Assembly: GCF_005048225.1 (NCBI RefSeq)
Contig: NZ_SUNI01000003.1
Coordinates: forward strand, 62,001-126,000
Direction of reading: 5' to 3'
Origin: Paracoccus gahaiensis
Lineage (GTDB): Bacteria > Pseudomonadota > Alphaproteobacteria > Rhodobacterales > Rhodobacteraceae
DNA: 64,000 nucleotides
The notes under the pieces are model-generated. The model saw nothing but the letters and a program-made list of their open reading frames with translations, searched no databases and was not told where the DNA came from. Positions within the stretch are counted from its first letter, which is position 1. The number at the start of each line of letters is the position of its first letter. Below, piece by piece: positions 1 through 64,000 of this stretch. The position numbers and the translations under genes were made by a program.

Positions 1-113
1 GAAGGTCGGGGGCGGGGCGGGGGAAGGCCTTGAAAGGGCGGGCCGGGGCTGGACCTTTGCGCAAGCGAGATGCACAAGATCGTCCAGATCTTCCCCAGTC
101 CGGACCCTGTCCC

Positions 114-701
114 ATGCCCTTCATCATCGCCATTGACGGACCCGCAGCCTCGGGCAAGGGGACCATCGCCCGCGCCCTGGCGGCGGAGCTGGGGTTTCAT
201 CACCTGGATACCGGGCTGCTCTATCGGGCGACGGGGGCCAAGGGGGGTGATCCTGTGGCGGCGGCCCGGGGGCTGACGGCGGCCGATCTGGCCCGCGACG
301 ATCTGCGCAGCGCGGCGGCGGGGCAGGCGGCCAGCCGCATCGCCGCCATCCCCGAGGTGCGCGCGGCCCTGGTCGCGTTCCAGCACTGTTTCGCCGCGCA
401 GGATCCGGGCGCCGTGCTGGACGGGCGCGACATCGGCACGGTGATCTACCCGGGGGCCGAGGTGAAGCTGTATGTCACCGCCTCGGACGCGGTGCGCGCC
501 GCGCGCCGCGCCGCCGAGCTGGGGGCCGATCCCGACCAAATGCTGGCCGAGCTGCGCGAGCGCGATCTGCGCGACAGCCAGCGCGACGTCGCGCCGCTGC
601 GCCCCGCCGAGGATGCTGTGGTGCTGGATACCAGCACCCTGAGCATCGAGGAGGCCGTGGCGCGTGCCTTGGCCGAGGTGCGCCGGGTCCGGGCGGGCTA
701 G
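114..701 (+). CDS. cmk: cytidylate kinase (CMP kinase)
   Basis: Phosphorylates CMP and dCMP with ATP in the cytoplasm, feeding CTP/dCTP synthesis. The predicted protein is 195 residues, a little shorter than the usual 210-230. A P-loop GPAASGKGT lies at residues 9-17, the nucleoside-binding LDTGLLYR at about 31-38, [11 protein letters not shown] at 103-113 and an arginine-rich lid region around 148-163. The ATG at 114 is chosen because the family always begins a few residues before the [12 protein letters not shown] strand; in-frame sequence upstream (TTG at 30) has no family resemblance. No good Shine-Dalgarno is visible. It converges on the adenine deaminase gene across a hairpin-rich spacer. 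Family identity is firm; the exact start is less so. Confidence 0.95.
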
Positions 702-766
702 GGGGCTGCCGCCCCCTCTTGGCCGTGCCGGCCAATTCACCCCCGCGGGTATTTGGGCAAACGAGA
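702..766. repeat. dispersed hairpin element, copy A (convergent spacer cmk/ade)
   Basis: The spacer starts with a GGGGGCTGCCGCCCCC-like hairpin, then TTGGCCG..CGGCCAA, another inverted repeat, then GGGTATTTGGGCAAACGAG. The order and sequence nearly match the copy at 2521-2596. It sits between two convergent genes, so it may act as a two-way transcription end, but there is no T-run. Confidence 0.6.
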
Positions 767-767
767 T

Positions 768-2465
768 TCAGGGGGCGATGATCTCGAACCGGGCGACATC
801 GACCATGCCGCGATCGGTGATCTTGAGGGCGGGGATCACCGGCAGGGCCAGGAAGGCCAGCTGCAGGAAGGGCTCCTCGAGCGTCGTGCCGAGGCTGCGG
901 GCGGCGGCGCGCAGCTCGATCAGCCGGTCGCGGACCGCCTCGAAGGGATCAAGGCTCATCAGGCCCGCGACGGGCAGGGGCAGTTCGGCGAGGATCCGGC
1001 CGTCGAGGGCCACGACGAAGCCGCCTTCGATGTCGCTCAGGCGGTTGGCGGCCAGGGCCATGTCGTCGTAATCGGCGCCGAGCGCGACGATGTTGTGATG
1101 GTCATGGCAGACGGTCGAGGCGATGGCGCCGCGGGTCAGGCCGAAGCCCTTGACGAATCCGGTGGCGATGTTGCCGTTCCTGCCGTGGCGTTCGATCACG
1201 GCGATGCGCATCAGGTCGCGGGCGGGGTCGGGGCGCTTGTCGCCGCTCTCGGGGGGGATGTCGATCGTCAGGTGCTCGGTGATGATCTTGCCCTCGAGGA
1301 TGCCGATCACCGGGGTTTCGGTGCGGTTTCCGCGCGCGCGGAAATCGGCGGCGCGGACCTGCGGCGCGCGGACCGAGGCGCGGCCCACCGGGGCCACATG
1401 GCCGCGCGCGGCGAAGGCGCGGTCGTCGACCACGCGCCCGCCGGTCAGGACCAGCTGCGCCCGGCAGTCCTGCAGGCTGTCGATCGCCACGATGTCGGCG
1501 CGCAGGCCGGGCGCGATCAACCCGCGATCCTTCAGCCCGAAGGCCTCGGCGGCCGAGAGCGAGGCGGCGCGATAGGCGGCCAGCGGCGAGGTGCCGAGCG
1601 CGATCAGGCGTCGGATCATGTAATCCAGATGGCCGTGCTCTCCGATGTCCAGCGGGTTGCGGTCGTCGGTGCACAGGCACAGATAGGCGCTGGTGGCCTC
1701 GGTCAGGATCGGCTGCAGGGCGTCCAGATCCTTACTGACCGAGCCTTCGCGGATCAGGACACGCATCCCCTTGCGCAGCTTTTCCAGCGCCTCCTCGGCG
1801 GTGGTGGCCTCGTGTTCGGTGCGGATGCCGGCGGCGATATAGGCATTCAGATCTCGACCGGTCAGCTGCGGGCAATGGCCGTCGACATGGCCGCCCGCGA
1901 ACAGCGCCAACTTGGCCATGGCGGCGGGGTCGCGATGGATCACGCCGGGATAGTTCATGAACTCGGCCAGGCCGATGGCCGTGGGATGGTTCATCAGGGG
2001 GGCGAGGTCATCCGCCTCGATCCGGGCGCCCGAGGTTTCCATCTCGGTCGAGGGGACGCAGGAGGACAACTGGACGCGCAGGTCCATGAGCAGGTGCTCG
2101 GAGGCGGCTTGGAAGTACCGGATGCCGTTGGGGCCGATGACATTGGCGATCTCGTGCGGGTCGCAGATGGCGGTGGTGATGCCGCGGGGCGTCACGCAGC
2201 GGTCGAACTCGAAGGGGGTCACCAGGCTGCTTTCGACATGCAGATGCGTGTCGATGAAGCCCGGCACCAGCGTCAGGCCGGTCACGTCGAGGATGCGGGT
2301 GCCGTCGTAAGCGGCGCCGATCCCCGCGATGCGGTCGCCGCAGATCGCCACGTCGCCGGGGATCATCGTGCCGGTGATCAGATCGAAGACCCGGCCTCCG
2401 CGCAGGACCAGGTCGGCGGGGATGTCGCCGCGTGCCTGCGCGATCCGGCGTTCGAGGTCGTCCAT
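768..2465 (-). CDS. ade: adenine deaminase
   Basis: Predicted 565-residue cytoplasmic amidohydrolase that deaminates adenine to hypoxanthine for purine salvage. The N-terminal beta-sandwich strand ([15 protein letters not shown], about 19-33) is followed by the metal-site motif THLHVESS (residues 73-80) and [11 protein letters not shown] (about 101-111), both hallmarks of the Ade family, and by a further conserved [13 protein letters not shown] with TEHEATT. Length is normal for the family. The ATG at 2465 has an AGGAGA Shine-Dalgarno about 6 bases upstream. It follows hisH on the same strand but is separated from it by a hairpin element, so co-transcription is uncertain. Confidence 0.95.
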
Positions 2466-2520
2466 GGGGGTCTCCTGTCTGCGTTATGCAGCAAAACCGA
2501 TTGCAGGGCGGGCGTCGAGG

Positions 2521-2596
2521 GGGGCAGGGGGCGCTCGCGCCCCCTCTTGGCCGGGGCGGCCAATTCACCCCCCGAGGATATTTGGGCCAAGATGAA
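2521..2596. repeat. dispersed hairpin element, copy B (between ade and hisH)
   Basis: GGGGGCGC..GCGCCCCC hairpin, then TTGGCCG..CGGCCAA hairpin, a C-run, and the motif ATATTTGGGCCAAGATGAA at about 2578-2596. It is nearly the same sequence as copy A at 702-766. It lies just downstream of hisH and upstream of ade, so it could end the his transcript. Confidence 0.65.
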
Positions 2597-2599
2597 AGG

Positions 2600-3229
2600 T
2601 CAGGGGGTCCAGCGCAGGAAATTGGCGATCAGGCGCAGGCCCAGGGCCTGGGATTTCTCGGGGTGGAACTGGGTGCCGACGATGTTGTCGCGGCCCACCA
2701 CCGCCGTGACCGGGCCGCCATAGTCGGCATGGGCCAGCAGATGGGCGGGGTCGGTGACCTGGAACTGCCAGCTATGCACGAAATAGGCGTGATCGCCGGT
2801 GACGATGCCGTCGAGGACAGGGTGGGCATGGTCGATGACCAGATCGTTCCAGCCCATATGCGGGACCTTGAGGCCTGGCGCGGCGATAGGGCGGATCTCT
2901 CCGCCGATCCAGTCGAGGCCGGAGGTCTCGCGGTATTCGTGGCCCGTGGTGGCCAGCATCTGCATGCCGACGCAGATGCCCATGAAGGGGATGGCGCGGC
3001 CCAGGACCGCCTCGCGCAGGGCCTCGGCCATGCCGTCGACCTCGCCCAGGGCGGTGCGGCAGGCGGGGAAGGCGCCGTCGCCGGGCAGCACGATGCGGTC
3101 GGCGCGGGCCGCCACCTCGGGGTCGGAGGTCACGATCACCTCGGCCCCCGCATCGCGGCCCATCAGCTGGAAGGCCTTTTCCGCCGAATGCAGGTTGCCG
3201 CTGTCATAGTCGATCAGCGCGACCCGCAT
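2600..3229 (-). CDS. hisH: imidazole glycerol phosphate synthase, glutamine amidotransferase subunit
   Basis: Predicted 209-residue class I glutaminase that supplies ammonia to HisF in the fifth step of histidine synthesis. The protein starts [20 protein letters not shown]; the nucleophile is Cys86 in GICVGMQ, the oxyanion strand is near LPGDGAFP (about 48-55), and the catalytic His/Glu lie in QFHPEKS close to the C-terminus. The ATG at 3229 overlaps the hisB stop (TGATG); a GTG at 3232 would give one more residue and a GTGA overlap. The partner hisF and hisA are not in the window: the next gene downstream is ade, so the his cluster is split here. Confidence 0.95.
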   Translation of the reverse strand: MRVALIDYDSGNLHSAEKAFQLMGRDAGAEVIVTSDPEVAARADRIVLPGDGAFPACRTALGEVDGMAEALREAVLGRAIPFMGICVGMQMLATTGHEYRETSGLDWIGGEIRPIAAPGLKVPHMGWNDLVIDHAHPVLDGIVTGDHAYFVHSWQFQVTDPAHLLAHADYGGPVTAVVGRDNIVGTQFHPEKSQALGLRLIANFLRWTP

Positions 3230-3816
3230 CACAAGGCGCCCTTGGTCGAGGGCAGCACGCCCGCCATGCGGGGATCGGGCTCGACCGCCTCGCGCAGCGC
3301 GCGGGCGACGGACTTGAACGCGGCCTCGGCGATGTGATGGCTGTTCACCCCATGCAGGCGGTCGACATGCAGGGTGATGCCGCCATGGGTCGACAGCGCC
3401 TGGAAGAACTCGCGCACCAGTTCGGTGTCGAATGTGCCGATCTTTTCCGACGGGAAATCGACGTTCCAGACCAGATAGGGGCGGGCCGAAAGGTCCAGCG
3501 CCGTGCGGACCTGCGAATCGTCCATCGCCAGCAGGAAGCTGCCATAGCGGCGGATGCCCTTCTTGTCGCCAAGCGCCTGCACCAGCGCCTGGCCGATGGC
3601 GATGCCGGTATCCTCGACCGTGTGGTGGTCGTCGATGTGCAGATCGCCCCGGGCGCGGATGGTCATGTCGATCAGCGAGTGCCGCGACAGCTGGTCCAGC
3701 ATGTGATCGAAGAACCCCACCCCGGTCTGGTTGTCATAGACCCCGGTGCCGTCGAGGTTCAGCGTGACCTCGATCCGGGTTTCCGAGGTCGTGCGGATGA
3801 TCGTCGCCTGGCGCAT
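3229..3816 (-). CDS. hisB: imidazoleglycerol-phosphate dehydratase
   Basis: Predicted 195-residue monofunctional HisB, the Mn-dependent dehydratase of histidine synthesis, without the N-terminal phosphatase domain found in enterics. Two repeats of the fold are visible through their metal motifs: [10 protein letters not shown] at 62-71 and [12 protein letters not shown] at about 157-168; [13 protein letters not shown] (about 35-47) is also typical. The ATG at 3816 has AGAAGGA upstream. It is translationally coupled to hisH. Confidence 0.96.
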
Positions 3817-3860
3817 GGGATATCCTTCTGTTCAGGCGCCTTATAGGGTGCCGCGCCGGA

Positions 3861-5216
3861 TCAGCCAAGATGGACCTGACCGGCGGGATAGCGCACCCGG
3901 GGCATCATCCGCGTGGCGAGGAAGAAGCCGAGGGTCAGCGGCCCGACGCGGCCCAGAAACATCACCACCATGATGACCGCGCGGCCGAAATCGGACAGCT
4001 CGCCCGTATAGGCGCGCGACAGGCCGACCGTGCCGAAGGCCGAGGTCACCTCGAAGGCGATGTCGATGAACTCGCCGTCATGGCTGAGCAGCAGCAGGAA
4101 GATGGCGATCAGGATGACCCCCGAGGCGATGGACATCAGCGCCATGACCTTCAGCACATCGCCAAGCGGGATGGCGCGACCGAAGCCCGAGACCTCGGTC
4201 CGGCGGCGCAGGAAGGCCCAGGTCGCCAGCAGCATGACGAAGATCGTCGTGACCTTCAGTCCGCCCGCCGTCGAGGTCGGGCCCGCGCCGATCACCATCA
4301 GGATCATGTACATCAGCGAGGTCGAATCGTGCAGCCCGGCGATGTCGGTCGAATTGAACCCGGCCGTCCGGGTGGTGACGCCCTGGAACCATGCCACCGT
4401 CAGGCGGGCGGTCGTGCTGTCATACTGGCCAAGGGTGCGGGGGTTGTTCCATTCCAGGATGGCGGTCATCGCCACGCCGCCGACGATCAGCACGGCGGTG
4501 CCGATCATCATCATCCGCGTGTGCAGCGACCAGCCGCGCCAGAAGGGGCGGCGGAACAGGTCGGCCACCACGACATAGCCGATGCCCCCCGCGATGAAGA
4601 GGGCGGGGATGACCGTGTTCACGATCGGGTCCAGCGCATAGCCGGTCAGCCCCGGCGAGAAGGTCGAGAAGCCGGCATTGTTGAAGGCCGAGACGGAATG
4701 GAAGATCGCATGCCACAGCCCCGGCCCCAGCCCGTGATGGGGCATGAAGGACAGGCACAGCAGCATCGCGCCCGCCACCTCGGCCATCAGCACGATGCGC
4801 AGGATCGTCCAGACCAGCCGCGTCAGCTTGACATAGGAGGTCTGGTTCAGGTCCTCGCGCAGGTAGTTGCCCTGCATGATCCCCAAGGGAAGGCCGAGCG
4901 CCGACCAGATCAGCACGGCGAAGGTCATCAGCCCCAGCCCGCCCATCTGGATCAGCACGGCGATCACCAGCTGCCCCCAGAAGGTGAAGACCAGCTCGGT
5001 ATCGACGACCGCCAGCCCGGTCACCGTCACCGCCGAGGTCGCGGTGAACAGCGCGTCCGAGATCGTGACCGGCGCCCGCGCCATCGGCGGCAGCATCAGC
5101 AGCACCCCGCCCAGCAGGATCAGCACCAGATAGCCCACCGCCAGCACGGCGGGGGGCGGGGTGCGCGCCAGCCAGCGCCGAAGCATGGCGGGCGGGCGGC
5201 GATGGCGGCGTGTCAC
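3861..5216 (-). CDS. potassium uptake channel subunit, TrkH/KtrB family
   Basis: Predicted 451-residue integral membrane protein, the K+-conducting subunit of a Trk/Ktr system. Four membrane-pore-membrane repeats are recognisable: the selectivity-filter loops appear as TATSAVTVTGL (about 58-68), SVSAFNNAGFS, TRTAGFNSTDI and TSAFGTVGLS, each with the conserved glycine, or at the equivalent place. Size and the basic N-terminus fit KtrB better than E. coli TrkH. A GTG at 5216 overlaps the stop of the regulatory subunit gene (GTGA), so the two are coupled; an internal ATG at 5186 is an alternative start. Works with the cytoplasmic NAD-binding subunit encoded just upstream. Confidence 0.92.
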   Translation of the reverse strand: MTRRHRRPPAMLRRWLARTPPPAVLAVGYLVLILLGGVLLMLPPMARAPVTISDALFTATSAVTVTGLAVVDTELVFTFWGQLVIAVLIQMGGLGLMTFAVLIWSALGLPLGIMQGNYLREDLNQTSYVKLTRLVWTILRIVLMAEVAGAMLLCLSFMPHHGLGPGLWHAIFHSVSAFNNAGFSTFSPGLTGYALDPIVNTVIPALFIAGGIGYVVVADLFRRPFWRGWSLHTRMMMIGTAVLIVGGVAMTAILEWNNPRTLGQYDSTTARLTVAWFQGVTTRTAGFNSTDIAGLHDSTSLMYMILMVIGAGPTSTAGGLKVTTIFVMLLATWAFLRRRTEVSGFGRAIPLGDVLKVMALMSIASGVILIAIFLLLLSHDGEFIDIAFEVTSAFGTVGLSRAYTGELSDFGRAVIMVVMFLGRVGPLTLGFFLATRMMPRVRYPAGQVHLG

Positions 5217-5869
5217 AGCCGGTCGCCGAAATTCGTCAGGTCGACGCGCTTGCCCAGAAGCAGCAGGCGGTCGTTGGTCTGCAGGACCGGGTCCTCGGTC
5301 TTCACGCAGCGATACTCGGTGCCGCGCATCATGCCCAGCATCTGCACGCCCGGCCCGGCCTGCAGCTCGGACAGGTGACGGCCCGAGAGGCGGGCGGGGA
5401 TCATCAGGTTCACGACCGAGAATCCGTTGCCCAGGCTGACGTAATCCTGCACGGCGGGATTGTTCAGCATCTGCGCGGTGTGGCGGCCCATCTCGGTTCC
5501 CGGCATGATCACCCGGTCGGCGCCGATCTTGGACAGGATGCGGTGATGCGTGCGGCTGTCGGCCTTGGCCCAGATCGTGCCCACGCCCACCAGCCGCAGG
5601 TTCATCGCGGCGATGACGTTGCCCTCCAGATCGTTGCCGATCGAGACCAGCCCCACGTCATAGCGGTCCACGCCCGCCTCGCGCAGCGCGCCCTCGTCGG
5701 TGGCGTCCAGGATGGCGCAGGCGGGCAACTGCTCGGCCAGCGCGGCCACGCGGCGCGGATCCTTGTCGATGCCCAGCACCTGATTGCCGAAGCGTGCCAG
5801 CTCGGCGGCGACGACGCTGCCGAAGGCCCCCAGGCCGATGACGACGAAGCTGCGACTCACTTTTCCCAT
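5213..5869 (-). CDS. potassium uptake regulatory subunit, TrkA/KtrA family
   Basis: Predicted 218-residue cytoplasmic RCK protein that gates the adjacent TrkH/KtrB channel through bound nucleotide. The RCK_N Rossmann motif VIGLGAFGSVVAAEL is at about 9-23, with IDKDP at the end of the second strand, and a TrkA_C domain follows from about residue 140. A single RCK unit means KtrA-like architecture rather than the duplicated E. coli TrkA. ATG at 5869 chosen because the Rossmann strand begins 8 residues later and the 60 in-frame residues upstream (to an ATG at 6049) resemble no domain. The upstream leader is unusually structured (see 5934-5995). Confidence 0.93.
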   Translation of the reverse strand: MGKVSRSFVVIGLGAFGSVVAAELARFGNQVLGIDKDPRRVAALAEQLPACAILDATDEGALREAGVDRYDVGLVSIGNDLEGNVIAAMNLRLVGVGTIWAKADSRTHHRILSKIGADRVIMPGTEMGRHTAQMLNNPAVQDYVSLGNGFSVVNLMIPARLSGRHLSELQAGPGVQMLGMMRGTEYRCVKTEDPVLQTNDRLLLLGKRVDLTNFGDRL

Positions 5870-5933
5870 CGGGATCCCCAGATCAGGCGAAACCGGCGGA
5901 TCGTTCTGCCGCTTGCCGGGCGAAGTCAAGCGC

Positions 5934-5995
5934 ACCTCTGCAGCGGCCTTCCAAGGCAGCTGGCAGCCATTTGCCCCGCAGAGGTGGCCTTTCTG
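5934..5995 (-). other. long-range inverted repeat in the 5' leader of the trkA/ktrA-like gene
   Basis: ACCTCTGC at 5934-5941 pairs with GCAGAGGT at 5988-5995, and a small hairpin GCCTT/AAGGC sits inside. On the minus strand this would be in the leader of the potassium genes, about 65 bases before the ATG. Whether it folds and regulates is inference. Confidence 0.35.
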
Positions 5996-6010
5996 ACGGG
6001 AATGTGAGAA

Positions 6011-6022
6011 ATGATGCATCAT
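6011..6022. promoter_or_regulatory. 12-base perfect palindrome in divergent spacer
   Basis: ATGATGCATCAT is a perfect palindrome lying between the divergent potassium-uptake and BCCT genes, about 68 bases before the BCCT start. Position suits an operator; no regulator is known to me for this sequence. Confidence 0.3.
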
Positions 6023-6089
6023 AGAGGCGTGTTTCCGCCAAGGGTCCATGGACCTGCCACCCGATCAAGACCCAATCTGAAAGGGACAG

Positions 6090-7862
6090 ATGTCACCGAC
6101 ACCCCCCAAACCCCCCGGTCCGCCGGAAGGCCCGCAATCCGCCCGCGACCGCCGTCGCGAAGAAGAGGCCCTGCGCGGCCGCTATCCCGCGTCGGGCAAG
6201 CCCAAGCCGGTCCCGCCGCCGCCGCCCCTGCCCGAAGATGGGCAGGAGCCGCTGCCCGAGCCCGAGGGCCCGACCGAGATCATCGAGACCGACTACACCA
6301 TCGGTCAGGACAATATCGAACGCGCGGGCCGGGTGCCCTATGACATCCACAACCCGGTCTTCGGCATCTCGGCCGCCGCCGTGCTGGTCTTCACCGTCGT
6401 CACGCTGCTGTTTCCCACCCAGCTGGAGCCGATCTTCGGCGGGCTGCGCGACGGGCTGACCGCGAACCTGGACTGGTTCTTCATGCTGGCCGGCAACATC
6501 TTCGTGGTGCTGTGCCTGGGGCTGATCGTCTCGCCCCTGGGCTCGATCCGGCTTGGCGGACCCGACGCCACGCCCGACTTCGCGCTCAGCGGCTGGTTCG
6601 CGATGCTCTTCGCCGCCGGCATGGGCATCGGGCTGATGTTCTATGGGGTCAGCGAGCCCCTGGGCCATTTCGAGGCCGCCCTGGGCGGCGCGGTGATGGA
6701 GGACGGCATCCGCACGGACTGGGCGCCTCTGGGCGGCGCGCTGGACGATCCCGAGGCCGCGCGCCGCATCGGCATGGCCGCGACGATCTTCCACTGGGGG
6801 CTGCACCCCTGGGCGATCTATGCGGTCGTGGCGCTGGCGCTTGGGCTGTTCGCCTACAACAAGGGCCTGCCGCTGACCCTGCGCTCGGTCTTCTACCCGA
6901 TCTTCGGGGAGCGGATCTGGGGCTGGCCGGGCCATATCATCGACATCCTGGCCGTGCTGGCGACGATCTTCGGCCTGGCGACCTCGCTTGGCCTCGGCGC
7001 CGAGCAGGCGACGGCGGGTCTGGCCTATCTGTTCGGGTTCCAGAACACCGACACCACCAAGGTCATCCTGATCGTGGGCATCACCATCGTCGCGGGCGCC
7101 TCAGTCGTCCTCGGTGTCGAGAAGGGCGTCAAGCGCCTGTCGGAACTGAACATGGTGCTGGCCATCCTGCTGCTGGTCTTCGTCATCATCGTCGGCCCGA
7201 CGCTGGCGATCCTGACCGGCTTCTTCTCGAACCTGGGCGCCTATGCGTCCGAGGTCATCCCGCTGTCCAACCCCTTCGGGCGGACGGATGACAACTTCCG
7301 CCATGGCTGGACGGCCTTCTACTGGGCCTGGTGGATCAGCTGGTCGCCCTTCGTCGGCATGTTCATCGCCCGCGTCAGCCGCGGCCGCACCGTGCGGCAG
7401 TTCCTGATCGCGGTGCTGATCGTGCCCTCGCTGATCTCGGTCCTGTGGATGACGGCGCTTGGCGGCACCGCCATCGACATCACCATCGGCGGCTTCACCG
7501 GCATCCTGGACGCGCCGCTGGAGCTGGAGCTGTTCACCATGCTGGAACAGCTGCCGCTGACCGCGATCACCAGCTTCGTGGGCATCGTGCTGGTCATCGT
7601 GTTCTTCATCACCTCGTCGGACAGCGGCTCGCTGGTGATCGACACGATCGCGGCGGGGGGCAAGGTCAACGCGCCCGTCCCGCAGCGCATCTTCTGGGTC
7701 GGTGTCGAGGGTCTGGTGGCCATCGCGCTGCTGCTGGGCGGGGGACTGGCCGCGCTGCAGGCGATGGCCGTCTCGACCGGGTTCCCGTTCACGATCGTGC
7801 TGCTGGGCGCCTGCTACGCGCTGGTCAAAGGGCTGATCGCGGAACGGCGGGAACTGACCTGA
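6090..7862 (+). CDS. BCCT family betaine/choline/carnitine transporter
   Basis: Predicted 590-residue inner membrane transporter for quaternary amines such as glycine betaine or choline, probably sodium- or proton-coupled, used in osmoprotection. A proline- and charge-rich cytoplasmic tail of about 85 residues precedes the first membrane segment; about 12 segments follow. Family motifs: MGIGLMFYGVSEPLGHF, the tryptophan-rich YWAWWISWSPFVGMF substrate region, FIARVSRGRTVRQF and TSSDSGSLVIDT. ATG at 6090 has AAGGGA upstream. It stands divergent from the potassium uptake genes, which suits a shared osmotic role (inference). A strong terminator follows. Substrate cannot be decided from sequence. 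Confidence 0.93.
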   Translation: MSPTPPKPPGPPEGPQSARDRRREEEALRGRYPASGKPKPVPPPPPLPEDGQEPLPEPEGPTEIIETDYTIGQDNIERAGRVPYDIHNPVFGISAAAVLVFTVVTLLFPTQLEPIFGGLRDGLTANLDWFFMLAGNIFVVLCLGLIVSPLGSIRLGGPDATPDFALSGWFAMLFAAGMGIGLMFYGVSEPLGHFEAALGGAVMEDGIRTDWAPLGGALDDPEAARRIGMAATIFHWGLHPWAIYAVVALALGLFAYNKGLPLTLRSVFYPIFGERIWGWPGHIIDILAVLATIFGLATSLGLGAEQATAGLAYLFGFQNTDTTKVILIVGITIVAGASVVLGVEKGVKRLSELNMVLAILLLVFVIIVGPTLAILTGFFSNLGAYASEVIPLSNPFGRTDDNFRHGWTAFYWAWWISWSPFVGMFIARVSRGRTVRQFLIAVLIVPSLISVLWMTALGGTAIDITIGGFTGILDAPLELELFTMLEQLPLTAITSFVGIVLVIVFFITSSDSGSLVIDTIAAGGKVNAPVPQRIFWVGVEGLVAIALLLGGGLAALQAMAVSTGFPFTIVLLGACYALVKGLIAERRELT

Positions 7863-7885
7863 GGGCAGCTGCCGCAATCCGGGCG

Positions 7886-7918
7886 AACGGGCGGGTTGAA
7901 CCCGCCCGTTCTTGTCTT
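7886..7918 (+). terminator. rho-independent terminator after BCCT gene
   Basis: AACGGGCGGGTT and AACCCGCCCGTT form a 12-base perfect stem with a single G between (6-10 pairs effective with a tight loop), followed by CTTGTCTT. It lies 24 bases after the BCCT stop. Confidence 0.85.
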
Positions 7919-7971
7919 ATGAGGGCGTCAATGCGACAACCCCCTGACATGCCACCGAAGGACCGATGCCG

Positions 7972-8697
7972 ATGAGCGACATCACCGCCAGCGAACGCCG
8001 GCTCAGCGCCGCGCTCGACCGTCTGGACCGGCTGCTGGAGACGGCACCGGCCCCTGCCGCCGATCCCGGCCTGATCGCCCGCCTGACCGAGGAACGCGAT
8101 GCCGCGCTTGCGCGCGCCGAGGCCACGGGACCGGCACCCGAGGAGGGATCCGACAGCGCCGTCCTCACCGACCTGCAGGTCCGGCTGGAGGCCGCGATCG
8201 AGCAGTCCGCTCGTCTGTCCACCGCCAATGAAGAGCTGATGACCGCCAATCGCGATTTGCTGGACGCGCAGGCCACCGGCGGTATCGGCCCCGACGAGAC
8301 CCGCGCCGCGCTGGAGGCCGAGATCGCCGCCCTGCGCGCCGCCCGCGCCGCCGAGATGGCGCAGATGAGCGAGATCATGACCGAACTGGAACGCCTGCTG
8401 GCCGCCGATCAGGACGGCGACGGGCCCGATGAGGCGCCGCTGGCGCTTCACGCGACCGAGGCCGCCGGCGACGGCGCCGGCCTTCCCGAGGGCGAGGACC
8501 GCGACGGTCTGCCCGACGCGGAAGGCAATGACGCACTGCCTGTCCCGGAAAACTCTGCGGAACTGCCCGACCCGAAGGCCGATGCCGGGGCGGACGGCAC
8601 CGCGCCGTCGCCCGACGGCCCGGGTCTGCCCGACATGGGTGACGGTTCCATTCTGCCCGACACGGGCGGTCGCCCCACCCCTCAGGAGGATCGCTGA
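7972..8697 (+). CDS. coiled-coil protein with C-terminal LP repeats, upstream of zapA
   Basis: Predicted 241-residue soluble protein of unknown function. The first ~130 residues are Ala/Glu/Leu-rich with heptad-like spacing (coiled coil), for example LDRLDRLLE, LIARLTEERDAAL and LEAEIAALRAARAAEMAQ. The last ~90 residues are acidic, disordered and carry LP[DEV] units at roughly 9-20 residue spacing: GLPEGED, GLPDAEG, ALPVPEN, ELPDPKA, GLPDMGD, ILPDTGG. The ATG at 7972 is preferred over 7966 because GAAGGA lies 9 bases upstream of it. Stop and zapA start are separated by one base, so the pair is probably an operon, suggesting a role in cell division (inference). Confidence 0.8.
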   Translation: MSDITASERRLSAALDRLDRLLETAPAPAADPGLIARLTEERDAALARAEATGPAPEEGSDSAVLTDLQVRLEAAIEQSARLSTANEELMTANRDLLDAQATGGIGPDETRAALEAEIAALRAARAAEMAQMSEIMTELERLLAADQDGDGPDEAPLALHATEAAGDGAGLPEGEDRDGLPDAEGNDALPVPENSAELPDPKADAGADGTAPSPDGPGLPDMGDGSILPDTGGRPTPQEDR

Positions 8698-8698
8698 C

Positions 8699-9061
8699 AT
8701 GGCCGAGGTCGAATTCACCATCGGGCACAAGGAATACCGCGTCGGCGCCGCCGATGGCGAGGAACGCCTGCTGTCCCGCGCCGCCCTGATCCTGGACGCC
8801 GAGGCGCGTCAGATCCTGGACCAGGCAGGCCGCGTCCCCGAGACGCGCCTGCTGCTGCTGGCGGGCCTGATGCTGGCCGACCGCTTCGCCGCGCTGGAAG
8901 AGCGCGCCGAAAAGGCCGAGCGCCATGTGAACCGGTTGCAGCAGAACCCGCCCCGCGTCGAGGTGCCCGTCATTCCCGCCGATCTGCGCGAGGCCATGGC
9001 CGAGATGGCCGCCCGCGCCGAATCGCTGGCCGATCGGCTGGACGAACAGCGGCGCGGCTGA
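8699..9061 (+). CDS. zapA: cell division protein ZapA
   Basis: Predicted 120-residue FtsZ-ring stabiliser. The N-terminal beta-alpha head begins MAEVEFTIGHKEYRV, with VGAADGEERLL typical of ZapA, and the C-terminal half is a long helix (LMLADRFAALEERAEKAERHVNRL). Length fits the family. ATG at 8699 has a perfect AGGAGG at 8684-8689 inside the end of the preceding gene. It follows the coiled-coil protein by one base. ZapA crosslinks FtsZ protofilaments in the cytoplasm at midcell. Confidence 0.88.
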   Translation: MAEVEFTIGHKEYRVGAADGEERLLSRAALILDAEARQILDQAGRVPETRLLLLAGLMLADRFAALEERAEKAERHVNRLQQNPPRVEVPVIPADLREAMAEMAARAESLADRLDEQRRG

Positions 9062-9068
9062 CCCCCGC

Positions 9069-9083
9069 TTAACCTTGCCTTAA
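9069..9083. promoter_or_regulatory. candidate CtrA-binding site (TTAA-N7-TTAA)
   Basis: TTAACCTTGCCTTAA matches the full CtrA consensus TTAA-N7-TTAA and sits between zapA and a small lipoprotein gene, 24 bases before the latter's ATG. CtrA is the cell-cycle/motility regulator of alphaproteobacteria. Binding is inference. Confidence 0.4.
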
Positions 9084-9106
9084 GGTCTGGCGGCGATGCT
9101 GGGGCC

Positions 9107-9418
9107 ATGATGCAGATGGCCCCCTTCCTGATGATTCTGGTCCTGATGGGCTGCGCCTCGCCCTCGCCGAGCTTTCTGGGCGCGGCCCGTCAGGATGTCA
9201 CGGTCGAGGGGATGCGCTTTGCCGTCTATGCCCGCGCGACCGAGGCACAGGTGATCCGGCTGGACAGGCTGCGCCGCGCCGACCGGGGCCTCGTCGCCCC
9301 CCGGATGCGGCGCGCGGCCGAGATGGCGACCGGCTGTCGCGCGATCCCGGACAGCCTGATCCCGGTGGGCGGCGCCGATTCGGCGGTGGGCAGGGTGGAC
9401 CTGCGCTGCCCGCCCTAG
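9107..9418 (+). CDS. small predicted lipoprotein
   Basis: Predicted 103-residue protein of unknown function. It begins with a short hydrophobic signal (PFLMILVLMGC) whose LMGC is a lipobox, so Cys at about residue 16 should be lipidated and the rest (about 85 residues) should face the periplasm. Two further cysteines, in ATGCRAIP and DLRCPP, could form a disulfide. Nothing in it identifies an enzyme family. Its TAG stop overlaps the TAG stop of the convergent esterase gene (the two share CTAG). Confidence 0.75.
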   Translation: MMQMAPFLMILVLMGCASPSPSFLGAARQDVTVEGMRFAVYARATEAQVIRLDRLRRADRGLVAPRMRRAAEMATGCRAIPDSLIPVGGADSAVGRVDLRCPP

Positions 9419-10197
9419 CCCTCCGATCCGTCGCCCAGAAAGGCCACCAGCGTCTCGGCCACCGCCTCGGGGGCGTCGGCATGCAGCCAGTGGCCGGCCT
9501 CCTTCAGGGTGACGATGCCGACCTGCGGGAAGAATTGGCGCAGCGCGTCCTCGCCCGCCGCATCGACGTAATCCGATTTCGCCCCGCGCAGGGCCATGAC
9601 CTTGCCGGGGAAGGCCTCGGCGGGCAGGCCCTCGGGCCAGCCGGTGATCTGGCCCATGGCCGCGCGCAGGACGGGCAGGTTCAGCCGCCAGACCGGGGGC
9701 GCGGCCTTCAGGTCCAGGTTCTGCAGCAGGAAGGCGCGGATGCCGGGCTGGGGGACATGGGCGGCCAGCTGTCGGTCGGCCTCGCTGCGCCGGGTGACCG
9801 AGCCCAGGTCCAGCGCCTCCATCGCGTCGATATAGCCGGTCTGGTCGTGGTCATAGGCCAGAGGCGCGATGTCCATGACGACCAGCCGCCGGACCAGATC
9901 GGGCCGGGTCAGCGCCAGCACCATCGCGGCCTTGCCGCCCATAGAATGGCCGACCAGATCGACCGGGCCGCCCAGATCGGCGATCAGATCGGCCAGATCC
10001 TCGGCCAGGGCCGGATAATCGGCACGCTCGCCCTGCGGGCTGTCGCCGTGGTTGCGCAGATCGACGCTGACGACCCGGCGCGTCTCGGCCAGCCGGCGGG
10101 CCTGCGCGCCCAGGTTGCGGCCCTGCCCGTAGAGGCCGTGGACCAGCAGGATCGGAATGGCCCCCGTCGGGCCGATGGCGGTGTGATGCAGCTTCAT
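9415..10197 (-). CDS. alpha/beta hydrolase, YbfF-like esterase
   Basis: Predicted 260-residue cytoplasmic hydrolase. The oxyanion HGLYGQGRN (about 20-28), nucleophile elbow GHSMGGKA (Ser about 104), acid near SDYVDAAGED and the catalytic His in GHWLHADAPEAV are all in the right order for the YbfF group of carboxyl/thioesterases. DLRNHGDSP is also conserved in that group. ATG at 10197. Substrate unknown. The gene runs against the small lipoprotein gene and is divergent from the next small membrane-protein gene. Confidence 0.88.
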   Translation of the reverse strand: MKLHHTAIGPTGAIPILLVHGLYGQGRNLGAQARRLAETRRVVSVDLRNHGDSPQGERADYPALAEDLADLIADLGGPVDLVGHSMGGKAAMVLALTRPDLVRRLVVMDIAPLAYDHDQTGYIDAMEALDLGSVTRRSEADRQLAAHVPQPGIRAFLLQNLDLKAAPPVWRLNLPVLRAAMGQITGWPEGLPAEAFPGKVMALRGAKSDYVDAAGEDALRQFFPQVGIVTLKEAGHWLHADAPEAVAETLVAFLGDGSEG

Positions 10198-10251
10198 GGC
10201 GCCAGCTTACGGCGTCTGGCGCGCGGCTGCCATCCCGTCTATCGTGATCCG

Positions 10252-10650
10252 ATGACGCGCAAGGGCCAGAGCTTCGAAGACATCCCGGCCCTGGCCGACG
10301 AGATCGCCGTGCTGATGGCCTCGCGCCTTGGCGGCGTGCGGCGGGGAGAGCGTCCGCCCCTGCATGTTATGCTGCGCCGTCGTGGCGGCGCCTTGCCCGC
10401 GCGCCTTCGCGCCCGGGCTGCCCGGCTAGCCGAGGCCGACCGGCTGTCGGCCCAGCCCAAGGTGGCCCGCCAGCTGCCCCGCGCCCGGCTTGGCCGCGAC
10501 CATGCCGCGCTGGCCGCGCATCTGCGCCCCTTGGGCGAGCTGTCGCGCTGGCAGGGACGGGCGGTCAGCTTCGGGGCCTCGGTGGCGCTCGGCCTGCTGG
10601 TCGTCGGCGCGCTGGCGATCTGGATCATGCTGCAGCGCGGGCTCTTGTGA
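10252..10650 (+). CDS. small conserved protein with C-terminal membrane anchor
   Basis: Predicted 132-residue protein without a recognised domain. The first ~100 residues are Arg/Ala-rich and basic (LPARLRARAARLAEADR, QLPRARLGRDHAALAAHL); the last ~27 form one hydrophobic helix (ALGLLVVGALAIWIML), so it is probably a tail-anchored inner membrane protein facing the cytoplasm. ATG at 10252; the beginning MTRKGQSFEDIPALADEIA is acidic enough for a normal N-terminus. Function unknown. It precedes an MFS exporter by about 100 bases on the same strand. Confidence 0.7.
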   Translation: MTRKGQSFEDIPALADEIAVLMASRLGGVRRGERPPLHVMLRRRGGALPARLRARAARLAEADRLSAQPKVARQLPRARLGRDHAALAAHLRPLGELSRWQGRAVSFGASVALGLLVVGALAIWIMLQRGLL

Positions 10651-10752
10651 CTTGCGCATGATGCAACCCTGACCCGCGCCCGCGGGCCTTGCCAAACCTG
10701 CCCCAAGCTGGTGTGTGAGGGCTAACATCCCCTCCGCGCGCAGGATCCCCAC

Positions 10753-11952
10753 ATGACCTCCCCCCCAGATTTCCGCGCCGCCGTGCTGGCGCTGGCGCTT
10801 GGCGCCTTCGCCATCGGCACGTCGGAATTCGCGGCGATGGGGCTTCTGCCCTATTTCGCCGCCGACCTGGCACTGACCGAGCCGCAGGCCGGCCACGTCA
10901 TCAGCGCCTATGCGTTGGGCGTGGTGGTCGGCGCGCCGGTCACCGCGATCCTGGGCGCACGCCTGCCGCGGCGGCGCTATCTGGCGGCGCTGATGGCCTT
11001 CTACGGCGTCGTGAACCTGATCGCAGCGGTGATGCCGGATCTGGCGACGCTGACCGGCATGCGCTTTCTGGCGGGCCTGCCGCATGGCGGCTTCCTGGGC
11101 GTGGCGATGCTGTACGCCGCCGACGCCCTGCCGCCCGAGCAGCGCGGGCGCGGGCTGGCGCGGGTCCTTCTGGGCCTGACGGTCGCCAATATCGTGGGCG
11201 TGCCGCTGGCGGGCTGGATGGGGCAGAGCATCGGCTGGCGGTGGGGCTTTGCTCTGCCGGGCGTGCTGGCGCTGATCTCGGCCTGGCTGATCCTGCGCGT
11301 CGCGCCCCGTGTGGGCGGCAACCCCGATGCGCGCCCGTGGGACGAGCTCTATGCGCTGAAGAACCCGCGCGTGCTGTGGGTGCTGGCGGTGGGGGCGATC
11401 GGCTTCGGCGGGCTGTTCGCGGTCTATGCCTTCCTGACGGCGGGCATCCTGGCCACCACCGACGCGCCCGGCTATGTCATCCCGCTGACGCTGGCGGTGT
11501 TCGGCGTGGGCGGCACGCTTGGCACCTGGGGCGCGGGGCGCCTGACCGAGCGGATGGGCATCGACCGCGCCGCCTATCTGTCGCTGGCGGCGATGGCCGC
11601 CACGCAGGGCTTTGCCGCGCTGGTGGTGGGCAGCTGGCCTCTGATGGTGCTGTCGTCCTTCCTGATCGCCGCCGGGGCCGGGCTGGTGATCCCGCTGCAG
11701 ACGCGGCTGATGGATGTGGCAGGCTCGGCGCAGAACATGGCCGCCGCGATGAACCATGCGGCCTTCAACGCGGCCAATGCACTTGGGCCCTTCCTGGCCG
11801 GGATGGCCCTGGCGGCGGGCTGGGGCTGGCGCGCGCCGGGGCTGGTGGGCGTCGCGCTTACGGCAGCGGGGGCGGTGGCGCTGACCCTGTCGATCCGCCA
11901 GGACCGGAAACGCGATCGGGCAGGATCGGCGCCGGCAACGAGCGCAGGATGA
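10753..11952 (+). CDS. MFS transporter, DHA1 family
   Basis: Predicted 399-residue drug:proton antiporter-type exporter with about 12 membrane segments in two halves. Evidence: GTSEFAAMGLLPYFAADL in segment 1, the loop RLPRRRYL after segment 2, and GMRFLAGLPHGGFLGVAMLYAADALP, which is typical of the purine/arabinose/sugar efflux subgroup (PbuE, AraJ). The cytoplasmic C-terminal tail is basic. Its last 95 bases overlap the end of the convergent DUF599 gene. Substrate unknown. Confidence 0.9.
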   Translation: MTSPPDFRAAVLALALGAFAIGTSEFAAMGLLPYFAADLALTEPQAGHVISAYALGVVVGAPVTAILGARLPRRRYLAALMAFYGVVNLIAAVMPDLATLTGMRFLAGLPHGGFLGVAMLYAADALPPEQRGRGLARVLLGLTVANIVGVPLAGWMGQSIGWRWGFALPGVLALISAWLILRVAPRVGGNPDARPWDELYALKNPRVLWVLAVGAIGFGGLFAVYAFLTAGILATTDAPGYVIPLTLAVFGVGGTLGTWGAGRLTERMGIDRAAYLSLAAMAATQGFAALVVGSWPLMVLSSFLIAAGAGLVIPLQTRLMDVAGSAQNMAAAMNHAAFNAANALGPFLAGMALAAGWGWRAPGLVGVALTAAGAVALTLSIRQDRKRDRAGSAPATSAG

Positions 11953-12634
11953 CCTGCCGCGAGGTCGAGGCGAACTCGCGTCGCCAGGTGACCCACAGCA
12001 CGATCCCCGTACCCAGCATCAGCGTCCAGGCCCCGGTCAGCCAGCCAAGCGAGCCCAGGGCGAAGTAGACGCTGCGCAGCCCGGCATTGAAGCTGCGCGC
12101 GGCGGTGATGTTCAGATCCGCCGCCTGCATGGCGCGGTCCATGGCGTCCGGGTGGTCGGCCTTGTTCGGCACGGCGGCCATCATCACCGCGCAATAGCCG
12201 AACAGCCGGTGCGCCCAGACAAACTTCAGGAAGGCATTGGCCACGAAGAACATCGGCACCAGCAGCCGCAGCTCCCACCCGGTGTCAGTGGCGGGGTCCA
12301 GCTCCAGCCCCGAGGCGATGGTGCGCAGGCGTTCCCCATTGCCGATCAGCGCCAGCAGCCCCCCGGTGGCGATCATGCAGGCGCTGGCGAAGAAGGCCGT
12401 GCCCTCGCGCAGGCTGGCCAGGATGTTGCCGTCGAAGATGCGCGGCTCGCGGGTCACGAAATAGCGCATCCATTCCCGGCGATAGCGCGTCATCAGCACC
12501 GAGACCGAGGGCCGCCCCTGCGGCGGGCGTTCCGTGAACCAGCCGATGCCCAGCCAGGCCGCGAACAGCATCACCAGCGCGATCAGGTCGCGCAGCGCCA
12601 GCGGATGGGAAGCGAGTTGGTCCAGCATGGTCAT
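11858..12634 (-). CDS. DUF599 membrane protein
   Basis: Predicted 258-residue inner membrane protein with about four hydrophobic segments (DLIALVMLFAAWLGIGWF near the start; FFASACMIATGGLLALIG; LVPMFFVANAFLKFVWAHR; LGSLGWLTGAWTLMLGTGIV). The conserved WMRYFVTREPRIFDGNIL and FVWAHRLFGYCAVMM blocks identify DUF599, whose function is not known. The gene's 3' end, coding a proline/serine-rich tail, overlaps 95 bases of the MFS gene on the other strand. ATG at 12634 or 12628 (MTM). Confidence 0.85.
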   Translation of the reverse strand: MTMLDQLASHPLALRDLIALVMLFAAWLGIGWFTERPPQGRPSVSVLMTRYRREWMRYFVTREPRIFDGNILASLREGTAFFASACMIATGGLLALIGNGERLRTIASGLELDPATDTGWELRLLVPMFFVANAFLKFVWAHRLFGYCAVMMAAVPNKADHPDAMDRAMQAADLNITAARSFNAGLRSVYFALGSLGWLTGAWTLMLGTGIVLWVTWRREFASTSRQVILRSLPAPILPDRVSGPGGSTGSAPPPPLP

Positions 12635-12722
12635 GGCGCGACATTAAGGCGGGATGGCGCGGCTTGTAAGCCCCTGCGCACCGGCCTATCGTCGCCCGAC
12701 ACGGCAGGGAGGAGAACCGGCC

Positions 12723-14183
12723 ATGATGCAGATGCCCCCACCCGATCCTTCGGTCCTGTCGCGGCGCCAGGCGATCACCGATGCGCTGAACGCGGCCCTT
12801 CCGGGCGCGGTGATCCAGGACCCGGCCGAAACGCGCGCCTATGAATGCGACGCGCTGTCGGCCTATCGCTGCGCGCCCTTGGCCGTGGTGCTGCCGCGCT
12901 CGACCGACGAGGTCTCGCGCCTGCTGCGCCTGTGTCACGAGCTGCGCGTGCCGGTCGTGCCGCGCGGGGCGGGGACCAGCCTTGCGGGCGGGTCGATGCC
13001 CACCGCCGATGCGGTGGTGATCGGCCTGTCGCGCATGACCGACGTGCTGGAGATCTCGGCCCCCGACCGCCAGATCCGGGTGCAGGCGGGGCGCACGAAC
13101 CTGTCCGTCTCGGGCGCGGTCGAGGGCTTGGGCTTCTTCTATGCCCCCGATCCCTCCAGCCAGCTGGCCTGCGCCATCGGCGGGAACATCGCGATGAATT
13201 CGGGCGGCGCGCATTGCCTGAAATACGGGGTGACGACGAACAACCTGCTGGGCGTGACGCTGGTCCTGATGGACGGCTCGGTCGTGGAGCTGGGCGGTCC
13301 GATGGGCGAGGGGCCGGGGCTGGACCTGCTGGGCGTCGTCTGCGGGTCCGAGGGGCAACTGGGCATCGTCACGGAAGCCACGCTGCGCATCCTGCCGCGT
13401 CCCGCCGGCGCGCGCCCCGCGCTGATCGGCTTCGACAAGGCCGAGACCGCCGGCGCCTGCGTGGCCGCGATCATCCGCGCGGGCATCATCCCCGTCGCCA
13501 TCGAATTCATGGACAGCCCCTGCATCAAGGCGACCGAGGCCTTCGCCCATGCGGGCTATCCCGATTGCGAGGCACTGCTGATCGTCGAGGTCGAGGGCAC
13601 GCCGCCCGAGATCGACGAACAGCTGGCGCTGATCCGCGACATCGCGATGCGCTTCGATCCGGTCGAGTTCCGCGAAAGCGGCTCGGACGACGAATCCCGC
13701 CGCATCTGGCTGGGCCGCAAGTCGGCCTTCGGGGCGATGGGGCAGATGGGCGATTACATCTGTCTGGACGGCACCATCCCGGTGACCGCGCTGCCCAGGG
13801 TGCTGGCGGGCATCGGCGATCTGTCGCGGCAATACGGGCTGGCGGTGGCCAATGTCTTCCATGCGGGCGACGGCAACATGCATCCCCTGATCATCTATGA
13901 CGCCAATGCGCCCGGCGATCTGGACCGGGCCGAGGATCTGGGCGCCGACATCCTGCGCCTCTGCGTCGAGGTCGGCGGCTGCCTGACCGGCGAGCATGGC
14001 GTGGGCATCGAAAAGCGCGACCTGATGAGCGTGCAGTTCGACCCCGCCGATCTGGAGGCGCAGATGCGCGTCAAGGACGCCTTCGATCCGCATTGGCTGC
14101 TGAACGCCGCCAAGGTCTTTCCGCTGGATGTCAGCGCCCCGCGCCGCGACCGCCGCCTGAACCGGACCCCCCATGCCGCCTGA
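12723..14183 (+). CDS. glcD: glycolate oxidase subunit GlcD (FAD-linked)
   Basis: Predicted 486-residue flavoprotein subunit of membrane-associated glycolate oxidase, which turns glycolate into glyoxylate. The PCMH-type FAD domain is seen as VPVVPRGAGTSLAGGS (about 77-92), YAPDPSSQLACAIGGNIAMN and GVTTNNLLG; the C-terminal FAD-oxidase domain has VFHAGDGNMHPL and the final GCLTGEHGVGIEKRD. ATG at 12723 has GGGAGGAG about 8 bases upstream; a more upstream start at 12654 would add residues outside the domain. First gene of glcDEF; overlaps glcE by 11 bases. Confidence 0.95.
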   Translation: MMQMPPPDPSVLSRRQAITDALNAALPGAVIQDPAETRAYECDALSAYRCAPLAVVLPRSTDEVSRLLRLCHELRVPVVPRGAGTSLAGGSMPTADAVVIGLSRMTDVLEISAPDRQIRVQAGRTNLSVSGAVEGLGFFYAPDPSSQLACAIGGNIAMNSGGAHCLKYGVTTNNLLGVTLVLMDGSVVELGGPMGEGPGLDLLGVVCGSEGQLGIVTEATLRILPRPAGARPALIGFDKAETAGACVAAIIRAGIIPVAIEFMDSPCIKATEAFAHAGYPDCEALLIVEVEGTPPEIDEQLALIRDIAMRFDPVEFRESGSDDESRRIWLGRKSAFGAMGQMGDYICLDGTIPVTALPRVLAGIGDLSRQYGLAVANVFHAGDGNMHPLIIYDANAPGDLDRAEDLGADILRLCVEVGGCLTGEHGVGIEKRDLMSVQFDPADLEAQMRVKDAFDPHWLLNAAKVFPLDVSAPRRDRRLNRTPHAA

Positions 14184-15228
14184 AATCATGCGGCCTGAGA
14201 CCGAGGGCCAGCTGGCCGACCTGATCCGCGGCGCCATCGCTCCCCTGTCGATCACCGGGGGCGGCACGCGCCCTTGGCCCGGCGAGGGCGGGGGCACGCA
14301 CCTCGACATGACCGCGCTGACCGGCGTGACGCTCTATGAGCCCGAGGCGCTGACCCTGGTCGTGCGCGCCGGCACGCCCTTGGAGACCGTGCGTCAGACC
14401 TTGGCCGCCGAGGGGCAGATGCTGGCCTTCGAGCCTGTGGGCCGGGACGGCTCGACCATCGGCGGCGTGGCCGCGACCAATGCCAGCGGCCCGCGCCGGG
14501 TGCAGGCGGGCGCGGCGCGCGACGCGATGATCGGGGTGCGCTTCGTGGACGGGCAGGGCGAGGTGATCCGCAATGGCGGGCGGGTGATGAAGAACGTCAC
14601 CGGCTATGATCTGGTCAAGCTGATGGCGGGCAGCCGGGGACGGCTTGGCGCGTTGACCGAGATCAGCTTCCGCACCGCCCCCCTGCCGCCCGTCACCCTG
14701 ACATTGGCGCTGCCGGATCTGGACGCCGCCGCCGCGATCCCGGCCCTGTCCTCGGCCCTGGGCGGCCCCTATGACGTCTCGGGCGCCGCTTGGCTGCCCG
14801 GGCAGGGCGCGCTCATCCGGTTGGAGGGGCTCGCCGCCTCGGTCACGTCCCGCGCCGCCGATCTGACCGACCGCCTGCAGGCCCATGGTGCGGTGACCGA
14901 GGGCAATCCGCAGGCCTGGCTTCTTCTTTGCCCAAATACCCAAGATCCCCAGGCCGACATCTGGCGCATCACCTGTCGTCCAAGCGAGGCCCCCGCAGTG
15001 CTGTCCCACCTGCCCGAACCTCTGTCGCTTGACTGGGGCGGCGCGCTGATCCATGTCCGCCTGCCTGCGGACCAGATCCCTGATCTGCCCCATTTCTCGG
15101 GCCATGCCCGCCGCATCCGGGGCGCGGCCCCGGCGCTGCACCCCGCCGCCGATCCGCTGACCGCGCGGCTGGAGCGGGATTTGCGCGCGCAGTTCGACCC
15201 GCGCGGCCTCTTCGGAGGGGACGCCTGA
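14173..15228 (+). CDS. glcE: glycolate oxidase subunit GlcE (FAD-binding)
   Basis: Predicted 351-residue second flavin subunit of glycolate oxidase, shorter than GlcD. FAD-domain motifs: ITGGGTRPWPG (about 27-37), LAFEPVGRDGSTIGGVAATNASGP in two parts, and GRVMKNVTGYDLVKLMAGS near the middle. Overlaps glcD by 11 bases and glcF by one (TGATG), so the three are translated as a unit. Oddity: around 14921-14945 the coding sequence contains, in reverse orientation, the core of the dispersed intergenic element (encodes LLLCPNTQDPQ). Confidence 0.94.
   Translation: MPPEIMRPETEGQLADLIRGAIAPLSITGGGTRPWPGEGGGTHLDMTALTGVTLYEPEALTLVVRAGTPLETVRQTLAAEGQMLAFEPVGRDGSTIGGVAATNASGPRRVQAGAARDAMIGVRFVDGQGEVIRNGGRVMKNVTGYDLVKLMAGSRGRLGALTEISFRTAPLPPVTLTLALPDLDAAAAIPALSSALGGPYDVSGAAWLPGQGALIRLEGLAASVTSRAADLTDRLQAHGAVTEGNPQAWLLLCPNTQDPQADIWRITCRPSEAPAVLSHLPEPLSLDWGGALIHVRLPADQIPDLPHFSGHARRIRGAAPALHPAADPLTARLERDLRAQFDPRGLFGGDA
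14921..14945 (-). repeat. core of dispersed element inside glcE
   Basis: CTTCTTTGCCCAAATACCC at 14922-14940 is the reverse complement of GGGTATTTGGGCAAAgAAG, nearly the same as copy A (GGGTATTTGGGCAAACGAG at 748-766). All other copies in the window are intergenic. It is read through in frame in glcE. Confidence 0.5.
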
Positions 15229-16538
15229 TGCAGACCCATTTCTCGCCCGAGCAGCTCTCCGATCCGCTGACCGCGCGGTCGAACAAGATCCTGCGGACCT
15301 GCGTGCATTGCGGCTTCTGCACGGCGACCTGCCCGACCTATCAGGTGCTGGGGGACGAGCTGGACAGCCCGCGCGGCCGCATCTACCTGATCAAGGACAT
15401 GCTGGAGGCGGGCCGCCCCGCCGATGCCAAGACGGTCAAGCATATCGACCGCTGCCTGGGCTGCCTGTCCTGCATGACGACCTGCCCCTCGGGCGTGCAT
15501 TACGGCCATCTGCTGGAACATGCGCGCGAGCATATCGAGGCCACCTATCGCCGCCCCTTCACCGACCGGGCGCTGCGCGGGGTGCTGAAATTCGTGCTGC
15601 CCCATCCGACCCGCTTCCGGCTGGCGCTGCTGGGCGCCAGGATCGCGCGGCCCTTCGCGCGGCTGATGCCGGACAAGCGGCTGCGCGCGATGCTGAGCAT
15701 GGCGCCGGCCAGCATCCCGCCGGTCAGCCGCAACGATGACGGGCAGACCTTTCCCGCCCAGGGCCCGCGCCGGGCGCGGGTGGTGCTGATGATCGGCTGC
15801 GCGCAGCGGGCGCTGAACACCGACATCAACGACGCCACCATCCGCCTGCTACAGCGCGCGGGCGTCGAGGTCGTCATCCCGCAGTCCTTCGGCTGCTGCG
15901 GGGCGCTGACCCTGCATATGGGCGACGAGGCCGATGGCAAGACCCGCGCCCGCGACAGCATCCGCCGCCTGCTGGCCGCCGAAGAAGGCGGCGCGCTGGA
16001 CGCGGTGATCATCAACACCTCGGGCTGCGGCACGACGATCAAGGATTACGGGCATCTCTTCGCGGGCGACCCGATGGAGGCCGAGGCCCGGCGCGTGGCG
16101 GGGCTTGCCCGCGACGTGACCGAGTTCCTGGCGGGCCTGGGCCTGCCCGAGCGGGTGGGCGATCGAGGCGCGGGGATGCGGGTGGCCTATCACTCGGCCT
16201 GCTCGCTGCAGCACGGCCAGCAGATCCGCTCGGCCCCCAAGGACCTGCTGGCGGGGATGGGCTTCACCGTTCTGGAGCCCACCGATCCGCATCTGTGCTG
16301 CGGATCCGCCGGGACCTACAACCTGCTGCAGCCCGAGCTGTCCTCGGAGCTGAAGGCCCGCAAGGTCGCGACGCTGGAGGCGACCGCGCCGCAGGTGATC
16401 GCCGCCGGCAACATCGGCTGCATGATGCAGATCGGCGGCGGCACGTCCGTCCCCGTCGTCCATACCGTCGAGCTGCTGGACTGGGCCACCGGGGGGCCGC
16501 GCCCCGCCGCGCTGGCGGATCTGTTCACGGATGCGTGA
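15228..16538 (+). CDS. glcF: glycolate oxidase iron-sulfur subunit GlcF
   Basis: Predicted 436-residue electron-transfer subunit of glycolate oxidase. Two [4Fe-4S] motifs are plain: C25-C28-C31-C35 in CVHCGFCTATCP and C76-C79-C82-C86 in CLGCLSCMTTCP. Two CCG domains follow, with QSFGCCGAL and LCCGSAGTYN, which bind a non-cubane cluster in related proteins. The start overlaps glcE by one base. Passes electrons to the quinone pool. No glyoxylate or malate synthase gene follows; the next gene is an Hsp20 under its own promoter. Confidence 0.95.
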   Translation: MQTHFSPEQLSDPLTARSNKILRTCVHCGFCTATCPTYQVLGDELDSPRGRIYLIKDMLEAGRPADAKTVKHIDRCLGCLSCMTTCPSGVHYGHLLEHAREHIEATYRRPFTDRALRGVLKFVLPHPTRFRLALLGARIARPFARLMPDKRLRAMLSMAPASIPPVSRNDDGQTFPAQGPRRARVVLMIGCAQRALNTDINDATIRLLQRAGVEVVIPQSFGCCGALTLHMGDEADGKTRARDSIRRLLAAEEGGALDAVIINTSGCGTTIKDYGHLFAGDPMEAEARRVAGLARDVTEFLAGLGLPERVGDRGAGMRVAYHSACSLQHGQQIRSAPKDLLAGMGFTVLEPTDPHLCCGSAGTYNLLQPELSSELKARKVATLEATAPQVIAAGNIGCMMQIGGGTSVPVVHTVELLDWATGGPRPAALADLFTDA

Positions 16539-16543
16539 GGGCG

Positions 16544-16571
16544 CTTGAAGGCGGGAGGGACCGGGCTAAAT
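16544..16571 (+). promoter_or_regulatory. candidate RpoH (heat-shock) promoter for hsp20
   Basis: CTTGAA at 16544-16549 and CTAAAT at 16566-16571 with a 16-base gap. This is close to the alphaproteobacterial sigma-32 promoter (CTTGAA, then a C/T-A/T-rich -10) and lies about 95 bases upstream of a small heat-shock gene. Confidence 0.5.
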
Positions 16572-16666
16572 CTCGGCTCACCGGCGGCCGACATGGCGCC
16601 GGTCCTACCGCCCGCCCGGGCTTTCGGGGGGCACCCATGACATCGCTTGAGCAGAGGATGTGACCC

Positions 16667-17119
16667 ATGCGCAATTTCGACCTGACCCCGCTCTATCGCG
16701 CCTCGGTCGGCTTCGACCGGCTGGCCGACGTGATGGACCGCGCCATGAGCGCCGATATCGCCACCACGACCTATCCCCCCTACAATATTGAGAAAACCGG
16801 CGAGGATACCTATCGCATCTCGATCGCCGTGGCGGGCTTTGCCGCCGACGACCTGAATGTCGAGATCCGCGACGGCGCGGTGATCGTCTCGGCCCGCAAG
16901 ACGGACGAGGACGAGGGCCGAACCTATCTGCATCGCGGCATCGCGACCCGCAGCTTCGAGCGCAAGTTCACTCTGGCCGACCATGTCCGCGTCGATGGTG
17001 CCAGCCATGCCGACGGGATGCTGCATATCGACCTGGTCCGCGAGATCCCCGAAGCGCTGAAGCCCCGCCGGATCGAGATCGCCAAGTCGGCGCCGAAGGT
17101 CGAGCGTCTGGACGCCTGA
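16667..17119 (+). CDS. small heat-shock protein, Hsp20/IbpA family
   Basis: Predicted 150-residue ATP-independent chaperone. A short N-terminal region (FDLTPLYRASVGFDRLADVMDRA) precedes the alpha-crystallin domain, seen from YPPYNIEKTGEDTYRISIAVAGF to GIATRSFERKFTLADHV and HADGMLHIDLVREIPE; the C-terminal tail carries RRIEIAKS, holding an I-x-I type anchor. This pattern is IbpA-like. ATG at 16667 has AGAGGA 8 bases upstream. An 8-codon frame (16637-16663) ends 3 bases before the start. Binds unfolding proteins in the cytoplasm during heat stress. Confidence 0.93.
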   Translation: MRNFDLTPLYRASVGFDRLADVMDRAMSADIATTTYPPYNIEKTGEDTYRISIAVAGFAADDLNVEIRDGAVIVSARKTDEDEGRTYLHRGIATRSFERKFTLADHVRVDGASHADGMLHIDLVREIPEALKPRRIEIAKSAPKVERLDA

Positions 17120-17137
17120 TCTTTGCGTCCCGCGACG

Positions 17138-17190
17138 GCCGGGGGGCCAGCCCCCCGGACCCCCCGGGATACTTTTACCAAGATGAAGGG
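17138..17190. repeat. dispersed hairpin element, copy C (convergent spacer hsp20/recR)
   Basis: GGGGGGCCAGCCCCCC hairpin, C-run, then GGGATACTTTTACCAAGATGAA, a variant of ATATTTGGGCCAAGATGAA. Between convergent hsp20 and recR, so a likely shared transcription end. Confidence 0.6.
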
Positions 17191-17221
17191 GCGGCCTTTT
17201 CGGGTCGCCCTGTTTTCCTGG

Positions 17222-17839
17222 TTAGAGCTTGCGGCGGGCGCGGAGGGCGGCGGTGATGGTGCCGTCGTCGAGATAGTCCAGCTCTCCGCCAATGGGAACG
17301 CCCTGGGCCAGGCCGGTGACGGCGACGGGCGCGCCGTCGAGCGCGTCGGCGATGTAATGCGCGGTGGTCTGGCCGTCGACGGTGGCGTTCAGGGCCAGGA
17401 TCACCTCGGAGATGCGCTCGTCCTGAATGCGGGCCAGCAGGGCGGGGATGCCCAGATCCTCGGGGCCGACATCGTCCAGCGCCGACAGGGTGCCGCCCAG
17501 CACGTGATAGCGGCCCCGGAAGGCCCGGCCCCGTTCCAGCGCCCAGAGGTCCGCCACGTCCTGCACGACGCAGATCTCTCCGGTGGCGCGGGCGGGGTCG
17601 GTGCAGATGGCGCAGTCGTCGCGATCGGTGATATTGCCGCAGGTCACGCATTCGCGCGAGTTCTGCGCCACCCGGTCCAGCAGTTGGGCCAGCTGCACCA
17701 TCTGCTGGCTGCGCCGGCGCACCAGCTGCAGCACGATGCGCCGGGCCGAGCGCGGCCCCAGGCCCGGCAGCCGCGCCATCAGCGCGATCAGGGCCTGGAT
17801 GTCGTCGCCGCCCTGGGCCGAGGGGTCCGTGGAGGACAC
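17222..17839 (-). CDS. recR: recombination mediator protein RecR
   Basis: Predicted 205-residue member of the RecFOR pathway, which loads RecA at gaps. Domains in order: helix-hairpin-helix ([19 protein letters not shown], about 21-39), a zinc finger with C64, C67, C76 and C79 (CVTCGN..CAIC), and a Toprim domain from about residue 88 ([14 protein letters not shown], then [18 protein letters not shown]). C-terminal residues [15 protein letters not shown] are also conserved. It follows ebfC by 5 bases and belongs to the conserved dnaX-ebfC-recR cluster. Confidence 0.96.
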
Positions 17840-17844
17840 CGGGG

Positions 17845-18189
17845 TCAGAAGGGCAGCTTCATGCCGGGCGGCAGGCCCAGCCCCTCGGTCATGCGCGCCA
17901 TCTCGGACTGCATCCGCTCCTCGGCGGCGCGCTGCGCCTCCTTGATGGCGGCCAGGATCAGGTCCTCGACCACCTCCTTCTCGGAGGGCACGAAGATCGA
18001 GGGGTCGATCTCGAGCGCGGTCAGCTCGCCCTTGGCGGTGCAGGTCGCCTTGACGAGGCCCGCGCCGGATTCGCCGGTGACGGTGATGCGGGCCAGATCC
18101 TCCTGGACCTGCGCCATCTTGTCCTGCATGTCCTTGGCGGTCTTCATCATCTTGGCCATGTCGCCAAAGCCGCCCAATCCCTTGATCAT
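17845..18189 (-). CDS. YbaB/EbfC family nucleoid-associated protein
   Basis: Predicted 114-residue small DNA-binding protein that dimerises with a tweezer-like fold. The pattern is typical: a glycine/Met-rich N-terminus ([22 protein letters not shown]), then [50 protein letters not shown] and a [12 protein letters not shown] tail. Sits between dnaX and recR with spacings of 3 and 5 bases, the usual arrangement in bacteria. Confidence 0.95.
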
Positions 18190-18192
18190 CGC

Positions 18193-19992
18193 TTAATCCT
18201 CATCTTCGAACGGATCCCATTCCTCGACCTCGGCCACGGGACCCTGGGTTTCATCATGCGGGTTGGCCGCGCCCTCGGCCAGGTCCTCGACCGGCGCGGG
18301 GGCGGGGGCGCGGGTGACCCGCGTCAGGGTGGCGCCCGGAAAGGCCGCCAGCACCTGCTGCACGATCGGCAGCGTCAGGGCGCGGTCGCGGGCGGCGCGG
18401 CCTTCGGCCTCGCGCGTCTCGGCGATGGTGGGGGCGCCTTCGGCATTGGTCACGGTGACCGCCCATCTCTGCCCGCCCGTCCAGCCGCGCAGGCGTTCGG
18501 CCAGGCGCTGTGCGAAATCGGCGGGGGGGTTGCCCTGCGGCCGGAACTCGATCCGGCCGGGGCTGTAGCGGACCAGCGACAGGTGGCGTTCGACCAGCAC
18601 CAGCAGCGTCATGTCGCGCATGCGGGTGATCAGGTCGATGACCGCGTCGAAATCGGGATAGCCGGCCAGCACGTCCGGAGCGATCGCCAGCGCGGTCGCC
18701 GCCCCCGAGGGCTGGACCTGCCCCTGCGGCGCGGGCCGGGCCAGGCGGGCTTGCGGAGCCATCGCAGGTGCCGCCCCCTGGACCGCGGGGCCGCGGGTGA
18801 ATTCGCCGGCGGTCTGGGCCTGCTGAACGCGGCGGATCAGCGCCTCGGGGTCGGGCAGGTCGGCCACATGGGTCAGGCGGATCACCGCCATCTCGGCGGC
18901 CATCATGGCATTGGGGGCGGCCGAGACCTCTTCCAACGACTTCAGCAGAAGCTGCCACATCCGCGACAGGACCCGCATCGGCAGGCGTTCGGCCATGTCC
19001 TGCCCGCGCATCCGTTCATCGGGCGAGATCGTGGGATCATCCAGTGCGCCGGGCGTGATCTTGACGACCGAGATCCAATGCGTGACCTCGGCCAGATCGC
19101 GCAGCACGGCGACCGGATCGGCACCGTCGGCATATTGGGATTGCAGCTCGGTCAGCGCGCTGGCCGCATCGCCGCGCAGGATCATCTCGAAGAGGTCGAG
19201 GACGCGGCCCCGGTCGGCCAGCCCCAGCATGGCGCGGACATGCTCGGCGGTGGTCTCGCCGGCACCCTGGCCACCGGCGCTGTGGCTGATCGCCTGGTCC
19301 AGCAGGCTGGTGGCGTCGCGGGCCGAGCCTTCAGCGGCCCGGGTGATCAGGGCCAGCGCGTCCTCGGTGATGCGGGCGCCCTCGGCGGCGGCGATGCGGG
19401 TCAGCAGGGCGATCATCACCTCGGGCTCGATCCGGCGCAGATCGAAGCGCTGGCAGCGCGACAGGACGGTGACCGGGACCTTGCGGATCTCGGTCGTGGC
19501 GAAGATGAACTTCACATGCGGGGGCGGTTCCTCCAGCGTCTTCAGCAGCGCGTTGAACGCGCTGGTCGACAGCATGTGGACCTCGTCGATGATGTAGATC
19601 TTGTAGCGCGCGCTGGCCGCCCGGTAATGGACCGATTCGATGATCTCGCGGATGTCGCCTACGCCGGTGCGGGATGCGGCATCCATCTCCATCACGTCGA
19701 CATGGCGGCCTTCGGCGATGGCCACGCAATGTTCGCAGACCCCGCAGGGCTCGGTCGTGGGGCCGCCTTCGCCATCGGGGCCGATGCAGTTCATGCCCTT
19801 GGCGATGATGCGGGCCGTGGTGGTCTTGCCGGTGCCGCGGATGCCGGTCATCACGAAGGCCTGCGCGATGCGGTCGGCCGCGAAGGCGTTCTTCAGCGTG
19901 CGCACCATCGCGTCCTGCCCGACCAGATCGGCGAACGTCTCGGGCCGGTATTTCCGGGCCAGAACCTGATAGGCGGGTGGGGTGTCGGTCAT
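18193..19992 (-). CDS. dnaX: DNA polymerase III subunit gamma/tau
   Basis: Predicted 599-residue clamp-loader ATPase. Features: [16 protein letters not shown] at the start; Walker [14 protein letters not shown] (about 49-61); a zinc site starting CGVCEHC; Walker [10 protein letters not shown]; sensor 1 [22 protein letters not shown] with the arginine finger. A tau-type C-terminal extension from about residue 390 is Ala/Pro-rich then acidic, ending [13 protein letters not shown] at 19992 has GAGGGA upstream and starts [17 protein letters not shown]; an ATG 15 bases further up is less likely. First gene of dnaX-ebfC-recR. I see no evident A-run frameshift site. Confidence 0.96.
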
Positions 19993-20058
19993 CGGTCCCT
20001 CGGGCATCCCCGCATCTTAGCGGGGCGGGGCAGGGGCCACAACCGGATCACACGATGC

Positions 20059-20733
20059 CTATGCGGCCAAGAGCCCGATGCCGCGCGCGCCCGCGATCAG
20101 ATCGGTCGCCAGATAATCCGCGTGCTTCCCCGACAGCGGCACCATGTCGGGCACCTGCACGACGATCATGCCCGCCGCGCGCGCCGCGATCGCGCCCACG
20201 TCGCTGTCCTCGAAGGCCAGGCAGCGCTCGGGTGCGATGCCCAAACGGCGGGCGGCCAGCAGATAGACATCGGGCGCGGGCTTGGGCAGGGGCACGTCGC
20301 TGCGCGTCACCACGATGTCGAAGCTGTCGGTCAGCCCGGCGGCGGCCAGCTTTTCCCGCGCTTGGGCGGAGGTGCTGGAGGTGGCGATGGCAAAGGGCAT
20401 GCCGCCCGCGCGCAGCATGTCCAGCAGGTCGCGGACATGGGGGCGCAGCGGGATGCCATCGCGGTCGCGCCGCTCGATCAGCGCCTCGGCCCAGAGACGG
20501 TCCAGATGCGCGAAGTCGAAATCCTCGCCCAGATGGCCACGCAGGATCCCGCGCGAGGTCGGCTCGTCGATCCCCACCAGCGAGGCCAACAGCCCCTCGG
20601 GCGCGGGACGGCCCATGCGCAAGAGCGCGGCCTCGCCGGTCTCGATGGCCATGCGTTCGGTGGCCAGCAGCGTGCCGTCCAGATCGAAGATCACGGCGTC
20701 GAAGCGGGATGGAGCAGAGGGCATCGGGGTCAC
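20059..20733 (-). CDS. HAD-superfamily phosphatase (subfamily IA)
   Basis: Predicted 224-residue hydrolase. Motif I is FDAVIFDLDGTLLATERM (nucleophile Asp in DLDGT), a cap domain follows, motif II is in FAIATSSTSAQ, motif III Lys in LPKPAPDVYLLAARRLGI and motif IV in CLAFEDSDVGAIAARAAG. This layout is that of sugar-phosphatases and phosphoglucomutase-like members; substrate unknown. A GTG at 20733 has AGGAAGG 7 bases upstream; the ATG at 20724 would give 221 residues. It lies between dnaX and ffs on the same strand. Confidence 0.9.
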   Translation of the reverse strand: MTPMPSAPSRFDAVIFDLDGTLLATERMAIETGEAALLRMGRPAPEGLLASLVGIDEPTSRGILRGHLGEDFDFAHLDRLWAEALIERRDRDGIPLRPHVRDLLDMLRAGGMPFAIATSSTSAQAREKLAAAGLTDSFDIVVTRSDVPLPKPAPDVYLLAARRLGIAPERCLAFEDSDVGAIAARAAGMIVVQVPDMVPLSGKHADYLATDLIAGARGIGLLAA

Positions 20734-20851
20734 GGGCAGTCCTTCCTGTCGGTCATGCGCTAACATGGCGCCGGGGCAAGGCGCGGACAAGTCATCGTGA
20801 CGCATGGCGGCCCTGTGCAGCGAGGGACGACGTTTATGAGGGGTAAGGTGA

Positions 20852-20943
20852 GAGGCTGGACAACGACCCAAGCGGGACTCGTTACGGCTGCTTCCTTCCG
20901 GACCTGACCGAGTTGGCGAGGCACTTGCCCGCGCCAACCCCTC
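20852..20943 (-). ncRNA. ffs: SRP RNA (small bacterial 4.5S type)
   Basis: The minus strand carries the universal SRP core: GGTCAGGTCCGGAAGGAAG then CAGCC (20886-20909), with the GGAAG tetraloop region and the internal loops that bind Ffh. The flanks pair: GAGGGGTTGG at the 5' end with CCAGCCTC at the 3' end, and GCGGGCAAG with its partner CCCGC. About 92 bases, similar to alphaproteobacterial versions. The RNA works with Ffh to target membrane proteins. Ends set from pairing and from the promoter distance; a few bases uncertain. Confidence 0.93.
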
Positions 20944-20950
20944 GGGCGGA

Positions 20951-20979
20951 CAGATAGGGCGACTTGCGGCGGGATGCAA
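20951..20979 (-). promoter_or_regulatory. promoter of ffs
   Basis: On the minus strand, TTGCAT (20974-20979) and TATCTG (20951-20956) are spaced 17 bases apart, and the -10 ends 7 bases before the proposed RNA 5' end at 20943. Spacing is what a housekeeping sigma promoter needs. Confidence 0.6.
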
Positions 20980-21374
20980 GATGGTGCGGGGGCGAAAGCG
21001 GGTCGAAGCGCAGGCGCCGCACTTTGCACAGGATGCAAGTTTTCGGCAAGTTCCTGCCGGCGCGCCGCGCGTCCCGTCTTCGCAGGCTGCGGGCCTTGCA
21101 GGATTTCCTGAACAAAGGTTGTGCGTGTTGCGCATTTGCACAACTTTGACGTGCAGCATTCGCAATTTTAGGCATTTTCGCGCCGCCGTCATGCAAACCT
21201 GTCCTTATAGTGAAAGGACACCGATCCAGGGACGTGACATACGGTGCAAAATTCACAAGGCGAACTGCGACAATGTTGACGACTTGGTTGAACACGCGAC
21301 CCAATCCGGACTATCAGCCTGACGACAGGTCCGTTTCTCCGGGCAGTCTGGCATTGGTAGGTGGGTTGTTTCAG
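20980..21374. other. long spacer without a gene, with two inverted repeats
   Basis: No convincing gene between ffs and the SRPBCC gene. The middle is AT-richer than the surroundings. Two structures: AAAGGTTGTGC (21114-21124) with GCACAACTTT (21138-21147), and TGTCCTT (21200-21206) with AAGGACA (21214-21220). Words GATGCAAG, TTTGCAC and GTGCAAA recur. It could hold an sRNA or operators; nothing is proven. A possible promoter for the SRPBCC gene is TTGAAC, 18 bases, TATCAG around 21291-21320. Confidence 0.5.
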
Positions 21375-21833
21375 ATGAAGTTCTCGACGCGTATCGACAC
21401 AGACCTGCCGGCCGAACGTCTGTTCGAATCGATCGGCGATTTCGAGACGCTGGAACGCATGCTGATCGGACGCGGGGCCAGCGTGACCCGCATCGATCCC
21501 TCGACCGATCCCAGCATCGGCATGGGCTGGAACATCCGCTTCGACTGGCGCGGCAAGCCCCGGCATCTGCTGCTGCAGGTGACGCGCTTCGACCGGCCCG
21601 AGCAGATGGCCATGGTCGGACGCTCGGACGCGCTGGACATCTCGATCAACACCAATGTCGTGCCGCTCAGCCGCGCCCGGTCGCGCCTGATCTGCGAAAC
21701 CGAGATCAAGCCGCGCAACATGCGCGCGCGGCTGATGCTGCAGACGGCCAAGCTGGGCAAGGGCCAGCTGGACCGCCGCTATCACCGGCGGATCGAGGAA
21801 TTCGTGAGCCAGATGTGCGGCACCGGCAGCTGA
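21375..21833 (+). CDS. SRPBCC-fold protein
   Basis: Predicted 152-residue protein of the polyketide-cyclase/START-like SRPBCC superfamily. It begins MKFSTRIDTDLPAERLFESIGDFE, which is the first strand and helix of the fold, followed by WNIRFDWRGKPRHLLLQVTRFDRPE and LICETEIKPRNMRARLMLQTAKL. Such proteins bind lipids or other hydrophobic ligands; no function can be assigned here. An in-frame ATG at 21210 would add 55 residues unlike the family, so 21375 is preferred although no strong Shine-Dalgarno precedes it. Confidence 0.8.
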   Translation: MKFSTRIDTDLPAERLFESIGDFETLERMLIGRGASVTRIDPSTDPSIGMGWNIRFDWRGKPRHLLLQVTRFDRPEQMAMVGRSDALDISINTNVVPLSRARSRLICETEIKPRNMRARLMLQTAKLGKGQLDRRYHRRIEEFVSQMCGTGS

Positions 21834-21851
21834 GACGGCCCGGGCCTGCGC

Positions 21852-22712
21852 TCAGTCGGTGAAGGCCGCCTGCCGCTGCAGCTCGCGCAGCGGATCGGCG
21901 GGATAGACGCCGAGGATGTCCAGGCTGGACGTGAAATAGCCCAGCTCCTCCAGCGCGCGCGCGACATTGGCATCCTCGGGATGCCCCTCGATATCGGCGT
22001 AGAACTGGGTCGCGGTGAAGACCCCGTCGACCATGTAGCTTTCCAGCTTGGTCATGTTCACCCCGTTCGTCGCGAATCCCCCCATCGCCTTGTAGAGCGC
22101 CGCCGGAATGTTGCGCACCCGGAAGACGAAGCTGGTCAGCATCCGATCCGACCGGCGGCTGACATCGGGCTGGCGCGACATGATCAGGAAGCGCGTCGTG
22201 TTGTTCTGGCGGTCCTCGATCCGGTCGGCCAGACGCTCCAGCCCATAGATCTCGCCGGCCAGCGGGGCGGCCAGGGCGGCCAGCGACGGATTGCCGCGCG
22301 CGGCGACCTCCTTGGCGGATCCGGCCGTGTCGGCGCCGGTCTGGGCGCGGATGGCATGGTCGCGCAGGAAGCCCCGGCATTGGCCCAGAAGGACCGTGTG
22401 GCTCATCGCGTCGGTGATCTGATCCAGCCTCGTGCCGGGGACCGCCAGCAGGCTGATATGGACCCGCACGAAGGCCTCGTCGATGATCCGCAGGCCCGAT
22501 TCCGGCAGCAAATGATGGATATCGGCGACCCGGCCATAGGTCGAGTTCTCGACCGGCAGCATCGCCAGATCGGCCTCGTTCGCGCGCACGGCTTCGATCA
22601 CGTCCTCGAAGGTGCGGCAGGGCAGGGCCTCCATCCGGGGGCGGGCCATGCGGCAGGCTTCGTGGCTGTAGGCGCCGGGTTCGCCCTGGAAGGCGATGCG
22701 GTTCGTGATCAT
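21852..22712 (-). CDS. pheA: prephenate dehydratase
   Basis: Predicted 286-residue monofunctional enzyme making phenylpyruvate from prephenate in phenylalanine synthesis. The catalytic domain starts RIAFQGEPGAYSHEAC and includes DLAMLPVENSTYGRV and the segment DNTTRF-like RQNNTTRFLIMS, holding the catalytic threonine. A C-terminal ACT domain (FVFRVRNIPAALYKAMGGFA..NMTKLESYM) should bind phenylalanine for feedback control. Divergent from cycM. A TATACT box lies upstream on the minus strand (22754-22759), but no good -35 is visible. Confidence 0.95.
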   Translation of the reverse strand: MITNRIAFQGEPGAYSHEACRMARPRMEALPCRTFEDVIEAVRANEADLAMLPVENSTYGRVADIHHLLPESGLRIIDEAFVRVHISLLAVPGTRLDQITDAMSHTVLLGQCRGFLRDHAIRAQTGADTAGSAKEVAARGNPSLAALAAPLAGEIYGLERLADRIEDRQNNTTRFLIMSRQPDVSRRSDRMLTSFVFRVRNIPAALYKAMGGFATNGVNMTKLESYMVDGVFTATQFYADIEGHPEDANVARALEELGYFTSSLDILGVYPADPLRELQRQAAFTD

Positions 22713-22761
22713 GGCGGGGCCCCGATTGTCCGAAATTCAAGCGTGCGGGGGTAAGTATACC

Positions 22762-22791
22762 TTGATCCTCCAAAGCGAAAGCGGATAGATA
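22762..22791 (+). promoter_or_regulatory. candidate promoter for cycM
   Basis: TTGATC (22762-22767), 18 bases, TAGATA (22786-22791), about 43 bases before the cycM ATG. Moderate match to a sigma-70-type promoter. Confidence 0.35.
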
Positions 22792-22833
22792 CCGCTCGAC
22801 TTGACGAGCTTACCAAGGCGGGGACCGCACGCG

Positions 22834-23367
22834 ATGTTCAACACCATGACCCTGACAAAGGCAGCCGGCGCCTTCATCGGCGCGCTGCTGTTTCTGATGC
22901 TGGCCAACTGGGCTGCCAGTGGCCTGTTCACTGTCGGGCACGGGGGCGGGCATGGCGAGGACGAGATCACGCAGGCCTATTCGGTGCCGGTTCCCGAATC
23001 CACGGACAGCAGCGGCGCCGAGGAAGAGGTCATCGACTTTGCCGCGCTGATGGCCTCGGCCGATGCGGCGGCGGGCGAGCGGGAATGGGCCAAGTGCCGC
23101 GCCTGCCACGCGCTGGACGGCAGCGACGGGGTCGGCCCGCATCTGAACGGCGTCGTGGACCGCGAGGTCGCCAGCGTGGCGGGCTTCGGCTATTCCGGGG
23201 CGATGACCGAACATGCCGCCGAGGATCCGATCTGGGACTACGAGACGCTGCAGCTGTTCATCGAGAACCCGCGCGGCGAGGTTTCGGGCACGGCCATGAG
23301 CTTTGCAGGCATCCGCGACCCCGAGGCACGCGCCAACCTGATCGCCTTCCTGGAAACCAACCCGTAA
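22834..23367 (+). CDS. cycM: membrane-anchored cytochrome c552
   Basis: Predicted 177-residue c-type cytochrome, matching in size and layout the Paracoccus CycM that carries electrons from the bc1 complex to the aa3 oxidase. An uncleaved N-terminal anchor (AGAFIGALLFLMLANWAASG, about 11-30) is followed by an acidic linker (50-80), then the heme motif C88-R-A-C91-H92 and axial Met155 in GTAMSFAG. Class I fold signatures include VGPHLNGVVDREVASVAGFGYS. ATG at 22834. A clear terminator follows. Confidence 0.93.
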   Translation: MFNTMTLTKAAGAFIGALLFLMLANWAASGLFTVGHGGGHGEDEITQAYSVPVPESTDSSGAEEEVIDFAALMASADAAAGEREWAKCRACHALDGSDGVGPHLNGVVDREVASVAGFGYSGAMTEHAAEDPIWDYETLQLFIENPRGEVSGTAMSFAGIRDPEARANLIAFLETNP

Positions 23368-23423
23368 GGGACCGGCAACGGCAGCGTGCGCTGCCTGTTG
23401 CATACCGATAGGGCGAATGGTGC

Positions 23424-23450
23424 AAACCCCGGCAAATGCCGGGGTTTTTT
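23424..23450 (+). terminator. rho-independent terminator after cycM
   Basis: AACCCCGGCA and TGCCGGGGTT form a 10-base stem around AA, followed by a T-run (TTTTTT at 23445-23450). A textbook intrinsic terminator, 57 bases after the cycM stop. Confidence 0.92.
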
Positions 23451-23620
23451 GCTGTTCCGGGTGTGCTCCGCGAAGGCACAGGGCGTGCACAGCCCGTGCA
23501 CCGGGACCTGCACGACGGGTGCGGCGCGGCGCCGCCCGCCGTTCACGAAATCGCGGCTTGTAGCCCGGCCCCCCGCTGGCCTAGCCTTGGGCGCGTCTCG
23601 CCCTGATCCAGGAGTTCCCC

Positions 23621-25480
23621 ATGCGTCCCACCGCCCCGGCCGCCGCCCTTCTTGCGGCACTGACTGCCGCTCTTCCTGCCGCCGCGCAGGAGAGCGAGAC
23701 GGCCGAGGGCGTCATCACCTCGCACGGGATCTCGACCTTCGAGGACGTGCCGATGCCGGCCGATTATCCGCATCTGGCTTATGTGAATCCCGACGCGCCC
23801 AAGGGTGGAGAGCTGTCGCAGCATGGCATCGGCACCTTCGACAGCTATAACCCTTTCACCTTCCGGGGGCGGGCGACGGCGCCTTCGACGATGATGCTGG
23901 AACGGCTGATGGAGCCGGTGCTGGACGACCCGCATGCCCGCTACTGCCTTCTGTGCGAGACCATCGAATATCCCGAAAGTCGTGACTGGGTGATCTTCAA
24001 CCTGCGCCCCGAGGCGCGGTTCAGCGATGGCACGCCCCTGACCGCCCATGACGTGCTGTTCACCTATCAGACCCTGATCGAGAAGGGCTTCCCCTCCTAT
24101 GCCGAGGCGATCAAGCGCATGGTCGCCAGTGCCGAGGTGCTGGACGATCATCGCATCCGGTTCGATTTCACCCCCGAGGCGCCGCGCCGTGACAGCATCG
24201 GGCAGATGGGCGCGCAGATCGTCTTTTCTCAGGCCGATTTCGAGGCGAACGACCGCGATCTGACCCAGACCAGCAATGTCCCGTTCCTGGGGTCGGGGCC
24301 CTATATGTTCGACCGGGCCGATTTCGGTCGCTCGATCACCATGCGGCGCAATCCGGACTATTGGGGCCGCGATCTGCCGATCAAGCAGGGCCGGCACAAT
24401 TTCGACCTGCTGCGGTTCGAATATTTCAGCGACTTCGATGCCGCGTTCGAGGCGTTCAAGGCCGGCATATATACCTTCCGGGTTGAGCCGTCCGAGCAGA
24501 TCTGGTCCACAGGGTACGACTTTCCGGCCTTCACGGCGGGGGCCGTCGTCAAGGAGGAGATCCCGGACGGCGTGGTGGCCACCGGCAATGCCTGGGTCTT
24601 CAACCTGCGCCAGCCCAAGTTCCAGGACATCCGTGTGCGCGAGGCCATCGGGCTGATGTTCAACTTCGAATGGTCCAACGATGCGCTGTTCTATGGCATG
24701 AACACCCGGCTGGACAGCTTCTGGGACAACAGCGACCTGAAGGCCGAAGGTCCGCCCAGCCCCGAGGAACTGGCGCTGCTGACCCCCGTGGCGGGCGATC
24801 TGCCCGATACCGTGCTGACCGACGACGCGGTGACATCGCCTGCATCGGGCGAGCGGCAGCTGGACCGCGCCAATTCGCGCCGTGCGGCGCAACTGCTGGA
24901 CGAGGCGGGCTGGACCACCGGCAGTGACGGGATGCGGCGCAACGAGGCGGGCCAGACCTTGCAGGTCCAGTTCCTGGACCACAATCAAAGCTTCGACCGC
25001 ATCGTGAACCCCTTTGTCGAGAACCTGCGCGCCATCGGCGTCGATGCCGTCCTGACGCGCGTCGATCCGTCCGAGCTGACCACGCGCACCCGCAGCCATG
25101 ATTTCGACATCGTGCGCGAGTCGTTGGGCAACGGTTATTCCGTGGGGGGCGGCACGTCGCAGGCCTTCGGGTCCGAGTTCAAGGACGATGTCTTCAACCC
25201 GATGGGGCTGGCCAATCCGGCCATCGACGCGCTGATCGAGAACGCCTCGGCCGCCGTCACCGACGCCGAGAACCGCGTGGGCATCGCCGCGCTGGACCGG
25301 GCGCTGCGCAGCCTGCGCTTCTGGATTCCGCAATGGTACCGTCCTTACCACACGGTTGCCTATTGGGATGTCTATGACCGCCCCGAGACGCTGCCGCCCT
25401 ATGGGCTGGGGGTGACGGACATGTGGTGGTATGACAGCGCGCGCGCCGACGAGCTGCGCGCTGCGGGCCAGCTGCGCTGA
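23621..25480 (+). CDS. ABC transporter substrate-binding protein, YejA/oligopeptide type
   Basis: Predicted 619-residue periplasmic protein of family SBP_bac_5 that captures peptides or peptide-like compounds for the importer encoded next. Signal peptide: RPTAPAAALLAALTAALPAAAQ, cleavage after about residue 23. Motifs typical of the YejA group: DYPHLAYVNPDAPKGGELSQHGIGTFDSYNPF in two parts, DGTPLTAHDVLFTYQTL, NPDYWGRDLPIKQGRHNFD and YRPYHTVAYWDVYDRPE near the end. First gene of a five-gene operon, about 95 bases before the permease. Confidence 0.9.
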   Translation: MRPTAPAAALLAALTAALPAAAQESETAEGVITSHGISTFEDVPMPADYPHLAYVNPDAPKGGELSQHGIGTFDSYNPFTFRGRATAPSTMMLERLMEPVLDDPHARYCLLCETIEYPESRDWVIFNLRPEARFSDGTPLTAHDVLFTYQTLIEKGFPSYAEAIKRMVASAEVLDDHRIRFDFTPEAPRRDSIGQMGAQIVFSQADFEANDRDLTQTSNVPFLGSGPYMFDRADFGRSITMRRNPDYWGRDLPIKQGRHNFDLLRFEYFSDFDAAFEAFKAGIYTFRVEPSEQIWSTGYDFPAFTAGAVVKEEIPDGVVATGNAWVFNLRQPKFQDIRVREAIGLMFNFEWSNDALFYGMNTRLDSFWDNSDLKAEGPPSPEELALLTPVAGDLPDTVLTDDAVTSPASGERQLDRANSRRAAQLLDEAGWTTGSDGMRRNEAGQTLQVQFLDHNQSFDRIVNPFVENLRAIGVDAVLTRVDPSELTTRTRSHDFDIVRESLGNGYSVGGGTSQAFGSEFKDDVFNPMGLANPAIDALIENASAAVTDAENRVGIAALDRALRSLRFWIPQWYRPYHTVAYWDVYDRPETLPPYGLGVTDMWWYDSARADELRAAGQLR

Positions 25481-25576
25481 GCGCGGCTTGATTTCCCCGC
25501 CCGGATTGCAGACAAGCAGGTAACAAGAACAGGGGCCCGTCGAAGCGGCCCGGATCGAGGGGAAGGGCCAGGCCTG

Positions 25577-26653
25577 ATGGGCGCCTATATTCTGCGGCGG
25601 ATGCTGCTGATCATCCCGACGCTGATCGGCATCATGCTGGTCAATTTCACCCTGACCCAGTTCGTTCCCGGCGGCCCCATCGAGCAGATCGCCGCCCAGA
25701 TGCGGGGCGAGGGCGACGTGATGGGCAATCTGGCCGGCGCCAGCGCCGACAGCTCGCAGCAGCTGACCACCGAATACGAGGGCGCGCGGGGTCTGCCGCC
25801 CGAGTTCATCGCGCAGCTGGAGCAGGAGTTCGGCTTTGACAAGCCGCCGGTCGAGCGGTTCTTCTCGATGCTGTGGAACTACCTGCGCTTCGATTTCGGG
25901 ACCTCGTGGTTCCGGTCGGTCAGCGTGGTGGATCTGGTGATCGAGAAGATGCCGGTCTCGATCACGCTGGGGCTGTGGTCGACGGTGATCGCCTATGTGA
26001 TCTCGATCCCGCTGGGCATCCGCAAGGCGATGCGGGACGGGTCGCGGTTCGACACCTGGACCTCGGGCGTGATCATCATGGCCTATGCGATCCCGGCCTT
26101 CCTGTTCGCGGTGCTGCTGATGGTGCTGTTCGCAGGCGGCAGCTATTGGCAGATCTTTCCGCTGCGGGGCCTGACCAGCGACAATTTCGCGGACCTCTCG
26201 GCCTGGGGGAAGGTCAAGGACTATGCCTGGCACGCCTTCCTGCCGGTGATGGCCGCCACGATCAGCAGCTTTGCCACGCTGACCCTGCTGACAAAGAACA
26301 GCTTTCTGGACGAGATCAACAAGCAATACGTGATGACCGCCCGTGCCAAGGGCCTGGCCGAGCGGCGGGTGCTGTACGGGCATGTCTTCCGTAACGCGAT
26401 GCTGATCGTCATCGCGGGCTTTCCGGCGATGTTCCTGGGGGTGTTCTTCGGGTCGTCGATCCTGATCGAGACGATCTTCTCGCTGGACGGGCTGGGGCGT
26501 CTGGGCTTCGAGGCGGCGGTGCAGCGCGATTATCCGGTGATCTTCGGCACGCTCTATGTCTTTGGCCTGATGAGCCTGGTGGTCGGGATCCTGTCGGACA
26601 TGATGTATGTCTTTGTCGATCCGCGCATCGACTTCGAGAAGAGGGCCGGCTGA
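25577..26653 (+). CDS. ABC transporter permease, YejB type
   Basis: Predicted 358-residue inner membrane permease of the DppB/YejB family. First membrane segment at about 7-29 ([24 protein letters not shown]), a large periplasmic loop (about 35-95), then the transport domain with the conserved coupling motif region [24 protein letters not shown]. Overlaps the next gene by one base (TGATG). Pairs with the YejE-type permease below. Confidence 0.92.
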
Positions 26654-27756
26654 TGGCCATGTCGGAACTGAACCGCCGCCGGTTGCGCAACTTCCGCCGG
26701 AACGGCCGCGCCTTCTGGTCGCTGATCATCTTCTCGGTGCTGTTCGTGGCGGCGATGTTCGCCGAGATCGTGGCGAACGACAAGCCGATCGTCGTCAGCT
26801 ATCAGGGCGAGCTGTACTGGCCGGCCTACAACTTCTACCCCGAGACGGCCTTCGGCGGGGATTTCGGGACAGAGGCGATCTATCGCGATCCGGCGGTGCA
26901 ATGCCTGATCGTCAGCGGCGGGCGTGAGGCCTGCTGGGACGATCCCGAGGGGCTGATCGAGGCGGTGCAATCGGGCGCTAGCGACGTGCCCGAGGCCGAG
27001 CAGGGCTGGATGATCTGGCCGCCGATCCCCTATCACTACCGCACCATCAACAATGTGGGCACCGCGCCGAGCGCGCCGGACGGCAACCACCTGCTGGGCA
27101 CCGACGACACCGCGCGCGACGTGCTGGCGCGGGTGATCTACGGGTTCCGGACCTCGATCCTGTTCACGCTGATCGTGACGGTGGTGGCCTCGACCATCGG
27201 GATCGCGGCGGGGGCAGTGCAGGGCTATTTCGGGGGGCGCACGGATCTGGTCTTCCAGCGGGTGCTGGAGATCTGGGCGTCCACGCCGGGGCTTTACGTC
27301 ATCATCATTCTCTTCGCGATCCTGGGGCGCAGCTTCTGGCTGCTGGTCTTCGTGACCATCCTGTTCGGCTGGCCCGCGCTGGTGGGCGTGGTGCGGGCCG
27401 AGTTCCTGCGGGCGCGGAATTTCGAATATGTCCGGGCCGCGCGGGCGCTTGGGGTCAGCGACCGCAAGATCATGTTCCGCCACATCCTGCCCAATGCGTT
27501 GGTCGCCACGCTGACCATGCTGCCTTTCGTCGTGACCGGCACGATCAGCGGCTTGGCGGCACTGGATTATCTGGGCTACGGGCTGCCCGCCGGGTCGGCC
27601 TCGCTGGGCGAGATGGCGCTGCAGGCCAAGCAGAACCTGCAGGCGCCCTGGCTGGCGTTTACCTCTTTTTTCACTTTTGCGATCATGCTGTCGCTGCTGG
27701 TGTTCATCTTCGAGGGCGTGCGCGACGCCTTTGATCCGCGAAAGACCTTCCGATGA
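26653..27756 (+). CDS. ABC transporter permease, YejE type
   Basis: Predicted 367-residue permease of the DppC/YejE family. After an N-terminal segment (FWSLIIFSVLFVAAMFAEIVA) there is a long periplasmic stretch (about 45-150) typical of YejE, ending in GTDDTARDVLARVIYGFR; the coupling motif is EYVRAARALGVSDRKIMFRHILPNA. Start at 26653 overlaps yejB; M3 at 26659 is another possibility. Overlaps the ATPase gene by 4 bases. Confidence 0.92.
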   Translation: MAMSELNRRRLRNFRRNGRAFWSLIIFSVLFVAAMFAEIVANDKPIVVSYQGELYWPAYNFYPETAFGGDFGTEAIYRDPAVQCLIVSGGREACWDDPEGLIEAVQSGASDVPEAEQGWMIWPPIPYHYRTINNVGTAPSAPDGNHLLGTDDTARDVLARVIYGFRTSILFTLIVTVVASTIGIAAGAVQGYFGGRTDLVFQRVLEIWASTPGLYVIIILFAILGRSFWLLVFVTILFGWPALVGVVRAEFLRARNFEYVRAARALGVSDRKIMFRHILPNALVATLTMLPFVVTGTISGLAALDYLGYGLPAGSASLGEMALQAKQNLQAPWLAFTSFFTFAIMLSLLVFIFEGVRDAFDPRKTFR

Positions 27757-29471
27757 CCGATCGCCCCGTCCGCCCCGCGCCCGGCGCCCCCGCCGCCGTG
27801 GCCGAGGCACATGGCGATGCCATGCCCGGCGCCCCCAAGGTCCATGCCATGCCCTCGGCGCCGTCGGACGCGGTTCTGGACGTGCGCGACCTGCGCATCG
27901 GGTTCCGGTCCGAGGGGCAGGTGATCCCCGCCGTGCGGGGCGTCAGCTTCCACATCGCGCGCGGCGAGACGGTGGCGATCGTGGGCGAATCGGGATCGGG
28001 CAAGTCGGTGACCGCGCTGTCGACGGTGCAGCTGCTGGCGGGCTCGGCCGTGGTCGAGGGATCGGTCCGCTACGACGGGCGCGAGATGGTCGGCGCCAGC
28101 GACCGCACGCTGCGCGAGATCCGCGGCAACGACATCAGCTTCATCTTCCAAGAGCCGATGACCTCGCTCAATCCGCTGCACACGCTGGAAAAGCAGCTGT
28201 CCGAAAGCCTGGCGCTGCATCAGGGGCTGTCGGGCGCCAAGGCGCGGGTGCGCATCGTCGAACTCCTGACCCGCGTCGGCATCCGCGATCCCGAGCAGCG
28301 GCTGGCGGATTACCCCCACCAGCTGTCGGGGGGGCAGCGCCAGCGGGTGATGATCGCCATGGCGCTGGCCAACGGTCCCGAACTCTTGATCGCGGACGAG
28401 CCCACGACTGCGCTGGACGTGACCATCCAGGCGCAGATCCTGGATCTGCTGGCGGAACTGAAGGCCGCCGAGGGGCTGTCGATGCTGTTCATCAGCCATG
28501 ATCTGGGCATCGTGCGCCGCATCGCCGACCGGGTCTGCGTGATGCAGAACGGCGAGATCGTCGAGCAGGGGCCGGTCGAGGACATCTTCGCCCGGCCCCG
28601 CCATCCCTACACGCAGGCGCTGCTGGCCGCCGCGCCGCAGGGGCAGGCCGAGCCGGTGGCCCCTGATGCCCCGGTGCTGGTCGAGACCCGCGACCTCAAG
28701 GTGTGGTTTCCGATCAAGCGCGGGCTGATGCGCCGCGTGACCGGCCATGTGAAGGCCGTGAACGGCGCCAGCCTGACGCTGCGCGCGGGCGAGACCCTGG
28801 GGGTCGTGGGCGAATCGGGCAGCGGCAAGACCACGCTGGCGCTGGCGATCATGCGGCTGATCGACAGCGACGGTCCGATCCTGTTCATGGGGCAGGAGAT
28901 CCAGGGCTGGGGCGGCGGCCAGCTGCGCCGGTTGCGGCGCGACCTGCAGATCGTGTTCCAGGACCCCTATGGCAGCCTCTCGCCCCGCATGACGGTCGAG
29001 CAGATCATCACCGAGGGCCTGGGCGTCCACGGGGTCGAGCCGGGCCGCGACCGCCGCCAGATGGTGTCCGAGATCATGGCCGAGGTCGGGCTGAACCCCG
29101 AGATGATGCACCGCTATCCCCACGAGTTCAGCGGCGGGCAGCGCCAGCGCATCGCGGTTGCCCGCGCCATGATCCTGCGCCCCAAGGTCGTCGTGCTGGA
29201 CGAGCCGACCAGCGCGCTGGACATGACCGTGCAGGTGCAGATCGTCGACCTGCTGCGCGACCTGCAGAGGAAATACGGGCTGGCCTTCCTGTTCATCAGC
29301 CACGACCTGCGCGTGGTGCGCGCGATGGCGCATCACATCATGGTCATGCGGGCGGGCGAGGTGGTCGAGCAGGGCAGCGTCGCGCAGATCTTCGATGCGC
29401 CGCAGCATGATTATACCCGCGCGCTGCTGACCGCGGCCTTTCCGATCGCCCCGGCGGTGACAGGCACATGA
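27753..29471 (+). CDS. ABC transporter ATP-binding protein with two ATPase domains, YejF type
   Basis: Predicted 572-residue fused ATPase that powers the YejBE permease. Two complete nucleotide-binding domains: Walker A GESGSGKS and signature LSGGQRQR in the first (about 70-300), GESGSGKT and FSGGQRQR in the second (about 310-560), each with Walker B ([24 protein letters not shown]). A Pro/Ala-rich N-terminal ~35 residues are not part of the fold. Starts in a 4-base ATGA overlap with the permease and ends in another with the glycosyltransferase gene. Confidence 0.94.
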
Positions 29472-30694
29472 AGATCCTCTTCGTGCATCAGAACTTTCCC
29501 GGCCAGTTTCCGCATCTGGCGCCGGCGCTGGTCGCCCGGGGCCATCAGGTGCTGGCCCTGACCGACGAGACGAATAAGCGCCCCAGCCCGGTCAAGACGC
29601 TACGCTACAAGTCGCCCGAGCCGGCGGTGATGGAAAGCGCCCTGGGGCGGTCCTATACCGACCATGCCGAGCGCGGCTTTCTGGTGGCGCGGGGCGCGCG
29701 CGTCCTGCGCGACAAGCACGGATTTCAGCCCGACATCATCATCGGCCATCCCGGCTGGGGGGAGACGCTGTTCCTGAAGGAGATCTGGCCGCAGGCGACG
29801 CTGCTGATCTATGCCGAGCTGATGTATCGCACGCGCGGGCAGGATGTGGGTTTCGACCACGAGATGGGCCCGGACCGCGACGAGACGCGGTTCATGACCG
29901 TCTCGCGCTCGGCCCATCTGATCCAGGCGATGGTGCAGGCGGACGGGGCCATCGCGCCGACGCGCTATCAGGCCGACAGCTTTCCGCCCGAGCTGCGCGG
30001 CAAGATCACCGTGATCCATGACGGGGTCTCGACCGAGACGGTCGCCCCCGATCCGCAGGCGATGCTGGCGCTGCCCCAGGGCGGGCCGGTGCTGCGCGCG
30101 GGCGACGAGGTCCTGTCCTTCGTGTCGCGCTCGCTGGAGCCCTATCGCGGCTTTCACGCCTTCATGCGCGCGCTGCCCGCGGTGATGGCCGCGCGCCCAC
30201 AGGCACAGGTGGTGATGGTCGGATCCGACGATCCCAGCTATGGCGGCAAGCCCCGCGACGCGACCAGCTGGCGGGCCAAGCTGCTGGCCGAGCTGGACGG
30301 GCAGCTGGATCTGGGCCGCCTGCATTTCCTGGGCCGGGTGCCCTATGCCGATTACCTGTCGCTGATCAAGCTGACGCGGGTGCATTGCTATCTGACCTAT
30401 CCGTTCGTTCTGTCCTGGTCGCTGATGGAGGCGATGGCGGCGGGGGCCTATGTCGTGGGATCCGATACCGAGCCGGTGCGCGAGATGATCGAGGATGGCC
30501 GCAACGGGCGTCTGGTGCCGTTCTTCGACACCGCCGCTTTGGCGGGCGCGCTGGAGCGGGGGCTGGCCGGCGATCCCGATGGCCCGGCCCTCAAGCGGGC
30601 GGCGCGGCAGACGATCCTGGACGGCTATGACCTGCTGCGCGATTGCCTGCCGCGCCAGATTGCCTGGGTGGAAAGCCGGGGCGCTTTGCGCTAG
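29468..30694 (+). CDS. glycosyltransferase family 4
   Basis: Predicted 408-residue GT-B glycosyltransferase. The start [21 protein letters not shown] is typical of the N-terminal Glyco_trans_4-type domain; the C-terminal Rossmann domain has [61 protein letters not shown] and NGRLVPFFD, which contain the nucleotide-sugar-binding E-x7-E type motif. It probably adds sugar to a polysaccharide or lipid. It is translationally coupled (ATGA) to an ABC ATPase of the peptide-importer operon, an unexpected partner. Acceptor and donor unknown. Confidence 0.88.
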
Positions 30695-30728
30695 ACCTTT
30701 GCGACCTTGCCGCAGAAGGGCCCCTTTG

Positions 30729-32168
30729 ATGACGCAGATCAGGCTGACCAACACCCGCACCCGCACCAAGGACGTGTTCGTTCCTCTCGATGCGTCGAAC
30801 GTGCGGCTGTATCTGTGCGGGCCCACCGTCTATGACCGTGCGCATCTGGGCAATGCGCGGCCCGTGCTGGTCTTTGATCTGCTGGTGCGGCTCTTGCGCC
30901 ATGACTATGGCGCGGAGGCGGTGACCTATGTGCGCAACTTCACCGATGTGGACGACAAGATCAACGCCGAGGCGCAGCGCCGCAAGGCCGCCGGATCGCC
31001 TCTGACGCTGGAAGAGCTGGTCGCCGAGCGATCCGAGGAGACCATCGCCTGGTATCACGCCGACATGGATGCCTTGGGCGCCGATCGCCCCGATCACGAG
31101 CCCCGCGCCACCGCCTATATCGCCCAGATGATCGAGATGACCGCCGACCTGATCGCCAAGGGCCATGCCTACGCGGCCGAGGGGCATGTGCTGTTCGACG
31201 TGCGCTCCTTTCCCGCGTACGGCAAGCTGTCGGGACGCTCGGTCGATGACATGATCGCGGGGGCCCGGGTCGAGGTGGCACCCTTCAAGCGCGATCCGAT
31301 GGATTTCGTGCTGTGGAAGCCCTCGGAGGCGGATGTGCCGGGCTGGGACAGTCCCTGGGGCCGGGGGCGTCCGGGCTGGCATATCGAATGCTCGGCCATG
31401 TCGGCGGCGCTGCTGGGCCCCAGCTTCGACATCCATGGCGGCGGGCTGGATCTGCAATTCCCCCATCACGAGAACGAGATCGCCCAGAGCTGCTGCGCCC
31501 ATCCCGAGGCCAGCTTCGCGACCGTCTGGCTGCATAACGAGATGCTGCAGGTCGAGGGCAAGAAGATGTCCAAGTCCCTGGGCAATTTCTTCACCGTGCG
31601 CGATCTGCTGGATCAGGGCGTGCCCGGCGAGGTGATCCGCTTCGTGATGCTGTCGACGCATTACCGCAAGCCGATGGACTGGACCGAGGCCAAGGCGGCG
31701 GAGGCCAGTCAGACTTTGTCTAAATGGTATTGGCTTACCGATGGCGTCGGGGCCGGCGATTTGCCGGAAGGGTTTATCGATGCACTTGCCAATGATCTTA
31801 ACTGCAGTGGTGCCCATACCGCACTCAAGGCGGCTGCAAGGGCAGGACGTAACGCTGAACTTCGGGCAGGAATGGAATTCTTGGGTTACTGGCCGGCCGA
31901 TAGGAAGCTTTCCGCTTGGGCGCGTGACGAGGTGCAAAAGCAAGCGCACTTCGCTGAGCATAGTTATCCTCGCCTAGAACTGTCGGGTCTGTCTTGGAAG
32001 CTGCAAGGCGCTCGGGAGAAAGCAGCAGTTTCAAAAGATTTTTCTGAGGTTGATCACCTGAAGACTGCACTTCTCGCGGCGGGGGTAGAGGTGCGCATGT
32101 TGAAAGGCTCAGTTGAACTGGTGCCCGGTCCGAATTTTGACCCTGAAAAAATAGCAGGTTTGAATTGA
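30729..32168 (+). CDS. cysS: cysteinyl-tRNA synthetase, 3' third of anomalous composition
   Basis: Predicted 479-residue class I synthetase that charges tRNA-Cys. Motifs: zinc Cys and HIGH-like RAHLGNA (about 37-43), [16 protein letters not shown], and KMSKSLGN. The catalytic body is typical and GC-rich. From about base 31711 to the stop the codon use changes abruptly (many A/T third positions; I count about 55% GC for 31741-32160, against clearly higher values on both sides), yet the frame stays open and the encoded helical/anticodon end ([24 protein letters not shown]) is that of a normal CysS. I read it as a mosaic gene with a transferred 3' end. ATG at 30729. The stop overlaps the next gene's TTG start. 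Confidence 0.95.
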
Positions 32169-32935
32169 CCCTTGACGCCTGCACCGAGGCCCTGCGTCAG
32201 CACGATCCCGACCGCTTCGGGGCGGTGCTGGTGGCCGAGGTGCAGGATCGCCCCGCGCTGGTGACGCTCTATGCGCTGAACCTGGAGATCGCGCGGGCGC
32301 CGTTCCAGTCGGCGGAGCCGATGCTGGCCGAGATGCGGCTGCAATGGTGGATCGACCGGCTGGAGCAGATGGGCGCCGGCACCCCGCCGCCGCTGCATGA
32401 CGTGCTGACGCCGCTCTGGGAGGCCTGGGGGGCCGAGGCGGGCGCGCTTGCGCCTCTGGCCGAGGCGCGCAGGCGCGATTGCGAGCGCCAGCCCTTTGAC
32501 GGTCCCGACGAGGTCCTGGCCTATGTCGAGGCGACGGCGGGGGCGCTGATGTGGGCGGCCGCGCGGCGCTGCGGGGCGCCCGAGGGCACGCGCGAGATCG
32601 TCGCCTATCAGGCGCGCGGTGCGGGACTTGCCGCCTGGTTGCGCGCGCTGCCGCAATTGCAGGCAGTCCGGCTGGGTCTGGAACCGGCCCGCCCCGGGGA
32701 TGCGCAGGCCCTGGCCGAGCGCGCCCGCGAGGGGCTGCGGCTGGCCGCGCGGATGCATCGCAAGCTGCCGCGCCGGACGGCGGCGGCGCTCTATCCCGGG
32801 CCGCGCGTGCCCCGGCTTCTGTCCGAGGTGCTGGCCGGGCGCTCGGATCCCTTCGAGGCGGTGCCCCAGGTCACCCCCTTCCAGCGGCGCGCCTCGCTGG
32901 CGCGGCTGGCCCTGACCGGGCATTGGTGGCGCTGA
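32165..32935 (+). CDS. squalene/phytoene synthase-like protein (NDUFAF6-like)
   Basis: Predicted 256-residue all-helical protein of the isoprenoid-synthase superfamily. The block [36 protein letters not shown] (in two parts) is closest in feel to NDUFAF6, the complex I assembly factor. The aspartate-rich D-x3-D catalytic motifs of true squalene/phytoene synthases are not visible: [16 protein letters not shown] stands where the second should be. Hence it is probably not a terpene synthase (inference). Start is a TTG overlapping the cysS stop (TTGA); high-GC composition resumes here. Confidence 0.75.
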
Positions 32936-33022
32936 GGGTCGCGCGCAGAAATTCCTTTTCCTTCGGCCTGGCCTGTGGAACAGATCAGGGCAACACCGCC
33001 GGAACAGGGGGACAGGGACACG

Positions 33023-33895
33023 ATGGCAAGGCCCAGACTGGATTCCGAGGCCCGCGCGGGTCTTTCGCTGATCGCGCCGCCCTTTCTGTACGCGCTGGTC
33101 ATCCTGGCCGCGCCGCTGATGACGATCCTGGCCTACAGCTTCCTGACCGACGGCTATCTGGAGGTGCTGCCCGAAGGCACGCTGCAGAACTACGGCCAGG
33201 TGCTGACCGATCCCATCGTGCGGGCGGTCATGCTGCGGTCACTGATCGTGGCGGCGGTGGTGACCTTCGCCACGGTGGTGACGGCCTTTCCCATCGCCTA
33301 TTACGTCAGCTTCATGGTCCGCCCGGAACGCAAGGCCATGTGGCTGTTCCTGATCACCATCCCCTTCTGGACCAGCTACCTGATCCGGGTGTTCCTGTGG
33401 AAGGTGATCCTGGGCTATAACGGCGTGGTCAATTCCTCGCTGACGGGGCTGGGGATCATCGACGAGCCGCTGACCTTCATCCTCTACAACGTCAATGCCA
33501 TCGTCATCACGCTGGCCCATGCCTATGCGCCCTTCGCGATCCTGCCGATCTTCGTCGCGCTGGAAAAGATCGACCGGTCGCTGCTGGAGGCCGGGCGGGA
33601 TCTGGGGGAAAGCCGGTTGATGACCTTCTGGCGGGTGACGCTGCCTTTGGCGATGCCGGGCGTGATCGCGGCCACGCTGATCGTCTTCATCCCGACCATC
33701 GGGGATTATGTGACCCCCGAGGTGATCGGCGGCGGCAAGATCCCGATGATCGCCAACATGATCCAGGTGCAGATGCTGGCGCTGGACAACAGGCCCCTGG
33801 GCTCGGCGCTGGCGGTAACAGCGATGGTCATCGTGGCGCTGGTCAGCGCGCTGTTTTTGTTCCTCAACCGCCGCTTCCTGAAGGTGCGCCAATGA
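33023..33895 (+). CDS. potB: ABC transporter permease, PotB (spermidine/putrescine) type
   Basis: Predicted 290-residue inner membrane permease. About six membrane segments; the sequence MWLFLITIPFWTSYLIRVFLW and the coupling motif LEKIDRSLLEAGRDLGESRLMTFWRVTLPL are those of PotB/PotH polyamine permeases. ATG at 33023 (MARPRLDSEA) has AGGGA upstream; an ATG at 32975 is less likely. First gene of potB-potC-potA, all overlapping by 4 bases. Substrate could be a polyamine or another small cation, since no binding protein is encoded nearby. Confidence 0.88.
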   Translation: MARPRLDSEARAGLSLIAPPFLYALVILAAPLMTILAYSFLTDGYLEVLPEGTLQNYGQVLTDPIVRAVMLRSLIVAAVVTFATVVTAFPIAYYVSFMVRPERKAMWLFLITIPFWTSYLIRVFLWKVILGYNGVVNSSLTGLGIIDEPLTFILYNVNAIVITLAHAYAPFAILPIFVALEKIDRSLLEAGRDLGESRLMTFWRVTLPLAMPGVIAATLIVFIPTIGDYVTPEVIGGGKIPMIANMIQVQMLALDNRPLGSALAVTAMVIVALVSALFLFLNRRFLKVRQ

Positions 33896-34704
33896 ACCGT
33901 CAGGGCTGGGGCCTGCAGGCCTATGCGATCTTCTACCTGCTGTTCCTTTATGCGCCGATCATCCTGCTGCCGCTGTTCGCGTTCAATTCGGGCACGATCA
34001 TCGCCTTTCCGCTGCAGGGGATCACGACCGACTGGTTCGCGCAGATGTGGGCCGATGCGACGCTGCGCCGGGCGCTGACCAATTCCCTGATGATCGCGGT
34101 CTCGGCCTCGATCCTGTCGACCTGCTTCGGGATCTTCGCGGCGCGGGCCTCGACGCGCTTCGGCTTTCCGGGCAAGGGCGGCATCATGGCCTTCATCATG
34201 CTGCCGATGGTCCTGCCCGAGATCATCGTGGCCATGTCGCTGCTGGTGGTGCTGCTGGGCATGGGGGTGCAGCTGTCGCTGCTGACGGTGATCGCGGGGC
34301 ATACGCTGATCTGCATGCCCTATGCGATCGCGGTGCTGTCCACGGCGTTTTCCAGCCTCGACCGCAGCCTGGAAGAGGCCGCCTATGATCTGGGCGAGAC
34401 GAAATGGGGCGCGTTCCGGCTGGTGACGCTGCCTTTGGTCATGCCGGGCATCATCAGCGCGCTGCTGATCAGCTTCACCATCAGCCTGGACGAGTTCATC
34501 ATCGCCTTCTTCCTGGCCGGGAACGAGCCGACGCTGCCCACCTATATCTTCAGCCAGCTGCGCTTTCCGCGCGCGATCCCCGTCATCATGGCGCTGGGGA
34601 CGGTGCTGGTCGTGCTGTCGATCGTCCTTCTGGCGCTCGGCGAATATTTCCGTCGCCGGGGCAATGCCCGCATCGGCGGCAAGCCCACTGGAGGGTTGCT
34701 GTGA
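33892..34704 (+). CDS. potC: ABC transporter permease, PotC type
   Basis: Predicted 270-residue permease, second half of the transport channel. First segment AYAIFYLLFLYAPIILLPLFAF, then the extracellular loop and coupling motif FSSLDRSLEEAAYDLGETKWGAFRLVTLPL. C-terminal ...NARIGGKPTGGLL is cytoplasmic. ATGA overlap with potB; its stop overlaps the GTG of the ATPase gene. Confidence 0.88.
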   Translation: MNRQGWGLQAYAIFYLLFLYAPIILLPLFAFNSGTIIAFPLQGITTDWFAQMWADATLRRALTNSLMIAVSASILSTCFGIFAARASTRFGFPGKGGIMAFIMLPMVLPEIIVAMSLLVVLLGMGVQLSLLTVIAGHTLICMPYAIAVLSTAFSSLDRSLEEAAYDLGETKWGAFRLVTLPLVMPGIISALLISFTISLDEFIIAFFLAGNEPTLPTYIFSQLRFPRAIPVIMALGTVLVVLSIVLLALGEYFRRRGNARIGGKPTGGLL

Positions 34705-35816
34705 CCGACAAACCGATGATCCAGTGCCACGGGGTCCACAAGTATTACGGCGATTACCACGCACTGCGGGGCATCGACCTGACCATCCGCTCGGGCGAGT
34801 TCTTCTCGTTGCTGGGGCCGTCGGGCTGCGGCAAGACCACGCTTCTGCGCACCATCGCGGGGTTCGAGGATATCAGCGACGGCGCCATCCTGATCGACCA
34901 GAAGCGCATGGACGAGGTGCCCGCCAACAAGCGGCCCACGAACATGGTGTTCCAGTCCTATGCGATCTTCCCGCATCTGACGGTCGCGGAAAACGTGGCC
35001 TTCGGGCTGCGGCGTGATCCGCGCGGCAAGGCCGAGAAGGCGGCGGCGGTGGACGAGGCCCTGGCGATGGTCGGCCTTGCGGGCTATGGCGCGCGCTCGG
35101 CCCATGCCCTGTCGGGCGGGCAGCGGCAACGCGTGGCGCTGGCGCGCGCGCTGATCCTGAAGCCCAAGGTGCTGCTGCTGGACGAGCCTTTGTCGGCGCT
35201 GGACCGCAAGATGCGCGAGCAGATGCAGGTCGAGCTGATCAAGCTGCAGCGGCAGGTGGGCATCACCTTCGTGCTGGTGACGCATGATCAGGAGGAGGCG
35301 CTGGTCATGTCCGACCGCATCGCCGTCATGTTCGAGGGCGAGATCGCGCAGCTGGACGGCCCCGAGGCGCTGTATGCCCGGCCCGCCACGCGGCGGGTGG
35401 CGGATTTCATCGGGGTGATGAACTTCCTGCCCGCGCAGGTGATCTCGGAGGCGGGCGGCATCGTGACGGCCGAGGTCGCGGGCCTGGGCCGGGTGGACCT
35501 GCCCGCGACGCAGATCAGCCGCGCCAATCCCGAGGACGAGGGGCCGATGGTGGGCTTTCGCCCCGAGACGATGACCCTGCTGGGCCCCGGCGCCACGCAC
35601 AGCCAGCCGCGCGAGACGAACGCCACCATCGACGAGGTCGTCTATTACGGCGACATGACCTATTACGACCTGCGGCTGGACGGGGCGGCGCGGCTGGACG
35701 GCAAGGCCCGCACCGTGCGCATTTCCATGCGCAACGTCTTTGGCCGCGACGTGCAGGAGGTGGGCACCCGCACGCGGCTGGCCTGGTCGCCGGGATCGCT
35801 GGTGCTGTTCCGCTAG
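34701..35816 (+). CDS. potA: ABC transporter ATP-binding protein, PotA type
   Basis: Predicted 371-residue ATPase. Walker A LLGPSGCGKTT (about 38-48), Q-loop FQSYAIFPHLTV, signature [15 protein letters not shown], Walker B VLLLDEPLSALD, then a C-terminal TOBE domain from about 290 (VGFRPETMTLLG..AWSPGSLVLFR) typical of PotA/MalK-type ATPases. The GTG at 34701 overlaps the potC stop (GTGA). It ends the cluster; the next gene, a P450, is on the other strand. Confidence 0.92.
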   Translation: MTDKPMIQCHGVHKYYGDYHALRGIDLTIRSGEFFSLLGPSGCGKTTLLRTIAGFEDISDGAILIDQKRMDEVPANKRPTNMVFQSYAIFPHLTVAENVAFGLRRDPRGKAEKAAAVDEALAMVGLAGYGARSAHALSGGQRQRVALARALILKPKVLLLDEPLSALDRKMREQMQVELIKLQRQVGITFVLVTHDQEEALVMSDRIAVMFEGEIAQLDGPEALYARPATRRVADFIGVMNFLPAQVISEAGGIVTAEVAGLGRVDLPATQISRANPEDEGPMVGFRPETMTLLGPGATHSQPRETNATIDEVVYYGDMTYYDLRLDGAARLDGKARTVRISMRNVFGRDVQEVGTRTRLAWSPGSLVLFR

Positions 35817-35840
35817 ACCCGCCCCGGAGTCGACGCGGCC

Positions 35841-37175
35841 TCAGCGCGGGGTCAGCCGGACCCAGATGCCGTCCGCCGCGCGGATGGTCAGGCGGGCGAC
35901 GGGGGTGGGGATGCGGTCCGTCACCTCCATCCGCCAGCGCCCCAGGATGGCGGCCAGCATGACGACGCCCTCGGCCATGGCCAGCCCCGCGCCGGGGCAG
36001 GCGCGGGGGCCCGCGGAGAAGGGCAGGTAGGCGCCGCGTGCGCTGGCCTTGCCCTCGGGCGTGTCCCACCGGGCGGGGTCGAAATCGTCGGGCCGGTCCC
36101 ACAGCCTGCCATGCCGGTGCAGATGCCAGGGCGAGACGACCAGCTGCGCGCCGCGCGGCACCTTGCGGTCGCGGAAGGTCTCGGGCCCCGTGGCCTCGCG
36201 CACGAACATCGCCACCGCCGGATAGAGCCGCAATGCCTCGCGGAAGACCGCGCGGGTGGCTTTCAGGCCACTGAGGCAGGCGAAGTCGTCGCTGAGCATC
36301 TGGGCCTCGTCGGCCACGCGGTCCTGCCAGTCGGGGTTCGCGGCCAGCAGCCACAAGGCCCAGCCCAGGACCGAAGCGCTGGTCTCGTGCCCCGCCAAGA
36401 ACAGCACCGCGACCTGGTCGATCATCTCGGGCCCGGTGAAGCATTCGCCGGTCTGCGGATCGTGGGTGGTCATGATCTTTGTCGCCAGATCGTCGGGCGC
36501 GGTGCCCGCCGCGATGGCCGCCGCGCGGTCGCTAACCAGGGTTTCGATCAGGCCCCGGATGCGGGCGGCGGTGGTCCGGGTGCGGCGCGAATGGGGGCGC
36601 GGCATCCATCGGGGCAGGGGCAGCAGGGCCGCGAGGTTCACCAGCGGCTGCGCCTCCTGATGCTCGCGGAAGGCCTCGAACACGTCCGAGGCGATGCGAT
36701 GCTCGATGGGCAGCGAGAAGAGCGTGCGAAAGATCACGTCGGCGGCGGCATGGGCCGACTGCGGCTCGATGTCATGGACGCCCGGAGTGAGGCGCGCGGC
36801 GGCGGCGCGGGCGGCGTCCAGGATCGCGGGATAGCTGGCCCGCACCCGGCCGCCCTCGAAGGCCGGGTCGATGATGCGGCGCTGATGCGCCCATTCGGCG
36901 CCGTTCGAGATGAAGACGCCATTGCCCAGAAGCGGCGCCAACCCTTCGCGCATGCGGTTGGATTTCGGGAAATCACCGGCGCGGTCCTGCAGGATCACCC
37001 GCAGCAGCGCGGGATCGTTGCAGAAGAAGCTGTGGATCAGCGGCGTGCGGAACTCGGCCATCCAGGCGCCGTACAGCCGCTCGGGCAAAGCCGAGAGCAG
37101 GTCGCGGCGGAACCCCCGGATCAGCCCGCGCAGGGTGCCGCGCCCTTGGGTGCCCTGCGGTCGCGGCGTGGTCAC
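35841..37175 (-). CDS. cytochrome P450
   Basis: Predicted 444-residue heme monooxygenase. Signatures in order: I-helix LFLAGHETSAS with the AGxET motif, EALRLYP (ExxR), the meander and WDTPEG, and the heme-ligand loop FSAGPRACPGAGLAMAEG with the Cys thiolate. Fatty-acid- or alkane-type P450s are the nearest group, but the substrate is not evident. GTG at 37175 overlaps the stop of the preceding hydrolase gene (GTGA), so the two are coupled. No ferredoxin or reductase gene is nearby. An in-frame upstream extension to 37304 is not supported by homology. Confidence 0.9.
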   Translation of the reverse strand: MTTPRPQGTQGRGTLRGLIRGFRRDLLSALPERLYGAWMAEFRTPLIHSFFCNDPALLRVILQDRAGDFPKSNRMREGLAPLLGNGVFISNGAEWAHQRRIIDPAFEGGRVRASYPAILDAARAAAARLTPGVHDIEPQSAHAAADVIFRTLFSLPIEHRIASDVFEAFREHQEAQPLVNLAALLPLPRWMPRPHSRRTRTTAARIRGLIETLVSDRAAAIAAGTAPDDLATKIMTTHDPQTGECFTGPEMIDQVAVLFLAGHETSASVLGWALWLLAANPDWQDRVADEAQMLSDDFACLSGLKATRAVFREALRLYPAVAMFVREATGPETFRDRKVPRGAQLVVSPWHLHRHGRLWDRPDDFDPARWDTPEGKASARGAYLPFSAGPRACPGAGLAMAEGVVMLAAILGRWRMEVTDRIPTPVARLTIRAADGIWVRLTPR

Positions 37176-38356
37176 GGTCGCGCGCCGACGGCCCGGGTGA
37201 TCCGCGCGGGCGAGGGCTTGCGCCCCGCAAAGCGCTGCGCCAGCGTCTGGGGCCCGGCGGTGATCGCGAAATAGTCGTAATCGCCGGGCTTGTCGAAGGC
37301 GCAAAGATACTGGAAATGCAGCCGGAACCAGCGGTTCTTGATGGCCTTTTGCCGCTCGGGCGACAATGTCTGGGTGAAGGCCGCCGAGATGACCAGCGGC
37401 CAGCGCTGCCCCTCGCCGCCCATCCCGCAGACCGCCACCGGATCGCAGAGCGCGAAGCAGCAGGCATCGCCCGGCGCGGTCACGTCCAGCCAGAAAATCC
37501 CCTCGGCCCGGCCCAGCCAGGCCAGATCGTCGCGCAGCCGCCCCGCATCGGGCAGGAAGGCCGCCATCGGCACGACATGGCCAAGCGTCAGCAGCGACAA
37601 GGTCGGGCCGCCCGGGGGCAGGGGCCGGTCGCGCAGCAGATCGGCCAGCAGCGACACCGCCAGATAGGCGCCCGAGGAATGGCCGACGACCAGCACCTCG
37701 TCGGGGCCCTCGTTGATGATCTGGCGCAGCCGGTCGCGGAACTGGGCCAGCCGATCTTCCAGCGCAGGGGGATAGCCGCCGCGATGGCGCGCGGTGAAGG
37801 CATAGTCATGCATCAGGTAATAGGCGAACAGCTTGTGATCCAGCCGCTGGCCCAGCACCAGCACCCCCCAGACTGCCGCCAGCGCCACCGGAAGGCCCAG
37901 CCAGCCGCCCCCCATCGCCACCACGGCCCACGCGGCCACTCCCCCCGCCAGCATCGCCAGTAGCAGCTGCACCAGCAGCACCGCGATGGGATAGAGCGCC
38001 GCGATCACCGGCCCGCGCCGCAGCCGCATCAGACGCGGCAGCGTGCCCGTCGCGATATAGGTCCAGGAGGTCCGCGCCAGCTGCGCGAAGGTCCCCGCGA
38101 TCCCCTGCCGCATCGAGGCCTGCACAATGTCGGACCACAGCGCGACCTCGATCACGGTGCGGGTGTCGCGATCCTCGACCTTGCCATGCACGGTCCAGGC
38201 AAAGCCCGGCGCCTCGGCTTTGGTGATGCGCAGCCGGTGGCCCGAGATGGCGGCCTGATCGGCCCCCTCGCGGCGGTACAGCTCGCGATACCGCCGGGGC
38301 GGGATCGGGTCGAATCCCGGCAAATACAGGACATGGCGGCGGAAGGGAGGGGTCAT
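37172..38356 (-). CDS. membrane-embedded alpha/beta-hydrolase-like protein
   Basis: Predicted 394-residue protein without a sure family. It opens with HVLYLPGFDPIPPRRY, like the oxyanion strand of a hydrolase; residues about 118-172 form two or three hydrophobic helices; a serine hydrolase elbow VLVVGHSSGAYLAVSLL is at about 217-233. A C-terminal stretch (WFRLHFQYLCAFDKPGDYDYFAI) is aromatic-rich. It could act on a lipid or an ester at the membrane. The stop overlaps the start of a P450 gene, suggesting a shared pathway (inference). ATG at 38356. Confidence 0.75.
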   Translation of the reverse strand: MTPPFRRHVLYLPGFDPIPPRRYRELYRREGADQAAISGHRLRITKAEAPGFAWTVHGKVEDRDTRTVIEVALWSDIVQASMRQGIAGTFAQLARTSWTYIATGTLPRLMRLRRGPVIAALYPIAVLLVQLLLAMLAGGVAAWAVVAMGGGWLGLPVALAAVWGVLVLGQRLDHKLFAYYLMHDYAFTARHRGGYPPALEDRLAQFRDRLRQIINEGPDEVLVVGHSSGAYLAVSLLADLLRDRPLPPGGPTLSLLTLGHVVPMAAFLPDAGRLRDDLAWLGRAEGIFWLDVTAPGDACCFALCDPVAVCGMGGEGQRWPLVISAAFTQTLSPERQKAIKNRWFRLHFQYLCAFDKPGDYDYFAITAGPQTLAQRFAGRKPSPARITRAVGARP

Positions 38357-38418
38357 GCGGGCCTTTGATCTGTCGGGGGCAGAATAGGCCCAAATCCCGG
38401 CGCGGCAAGAGGTCGCGC

Positions 38419-39105
38419 TCAGCCGTCGCGCCAGCGTGCCTCATGCGCCTCGATTGCGGCGATCCGGCGCGCGGTGGGCGGATGCGACAGGAACCAGGCG
38501 GGGGCGCCTGCGCCCGCGCTGCCGGTCAGCTTGTCCAGCTTGCGGAATAGCGATTTCTGCGGATCGGTGCCCAGCCCCGCCTTGATCATCAGCGCGCTGG
38601 CGAAGCGGTCGGCCTCGAACTCGTCCTGCCGCGACAGGCGGGCGGCGACGGCGGTGGCCACCGCATTGGCGATCCAGGTGCCGATGCCGGGCAGGAAGCG
38701 TCCCAGCACGCCCGCCAGCGCCAGGCGGATGGCGTTCTGGCCCGCGAAGTCGATCATCCGGCGCCGCGAATGGCCCAGTGACACATGGCCCAGCTCATGC
38801 GCGATGACGCTGGCCATCTCCTCGGCGGTGACCTCGCAGGCGTCCAGCTTGCGGATGAAGCCGCGCGTCAGGAAGATCCGCCCGTCGGGGGCGGCCAGCC
38901 CGTTCACCGGCTCGACCTCGTAGACATGGGCCTGGATGGGCGGCAGGTCCATCGCGTCGCCAAGCCGCTTCAGCATCGGCGTCAGGCGCGGATGGCGCAG
39001 CGGCGTGGCCTTTTCGTTCAGGTCCTTCTTGAGGCGCCATGCGGAAAAGAACCACATCGCGACCAGATAGAGGCCCAGCAGGATCAGCGGCAGAAACTTC
39101 ATCAT
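38419..39105 (-). CDS. M48 family metalloprotease
   Basis: Predicted 228-residue zinc peptidase. N-terminal membrane anchor (FLPLILLGLYLVAMWFFSAW, about 4-23); zinc motif H103-E104-x2-H107 in IAHELGHVSLGHSRRRM; third ligand Glu in DEFEADRFA (about 164). A second hydrophobic stretch (LAGVLGRFLPGIGTWIANAVATAVAAR) follows. This is the small HtpX-like M48 layout, active against misfolded or periplasmic/membrane proteins. ATG at 39105 or 39102 (MMKF). C-terminal SHPPTARRIAAIEAHE is also typical. Confidence 0.9.
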   Translation of the reverse strand: MMKFLPLILLGLYLVAMWFFSAWRLKKDLNEKATPLRHPRLTPMLKRLGDAMDLPPIQAHVYEVEPVNGLAAPDGRIFLTRGFIRKLDACEVTAEEMASVIAHELGHVSLGHSRRRMIDFAGQNAIRLALAGVLGRFLPGIGTWIANAVATAVAARLSRQDEFEADRFASALMIKAGLGTDPQKSLFRKLDKLTGSAGAGAPAWFLSHPPTARRIAAIEAHEARWRDG

Positions 39106-39159
39106 GCCCTCAATATGGGCGCCCCCGCCCGTCCGTGCCAGAGCCAGTTTGCCGCGCCA

Positions 39160-40341
39160 TCACCCCAGAAGCCGCATGGCGCGGGTCAGCCCGTCCAGCG
39201 TCAGGGGCAGCATGCGGTTCTCGAAGACCTCGCCCACCATGCCGATGGACTGGGTATAGGCCCAGTGCGCCTCGGGGACGGGGTTCAGCCAGACATGGTC
39301 GGGAAAGCCCCCGGTCAGCCGCCGCAGCCAGACCTCGCCGGATTCGGCGTTCCAATGCTCGCTGGCCCCGCCCGGCACGGCGATCTCGTAGGGCGACATG
39401 GAGGCATCGCCCACCACGATGCATTTGTAGTCACGGCCAAAGCGGTGCAGCACGTCCCAGGTGGGGGTCTGCGCGTCCCACCGGCGGCGGTTGTCGGTCC
39501 AGACGCCTTCGTAGAGGCAGTTGTGGAAGTAGAAATGGTGCATGTGCTTGAATTCGGCCCGCGCGGCGCTGAACAGCTCGTCCACCACGCGGACATGGTC
39601 GTCCATGCTGCCGCCCACGTCCAGGAACAGCAGCACCTTGACGGCATTCCTGCGTTCGGGTCGGGTCCGCACGTCGATATAGCCGTGATCGGCGGTGGCG
39701 CGGATGGTGCCGGGCAGGTCCAGCTCGTCCGCCGCCCCGTGGCGCGCCCATTGGCGCAGGCGCTTCAGCGCGACCTTGATGTTGCGGGTGCCCAGCTCGG
39801 CCCGGTCGTCGAAATCGCGGAACTCGCGCCTGTCCCAGACCTTGACGGCGCGGCGGTGGCGGCTGGCCTCCTGCCCGATCCGCACGCCTTCCGGGTTGTA
39901 GCCATAGGCCCCGAAGGGCGAGGTGCCCGCCGTGCCCACCCATTTGCTGCCGCCCTGATGACGGCCCTGCTGCTCGGCCAGCCGCTGGCGGAGCTTCTCC
40001 ATCAGCGCCTCGAAGCTGCCCGATCCCGCGACCTGGGCCCGCTCGGCCTCGGTCAAGAGCCCCTCGGCCAGCTTCTCCAGCCATTCGCGGGGCAGGGCGC
40101 GGGGATCCAGCAGTGCCTCGACGGGAACCTCCTCCAGCCCCGAGAAGGTCTGGGCGAAGGCACGGTCGAAGCGGTCCAGGTGGCGCTCGTCCTTGACCAG
40201 CACCAGCCGCGCCAGCCCGTGGAAGCCGTCGACCGTCCGCCCATCCAGCCCGGCGCCCATCCCCTCCATCAGGTCCAGCCATTCGCGCAGCGAGACCGGA
40301 ACCCCCTGCCGGCGCAGGTTGTCGAGGAAGGGCAGCAGCAT
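39160..40341 (-). CDS. CoxE-like VWA-domain protein
   Basis: Predicted 393-residue protein of the VWA/CoxE group. The first ~200 residues (MLLPFLDNLRRQGVPVSLREWLDLMEGM) match the CoxE-type N-terminal region; the VWA domain starts at VKVLLFLDVGGSMDDHVRVVDELF and continues HHFYFHNCLYEGVW, CIVVGDASMSPYEI. The metal site is DVGGS instead of DxSxS, so the first Ser is Gly. Such proteins usually work with a MoxR AAA+ ATPase, which is not nearby. ATG at 40341 overlaps the stop of a tiny membrane-protein gene (TGATG). Confidence 0.85.
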   Translation of the reverse strand: MLLPFLDNLRRQGVPVSLREWLDLMEGMGAGLDGRTVDGFHGLARLVLVKDERHLDRFDRAFAQTFSGLEEVPVEALLDPRALPREWLEKLAEGLLTEAERAQVAGSGSFEALMEKLRQRLAEQQGRHQGGSKWVGTAGTSPFGAYGYNPEGVRIGQEASRHRRAVKVWDRREFRDFDDRAELGTRNIKVALKRLRQWARHGAADELDLPGTIRATADHGYIDVRTRPERRNAVKVLLFLDVGGSMDDHVRVVDELFSAARAEFKHMHHFYFHNCLYEGVWTDNRRRWDAQTPTWDVLHRFGRDYKCIVVGDASMSPYEIAVPGGASEHWNAESGEVWLRRLTGGFPDHVWLNPVPEAHWAYTQSIGMVGEVFENRMLPLTLDGLTRAMRLLG

Positions 40342-40505
40342 CAGGCCATCCGGTGGACGAAGATCGTGGCGAAGACGCCGATCATGGCGCAGCCCAGGGC
40401 GAAGGCCACGGCATATTGCACCCGGTCGCTGCGCGTCCCGCCCAGTTTGACGGCGCGCCGCCAGCCCAGGGCGGCCCCGACGATGGCGGCGATGATGACG
40501 ATCAT
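40341..40505 (-). CDS. 54-residue membrane protein
   Basis: Predicted 54-residue protein with two hydrophobic helices (IVIIAAIVGAALGW and YAVAFALGCAMIGVFATIFV) around a basic loop (RRAVKLGGTRSDR). No family recognised. It overlaps the VWA gene by one base, which argues that it is real and co-translated. ATG at 40505; further in-frame codons upstream reach 40586 but do not look coding. Confidence 0.65.
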   Translation of the reverse strand: MIVIIAAIVGAALGWRRAVKLGGTRSDRVQYAVAFALGCAMIGVFATIFVHRMA

Positions 40506-40603
40506 GTCGGTCCTTCCCGTGGCAGATCCTGCCCTCCGCAGATAGCCCGCCCCGCCCCCGCCCGCAACCGCGACCGATCCGCCCATCGCGCCCGCCTGCC
40601 GCT

Positions 40604-40624
40604 TTCATCTTGGCCCAAATATCC
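40604..40624 (-). repeat. dispersed element, core only, copy F
   Basis: TTCATCTTGGCCCAAATAT reads, on the minus strand, as ATATTTGGGCCAAGATGAA, identical to copy B. It lies in the divergent spacer before the GMC oxidoreductase gene without the neighbouring GC hairpins. Confidence 0.6.
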
Positions 40625-40742
40625 AAAAGGCCGCAGGCACGGCAACCCCCGGCCCGGGAACGGGCGCGACCGCGACACGGGGCCCGCTTGCCGCCCGCCC
40701 GGCATCGCTCTAGCCTCACCCCCCGGGGGATCGGAGGATCAC

Positions 40743-42368
40743 ATGCAGGATGTCGGCCAGGATTTCGGCGATTACGACCATATCATCGTGGGCGCGGGCT
40801 CGGGTGGCTGCGTGCTGGCCAACAGGCTCTCGGCCGATCCCCGCGCCCGGGTCCTGCTTCTGGAGGCCGGGGGCCATGACAACCGGCTCTGGGTGCACAT
40901 CCCGGTGGGCTATCTGCATGCGATGGGCGATCCGACGCTGGACTGGTGCTATCGGACCGAACCGGAGCCGGGCTTGGGCGGGCGGCGTCTGAACTATCCG
41001 CGCGGGCGGGTGCTGGGCGGCTGTTCCTCGATCAACGGCATGATCTACATGCGCGGGCAGGCGGCCGATTACGACGGCTGGCGGCAGAGGGGCAATCCCG
41101 GCTGGGGCTGGTCGGACGTGCTGCCGCATTTCCGTGCGACCGAGCGGCATTACGACCCCGCCTGCGACCTGCATGGCGATCAGGGCGAATTGCGGGTCGA
41201 ACGCCAGCGGCTGCGCTGGCCGATCCTGGATGCCGTGGCCGAGGCCGCGCAGGAGCTGGGCCTGCCCGCCCGGCCCGATTTCAACACCGGCGACAACGAG
41301 GGCGTGGGCTATTTTCCCGTCACGCAGCGCAAGGGCATCCGCTGGAATGCGAGGAAGGCCTTCCTCGACCCCGCCCGGGGCCGCCCCAACCTGCGGATCG
41401 AGACCGACGCCCAGGTCCTGCGCCTGCAGATGGACGGGCGGCGCGTCACCGGCGTGGTCTTCGAGCAGCATGGCCAGCGCCGCCTGGCCCGGGCGCGGGG
41501 CGAGGTGATCCTGGCCGCCGGCGCCATCGGGTCGCCCGCGCTCTTGGAGCTGTCGGGCATCGGCCAGCCCGAGCGGCTGGCCGCCCTGGGCATCGCGCCG
41601 GTCCATGCGCTGTCCGGCGTGGGCGAGAACCTGCAGGATCACCTGCAGCTGCGCATGGTGTTTCGCATCGCGGGCGCGCGGACGCTGAACGACCGGGCGC
41701 GCACGATCTGGGGCAAGGCCGGGATCGCGCTGGAATATGCGCTTCGCCGGACCGGGCCGATGGCGATGGCGCCCAGCCAGCTGGGCATCTTCGCCCGCTC
41801 GTCGGACCGCTACGACACGGCGAACATCGAATACCACGTGCAGCCGCTGTCGCTGGGGAAGTTCGGCGATCCGCTGGACGACTTTCCGGCGCTGACGGTG
41901 TCGGTCTGCAACCTGCGCCCCGAAAGCACCGGGTCCAGCCACATCACCGCCCCGGATCCGCGCAGCCCGCCCGCCATCGCGCCGCGCTATCTGAGCACCG
42001 AGGGCGACCGGCAGGTGGCCATCGACAGCCTGCGCCATGCGCGCCGGCTGATGCAGACCGCCCGCATGGCCGAATTTTCCCCCGAGGAACACCGCCCCGG
42101 TGCGCATCTGACCTCGGATGCCCAGCTGCACGAGGCCGCGGCCCAGATCGGCACGACCATCTTCCATCCCGTCGGCACGACCCGGATGGGCACGGACCCT
42201 ATGGCCGTGGTGGACCCGCAGCTGCGCGTCCACGGGCTGTCGGGCCTGCGCATCGCGGATGCGGGGATCATGCCCGCCATCGTGTCGGGCAATACCCATG
42301 CGCCCGTGACCATGATCGCCAGCCGGGCCAGCGAGATGATTTTGCAGGACGCGCGCGAAAGGGCCTAG
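40743..42368 (+). CDS. GMC-family FAD oxidoreductase (choline dehydrogenase-like)
   Basis: Predicted 541-residue flavoprotein. ADP-binding motif DHIIVGAGSGGCVLANRLS (about 12-30), LLLEAGG, the GMC signatures RGRVLGGCSSINGMIYMRG and the second GAIGSPALLELSGIG, and C-terminal HPVGTTRMG with the catalytic His and RIADAGIMPAIVSGNT. Substrates of this group include choline, alcohols and sugars; not decidable. ATG at 40743 has GGAGGA 4-5 bases upstream. Its stop overlaps the stop of the convergent GH1 gene by 4 bases. Confidence 0.92.
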   Translation: MQDVGQDFGDYDHIIVGAGSGGCVLANRLSADPRARVLLLEAGGHDNRLWVHIPVGYLHAMGDPTLDWCYRTEPEPGLGGRRLNYPRGRVLGGCSSINGMIYMRGQAADYDGWRQRGNPGWGWSDVLPHFRATERHYDPACDLHGDQGELRVERQRLRWPILDAVAEAAQELGLPARPDFNTGDNEGVGYFPVTQRKGIRWNARKAFLDPARGRPNLRIETDAQVLRLQMDGRRVTGVVFEQHGQRRLARARGEVILAAGAIGSPALLELSGIGQPERLAALGIAPVHALSGVGENLQDHLQLRMVFRIAGARTLNDRARTIWGKAGIALEYALRRTGPMAMAPSQLGIFARSSDRYDTANIEYHVQPLSLGKFGDPLDDFPALTVSVCNLRPESTGSSHITAPDPRSPPAIAPRYLSTEGDRQVAIDSLRHARRLMQTARMAEFSPEEHRPGAHLTSDAQLHEAAAQIGTTIFHPVGTTRMGTDPMAVVDPQLRVHGLSGLRIADAGIMPAIVSGNTHAPVTMIASRASEMILQDARERA

Positions 42369-43684
42369 CCCTTCAGCATCGACCGGAAGGCGTGCCAGCT
42401 GGATTTCGGCGTGCGGGTCATCGTCTCGTAATCGACATGGACCAGCCCGAAGCGCGGGCCATAGCCCCAGCCCCATTCGTAATTGTCCAGAAGCGACCAG
42501 TAGAAGAAGCCGCGCACATCCACCCCTTGATCCATCGCCGCCTTGGTGGCGCGCAGATGGTCGCTCGCGAACTGGATGCGGCGGGCATCCTCGGTGATGT
42601 CGGCGCCCGTTCCGCCCCCGGCTTCCAGCGCCATGCCGTTCTCGGTGACGTAGAGGGGCAGGGCGCCGGTATGGTCGCGGGCGAGGCGGGTCAGGAACTC
42701 GGTCAGGCCCTCGGGGCGGATCTCCCAGTCCATCTGGGTCTTGGGCAGGGGGCCCGGCGCCTCGGAGGCATGGGGCCAGAGGCCGGCATTGCCGGTATAG
42801 AGGCGGCGCGTGTAGTAGTTGACGCCCAGCCAGTCGAGGGGCTGCGCGATCAGGGCCATGTCGTCCTGCCAGCCCTGTGGCAGATGCGGGCCGATGCCGG
42901 CCAGCGCGGCGTCGGGATAGCCCTGACCCATCAGCGCGCAAATGAACCACTGGTTATAGATCGCATCCTGGGTTTCGGCGGCGCCGAGCGCCTCGGGCGT
43001 GTCATCGGCGGGATGCGATGTCTCGAAGTTCAGCACGATGCCGAGGTTGTCCGCCCCGTCCGCGCGCAGCGCCTGCATCGCGGTGCCGTGCGCCAGCAGC
43101 ACATGGTGCATGGCGCGGGAGGCGGCGCGGATGTCGCGCAGGCCCGGCGCATGGGCGCCCAGGAAATGCGACAGCCAGGCGATGCACCACGGCTCGTTCA
43201 GGGTGGCGGCGCTGGTCATGCGGTCGCCGATCCGGGCATTCACGGCGCGGCACAGATCGGCGAAGCGCGCCGCGATGTCGCGGTTCTGCCAGCCGCCTTG
43301 GGCTGCCAGATCGGCGGGCAGGTCCCAGTGGTGATAGGTCAGGAAGGGCTGCAAGCCCCGTTCCAGCATGCCGTCGACCAGCTTGTCGTAGAAATCCAGG
43401 CCTTGCGGGTTCACGGTCACGCCGTCCGGCATCACCCGCGCCCAGGAGGTCGAGAAGCGGTAGGCGTCGAAGCCCGCGTCGCGGACCAGGTCCAGATCCT
43501 CGGGCCAGCGGGTCAGGTGGTCGCAGGCGCGGCTGCCGTCGCTGGCGTCGATGATGTTGCCGGGCGTGGCGGCGAAGCTGTCCCAATGCGACAGGCCCGC
43601 GCCGCGCGTGCCCTCGATCTGATAGGCCGAGGTGGCGGCGCCGAAGGTGAAGCCCTCGGGGAAGTCGGTGCGGGGGGGCAGCAT
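42365..43684 (-). CDS. GH1 beta-glucosidase
   Basis: Predicted 439-residue cytoplasmic glycosidase that hydrolyses cellobiose-like or aryl-beta-glucosides. Start MLPPRTDFPEGFTFGAATSAYQIEG; general acid/base Glu in TLNEPW; nucleophile Glu in LYVTENGMALEAGG; aglycone motif FFYWSLLDNYEWGWGYGPRFG. TIM-barrel length is normal. ATG at 43684 with AGGAGAG upstream. No signal peptide, so intracellular. No sugar transporter is next to it. Confidence 0.94.
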   Translation of the reverse strand: MLPPRTDFPEGFTFGAATSAYQIEGTRGAGLSHWDSFAATPGNIIDASDGSRACDHLTRWPEDLDLVRDAGFDAYRFSTSWARVMPDGVTVNPQGLDFYDKLVDGMLERGLQPFLTYHHWDLPADLAAQGGWQNRDIAARFADLCRAVNARIGDRMTSAATLNEPWCIAWLSHFLGAHAPGLRDIRAASRAMHHVLLAHGTAMQALRADGADNLGIVLNFETSHPADDTPEALGAAETQDAIYNQWFICALMGQGYPDAALAGIGPHLPQGWQDDMALIAQPLDWLGVNYYTRRLYTGNAGLWPHASEAPGPLPKTQMDWEIRPEGLTEFLTRLARDHTGALPLYVTENGMALEAGGGTGADITEDARRIQFASDHLRATKAAMDQGVDVRGFFYWSLLDNYEWGWGYGPRFGLVHVDYETMTRTPKSSWHAFRSMLKG

Positions 43685-43744
43685 GGGTCTCTCCTCACTG
43701 GTGGCGGTAACATGCTGGCATGATCGGGCCGCGCAGGGAAGGGG

Positions 43745-44560
43745 TCAGTGGCGCGGGGCGATCTGGCGCCAGGTGAAGGCCAGGATGAAGACGCCGGTCA
43801 GGATGACGATGATGGTGGGGGCGGGGGCGCTGTCCAGCCAGAAGCTGGCCCAGATGCCCGCCAGGCTGCTGGCGACCGCGATGGCCGTGGCCAGCCCCAT
43901 CATCAGGGCCAGACGCCGGGTCAGCAGGAAGGCGATGGCGCCGGGCGCGATCAGCAGGCCCACGGCCAGGATGATCCCCACCGCCGACAGCATCGCCACG
44001 ACCGAGGCCGCGATCATCGCCAGCATCCCGTAATGCAGCCAGCCTACCCGGAGCCCCGAGACCCGCGCCTGCACCGGGTCGAAGGCCAGCAGGGCGAAGT
44101 CGCGCCATTTCAGGATCAGCGCCCCGGTGACGGCCAGGGCGATGGGCAGGGCCTGGGCGAAGTCCTGCGGGCCGATCCCCAGGATGTTGCCGAAGAGGAT
44201 ATGGTCCAGATGCACGCCGGGCGGAAAGAGGGTGAAGAGGATCAGGCCGAAGGCGAACATTCCCGCCATGACGACGCCAAGCGCCGTGTCGGGCTTGATG
44301 CGGCTGTTCTCGTCCAGCCAGCCCGCCGAGAGGGCACAGATCATGCCCGCCGCGAAGGCGCCGACCAGCAGGGGCAGTCCCATCGCATAGGCCAGCACGA
44401 TGCCCGGCAGCACCGCATGGCTGATCCCGTCGCCCATCAGCGCCCAGCCCTTGAGGACCAGAAAGCAGCTGAGAAGCGCCGCCGGAATGGCCACGATCAC
44501 CGCGATCAGCGCCGCATCGGCCATGACCGGAAAGGTGAAGGGCAGGATGAGGCCGTTCAT
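43745..44560 (-). CDS. sitD: manganese/iron ABC transporter permease
   Basis: Predicted 271-residue membrane protein of the ABC-3 family, about 8-9 membrane segments. LSCFLVLKGWALMGDGISHAVLPGIVLAYA and the family's DHILFGNILGIGPQD region are visible. Together with SitC it forms the channel of the sitABCD importer. ATG at 44560 overlaps the stop of sitC (4 bases). Last gene of the operon. Confidence 0.9.
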   Translation of the reverse strand: MNGLILPFTFPVMADAALIAVIVAIPAALLSCFLVLKGWALMGDGISHAVLPGIVLAYAMGLPLLVGAFAAGMICALSAGWLDENSRIKPDTALGVVMAGMFAFGLILFTLFPPGVHLDHILFGNILGIGPQDFAQALPIALAVTGALILKWRDFALLAFDPVQARVSGLRVGWLHYGMLAMIAASVVAMLSAVGIILAVGLLIAPGAIAFLLTRRLALMMGLATAIAVASSLAGIWASFWLDSAPAPTIIVILTGVFILAFTWRQIAPRH

Positions 44561-45417
44561 GCCCCCCCTCCCATCGCGGCGCGGGCGCGGGCACGCGCGG
44601 CGCGCAGCCCGTGGGTGGGGGCGAAGACGAAGGCGGCAAGAAAGATCAGCGTCTGCAGCGTCACGATGATGCCGCCGGTGGCGCCGTCCAGGAAGAAGCT
44701 GGCATAGGCGCCGATGGCCGAGGTGAGCGTGCCGATGGTGACCGAGATCAGGATCAGCCGCGCGAAGCGGTCGGTCAGCAGATAGGCGGTGGCGCCCGGC
44801 GTGACGACCAGCGCGATGACCAGGAAGGCGCCCACGGTCTGCATCGCCGCCACGGTCGAGGCGGCCAGCAGGGTGAAGAACAGCGCCTTGAGGCGGTTCG
44901 GATGCAGGCCGATGGTGCGGGCATGCGTCTCGTCGAAGAAGACCACCATCAGGTCGCGCCATTTCAGCAGGAGGATGGTCAGCGAGATGCCCGAGATCAG
45001 CACCAGCTGGATCACGTCGCCCGGCGCGATGGCCAGGATATTGCCCATGGTGATCGCCTGCAGGTCCACCGCGACAGGGTTCAGCGAAACCATGAACAGC
45101 CCGATGCCGAAGAAACCGGTGAAGATCAGCCCGATGATCGCGTCCTGTTTCAGCCCGGTGCGGGTGCCCAGGAACAGCATTGCCAGCGCCGCCAGCCCCC
45201 CCGACAGGAAGGCGCCGAGCGCGAAGGGCAGGCCCAGCATGTAGGCCCCCGCCACGCCGGGCACGATGGAATGGGAGAGGGCGTCGCCGATCAGGCTCCA
45301 GCCCTTGAGCATGAGATAGGCCGAGAGGAAGGCGCAGACGCCGCCCACCAGCGCCGAGACCCAGATCGCGGTCGCCATGTAGCCGTAGGCGAAGGGGGTG
45401 AGGGCCAGCTCGATCAT
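44557..45417 (-). CDS. sitC: manganese/iron ABC transporter permease
   Basis: Predicted 286-residue ABC-3 permease, sister of the preceding one. LSAYLMLKGWSLIGDALSHSIVPGVAGAYM near the start; ITMGNILAIAPGDVIQLVL in the middle; basic C-terminal tail (RAARARARAAMGG). It follows sitB after 67 bases that hold a dispersed hairpin element, so the element may tune expression within the operon. Confidence 0.9.
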   Translation of the reverse strand: MIELALTPFAYGYMATAIWVSALVGGVCAFLSAYLMLKGWSLIGDALSHSIVPGVAGAYMLGLPFALGAFLSGGLAALAMLFLGTRTGLKQDAIIGLIFTGFFGIGLFMVSLNPVAVDLQAITMGNILAIAPGDVIQLVLISGISLTILLLKWRDLMVVFFDETHARTIGLHPNRLKALFFTLLAASTVAAMQTVGAFLVIALVVTPGATAYLLTDRFARLILISVTIGTLTSAIGAYASFFLDGATGGIIVTLQTLIFLAAFVFAPTHGLRAARARARAAMGGGA

Positions 45418-45430
45418 CGGGCGCCGCAGG

Positions 45431-45480
45431 CGGGGGTTTCACACCCCCGCACCCCCGTGGGATATTTCCGCCAAGATGAA
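45431..45480. repeat. dispersed hairpin element, copy D (inside sit operon)
   Basis: CGGGGGT..ACCCCCG hairpin, C-run and GGATATTTCCGCCAAGATGAA, a variant of the common core. Placed between sitB stop and sitC start, so it could reduce read-through. Confidence 0.6.
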
Positions 45481-45484
45481 GGGG

Positions 45485-46354
45485 TCATGGGCGGTCGTCC
45501 GTGCCGGGGACGGCCTTGCGGTGGCGGTCGTCGTAGAAGACCAGCGGGCGTTCGTCATCGGTGAAGACGTCGACGGCGCGGCGGTCGGCATCGTCATGCA
45601 GGTCGGTGCCGCCCAGCATGAAGTGGCGCAGCGTGCCACCGAAGGCCAGGCGCAGGTTGTCGGGGGTGAAGGTGGTGGCGGTCGGGCCCGAGGCCAGGAC
45701 CGTGCCCTTGACCAGCACGACGCGGTCGCAATATTCCGGCACCGCGCCCAGATCATGGGTCGAGACCAGCATCACCCGCCCCTCGTCGCGCATCTGGCGC
45801 AGGAGGGTGATGATCGTCTGTTCGGTCTGCACGTCGACGCCGGTGAAGGGCTCGTCGAGCAGGATCACGCGGGCCTCCTGCGCCAGCGCCCGGGCCAGGA
45901 AGACGCGCTTCTTCTGGCCGCCGGACAGTTCCCCGATCTGGCGGCGGCGGAACTCGGTCAGGCCCACGCGGGAGAGGGCGTCGGTGACGGCCTGGCGGTC
46001 GGCGGGGCGGGCGCGGCGCAGAAAGCCCATATGGCCGTAGCGGCCCATCATCACCACATCCTCGACCAGGACCGGGAAGGTCCAGTCGACCTCCTCGGCC
46101 TGGGGGACATAGGCCACGAGGTTCTGCGACAGGGCCTTGCGCACCGGCAGGCCGAGGATGCGGACATGGCCCGCAGCATGGGGCAGAAGGTCCATCAGGG
46201 CCTTGAAGAGCGTCGACTTGCCCGCGCCGTTCACGCCCACCAAGGCCGTGACCGAGCCCTGCGGGACCGTGAAGGCGGCGTCCTTCAGGGCGGTATGGCC
46301 GTTGCGATAGGCGACGGTCAGATCGGCGACCTCGATGCCGGGGGTGTCATTCAT
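45485..46354 (-). CDS. sitB: manganese/iron ABC transporter ATP-binding protein
   Basis: Predicted 289-residue ATPase. Walker A LVGVNGAGKSTLFKALM (about 37-53), signature LSGGQKKRVFLARAL, Walker B VILLDEPFTGVD, and H-loop STHDLG. Drives SitCD. Starts inside the end of sitA (8-base overlap). C-terminal tail HDDADRRAVDVFTDDERPLVF is His/Asp-rich. Confidence 0.92.
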   Translation of the reverse strand: MNDTPGIEVADLTVAYRNGHTALKDAAFTVPQGSVTALVGVNGAGKSTLFKALMDLLPHAAGHVRILGLPVRKALSQNLVAYVPQAEEVDWTFPVLVEDVVMMGRYGHMGFLRRARPADRQAVTDALSRVGLTEFRRRQIGELSGGQKKRVFLARALAQEARVILLDEPFTGVDVQTEQTIITLLRQMRDEGRVMLVSTHDLGAVPEYCDRVVLVKGTVLASGPTATTFTPDNLRLAFGGTLRHFMLGGTDLHDDADRRAVDVFTDDERPLVFYDDRHRKAVPGTDDRP

Positions 46355-47243
46355 CTTCGAGACTGTCGAGAATTGTTTCTGAGGTCACGCGCAACAGGTC
46401 CAGATAGGTGGGCACCGGGCCGTCGGCCTCGGACAGGCTGTCGACATAGAGGATGCCGCCGTAATCCGCGCCGGTCTCGGCGGCGATGCTGCGGGCCGGG
46501 CGGTCCGAGACGGTGCTTTCCGAGAAGATCACCGGGGCCCCCGTCTCGCGCATCGCGTCGATCAGGCCGCGGACCTGCTGGGGCGTGCCTTGGCCTTCCG
46601 CGTTGATGGGCCAGAGGAACATCTCGGTCAGGCCGAAGTCGCGGGCGAGATAGGAGAAGGCGCCCTCGGAGGTGACGAGGAAGCGGCGATCCTCGGGCAG
46701 GGCCAGGGCACGGTCGCGCAGCGGGCCGATGACCCCGGCGATGCGGTCCTTGTAGGCGTCGGCATTGGCCCGGTAGGCATCCGCATTGTCGGGATCGGCC
46801 TCGGCCATCGCCCGGGCGATGTTGTCGACATAGATCTGCGCCGAGGTGAGGGCCATCCAGCCATGCGGGTTGGGCTGGCCGCCCTCGGCGCCGTATTCGG
46901 AGCTGTCTTCGGAGCCGGTGATCGGCAGGGGGTCGATCCCGTCGCTGACGGTGACGATCGGCACGTCGTCCAGCCGGTCGAGGAACTGGTTGGCCCATCC
47001 GTCGAGATTCAGGCCGTTGACCAGCACCAGATCGGCCTCGGCGATGCCGATGATGTCGCGGGGGCTGGGCTGGTAGCCGTGGACCTCGGCCCCCGGGGGG
47101 GTGATGGACTGCACGCTGGCCAGATCGCCGCCGACATTGCGGGCCATGTCGGCGATGACGGTGAAGCTGGTGGCGACGTTCAGCGTCTCGGCCTGCGCGG
47201 TCATCGGGGCGAGGGTCATCAGGACGGTCAGCGCGCGGATCAT
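46347..47243 (-). CDS. sitA: manganese/iron-binding periplasmic protein (SitA/YfeA type)
   Basis: Predicted 298-residue cluster A-I metal receptor. Signal peptide IRALTVLMTLAPMTAQA. Metal ligands are likely His in VHGYQPSP, His in NPHGWM, Glu in TSEGAFSYLARDFGL and Asp near the C-terminus (YVDSLS); this H-H-E-D set and WPINAEGQGTPQQVRGLID mark the Mn/Fe group, not zinc ZnuA, which has a third His. ATG at 47243 with AGGAGC about 6 bases upstream. Divergent from a Fur-family regulator. Confidence 0.92.
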   Translation of the reverse strand: MIRALTVLMTLAPMTAQAETLNVATSFTVIADMARNVGGDLASVQSITPPGAEVHGYQPSPRDIIGIAEADLVLVNGLNLDGWANQFLDRLDDVPIVTVSDGIDPLPITGSEDSSEYGAEGGQPNPHGWMALTSAQIYVDNIARAMAEADPDNADAYRANADAYKDRIAGVIGPLRDRALALPEDRRFLVTSEGAFSYLARDFGLTEMFLWPINAEGQGTPQQVRGLIDAMRETGAPVIFSESTVSDRPARSIAAETGADYGGILYVDSLSEADGPVPTYLDLLRVTSETILDSLEDE

Positions 47244-47263
47244 GGGAGCTCCTTGGTTGGCCT

Positions 47264-47292
47264 CTTTTCTGCGACTCGTTCGCAACTGTCAA
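47264..47292 (-). promoter_or_regulatory. sitA promoter
   Basis: On the minus strand TTGACA (47287-47292), a perfect -35, then 17 bases and GAAAAG (47264-47269), a weak -10. The spacer contains GTTGCGAAC, half of the operator pair described next, so a repressor would block it. Confidence 0.5.
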
Positions 47293-47316
47293 GAGCTGAG
47301 AACGAGTTGCAACTGG
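47274..47316. promoter_or_regulatory. operator region between sitA and the Fur/Mur-type gene
   Basis: AGTTGCAACT at 47305-47314 is a 10-base palindrome. GTTCGCAAC at 47278-47286 is a near copy. The larger inverted pair ACTCGTTC (47274-47281) and GAACGAGT (about 47300-47307) encloses them. They sit on both sides of the sitA -35. Likely Mur (manganese-uptake regulator) boxes; this is inference. Confidence 0.5.
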
Positions 47317-47333
47317 AAGGCGGTTGCGGCAGG

Positions 47334-47759
47334 ATGGCGCGCATGGGCGAGCGACGGGCGGACAGGTTGGAACAGGCGCTGCGGGAGGCGGGCGTGCGGG
47401 TCACGCGGCAGCGCGCGGCGCTGCTGCGGGTGATCGCCGATGCCGACGATCATCCCGACGCGGCCGAGCTGCATGGCCGGGCGGTGACCGCCGGGGCGGG
47501 CGTGTCGCTGGCCACCGTCTATCGCACGCTGACCACGCTGCGCGCGCAGGGGGTGATCGAGAAGCTGGAATTCCAGGGCGAGCCCGCCCGTTGGGAGGCC
47601 GCTGACCAGCGCCACCACGATCACATGATCGATCTGGACAGCGGCGCGGTCATGGAGTTCACCGACGAGCGCATCGAGCGGCTGCAGGCCGAGATCGCCG
47701 CCGAGATGGGCTATGAGATCGTCCATCACCGGCTGGAGCTGTATGTCCGGCGGCGCTGA
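47334..47759 (+). CDS. mur: Fur-family regulator, Mur-like
   Basis: Predicted 141-residue metal-dependent repressor. Winged-helix: VRVTRQRAALLRVI, then ATVYRTLTTLRAQGVIEKL (recognition helix). Metal site residues: QRHHDHMIDLDSG and E-I-V-H-H near the end. It contains no cysteine at all, so the structural CxxC zinc site of Fur/Zur is absent, as in Mur-type proteins. Divergent from sitABCD, which fits manganese control. ATG at 47334 or 47343. Confidence 0.85.
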   Translation: MARMGERRADRLEQALREAGVRVTRQRAALLRVIADADDHPDAAELHGRAVTAGAGVSLATVYRTLTTLRAQGVIEKLEFQGEPARWEAADQRHHDHMIDLDSGAVMEFTDERIERLQAEIAAEMGYEIVHHRLELYVRRR

Positions 47760-47776
47760 GGCAGGCGGCGCTGACG

Positions 47777-47830
47777 GAGGGGGGCGCTGCCCCCCGTCGC
47801 CTGCGGCGCCTCCCCCCGGGATATTTATGG
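47777..47830. repeat. dispersed hairpin element, copy E
   Basis: GGGGGGCGCTGCCCCCC hairpin, a second GGCG-type pairing, and CCCCCGGGATATTTATGG, a decayed core. Directly after the Mur gene and just before the next start. Confidence 0.6.
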
Positions 47831-47848
47831 ACCGTCGCAGGAGGGCGC

Positions 47849-48205
47849 GTGCAGGTCTTTGATAGGATCATTTCGGACCGGGGATCGCGCTATGCGGTCT
47901 CGGGCGGGGCGGTGGCCAGTCGGGCCGAGATCGCGGCGCTGCTGGCCGAGCTGCGCGGGGTCAAGCGCTTTGCCAAGGCCACCCATCACAGCTGGGCGGT
48001 GGTGCTGGACGGAGAGGTCGTGAAGGATGACGACGGCGAGAGCGGGGCGGCGCAGCTGATCGCGCAGATGCTGGAGCGGGCCGGGCTGCAGGGCCATGTG
48101 GTCGTCGTCACCCGCTGGTATGGCGGCAAGCATCTGGGCGGCGACCGGTTCCGGCATGTGGCCGAGGCGGTGCGGCATTACCTGCGCGAGACCGGGCTGG
48201 GGTGA
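47849..48205 (+). CDS. IMPACT/YigZ-family protein
   Basis: Predicted 118-residue protein made of the N-terminal IMPACT domain only. Key segment: RWYGGKHLGGDRFRHVAEAV, with DDDGESGAAQLIAQMLERAG before it. Function in bacteria is poorly known; the eukaryotic homologue affects translation control. GTG at 47849 has AGGAGG about 7 bases upstream. Its stop lies at the start of a 14-base tandem duplication. Confidence 0.85.
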   Translation: MQVFDRIISDRGSRYAVSGGAVASRAEIAALLAELRGVKRFAKATHHSWAVVLDGEVVKDDDGESGAAQLIAQMLERAGLQGHVVVVTRWYGGKHLGGDRFRHVAEAVRHYLRETGLG

Positions 48206-48230
48206 TGGGGCCAGAGTGATGGGGCCAGAG
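48203..48230. repeat. 14-base perfect tandem duplication at IMPACT stop codon
   Basis: TGATGGGGCCAGAG is repeated exactly at 48203-48216 and 48217-48230, followed by ATGGGG. The first copy begins with the TGA stop. Then GGGGGGTGACCCCC-type hairpins follow to about 48290. Confidence 0.75.
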
Positions 48231-48287
48231 ATGGGGCGGGGGGTGACCCCCGCACGCCGGGGCGCGCAGGGGTCCGGACCCGGGTGG

Positions 48288-49265
48288 TCAGGGGCGGAAC
48301 ATGATCTTGCCCTCGCGCCCCGGGGTCAGGGCGGCGGTGACGGCCTCGGCCGGCTGATCCAGGGCGAAGTCGCCGCCCGAGGGCAGCTTCAGCGTGCCGT
48401 CCATCACCAGGCCGATCAGCTCGCCGAACATGCGCTGGCGATCCTCGGCCGGGGTCTGCGGCATGACGCGGGCGCCCCAGAAGCCCTTGACCGTCAGGTG
48501 CTTGAAGATGATCGGGCCGGCGGGCAGCTGCAGGTCGTCGCCGGTCATCGAGCCGAAGGTGACCAGCAGGCCCTCGGTGCCCAGCAGGTCGATCAGGCCG
48601 GCCGCGATCGGGCCACCGACCGAATCGACGGCAGCGCGGGCGCCGTCCTCGCCCAGGATCGCGCGGGCCTTGGCGATCCAGTCGGGATCGTCGGTCGAGA
48701 CGATGTCGGTCATGCCGAGCGCGGCCAGTTCCTCGGCGGCCTCGGGGCGGCGCACCAGGTTCAGCAGGCGGATGCCGCGCGATTGGGCGAGGACCGCCAT
48801 GATCTTGCCCACCGCACCATTGGCGGCGGTCTGGACGACCCAGTCCCCGCGCTGGACATGCAGGAATTCCAGCAGGGTGATGGCGCTGAAGGGCATGGCG
48901 ATCAGCTGGGCCGCGGCCTCGTCGGGCATCTCGTCGGGCACCGGGATCGCGCCCTCGGCGGCCGCGATGGCATAGTCGGCCCAGGAGCCCTTCAGCCCGG
49001 CGGCGGCCACGCGGCGGCCCTTGAGGGCCGGGTCGACGCCGGGGCCGGTTTCCTCGACGATGCCCAGGGCCTCGCTGCCGGCGATGGCGGGCAGGGGGGG
49101 CTTGGTGCCGTAGCTGCCGCGGATGGTCCAGAGGTCGTGATTGTGGATCGGCGACAGGATCACGCGGATCAGCAGCTCTCCGTCCTGGGGGATGGGGCGG
49201 TCGGCGGTGGTGGTCTGCAGGACCTCGGCGGGATCGCCGAAGCGGTCATGGGTGACGGCATGCAT
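48288..49265 (-). CDS. MDR-family NADPH:quinone-reductase-like oxidoreductase
   Basis: Predicted 325-residue zinc-free medium-chain dehydrogenase/reductase. N-terminal GroES-like domain (MHAVTHDRFGDPAEVL, then GSEALGIVEETGPGVD) and a Rossmann domain with GDWVVQTAANGAVGKIMAVLAQ (about 140-161). No catalytic or structural zinc cysteines visible. Related to quinone oxidoreductase and enoyl reductase (MECR); substrate unknown. ATG at 49265. Confidence 0.9.
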   Translation of the reverse strand: MHAVTHDRFGDPAEVLQTTTADRPIPQDGELLIRVILSPIHNHDLWTIRGSYGTKPPLPAIAGSEALGIVEETGPGVDPALKGRRVAAAGLKGSWADYAIAAAEGAIPVPDEMPDEAAAQLIAMPFSAITLLEFLHVQRGDWVVQTAANGAVGKIMAVLAQSRGIRLLNLVRRPEAAEELAALGMTDIVSTDDPDWIAKARAILGEDGARAAVDSVGGPIAAGLIDLLGTEGLLVTFGSMTGDDLQLPAGPIIFKHLTVKGFWGARVMPQTPAEDRQRMFGELIGLVMDGTLKLPSGGDFALDQPAEAVTAALTPGREGKIMFRP

Positions 49266-49301
49266 GAGGGGGCCTTTCGAAAGGACGCGTTGGCCCTGAA
49301 C

Positions 49302-49640
49302 CTAGGCAGCCCGTGCCCCTTCTGCCAGAGGCGCCGCCCCGGTCTCGCGCCGCAGCGCCTTGGCCTCGGCCCGGTCCAGCGCGGCCAGCGCCTTTGCCTG
49401 CGAGGCGCCCTCGGCGCGCAGGCGCTGCCAGAGTCGCAGGCAGGAGGCGGGCGACCAAGGCAGCGCCGCCCCGGCCAGCCAGCGGCGCAGCGGCGCGGGC
49501 AGGGCGTCATAGGCGGCCATCGGATCGCGGCTGCGGCGGCGCTGGCGCTGCGCGGTCCGGCCCAGATTGCCGCAGCGCGCGGCAAGGGCCTGTCGGGCGC
49601 TGCCGGAGGGCGGGGCGCCACTTTGAGCAGGGGTCAGCAC
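49302..49640 (-). CDS. DUF6525 family protein
   Basis: Predicted 112-residue protein. GNLGRTAQRQRR and MAAYDALPAPLRRWLAGAALPWSPASCLRLWQRL identify the short DUF6525 group of Rhodobacteraceae; function unknown. The C-terminal part is Ala-rich helical (KALAALDRAEAKALR). A GTG at 49640 overlaps the end of the DUF1826 gene by 7 bases. Third gene of the putative zinc-scarcity operon. The start is uncertain. Confidence 0.7.
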   Translation of the reverse strand: MLTPAQSGAPPSGSARQALAARCGNLGRTAQRQRRRSRDPMAAYDALPAPLRRWLAGAALPWSPASCLRLWQRLRAEGASQAKALAALDRAEAKALRRETGAAPLAEGARAA

Positions 49641-50254
49641 GAGGCAGCCTCGTCGACCGGATCGACGACCACCAGCAGGCGCGTCCGGCCGGGCTGCGCG
49701 GGGGGCGAGCGATGCAGGAGGCCCGAGGGCTCGGCCCCCCATCGGCGGCCCCGGAACAGCGCGGCGGCGCCGGTGGGCATCTGCTGGGGCGCGGCGACCT
49801 GCGCCGCGCCCGAGGCGGGGCCGAACTGCGTGCCCGCCCCCCGCAGCGTGCAGAGCAGCCGGGCGCGGACGGCATCGAGATGCCATTTCGGGCAGGACTG
49901 GCCGGCGGTGACCTCGATCCGCAGGGTGATCAGCAGCGCATCCAGATGCCGGGCGGCCAGCAGGGCCAGTTCGGCGACATCGTCGATCAGCCGCTGGCGC
50001 TGCGGGCTGTCGGGCAGATCCGACGCCGCGCAGGCGGCGGTCATCGCGGCGGCCACGTCCTGCGGGCGCAGGGTCTGGCGGAGGCGGGGCAGCTGCGAAA
50101 CCGGCAATCCGTCCAGCCAGGCCTGCCAGAGGGGATCGATGGGGCGCTGCCAGAGGGCGGCGGCCACGCCCGGCATCACCAGCGTTCCCAGGACCCGCGG
50201 ATCGGCGGACTGGTTCAGGGCCGTCGCGGGCCGCAGGGTGACGCGGGTGGTCAT
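49634..50254 (-). CDS. DUF1826 family protein
   Basis: Predicted 206-residue protein of DUF1826. The middle holds [25 protein letters not shown] in two parts and [11 protein letters not shown]; the HLD, with conserved Cys and Trp, might be a metal site (inference). Often found next to COG0523 GTPases. Overlaps the COG0523 gene by 4 bases (ATGA) and DUF6525 by 7. Function unknown; the context suggests zinc homeostasis. Confidence 0.82.
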
Positions 50255-51468
50255 GCCGCGATCTCCTCGGCCCGGCGCCAGGCCGGGAAGGGGTCGGGCA
50301 GGCGGGCCCAGCCATCGGGGGCCTCGCCCCATTCCTCGCCCAGAAGGCAGGCGTCCAGGCGCGCGCGCAGCCGGTCCTCGTCCATGCCGGTGCCGATGAA
50401 GACCAGCTCCTGGCGGCGGTCGCCATAGGGCTCGGCCCAGTTGCGGGTCAGATAGGCCTGGCCCTCGGGATGGGTGGGCCAGCGCTCGCGCGGCACCGTC
50501 GCCCACCACTGGCCCAGGGGCCGGACCGAGGACAGCGCGCCCGCCAGCGAGAATTCGGCCACCCAATCGGGGCGCGTGGCGATCCAGAAATGGCCCTTGG
50601 CGCGGATCACGCCGGGCAGGGGGCCGTTCAGCACGTCATGGATCTTGCGCGGCTCGAAGGGATGGCGGGCGCGATAGACGAAGCTGGTGACGCCGTATTC
50701 CTCGGTCTCGGGGGTGTGGTCGGCAAAGCCGTAAAGCTCCTTCGCCCACATCGGGTGCTGATGCGCGCGGTCGAAGTCGAAGAGCCCGGTGTTGAGGACG
50801 TCACGGGGCGCGACACGGCTGTGATCGGTCTCGATGATGCGGGCGTCGCGGTTCAGCGCGCGGATGATCTTGCGTGCGGCATCGACCCGGGCCGGGCCCG
50901 CGTCCGCGCATTTGTTCAGCACGATCACATCGGCGAACTCGATCTGGTCGGTCAGGAGGTCGACCAGCGTGCGGTCGTCCTGATCGCCCATCACCTCGCC
51001 CCGGTCGGCCAGAAAGTCGTGGCTGGAGAAATCGGCCGTCAGGTTCACCGCGTCGACGACCGTGACCATCGTGTCCAGCCGGGCCACGTCGGACAGGCTG
51101 GCGCCGTCCTCGTCCGCGAATTCGAAGGTGGTGGCGACGGGCAGCGGCTCGCTGATGCCGGTCGATTCGATCATCAGGTAATCGAAGCGCCCGGCTTCGG
51201 CCAGGGCGCGGACCTCGACCAGCAGATCCTCGCGCAGCGTGCAGCAGATGCAGCCGTTCGACATCTCGACTAGGGCTTCTTCGGTGCGGGCCATGCCGCC
51301 CTCGGCGCGGATCAGGTCGGCGTCGATGTTCACCTCGGACATGTCGTTCACGATGACCGCGACGCGCAGGCCCTCGCGGTTGTTCAGGATGGAATTCAGC
51401 AGCGTGGTCTTGCCGGCGCCCAGAAAGCCGGAGAGCACGGTGACGGGAAGGCGGGGGGATGCGGACAT
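50251..51468 (-). CDS. COG0523 GTPase (CobW-like metallochaperone)
   Basis: Predicted 405-residue GTPase of the G3E family. Walker [10 protein letters not shown] (about 14-22), metal motif C-x-C-C in [11 protein letters not shown] (about 73-83), Walker [19 protein letters not shown] base motif, and a C-terminal CobW_C domain with [16 protein letters not shown]. No His-rich loop. Members of this group act as zinc chaperones or scavengers. ATG at 51468 with AGGAG upstream. It lies directly behind a Zur-like operator (51493-51513). Confidence 0.9.
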
Positions 51469-51492
51469 GGTTGGCTCCTGTGGCGGGTGCCG

Positions 51493-51525
51493 TTATGTAA
51501 TACTATTACGTAAAGCGAAACGCAA
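51493..51525 (-). promoter_or_regulatory. promoter with Zur-like operator of the COG0523 operon
   Basis: On the minus strand TTGCGT (51520-51525), 17 bases, TATTAC (51497-51502). Over the -10 is the inverted repeat GTAATACTATTAC (51497-51509), extended to TTATGTAATA-C-TATTACGTAA (51493-51513) with one mismatch. This is close to the A/T-rich palindromes bound by Zur. Regulation by zinc is inference. Confidence 0.6.
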
Positions 51526-51585
51526 GCGGCGCGGCGCTGCCCGGCGGGCATTGACGATCCGCGCCCTTTGGGTCATGCCGCGCGC

Positions 51586-53451
<1,866 letters not shown>

Positions 53452-53565
53452 GCCCACTGGCTGTGGCGGAAATGCCCTGACCGTTCCGGATGCTGCCGGG
53501 CTGCGGTTGTGCGCCGCCCGCCGGCGCCTTAGATGGCCGTCACGCCCTTTGACCGGATCCTGCTC

Positions 53566-54306
53566 ATGAAATACGCTCTGGCCTTCGCTGTCCTCTTCGC
53601 CGCTCCGGTTTCCGCACAGGATTTCGGCCTGACCGGGGACCGGATCTTCTCGTTCGATCTGGGGCTGGGCGCCCGGATCGGCACCGCCTATCCCGGCGCC
53701 GAAGAGGCCGAGGTCGCGCCCTGGTTCATCTTCCGCGATGCGGGCTTCGGCCCGGTGGGCGCCGCGCCCGCGCAGGGCTTTTCGCTGGCCCCCTCGCTCA
53801 ATCTGGTCGGCTCGCGCGACAGCAGCGACGAGGCCGCCCTGACCGGGCTGGACGATATCGACCGCGCCTATGAGCTGGGCCTGCGCGCCAGCTATGCCGC
53901 CGGCCCCGTCACCGCCTATGGCAGCCTGCGCCGCGGCTTCGACGGCCATGAGGGCCTGACCGGCGAGATCGGCGCGAAATACCGCACCGAGCTGTCCGAC
54001 CGGGTCACCCTGTGGTCGGGGGCCGAGGTCGGCTATGGCAACGATGATTTCAACGACACCTATTTCGGCGTGACGCCTGCGGAAAGCGGGACCAGCGGCC
54101 TGCCCGTCACCGCCCCCGGCGGCGGCGTCAACGAGGCCGCGATCACCTTCGAGGCGCGCTATGCCCTGACCGACACCACCGCCCTGTCGGGCGAGGTGCG
54201 CTATGGCAAGCTGATCGGCGACGCCGCCGATTCGCCGGTCGTGCAGGACGAATACCAGCCCTCGCTGCGCCTCGGCATCACCCGCCGCTTCTCGTTCGGG
54301 TTCTGA
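53566..54306 (+). CDS. MipA/OmpV family outer membrane protein
   Basis: Predicted 246-residue beta-barrel. Signal peptide KYALAFAVLFAAPVSAQ with cleavage after about residue 17. Family features: GLGARIGTAYPGAEEAEVAPWFIFRD and the closing QDEYQPSLRLGITRRFSFGF, ending in Phe as outer membrane barrels do. Possibly a murein-associated or porin-like protein. ATG at 53566; a start at 53533 would spoil the signal peptide. Confidence 0.85.
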   Translation: MKYALAFAVLFAAPVSAQDFGLTGDRIFSFDLGLGARIGTAYPGAEEAEVAPWFIFRDAGFGPVGAAPAQGFSLAPSLNLVGSRDSSDEAALTGLDDIDRAYELGLRASYAAGPVTAYGSLRRGFDGHEGLTGEIGAKYRTELSDRVTLWSGAEVGYGNDDFNDTYFGVTPAESGTSGLPVTAPGGGVNEAAITFEARYALTDTTALSGEVRYGKLIGDAADSPVVQDEYQPSLRLGITRRFSFGF

Positions 54307-54381
54307 GGCTGGGGGCTGCATTCTTTGCGTGTTTGGACACTGACGGCCTGCACCCCGGTGCGGGTCGTCATCGTTTAAGTT

Positions 54382-54395
54382 CCCCCCCCCCCCCC
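54382..54395. repeat. homopolymer of 14 C
   Basis: The longest mononucleotide run that I noticed in the window. Sits in the spacer 219 bases before the ggt-like gene. Confidence 0.85.
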
Positions 54396-54518
54396 GCGGT
54401 TCGCAGCGACGTCGCATCTGGTCCACGTGGGCATGATCGCCTGACCGGATCGCGGGCGCTTCGGGTCCGAAATCTTCCGCTGATCGTGCCCGGCCTGATG
54501 AACCTTCGGGCAGGGCCG

Positions 54519-54540
54519 AACCAGCCGCGCGCGGCTGGTT
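54519..54540. other. 22-base perfect palindrome
   Basis: AACCAGCCGCG followed by its exact complement CGCGGCTGGTT. It could be an operator or a hairpin in the ggt leader; it is 74 bases before the ATG. Confidence 0.5.
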
Positions 54541-54613
54541 TGGTCCCGGTTGTGGGCGCGGGCGCGGGTCTCTAGGCTCGGTCGGGCCGGGCCTCCCGGA
54601 CAGGACAGGCTTC

Positions 54614-56290
54614 ATGACCCATTCCGACACGCCTTTGCCCTTCACCTGCGACAAGCGCCCGGCCTTGGGCGATGCCGGGATGGTGGTGACCAATGCGCCG
54701 CAGGGCTCGCTGGCGGGGTCGGCGATGCTGGCGGCGGGGGGCAATGCGATCGACGCCGCCGTGGCCGCGCTGCTGACGCTGACCGTGGTCGAGCCGATGA
54801 TGGTCGGCATTGCCGGGGGCGGGATCAGCCATCTGCGGCTGGCCGACGGGCGCCATGTGGTGATCGACGCGCTGTCGGTGGCGGGGCAGGGCGCGCGGGC
54901 GGACATGTTCACGCCCCGTCCGGGCCGGCCGCCCGACGACATGGACACGCTGGACCGGCGCAATCTGGTCGGCCCCTCGGCCGTGGCGGTACCGGGCAAC
55001 CTGCGCGGCTGGTATCTGATGCAGCAGCGCCATGGCCGCCTGCCCTGGGCCGATGTGGTCGAGCCCGCGATCCAGGCCGCCGCGCGGGGCTTTGCGGTCA
55101 GCCCCTATCTGAACGGCGCGCTGGCCGAGCATGCCGACGACCTGTCGGCCGATCCGGGGATCGCCGCGCTGATGCTGCCCGGTGGCGCCCCGGCCCCGGT
55201 CGGCAGCCGGTTGGTGATGGGCGCCTATGCCGACAGCCTGCGGCTGGTGCAGGCCGAGGGCGACGCGGCGCTGCATGGCGGCGCCCTGGGCCGCGCGCTG
55301 GTCGAGCGGCTGGCCACCGGCGGGCCGGAGGCGGGCCATGTCACGCTAGCCGATCTGGAGGACTATCGCGCCATCGAGCGTGACGCGATCACCGGCAGCT
55401 ATCGCGGCCATGTCATCGCGGGCCCGCCGCCCCCGGCCTCGTCCGGGGTCCATGTCGTGCAGATGCTGAACATGCTGGAGGCGCATGACGTGGGCGCCCT
55501 GGGCTTCGGCACCCCTGCCGCGCTGCATCTGCTGGCCGAGGTGATCCGCGTGGGGTTCGAGGATCGCCACGCCGCCTCGGGCGATCCGGCCTTCGTGGAC
55601 GTGCCGGTGGCGCGCTACATCTCCAAGGCCTATGCCGCCGAGTGCCAGGGACGGCTGCGGGCGCGGGGCGGGGTGGCGGGAGCGGGGGCGCGGCCCGAGC
55701 CCCCCGAAAGCCGCGACACCACCCATGTGACCGTGGCCGACCGCGACGGGAACATCGTCACTGCCACCCATACGCTGAACGGGCTGTTCGGGGCGCGCAT
55801 CATGGTGCCGGGGACCGGGATCATCCCCAACAACTACATGGTGAACTATGACCCCCGACCGGGATTGGCGCTGTCGATCCGGCCGGGCAAGCGGGTGCCG
55901 ACCTCGATGGCGCCGATGATCGTGCTGCGGGACGGGCGGCCGGTCTTTGCGCTTGGCCTGCCGGGGGGCGTGCGCATCTTTCCCTCGGCCCTGCAGGCCA
56001 TCATGAACCTGATCGACCACGGCATGGACCTGCAGCAGGCGGTCGAGGCCCCGCGCCTGTGGACCCAGGGCCGGCATGTGGAGCTGGAACCCGCCTATGC
56101 GCCGATGCAGGACGCCCTGCGCGCGATGGGCCACGAGGTGCAGCTGCCCCGGACCATCGGCGGCGGCATGACCGCCATCGGCTTTGCGCCCGACGGGATG
56201 ATGACCGGCGCCGCCTGCTGGCGCGCGGACGGCACGGTCCTGGCCCATGGCGGCGGGCTGGCCCGCCCCGGCATCCGCTTCAAGATCTGA
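54614..56290 (+). CDS. gamma-glutamyltransferase family protein
   Basis: Predicted 558-residue Ntn-hydrolase that should cut itself before the nucleophile Thr in SRDTTHVTVADRDGN (about 372-386). Other motifs: AGGNAIDAAVAALLTLTVVEPMMVGIAGGG in two parts, SAVAVPGN, PPASSGVH and VPTSMAPMIVLRDGRPVFALGLPGG with the substrate-binding loop. There is no signal peptide, so it may be cytoplasmic, unlike classical GGT. It may act on gamma-glutamyl or other amides. ATG at 54614. First of three genes (with dehydrogenase on the same strand). Confidence 0.88.
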   Translation: MTHSDTPLPFTCDKRPALGDAGMVVTNAPQGSLAGSAMLAAGGNAIDAAVAALLTLTVVEPMMVGIAGGGISHLRLADGRHVVIDALSVAGQGARADMFTPRPGRPPDDMDTLDRRNLVGPSAVAVPGNLRGWYLMQQRHGRLPWADVVEPAIQAAARGFAVSPYLNGALAEHADDLSADPGIAALMLPGGAPAPVGSRLVMGAYADSLRLVQAEGDAALHGGALGRALVERLATGGPEAGHVTLADLEDYRAIERDAITGSYRGHVIAGPPPPASSGVHVVQMLNMLEAHDVGALGFGTPAALHLLAEVIRVGFEDRHAASGDPAFVDVPVARYISKAYAAECQGRLRARGGVAGAGARPEPPESRDTTHVTVADRDGNIVTATHTLNGLFGARIMVPGTGIIPNNYMVNYDPRPGLALSIRPGKRVPTSMAPMIVLRDGRPVFALGLPGGVRIFPSALQAIMNLIDHGMDLQQAVEAPRLWTQGRHVELEPAYAPMQDALRAMGHEVQLPRTIGGGMTAIGFAPDGMMTGAACWRADGTVLAHGGGLARPGIRFKI

Positions 56291-56322
56291 CCCCCCCAAA
56301 TTCGACCCCCACGGAGATGTCC

Positions 56323-57282
56323 ATGACCCGCATTGCCCTGCTTGATCCCTCCGACCCGGCTCGCCTGGACCGGATGTGGTCGCTGCTGCCCGAGGGCTGG
56401 CAGCTGACCGCCGCCGCCTCGCGCAGCCCCGCCGACCAGATGGAGGCGCTGCAGGGTGCGACCTTTGCGATCAGCGGCGACGCGCCGGTCACGGCCGCGA
56501 TGATGGCCGTGCCGGGGCTGCGGGCGGTGCACAAATGGGGCGTGGGCTATGACGCCATCGACCTGGAGGCCGCGGGCGCCCACGGCGTGCGGGTGATGCG
56601 CACGACCGGATCGAACGCGGTCGTGGTGGCCGAGACGACGCTTGGCCTGATCCTGGCGGTGAACCGCAACCTGGTGCGCGGCCATGTCGGCATCCTGCGC
56701 GGCGACTGGCCCAAGGGGGCCTTGGGGCCGACCTCGATGCAGCTCAGCGGGCGGACGGTGGGCATCGTCGGCATGGGCCATATCGGCATGGCGCTGGCGG
56801 GGATGCTGCGCGGCTTCGGCGGCAAGATTCTCTATACCAAGCGCCAGCCGCTGCCGCCCGAGGAGGAGGCGCGGATCGGGGCAAGCTATGCGGACCTGCC
56901 CGACCTGCTGGCGGCCTCGGACGTGGTGACGCTGAACTGCGAGCTGAACGACACCACCCGCAACCTGATCGACGCCGAGCGGCTGGCGCTGATGAAGCCC
57001 GACGCGATCCTGGTCAATGCCGCGCGGGGCGGGGTGATGGTCGAGGCCGATCTGGCGGACGCGATCCGCGCGGGCCGCCTGCGCGGGGCGGGGGTCGATG
57101 TGTTCTCGGTCGAGCCGATCACCCCTGACAATCCGCTGCTGGGGCTGGATCAGGTGATCCTGACCCCGCATCTGGCCGCGATCTCGGCGGACGGCTTCGC
57201 GCCCACTGTGCAGCGGATGATGGACAACCTGCAGGCCGTGGCCGAGGGGCGTGCGCCCCGCGACATCGACATCCTGGTGTGA
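56323..57282 (+). CDS. D-2-hydroxyacid dehydrogenase family protein
   Basis: Predicted 319-residue NAD-dependent enzyme. Substrate domain, then Rossmann motif TVGIVGMGHIGMALAGML (about 145-162); catalytic Arg in NELND-T and NAARGG region, Glu nearby and His in LTPHLAAIS. Similar to phosphoglycerate/hydroxypyruvate dehydrogenases. The ATG at 56323 has GGAG 6 bases upstream; an ATG at 56317 is too close to it. Follows the ggt-like gene by 32 bases, so probably co-transcribed. Confidence 0.88.
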   Translation: MTRIALLDPSDPARLDRMWSLLPEGWQLTAAASRSPADQMEALQGATFAISGDAPVTAAMMAVPGLRAVHKWGVGYDAIDLEAAGAHGVRVMRTTGSNAVVVAETTLGLILAVNRNLVRGHVGILRGDWPKGALGPTSMQLSGRTVGIVGMGHIGMALAGMLRGFGGKILYTKRQPLPPEEEARIGASYADLPDLLAASDVVTLNCELNDTTRNLIDAERLALMKPDAILVNAARGGVMVEADLADAIRAGRLRGAGVDVFSVEPITPDNPLLGLDQVILTPHLAAISADGFAPTVQRMMDNLQAVAEGRAPRDIDILV

Positions 57283-57292
57283 AATGGGCGCC

Positions 57293-58237
57293 TCAGCGGC
57301 GCGGCGGCGCCTCCGCGTCCATCCGGGCCAGGATGCTGGCCACGATCGCGCCCGAGATATTGTGCCAGACGCTGAAGATCGCCGCCGGGACCGCCGCGAG
57401 GGGCGAGAAATAGGTCGTCGCGAGGGCTGCGGCCAGGCCCGAGTTCTGCATGCCGACCTCGATCGCGATGGCCTTGCGGCCGGCCAGCTCCAGCCCCGCC
57501 GCCCGTGCCGCCAGATAGCCGATCAGATAGCCCAGCAAGTTGTGCAGCACGACGACGGCAAAGATCATCAGCCCCGATTGCACGATGGCCCCCTTCGAGG
57601 CGCCGACCACGGCGGCGACGATCAGCACGATGCCCGTCACGCTGACCAGCGGCAGGGCCGGGATCGCCGCACGGACCACGCCCGGCACCAGCCGCTGCGC
57701 CAGCAGGCCCAAGGCCAGCGGCAGCAGCACGACCTTGACGATGGACTGGAACATCGCCCAGGCATCCACGGGCAGGTATTCGCGCGCGAACATCAGAACC
57801 AGGAAGGGCGTCACCACCGGCGCCAGCAGCGTGGTGACGCTGGTGCAGGCCACCGACAGGGCCGTGTCGCCCTTGGCCAGATAGGTCATGACGTTGGACG
57901 AGGTGCCCCCGGGGCAGCAGCCGACCAGGATGACGCCGGCGGCGACCTCGGGCGGCATCGGGATGATCCGGGTCAGCGCCACGGCCAGCAGCGGCATGAT
58001 GATGAACTGGGATGCGACGCCCACGCCCACGACCGCCGGGCGCCGCAGCACCTCGCCGAAGTCGCGGGCCGAGATGGTCAGCCCCATCCCGAACATGATG
58101 ATCCCCAGAAGGGTGACGATCCAGGGGGTCAGCTGGCGGAAGGTCTCGGGCAGCAGGAAGCCCAATACCGCGAAGAGAAGGACCCACAGGGCGAATGTCC
58201 TGCCCACGAATTGCGATAGCCCGGCCAAAGCCTTCAT
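57293..58237 (-). CDS. BASS-family (bile acid:sodium symporter-like) transporter
   Basis: Predicted 314-residue membrane protein with about ten segments. Crossing motifs: VILVGCCPGGTSSNVMTYLAKGD and AIAIEVGMQNSGLAAALATTYFSPLAA, the two sodium-binding unwound helices of the ASBT fold. Bacterial members carry organic anions or pantoate; substrate unknown. ATG at 58237 has GGGAGGG upstream. Converges on the dehydrogenase gene. Confidence 0.9.
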   Translation of the reverse strand: MKALAGLSQFVGRTFALWVLLFAVLGFLLPETFRQLTPWIVTLLGIIMFGMGLTISARDFGEVLRRPAVVGVGVASQFIIMPLLAVALTRIIPMPPEVAAGVILVGCCPGGTSSNVMTYLAKGDTALSVACTSVTTLLAPVVTPFLVLMFAREYLPVDAWAMFQSIVKVVLLPLALGLLAQRLVPGVVRAAIPALPLVSVTGIVLIVAAVVGASKGAIVQSGLMIFAVVVLHNLLGYLIGYLAARAAGLELAGRKAIAIEVGMQNSGLAAALATTYFSPLAAVPAAIFSVWHNISGAIVASILARMDAEAPPRR

Positions 58238-58554
58238 GACATCCCTCCCCAAGGCGCCTGCGGGTCGCGCCACGCGCCCGGGGGGCCGCTTTAGGCGCGG
58301 GCCGGGGCGAGATCAAGGTATTCCGAACTGGGTGGTTCAATTGGCGGGCGGCCAAAGAAGAACGCCCGCCGCCTGCAGCCCGGGTTTGTCGGAACGATCC
58401 GTGCCCTGCCGGGCCGCCTGCGCGGCGGATCGTTTCGCCCCCTGCCGCGCAGGCGAAACACCGGCCCCCGGGGTCGGGCGGGGGCTGGTCCGCCGCCCCC
58501 TTGCCGCAGGCAGGGCGGCATCCTAGCTGGCAGGTTCAGCCAGAGGGGTGCGCC
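58238..58554. other. spacer without a gene, divergent BASS/cys operon
   Basis: No gene seen. AACGATCCG at 58393-58401 pairs with CGGATCGTT at 58426-58434. The cysA promoter must lie here but I cannot place it. The remainder is GC-rich. Confidence 0.6.
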
Positions 58555-59646
58555 ATGTCCATCACGATCGCCGGGATGACCAAGCGGTTCGACCGCACCG
58601 AGGTGCTGCGCGGCATCGATCTGGACGTGGCCGACGGCGAACTGGTCGCCCTGCTGGGGCCGTCGGGCTCGGGCAAGACGACCCTTTTGAAGATCATCGC
58701 CGGGCTGGAATGGCCCGATGCCGGGCGGCTGTCGGTGGCCGGGCAGGACTGGCTGCAGCTGGCCGCCCGCGACCGGCGCATCGGCTTCGTCTTTCAGCAT
58801 TACGCGCTGTTCCCCCATATGAGCGTGCGCGACAACATCGCCTTCGGCCTGACCGTGCGCCCCCGCGCCGACCGCCCCGCCAAGGCGCAGATCGCCGCGC
58901 GCGCCGACGAGCTGATGGCCTTCCTGCAGATCGACCATCTGGCCGACCGCTTTCCGGCGCAATTGTCGGGCGGGCAGCGCCAGCGCGTGGCGCTTGGCCG
59001 GGCGCTGGCGATCAAGCCGCGCGTGCTGCTGCTGGACGAGCCCTTCGGGGCGCTGGACGCCGCGATCCGCCGCGATCTGCGCCGCTGGCTGCGGGGCGTG
59101 CACGAGGCGACGGGATCGACCACCATCTTCGTGACCCATGACCAGGAGGAGGCCTTCGAGCTGGCCGACCGCGTCGTCGTCATGGGGCAGGGGCGGATCG
59201 AGCAGATCGGCCATGCGGACCAGATCCATGACCACCCCGCCACGCCCTTCGTGGCCCGCTTCATGGGCGCCACGGTCGAGCTGCCGGTGGTGCTGGCCTC
59301 GGGCCGCGCTGCCGCCCCGGGGCTGGACTTGACGGCCCTGCCGCGCCGGGCGCTGCCCGATGGCACGGCGCGGCTCTTCGCCCGGCCCGCCGATATCCGC
59401 GCGATGCCCGACCCGGCGGGGGTCTGGCATGTGACCAGCCTCGCCAGCACCGGGGCCGAGCTGCGCCTGACCGCCACACGCGCCGACGGCGCCGAGGCCG
59501 AGGCGCAGATGCCCCGCCGCGGCGCCCCCGCTCTGACCAAGGGCGCCCCCATTGCCCTGCGGGTCGAGGCGGCGGCGATCTTTCCCGATGCCCGCCGCGA
59601 CACCGCCACCCCCGTCCTGCCCCTGCCCAAGGAGATCGCCCGATGA
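58555..59646 (+). CDS. cysA: sulfate/thiosulfate ABC transporter ATP-binding protein
   Basis: Predicted 363-residue ATPase of sulfate import. Walker [17 protein letters not shown] (about 34-49), FVFQHYALFPHMSV, signature [15 protein letters not shown], Walker B VLLLDEPFGALD, then a TOBE-like C-terminal domain. ATG at 58555 with GAGGGG upstream. First of cysA-sbp-cysT-cysW, all coupled by 4-base overlaps; here the ATPase comes first. Confidence 0.92.
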   Translation: MSITIAGMTKRFDRTEVLRGIDLDVADGELVALLGPSGSGKTTLLKIIAGLEWPDAGRLSVAGQDWLQLAARDRRIGFVFQHYALFPHMSVRDNIAFGLTVRPRADRPAKAQIAARADELMAFLQIDHLADRFPAQLSGGQRQRVALGRALAIKPRVLLLDEPFGALDAAIRRDLRRWLRGVHEATGSTTIFVTHDQEEAFELADRVVVMGQGRIEQIGHADQIHDHPATPFVARFMGATVELPVVLASGRAAAPGLDLTALPRRALPDGTARLFARPADIRAMPDPAGVWHVTSLASTGAELRLTATRADGAEAEAQMPRRGAPALTKGAPIALRVEAAAIFPDARRDTATPVLPLPKEIAR

Positions 59647-60635
59647 AACTGCCCGTCTTGGCCACCGCGCTGGCCCTGATCCTGACCGGTCCCGCCCATG
59701 CGCAGGACCGCCTGCTGAATGTCAGCTACGATATCGCCCGCGAGCTGTTCGAGGCGCTGAACCCCGCCTTCGCCGCGCAATACGAGGCCGATACCGGCCG
59801 AAGCCTGACCATCGACATGTCGCATGGCGGATCCTCGCGCCAGGCCCGTGCGATCCTGGAGGGGTTGCCCGCCGATCTGGTGACCTTCAACCAGGAGACC
59901 GACATCGACGTGCTGGCCGAGAGCGGCCTTCTGCCCGAGGATTGGCGCGATGCCTTCCCGAACGGCGCCTCGCCCTATTACTCGCTGCCCGCCTTCCTGG
60001 TGCGCGAGGGCAACCCCAAGGGGATCGAGGACTGGGACGATCTGGCGCGCGAGGATGTGGCGCCGGTCTTCCCCAATCCCAAGACCAGCGGCAATGCGCG
60101 CTATACCTATCTGGCCGCCTATGCCTATGCGCTGGCGCAGAATGACGGCGATGAGGCCGCCGCGCAGGAGTTCGTGCGGTCGATCTTTGCCGGCGTGCCG
60201 GTCTTCGACACCGGCGGGCGGGCCTCGACCCAGACCTTCGCGGAACGGGGCATCGGCGACGTGCTGGTGACCTTCGAGGCCGAGACCGGCCAGATCGCCG
60301 CGCAATACGAGGCCGAGGGGTTCGAGCGCGTCACCCCGTCGATGAGCCTCTTCGCTGCTTTCCCGGTCGCCGTGGTGGCCGAGAATGCCGAGGATAACGG
60401 CACGACCGACTTGGCAACCGCCTATCTGGACTGGCTGTATACGCCCGAGGCGCAGCGGATGCTGGCCGAGCGCGACTATCGCGTGACCGACGAGACCGTC
60501 GCGGCCGAATTCGCCGACGCGCAGGCCCCGGTCGAGCTGGTCACCGTGGACGAGGTCTTCGGGGGCTGGGATGCGGTGGCCGAGGAACATCTGGCCTCGG
60601 GCGGGATCCTGGATCAGGTCTTCGTTAACCGATGA
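59643..60635 (+). CDS. sbp: sulfate-binding protein
   Basis: Predicted 330-residue periplasmic receptor of the Sbp/CysP family. Signal peptide KLPVLATALALILTGPAHAQ. LLNVSYDIARELFEALNPAFA and the sulfate loop DMSHGGSSRQARAILEGLPAD with LVTFNQETDIDVLAE are diagnostic; PNPKTSGNARYTYLAAYAYA is also typical. ATGA overlap with cysA and with cysT. Confidence 0.93.
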   Translation: MKLPVLATALALILTGPAHAQDRLLNVSYDIARELFEALNPAFAAQYEADTGRSLTIDMSHGGSSRQARAILEGLPADLVTFNQETDIDVLAESGLLPEDWRDAFPNGASPYYSLPAFLVREGNPKGIEDWDDLAREDVAPVFPNPKTSGNARYTYLAAYAYALAQNDGDEAAAQEFVRSIFAGVPVFDTGGRASTQTFAERGIGDVLVTFEAETGQIAAQYEAEGFERVTPSMSLFAAFPVAVVAENAEDNGTTDLATAYLDWLYTPEAQRMLAERDYRVTDETVAAEFADAQAPVELVTVDEVFGGWDAVAEEHLASGGILDQVFVNR

Positions 60636-61480
60636 CCGCGACGGCCGCCCCCTTCCGCGCCAAGCGCGTCCTGCCCGGGTTCACACTGAGCCTGGGCACG
60701 ACGCTTCTGTATCTGGTGCTGATCGTGCTGATCCCCATCGCGGCGCTGATCCTGAAGGGGGCCGAGATCGGCCCGGCCGCCTTCTGGGCGATCGTCAGTT
60801 CCGAACGTGCGGTGGCAGCCTTCCGGATCACGCTGACGGCGGCGGCGATCGCCACCGCCTTCAACGCGGCCTATGGGCTCTTGATGGCCTGGGTGCTGGT
60901 GCGCCACGACTTTCCCGGCAAGCGGATCCTGGATGCGCTGATGGACGTGCCCTTCGCGCTGCCCACCGCCGTGGCGGGGCTGTCGCTGACGGCGCTCTTC
61001 TCGGCCAATGGCTGGTTCGGGCAGGTCCTGCACCCGGCGGGCATTCCGGTCGTCTACACGATCTGGGGCATCGCGCTGGCCATGGCCTTCACCTCGATCC
61101 CCTTCGTGGTCCGCACCGTCCAGCCGGTGCTGGAGGATCTGGACCCTTCGCTGGAACAGGCCGCCGAGACGCTTGGCGCGACGCCGTGGCAGGTCTTCAC
61201 CCGCGTGGTCTTTCCCGCGATCCTGCCCGCTTGGCTGGCCGGCTGCACGACCGCCTTCGCGCGGTCTTTGGGCGAGTTCGGGGCCATCGTCTTCATCGCC
61301 GGCAACCTGCCCTTCGAGACCGAGATCGCCGCCCTTCTGGCCTATATCCGGCTGGAGGAATACGACTACAACGGCGCCGCCGCCATCGCGCTGGTGCTGC
61401 TGGGCTTTGCGCTGGTGCTGCTGATCGTGTCGAACATCCTGCAATCCTGGGCCGCCCGCCACCGCGAGGCCACCCGATGA
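60632..61480 (+). CDS. cysT: sulfate ABC transporter permease CysT
   Basis: Predicted 282-residue permease, about six segments. RVLPGFTLSLGTTLLYLVLIVLIP at the start is typical of CysT(U); coupling motif LEDLDPSLEQAAETLGATPWQVFTRVVFPAI; GEFGAIVFIAGNLPFETEI. Overlaps neighbours by 4 bases. Confidence 0.93.
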   Translation: MTATAAPFRAKRVLPGFTLSLGTTLLYLVLIVLIPIAALILKGAEIGPAAFWAIVSSERAVAAFRITLTAAAIATAFNAAYGLLMAWVLVRHDFPGKRILDALMDVPFALPTAVAGLSLTALFSANGWFGQVLHPAGIPVVYTIWGIALAMAFTSIPFVVRTVQPVLEDLDPSLEQAAETLGATPWQVFTRVVFPAILPAWLAGCTTAFARSLGEFGAIVFIAGNLPFETEIAALLAYIRLEEYDYNGAAAIALVLLGFALVLLIVSNILQSWAARHREATR

Positions 61481-62328
61481 GCGCCCCCGACATGATCGCC
61501 CCCGGATCTGCCGCCACCGGTCATGGCCGCCCCGCCCGCACGATGGGCGCCCGCGCGCTGATCGGGCTGGCCGTCATCCTGACGCTGCTGATCGTGGTGG
61601 CGCCGCTGGTCTATATCTTCGCCCGCGCCTTCTCGGAAGGCTGGCAGGTCTATGCCTCGAACATCCTCGATCCGGCGATGCTGCACGCGATCTGGCTGAC
61701 CAGCCTGGTCGCGGTGATCGTGGTGCCGCTGAACATCGCCTTCGGCATCGCGGCGGCCTGGGCCGTGGCCAAGCACCGCTTTCCGGGGCGGGGCGTGCTG
61801 GTCACGATGATCGAGATCCCGTTCTCGATCTCGCCGATCATCGCGGGCATCTGCTATCTGCTGCTCTACGGCCGGCAGGGCCTGTTGGGTCCCTGGCTGG
61901 GCGAGGTCGACCTGCAGGTGATGTTCGCGCTGCCCGGCATCGTGCTGGTGACCATGTTCGTCACCGCGCCCTTTGTCGCGCGCGAGGTGCTGCCGCTGAT
62001 GCAGGCGCAGGGCACCGCGCAGGAGGAGGCCGCCGTGACGCTTGGCGCCTCGGGCTGGCAGGTGTTCCGCCGCGTGACGCTGCCCAACATCCGCTTCGCG
62101 CTGCTCTATGGTGCGGTGCTGTGCACGGCCCGCGCGGTGGGGGAATTCGGCGGCGTCTCGGTCGTGTCGGGCAATATCCGGGGCCAGACCAACACGCTGC
62201 CCTTGCATGTGGAACTGCTGTTCAACGACCTGAACGCGGTGGGGGCCTTCGCCGCCGCCTCGACCCTGACGGTGATCGCGCTGGTGGCGCTGATCCTCAA
62301 GGCCGTGCTGGAGGGACGGCGCGGCTGA
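61477..62328 (+). CDS. cysW: sulfate ABC transporter permease CysW
   Basis: Predicted 283-residue permease. IGLAVILTLLIVVAPLVYIFARAFSEGWQVY, DIPFSISPIIAGICYLLL-like EIPFSISPIIAG, and GEFGGVSVVSGNIRGQTNTLPLHVELL are CysW features; coupling motif QEEAAVTLGASGWQVFRRVTLPNI. ATG at 61477 overlaps cysT. Last gene of the operon. Confidence 0.93.
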   Translation: MSAPDMIAPGSAATGHGRPARTMGARALIGLAVILTLLIVVAPLVYIFARAFSEGWQVYASNILDPAMLHAIWLTSLVAVIVVPLNIAFGIAAAWAVAKHRFPGRGVLVTMIEIPFSISPIIAGICYLLLYGRQGLLGPWLGEVDLQVMFALPGIVLVTMFVTAPFVAREVLPLMQAQGTAQEEAAVTLGASGWQVFRRVTLPNIRFALLYGAVLCTARAVGEFGGVSVVSGNIRGQTNTLPLHVELLFNDLNAVGAFAAASTLTVIALVALILKAVLEGRRG

Positions 62329-62409
62329 CCGGGACGGGCGGGGGCCATGCGGACCTGTCGCCTTGGTGCAACGTCGCGTCGTGCCGGACCCTCGCCCGCC
62401 CCCGATGGG

Positions 62410-62433
62410 GGAACCAATCCTTTCCCCGGAACC
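62410..62433 (+). promoter_or_regulatory. GGAACC direct repeats upstream of LOV kinase
   Basis: GGAACC at 62410-62415 and again at 62428-62433, an 18-base period. GGAAC is the -35 of EcfG-type stress promoters, but the expected CGTT -10 is not found (CGCG instead after the second). Confidence 0.25.
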
Positions 62434-62479
62434 TTGTCACGGGACTGACGCGAAAGCGTGGATTCGACGAGGACGGCAC

Positions 62480-63604
62480 GTGGACGACCGGGACGACTGG
62501 ACCCTTACCGAGGCACTGCATCACGAGCAGGGACGGGGCGATCCCTTCGCGGCGGCGGTGCGCTCGACCCGCATGTCGATGATCATCACCGACCCGACCC
62601 GGCCCGACAATCCGATCATCTTCGCCAATGACGCCTTCCAGCGCCTGACGGGATACGACCGTGACGAGCTGATCGGACGCAACTGCCGCTTTCTGCAGGG
62701 CAGCCAGACCGACCCCGAGACGGTGGGCCGCATCCGCGAGGCGGTGGAGGCGGGCACCGATATCGCCGTCGACATCCTGAACTATCGCAAGGACGGCACG
62801 TCCTTCTGGAACGCGCTCTATCTCAGCCCGGTGCGCGACGATGCGGGCACGATCCAGTTCTTCTTCGCCTCGCAGCTGGACGTGACCGACCGCATCGACG
62901 TGCAGTCGCGCATGGCCCGCGAGAAGGCCCGGGTCGAGACCGAAGTGACGCGCCGCGTGGCCGAGCTGCGCGACTCGCTGGATGCGCAGCGCCTGCTGCT
63001 GCACGAGGTCGATCACCGCGTGAAGAACAACATGACGATGATCGGCTCGATCCTGCGGCTGCAGCTGCGCGAGGCGCAGGACAGCGAGACGGTCGATCTG
63101 CTGCGCGCCATGATGACCCGGATCGACGCGCTGGCGACGGTGCATCGCCATCTGTATCAGTCCGAGGACGTGACGCGCTTCGACATCGGGTCCTACACGG
63201 TCAACCTCGCCTCGGACCTGACCCAGAGCCGCAGCGATTGCGACATCCGTATCCGCGCCGATCTGGGCCGGGCCGAGGTGCCCGCGGGCCAGGCCTCGGC
63301 GATCGGGCTGATCGTCAACGAGATCCTGTCCCACATGATCCGGCCCACCGATTTCGGCGGGGCGCGGGTCTTCGACATCTCGTCGCGCGTCAGCCGGGGC
63401 CGGGTCGAGCTGGGCATCCGCTTCGGGCGCGACGCCCGGGACGGCAGCGCCAAGCACCCGGCCCTGCCGCGCTATTCCCCGTCCGGGGTCACCGAACAGA
63501 TCATCTCTCGCCTGGCCGCGCAGACGCGCACCTCCGTCTCGTGGACGCAGGGGCCAAGCGGGTCCATCGAAGTCACCGTCATCGTCGATACAGAGGTCTC
63601 ATGA
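62480..63604 (+). CDS. LOV-domain blue-light sensor histidine kinase (HisKA_2 type), divergent ATPase domain
   Basis: Predicted 374-residue cytoplasmic sensor. The LOV domain (about 20-135) has the photoactive Cys69 in GRNCRFLQG and other flavin contacts (NYRKDGTSFWNALYLSPV), so it should bind FMN and form an adduct in blue light. A helical linker (140-170) leads to the HisKA_2 dimerisation helix LLHEVDHRVKNNM (phospho-His at H179). The ATPase part keeps GLIVNEIL but not the usual N-x-x-K/H or a D-x-G-x-G G1 box (there is GRDARDGSA), so catalysis is doubtful. GTG at 62480 has GAGGA 6-7 bases upstream. Overlaps the response regulator by 4 bases. Confidence 0.88.
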   Translation: MDDRDDWTLTEALHHEQGRGDPFAAAVRSTRMSMIITDPTRPDNPIIFANDAFQRLTGYDRDELIGRNCRFLQGSQTDPETVGRIREAVEAGTDIAVDILNYRKDGTSFWNALYLSPVRDDAGTIQFFFASQLDVTDRIDVQSRMAREKARVETEVTRRVAELRDSLDAQRLLLHEVDHRVKNNMTMIGSILRLQLREAQDSETVDLLRAMMTRIDALATVHRHLYQSEDVTRFDIGSYTVNLASDLTQSRSDCDIRIRADLGRAEVPAGQASAIGLIVNEILSHMIRPTDFGGARVFDISSRVSRGRVELGIRFGRDARDGSAKHPALPRYSPSGVTEQIISRLAAQTRTSVSWTQGPSGSIEVTVIVDTEVS

Positions 63605-64000
63605 ACCGCCCCAAGCCCCCGCTCTCGATCCTGGTCGTCGAGGACGAACTCATCATCTCGATGGATATCGAGATGATGATCGAAGATGCCGGCCATCGGG
63701 TCATGGCCACGGCCGCCTCGCTGAAGGCGGTCGCGGCGCTGCCGGTCGAGACCAAGCCCGACGTGGCGCTGGTCGACATGCAGCTGGCGCAGGGCAGCAC
63801 CGGGCTGGAGGTGAATGACGAGATCCGCAAGCGCTGGCCAGGCACCATCGTCGTCTTCGTCACCGCCAATCCCAAGAAGATCCCCGAGGATTTCGCGGGC
63901 GCGCATGGCGTCATCGCCAAGCCCTTCTCGTCGGCGGGCTTCGTCGCCGCCCTGCGCTATCTGGAGGAGGGGGTCTGCGATCCGCCCCCCGTCTCGCCCG
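63601..64000 (+). CDS. response regulator, receiver domain (runs off window)
   Basis: Predicted 133 residues so far, open to the window edge. A complete receiver domain: acidic pair E14-D15 (VVEDEL), phosphoacceptor D59 in VALVDMQL, T88 in FVTAN and K107 in IAKPF. The linker after about 120 (EEGVCDPPPVSP) suggests little or nothing follows, so it may be a single-domain regulator. ATGA overlap with the LOV kinase shows they are partners. Confidence 0.9.
   Translation, partial: MNRPKPPLSILVVEDELIISMDIEMMIEDAGHRVMATAASLKAVAALPVETKPDVALVDMQLAQGSTGLEVNDEIRKRWPGTIVVFVTANPKKIPEDFAGAHGVIAKPFSSAGFVAALRYLEEGVCDPPPVSP

Follow-up and report, generated by a model that had tools for sequence, protein, structure and literature searches.

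The window, a 64,000-nucleotide stretch of the Paracoccus gahaiensis genome, carries on its forward strand a chimeric cysS gene (30729..32168) for a cysteinyl-tRNA synthetase (CysRS) of 479 amino acids, which is predicted from homology to charge tRNA-Cys. The Pfam model of the catalytic domain, tRNA-synt_1e, covers residues 17-326 (E 8e-112), and the E. coli CysRS 1li5 matches residues 4-373 (E 2e-103). The two enzymes are alike in the catalytic domain and in the beginning of the following region, while the last 106 residues of the P. gahaiensis protein lie outside the reported match. The gene falls into three parts. The resident part (codons 1-317; 30729..31679), recognised by its identity to the sister species G040, encodes the catalytic domain and has the GC3 typical of the genus. 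It is followed by a joint zone (codons 318-335; 31680..31733), in which identity to the sister collapses and GC3 falls, and by a replaced tail (31707..32165), the tRNA-binding end of CysRS, which has a GC3 of 0.49 and belongs to tail type 2, also found in G028. No Pfam model, including the anticodon-binding DALR_2 and CysS_C, was matched by the tail alone at E 1e-3; the CysS tail of another genus aligns with it over residues 2-153 of 154 at 53% identity (E 2.5e-30). The next gene on the same strand (32165..32935; Pfam SQS_PSY) encodes a squalene/phytoene synthase family protein, has resident codon usage and starts with a TTG at 32165, overlapping the cysS stop by four bases.

The best GC3 change-point of cysS lies after codon 326 (31707 in the window), where GC3 falls from 0.86 to 0.49 with an LLR of 35.2, a value reached by none of 100 shuffles of the gene. 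GC3 is thus 49% over codons 327-479 (31707-32165), compared with 86% ahead of the change-point and 85-95% in the following gene, whose first 40 codons are already at 0.88. Codons ending in A or T make up 46 of the 326 before the change-point and 78 of the 153 after it (Fisher p 6e-17), and the GC content of 300-base windows is 54-56% over 31700-32199 and 73-78% for windows beginning at 32200-32700. The preliminary description had reported a low-GC, differently coded 3' third starting at 31711, and this position is accurate to within a few codons; it was equally right that the 479-codon frame is intact and that the shift ends at the overlapping next gene, and its view of the encoded end as a normal CysS C-terminus is borne out by the homology to the other-genus tail. 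Such a drop is exceptional in the part of the genome covered. The window and 40 further stretches (864 kb of P. gahaiensis, overlaps counted) were scanned for drops alone, with 100 codons required before and 80 after the change-point; of the 507 different genes tested, each 240 codons or longer, cysS alone had an LLR above 20 (31.9, measured here on an over-extended ORF). Four genes had 3' drops above 8, namely cysS, argS, glyS and an integrase-family gene.

The borders of the foreign tail are sharp at the DNA level. Between P. gahaiensis and G040, identity amounts to 93% for the first part of cysS (codons 1-325) and 95% for the next gene, but only 40% for the tails. DNA identity is 87-100% over codons 1-317 (nine segments compared), including 97% at codons 290-299 and 94-100% at codons 300-317; it then drops to 75% at codons 318-321, 67% at 322-325 and 50% at 326-339, and stands at 100% in the first 30 bases of the next gene. 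The left joint directly follows a conserved block of 10 residues and coincides with the beginning of a helix (residues 320-338) predicted in a structure model of low confidence (mean pLDDT 63), which served only to place the joint; we take this position to be the border between the catalytic and tRNA-binding parts. Abrupt breakpoints with resident flanks recur wherever tails differ in 23 further pairs of genes, except for L018/L013, where the downstream alignment failed (27-47%).

The two parts of the gene have conflicting histories. On a quick tree of the catalytic part (DNA of codons 1-305, 119 rows) P. gahaiensis groups with G040 (support 93, not starred) and a grouping with another species, G028, is rejected (AU p 0.0098). 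The tail tree (59 rows: each of the 29 tails outside type 0, plus every third one of type 0) places P. gahaiensis with G028 (support 99) and rejects the grouping with G040 (AU p 4e-9). In the same manner, the catalytic-part tree rejects the five species with type-1 tails as one clade (p 1.6e-10) and the type-3 pair G040 and G001 (p 0.00085), while P. gahaiensis with G028, G040 with G001 and the type-1 five all form clades on the tail tree with support 99-100. The type-4 pair L017 and L054, held together on the catalytic-part tree, is not rejected (p 0.25); on the tail tree G001 with G003 is rejected (p 0.00034) and G041 with G003 is not (p 0.14). Since the groups were named after the identity clusters had been seen, the AU p-values are flattering, and both trees are quick and have long branches; for the tail tree the program issued a warning about long branches, one of them being L087, which joins the pair of P. 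gahaiensis and G028. Three incomplete or broken genes (L121-L123) were omitted from the trees. The low-GC end is patchy among relatives, being present in 31 of the 119 rows, and parsimony on the catalytic-part tree requires 20 changes for the low-GC state and 28 for tail type. The suggestion that cysS recombined with a foreign 3' end is supported by both checks that the preliminary description had proposed, the comparison of the two CysS parts and the variation of the segment among related genomes, and it is the tree conflict, rather than GC alone, on which replacement is argued.

The recurrence of the tail swap in the genus and family is new beyond the first observation. CysS was matched in all 125 Paracoccus genomes at E 1e-3, three of the matches being weak or fragmentary; three of the 124 congeners (G086, G096 and G103) gave no usable gene, and the survey comprised the cysS genes of the other 121 and P. 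gahaiensis. Change-points with an LLR above 10 occur in 37 of these 122 genes, and drops of that strength at codons 300-352 in 32. Clustering of the tails at 55% identity, with L032 and L046 (tails of fewer than 100 residues) omitted, gave 23 clusters: a loosely linked common type of 90 members with subtypes, one cluster of five, four of two and 17 singletons. A GC3 drop is seen in 26 of the 30 genes with divergent tails (the others, without a drop at codons 300-352, being L018, L041, L043 and L099) and in 6 of the 90 with the common type. Identity was measured independently of GC, so that the GC drop and the sequence conflict check each other: when the catalytic parts of a pair share 92% identity or more, tail identity is below 45% in 57/68 pairs in which one or both genes have a low-GC tail and in 0/109 in which neither has a drop. 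Thus G041 and G003 share 96% of their first parts and 24% of their tails, and G001 and G003 97% and 31%. Conversely, distant species have tail types in common, with amino acid identities of 61% for P. gahaiensis and G028, 65% for G040 and G001, and 94% for G033 and G063; in the last pair the DNA of the tails is 92-100% identical and that of codons 1-299 only 80-93%. The cysS tail hence appears to have been replaced repeatedly in many relatives of P. gahaiensis, with the joint at almost the same position each time; the 17 singletons among the 23 clusters would presumably be foreign as well.

Other genes of the same genomes behave differently. GC3 change-points with an LLR above 10 were found in 0/30 MetRS genes, 0/60 cimA genes and 0/108 genes for the squalene-synthase homologue (trimmed genes). 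For MetRS, none of 435 pairs with first parts above 88% identity had tails below 50%; by the same criteria, 97/147 CysRS pairs did in 29 of the 30 genomes of this control. The MetRS and ArgRS controls were each drawn from the best 30 of 124 matching genomes and so lean to near relatives.

Could the drop be an intrinsic codon-usage feature of the 3' ends of synthetase genes, unrelated to transfer? Three of the four drops above LLR 8 in the 864 kb lie in genes for CysRS, ArgRS and GlyRS beta, and a drop also occurs in the six common-type cysS genes. The argS gene (L281 15086-16831; L292-L321; Pfam ArgRS family score 4e-20) turns low in GC3 towards its 3' end, from about codon 430-520 onwards, and 17 of 30 congeners have this drop; its tail protein nevertheless stays at least 77% identical, with a swapped tail in 0/378 pairs. 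The argS drop is an inherited codon-usage feature. A GC3 drop by itself is thus ruled out as proof of foreignness, and for this reason the case for a foreign cysS tail rests on the tree conflict. For cysS, the absence of swaps in ArgRS and the division between 84 of 90 common-type genes without a drop and 26 of 30 divergent-tail genes with one make an intrinsic origin highly improbable. Evolution of the tail in place, extremely fast and under an AT mutation bias through local hypermutation or relaxed constraint, would likewise dispense with transfer, and it can draw on the inherited ArgRS drop and on the lower conservation of cysS tails even in genes that lack one (median tail identity 0.76 at a catalytic part of 0.92-0.94, in a comparison binned up to 0.98). 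It does not account for distant species sharing tail types whose groups (types 1-3) the catalytic-part tree rejects, for tails of G033 and G063 that are more alike than the rest of their genes, for changes in tail length, or for the 109 drop-free pairs, none of which has tails below 45% identity. The tree conflict refutes it for the tail types shared between species, and overall we regard it as very unlikely.

The preliminary description had raised a past mobile-element insertion at this site, and here the evidence runs the other way. Integrative elements of the e14/icd type, such as e14 in E. coli icd, supply a protein gene with a new 3' end, which is foreign and AT-rich and keeps the frame intact, as is the case in cysS, where the joint moreover adjoins a strongly conserved DNA stretch; an element could have integrated within cysS together with a 3' end of its own, the remainder being lost afterwards. 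Unlike the e14/icd type, however, cysS shows neither an insert nor a displaced end. In all 122 Paracoccus loci cysS is followed by cimA (63) or by the squalene-synthase homologue (59), at a distance within 60 bases in 118 and never beyond 334; the only two gaps above 150 belong to broken genes (L032, 334; L046, 269). In other genera cimA lies within 223 bases downstream of cysS at 15/15 loci. With the next gene so near, an integrase would not fit on the downstream side, and no integrase or island was found on that side at any of the 122 Paracoccus or 15 other-genus loci. A native-tail model, which matched cysS itself in 124 of 125 genomes, detected no displaced native tail elsewhere in the 125 (up to 32 candidates per genome); apart from two hits with E above 1e-4, its extra matches came from second CysRS genes or from the fragments of a single broken gene. 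In viral contigs, none of the four tail queries used had a relative. Among plasmid records the matches were weak (5 and 10), lay on replicons of at least 0.86 Mb and were annotated as CysS where a gene is given; the L036 tail had none. The estimated joints also vary: 32/36 drops fall over codons 304-351 (the change-point being a mere estimate of the joint), and in G001 foreign-looking codons start earlier, near codon 307. Without an insert, a displaced tail or a viral copy the mobile-element idea is not supported, and a scar of this kind is improbable. In P. gahaiensis itself, cimA is missing directly after cysS (32165).

Most probably, then, the 3' third of cysS was replaced by that of a lower-GC bacterium, the tail being an exchangeable segment that has been swapped many times in Paracoccus and in other genera. 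Recombination between conserved flanks would exchange the tRNA-binding domain of CysRS: homologous recombination may have let donor DNA in at the strongly conserved end of the catalytic domain, and the second crossover may lie where the next gene begins, made either by homology or through a few bases (NTGAC) that the two genes following cysS in this family often have in common at their starts; this would yield an in-frame chimera and leave the neighbouring genes untouched. The data show the foreign tail of P. gahaiensis, its abrupt borders, the recurrence and the presence of one tail type in species that are not sisters; the recombination route and the AT-rich donors are proposed on that basis. 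The median position of all 36 drops with an LLR above 10 is codon 327. On the right-hand side, among the 74 loci readable by the search pattern, the squalene-synthase homologue begins with NTGAC in 45/47 and cimA in at least 15/27, and these bases, often common to the starts of both downstream genes, could have been used for the crossover. The four-base overlap of cysS with the squalene-synthase homologue occurs in 33/36 genes without a drop and 7/11 with one, the gaps of the remaining four being 24, 24, 9 and -11; further gaps to the next gene are 19 (L092) and 48 (L051).

The donor was probably another Rhodobacteraceae lineage. The closest tail to that of P. gahaiensis is from G028 (61%); outside the genus the best match is at 53%, which a single pattern-based scan covering 84,980 species did not improve on. 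Beyond the survey, 68 further cysS genes were collected (48 loci and 20 others; two not from Rhodobacteraceae), of which 15 have an LLR above 10 with drops at codons 309-335; three of the 15 are Paracoccus again, and the other genera include Nioella, Thioclava, Pseudaestuariivita, Sedimentitalea, Rhodobacter and Pseudorhodobacter. Outside Paracoccus the type-1 tail is present at ten loci (40-49% identity), where no change-point exceeds LLR 4.5, from which we infer that the distinct tails are old in Rhodobacteraceae and moved into Paracoccus later. The divergent tails have a mean GC3 of 0.57, as against 0.83 in the first parts of the same genes, and 20 of 21 divergent tail types have a GC3 of at most 0.70. 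Such values are found in 14/63 catalytic parts of other-genus cysS genes, a sample picked by likeness to the P. gahaiensis tail. Donors drawn evenly from the family should have left mostly GC-rich tails, contrary to what is seen; the donors may thus be mostly low-GC relatives or, alternatively, belong to an AT-rich pool not yet seen.

AT-rich donors keep alive the readings that invoke a mobile pool or an arms race. By analogy with surface antigens, the tRNA-binding end of CysRS could be under diversifying selection in Rhodobacteraceae, with an attacker or sensor (a defence system, a phage protein or the toxin of a competitor) escaped by swapping in any of numerous foreign tails drawn from an AT-rich pool, an explanation we consider unlikely. 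Phage CysRS genes were rejected as tail donors: 20 phage records match, and 17 of the 20 matches listed end at query residues 319-360, the other three comprising H6, which spans 4-462 at 35%, and two short fragments. Within E. coli no swaps of this kind were seen: the K-12 gene is matched over at least 80% of its length in 5374/5426 genomes, with identity reaching 95% or more in 5373, which leaves 52 of the 5426 without a match. In one E. coli genome (NZ_CP068591.1, 1481516-1482850) the only match to cysS reaches 83% over 88% and carries the annotation CysS/YqeB C-terminal-domain protein.

Homology-facilitated illegitimate recombination during natural transformation uses homology on one side and a few common bases on the other. 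The replacement of resident by foreign DNA in cysS resembles it, with the difference that the right-hand joint here is no more than suggestive. Aminoacyl-tRNA synthetases are textbook housekeeping genes and are used in phylogeny. Here an essential synthetase keeps its catalytic part while, by parsimony, its tRNA-binding tail has changed type some 20 or more times in one genus; such swaps mislead cysS-based trees, and the tails form a natural domain-swap series for tRNA recognition. Whether this reflects mere tolerance of different tails or a hidden attacker of CysRS is the question they pose. Among open-licence PMC papers we found no title or abstract opening that describes cysS tail swapping. 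The nearest general work concerns mosaic genes that arise by lateral transfer of gene fragments: Chan et al. (2009; PMC2639706) report breakpoints across many gene sets, with domains not being preferred units of transfer. The cysS case is similar in having a breakpoint inside a conserved gene after inter-lineage transfer, with differing histories on its two sides, and dissimilar in that the swaps recur in a single gene and at a single domain border, across a genus and a family.

Some smaller observations accompany the survey. The glyS gene of P. gahaiensis (GlyRS beta; L262 4677-6884, minus strand), with cysS and argS one of the three synthetase genes among the four strongest 3' drops in the 864 kb, has a mild fall in GC3 (0.92 to 0.79) and a DALR end. 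Six Paracoccus congeners (L228-L233) have a second CysRS of 51-57% identity; these genes were rejected as donors, five of the seven second-copy tails being only 31-45% identical to ordinary tails. Their neighbours are Zur-like, COG0523-like and other genes and, in one case, a ThrRS-like gene (named by eye), and the second copies are presumably the known type of zinc-starvation paralogue. G100 (L234) has a second CysRS gene on another contig (63-66% identity), perhaps a contamination. The cysS frame of G048 is interrupted at a run of G immediately after the joint (L032 3561-3660), with the native tail continuing in another frame, which is probably an assembly error; the cysS of G091 is likewise split.
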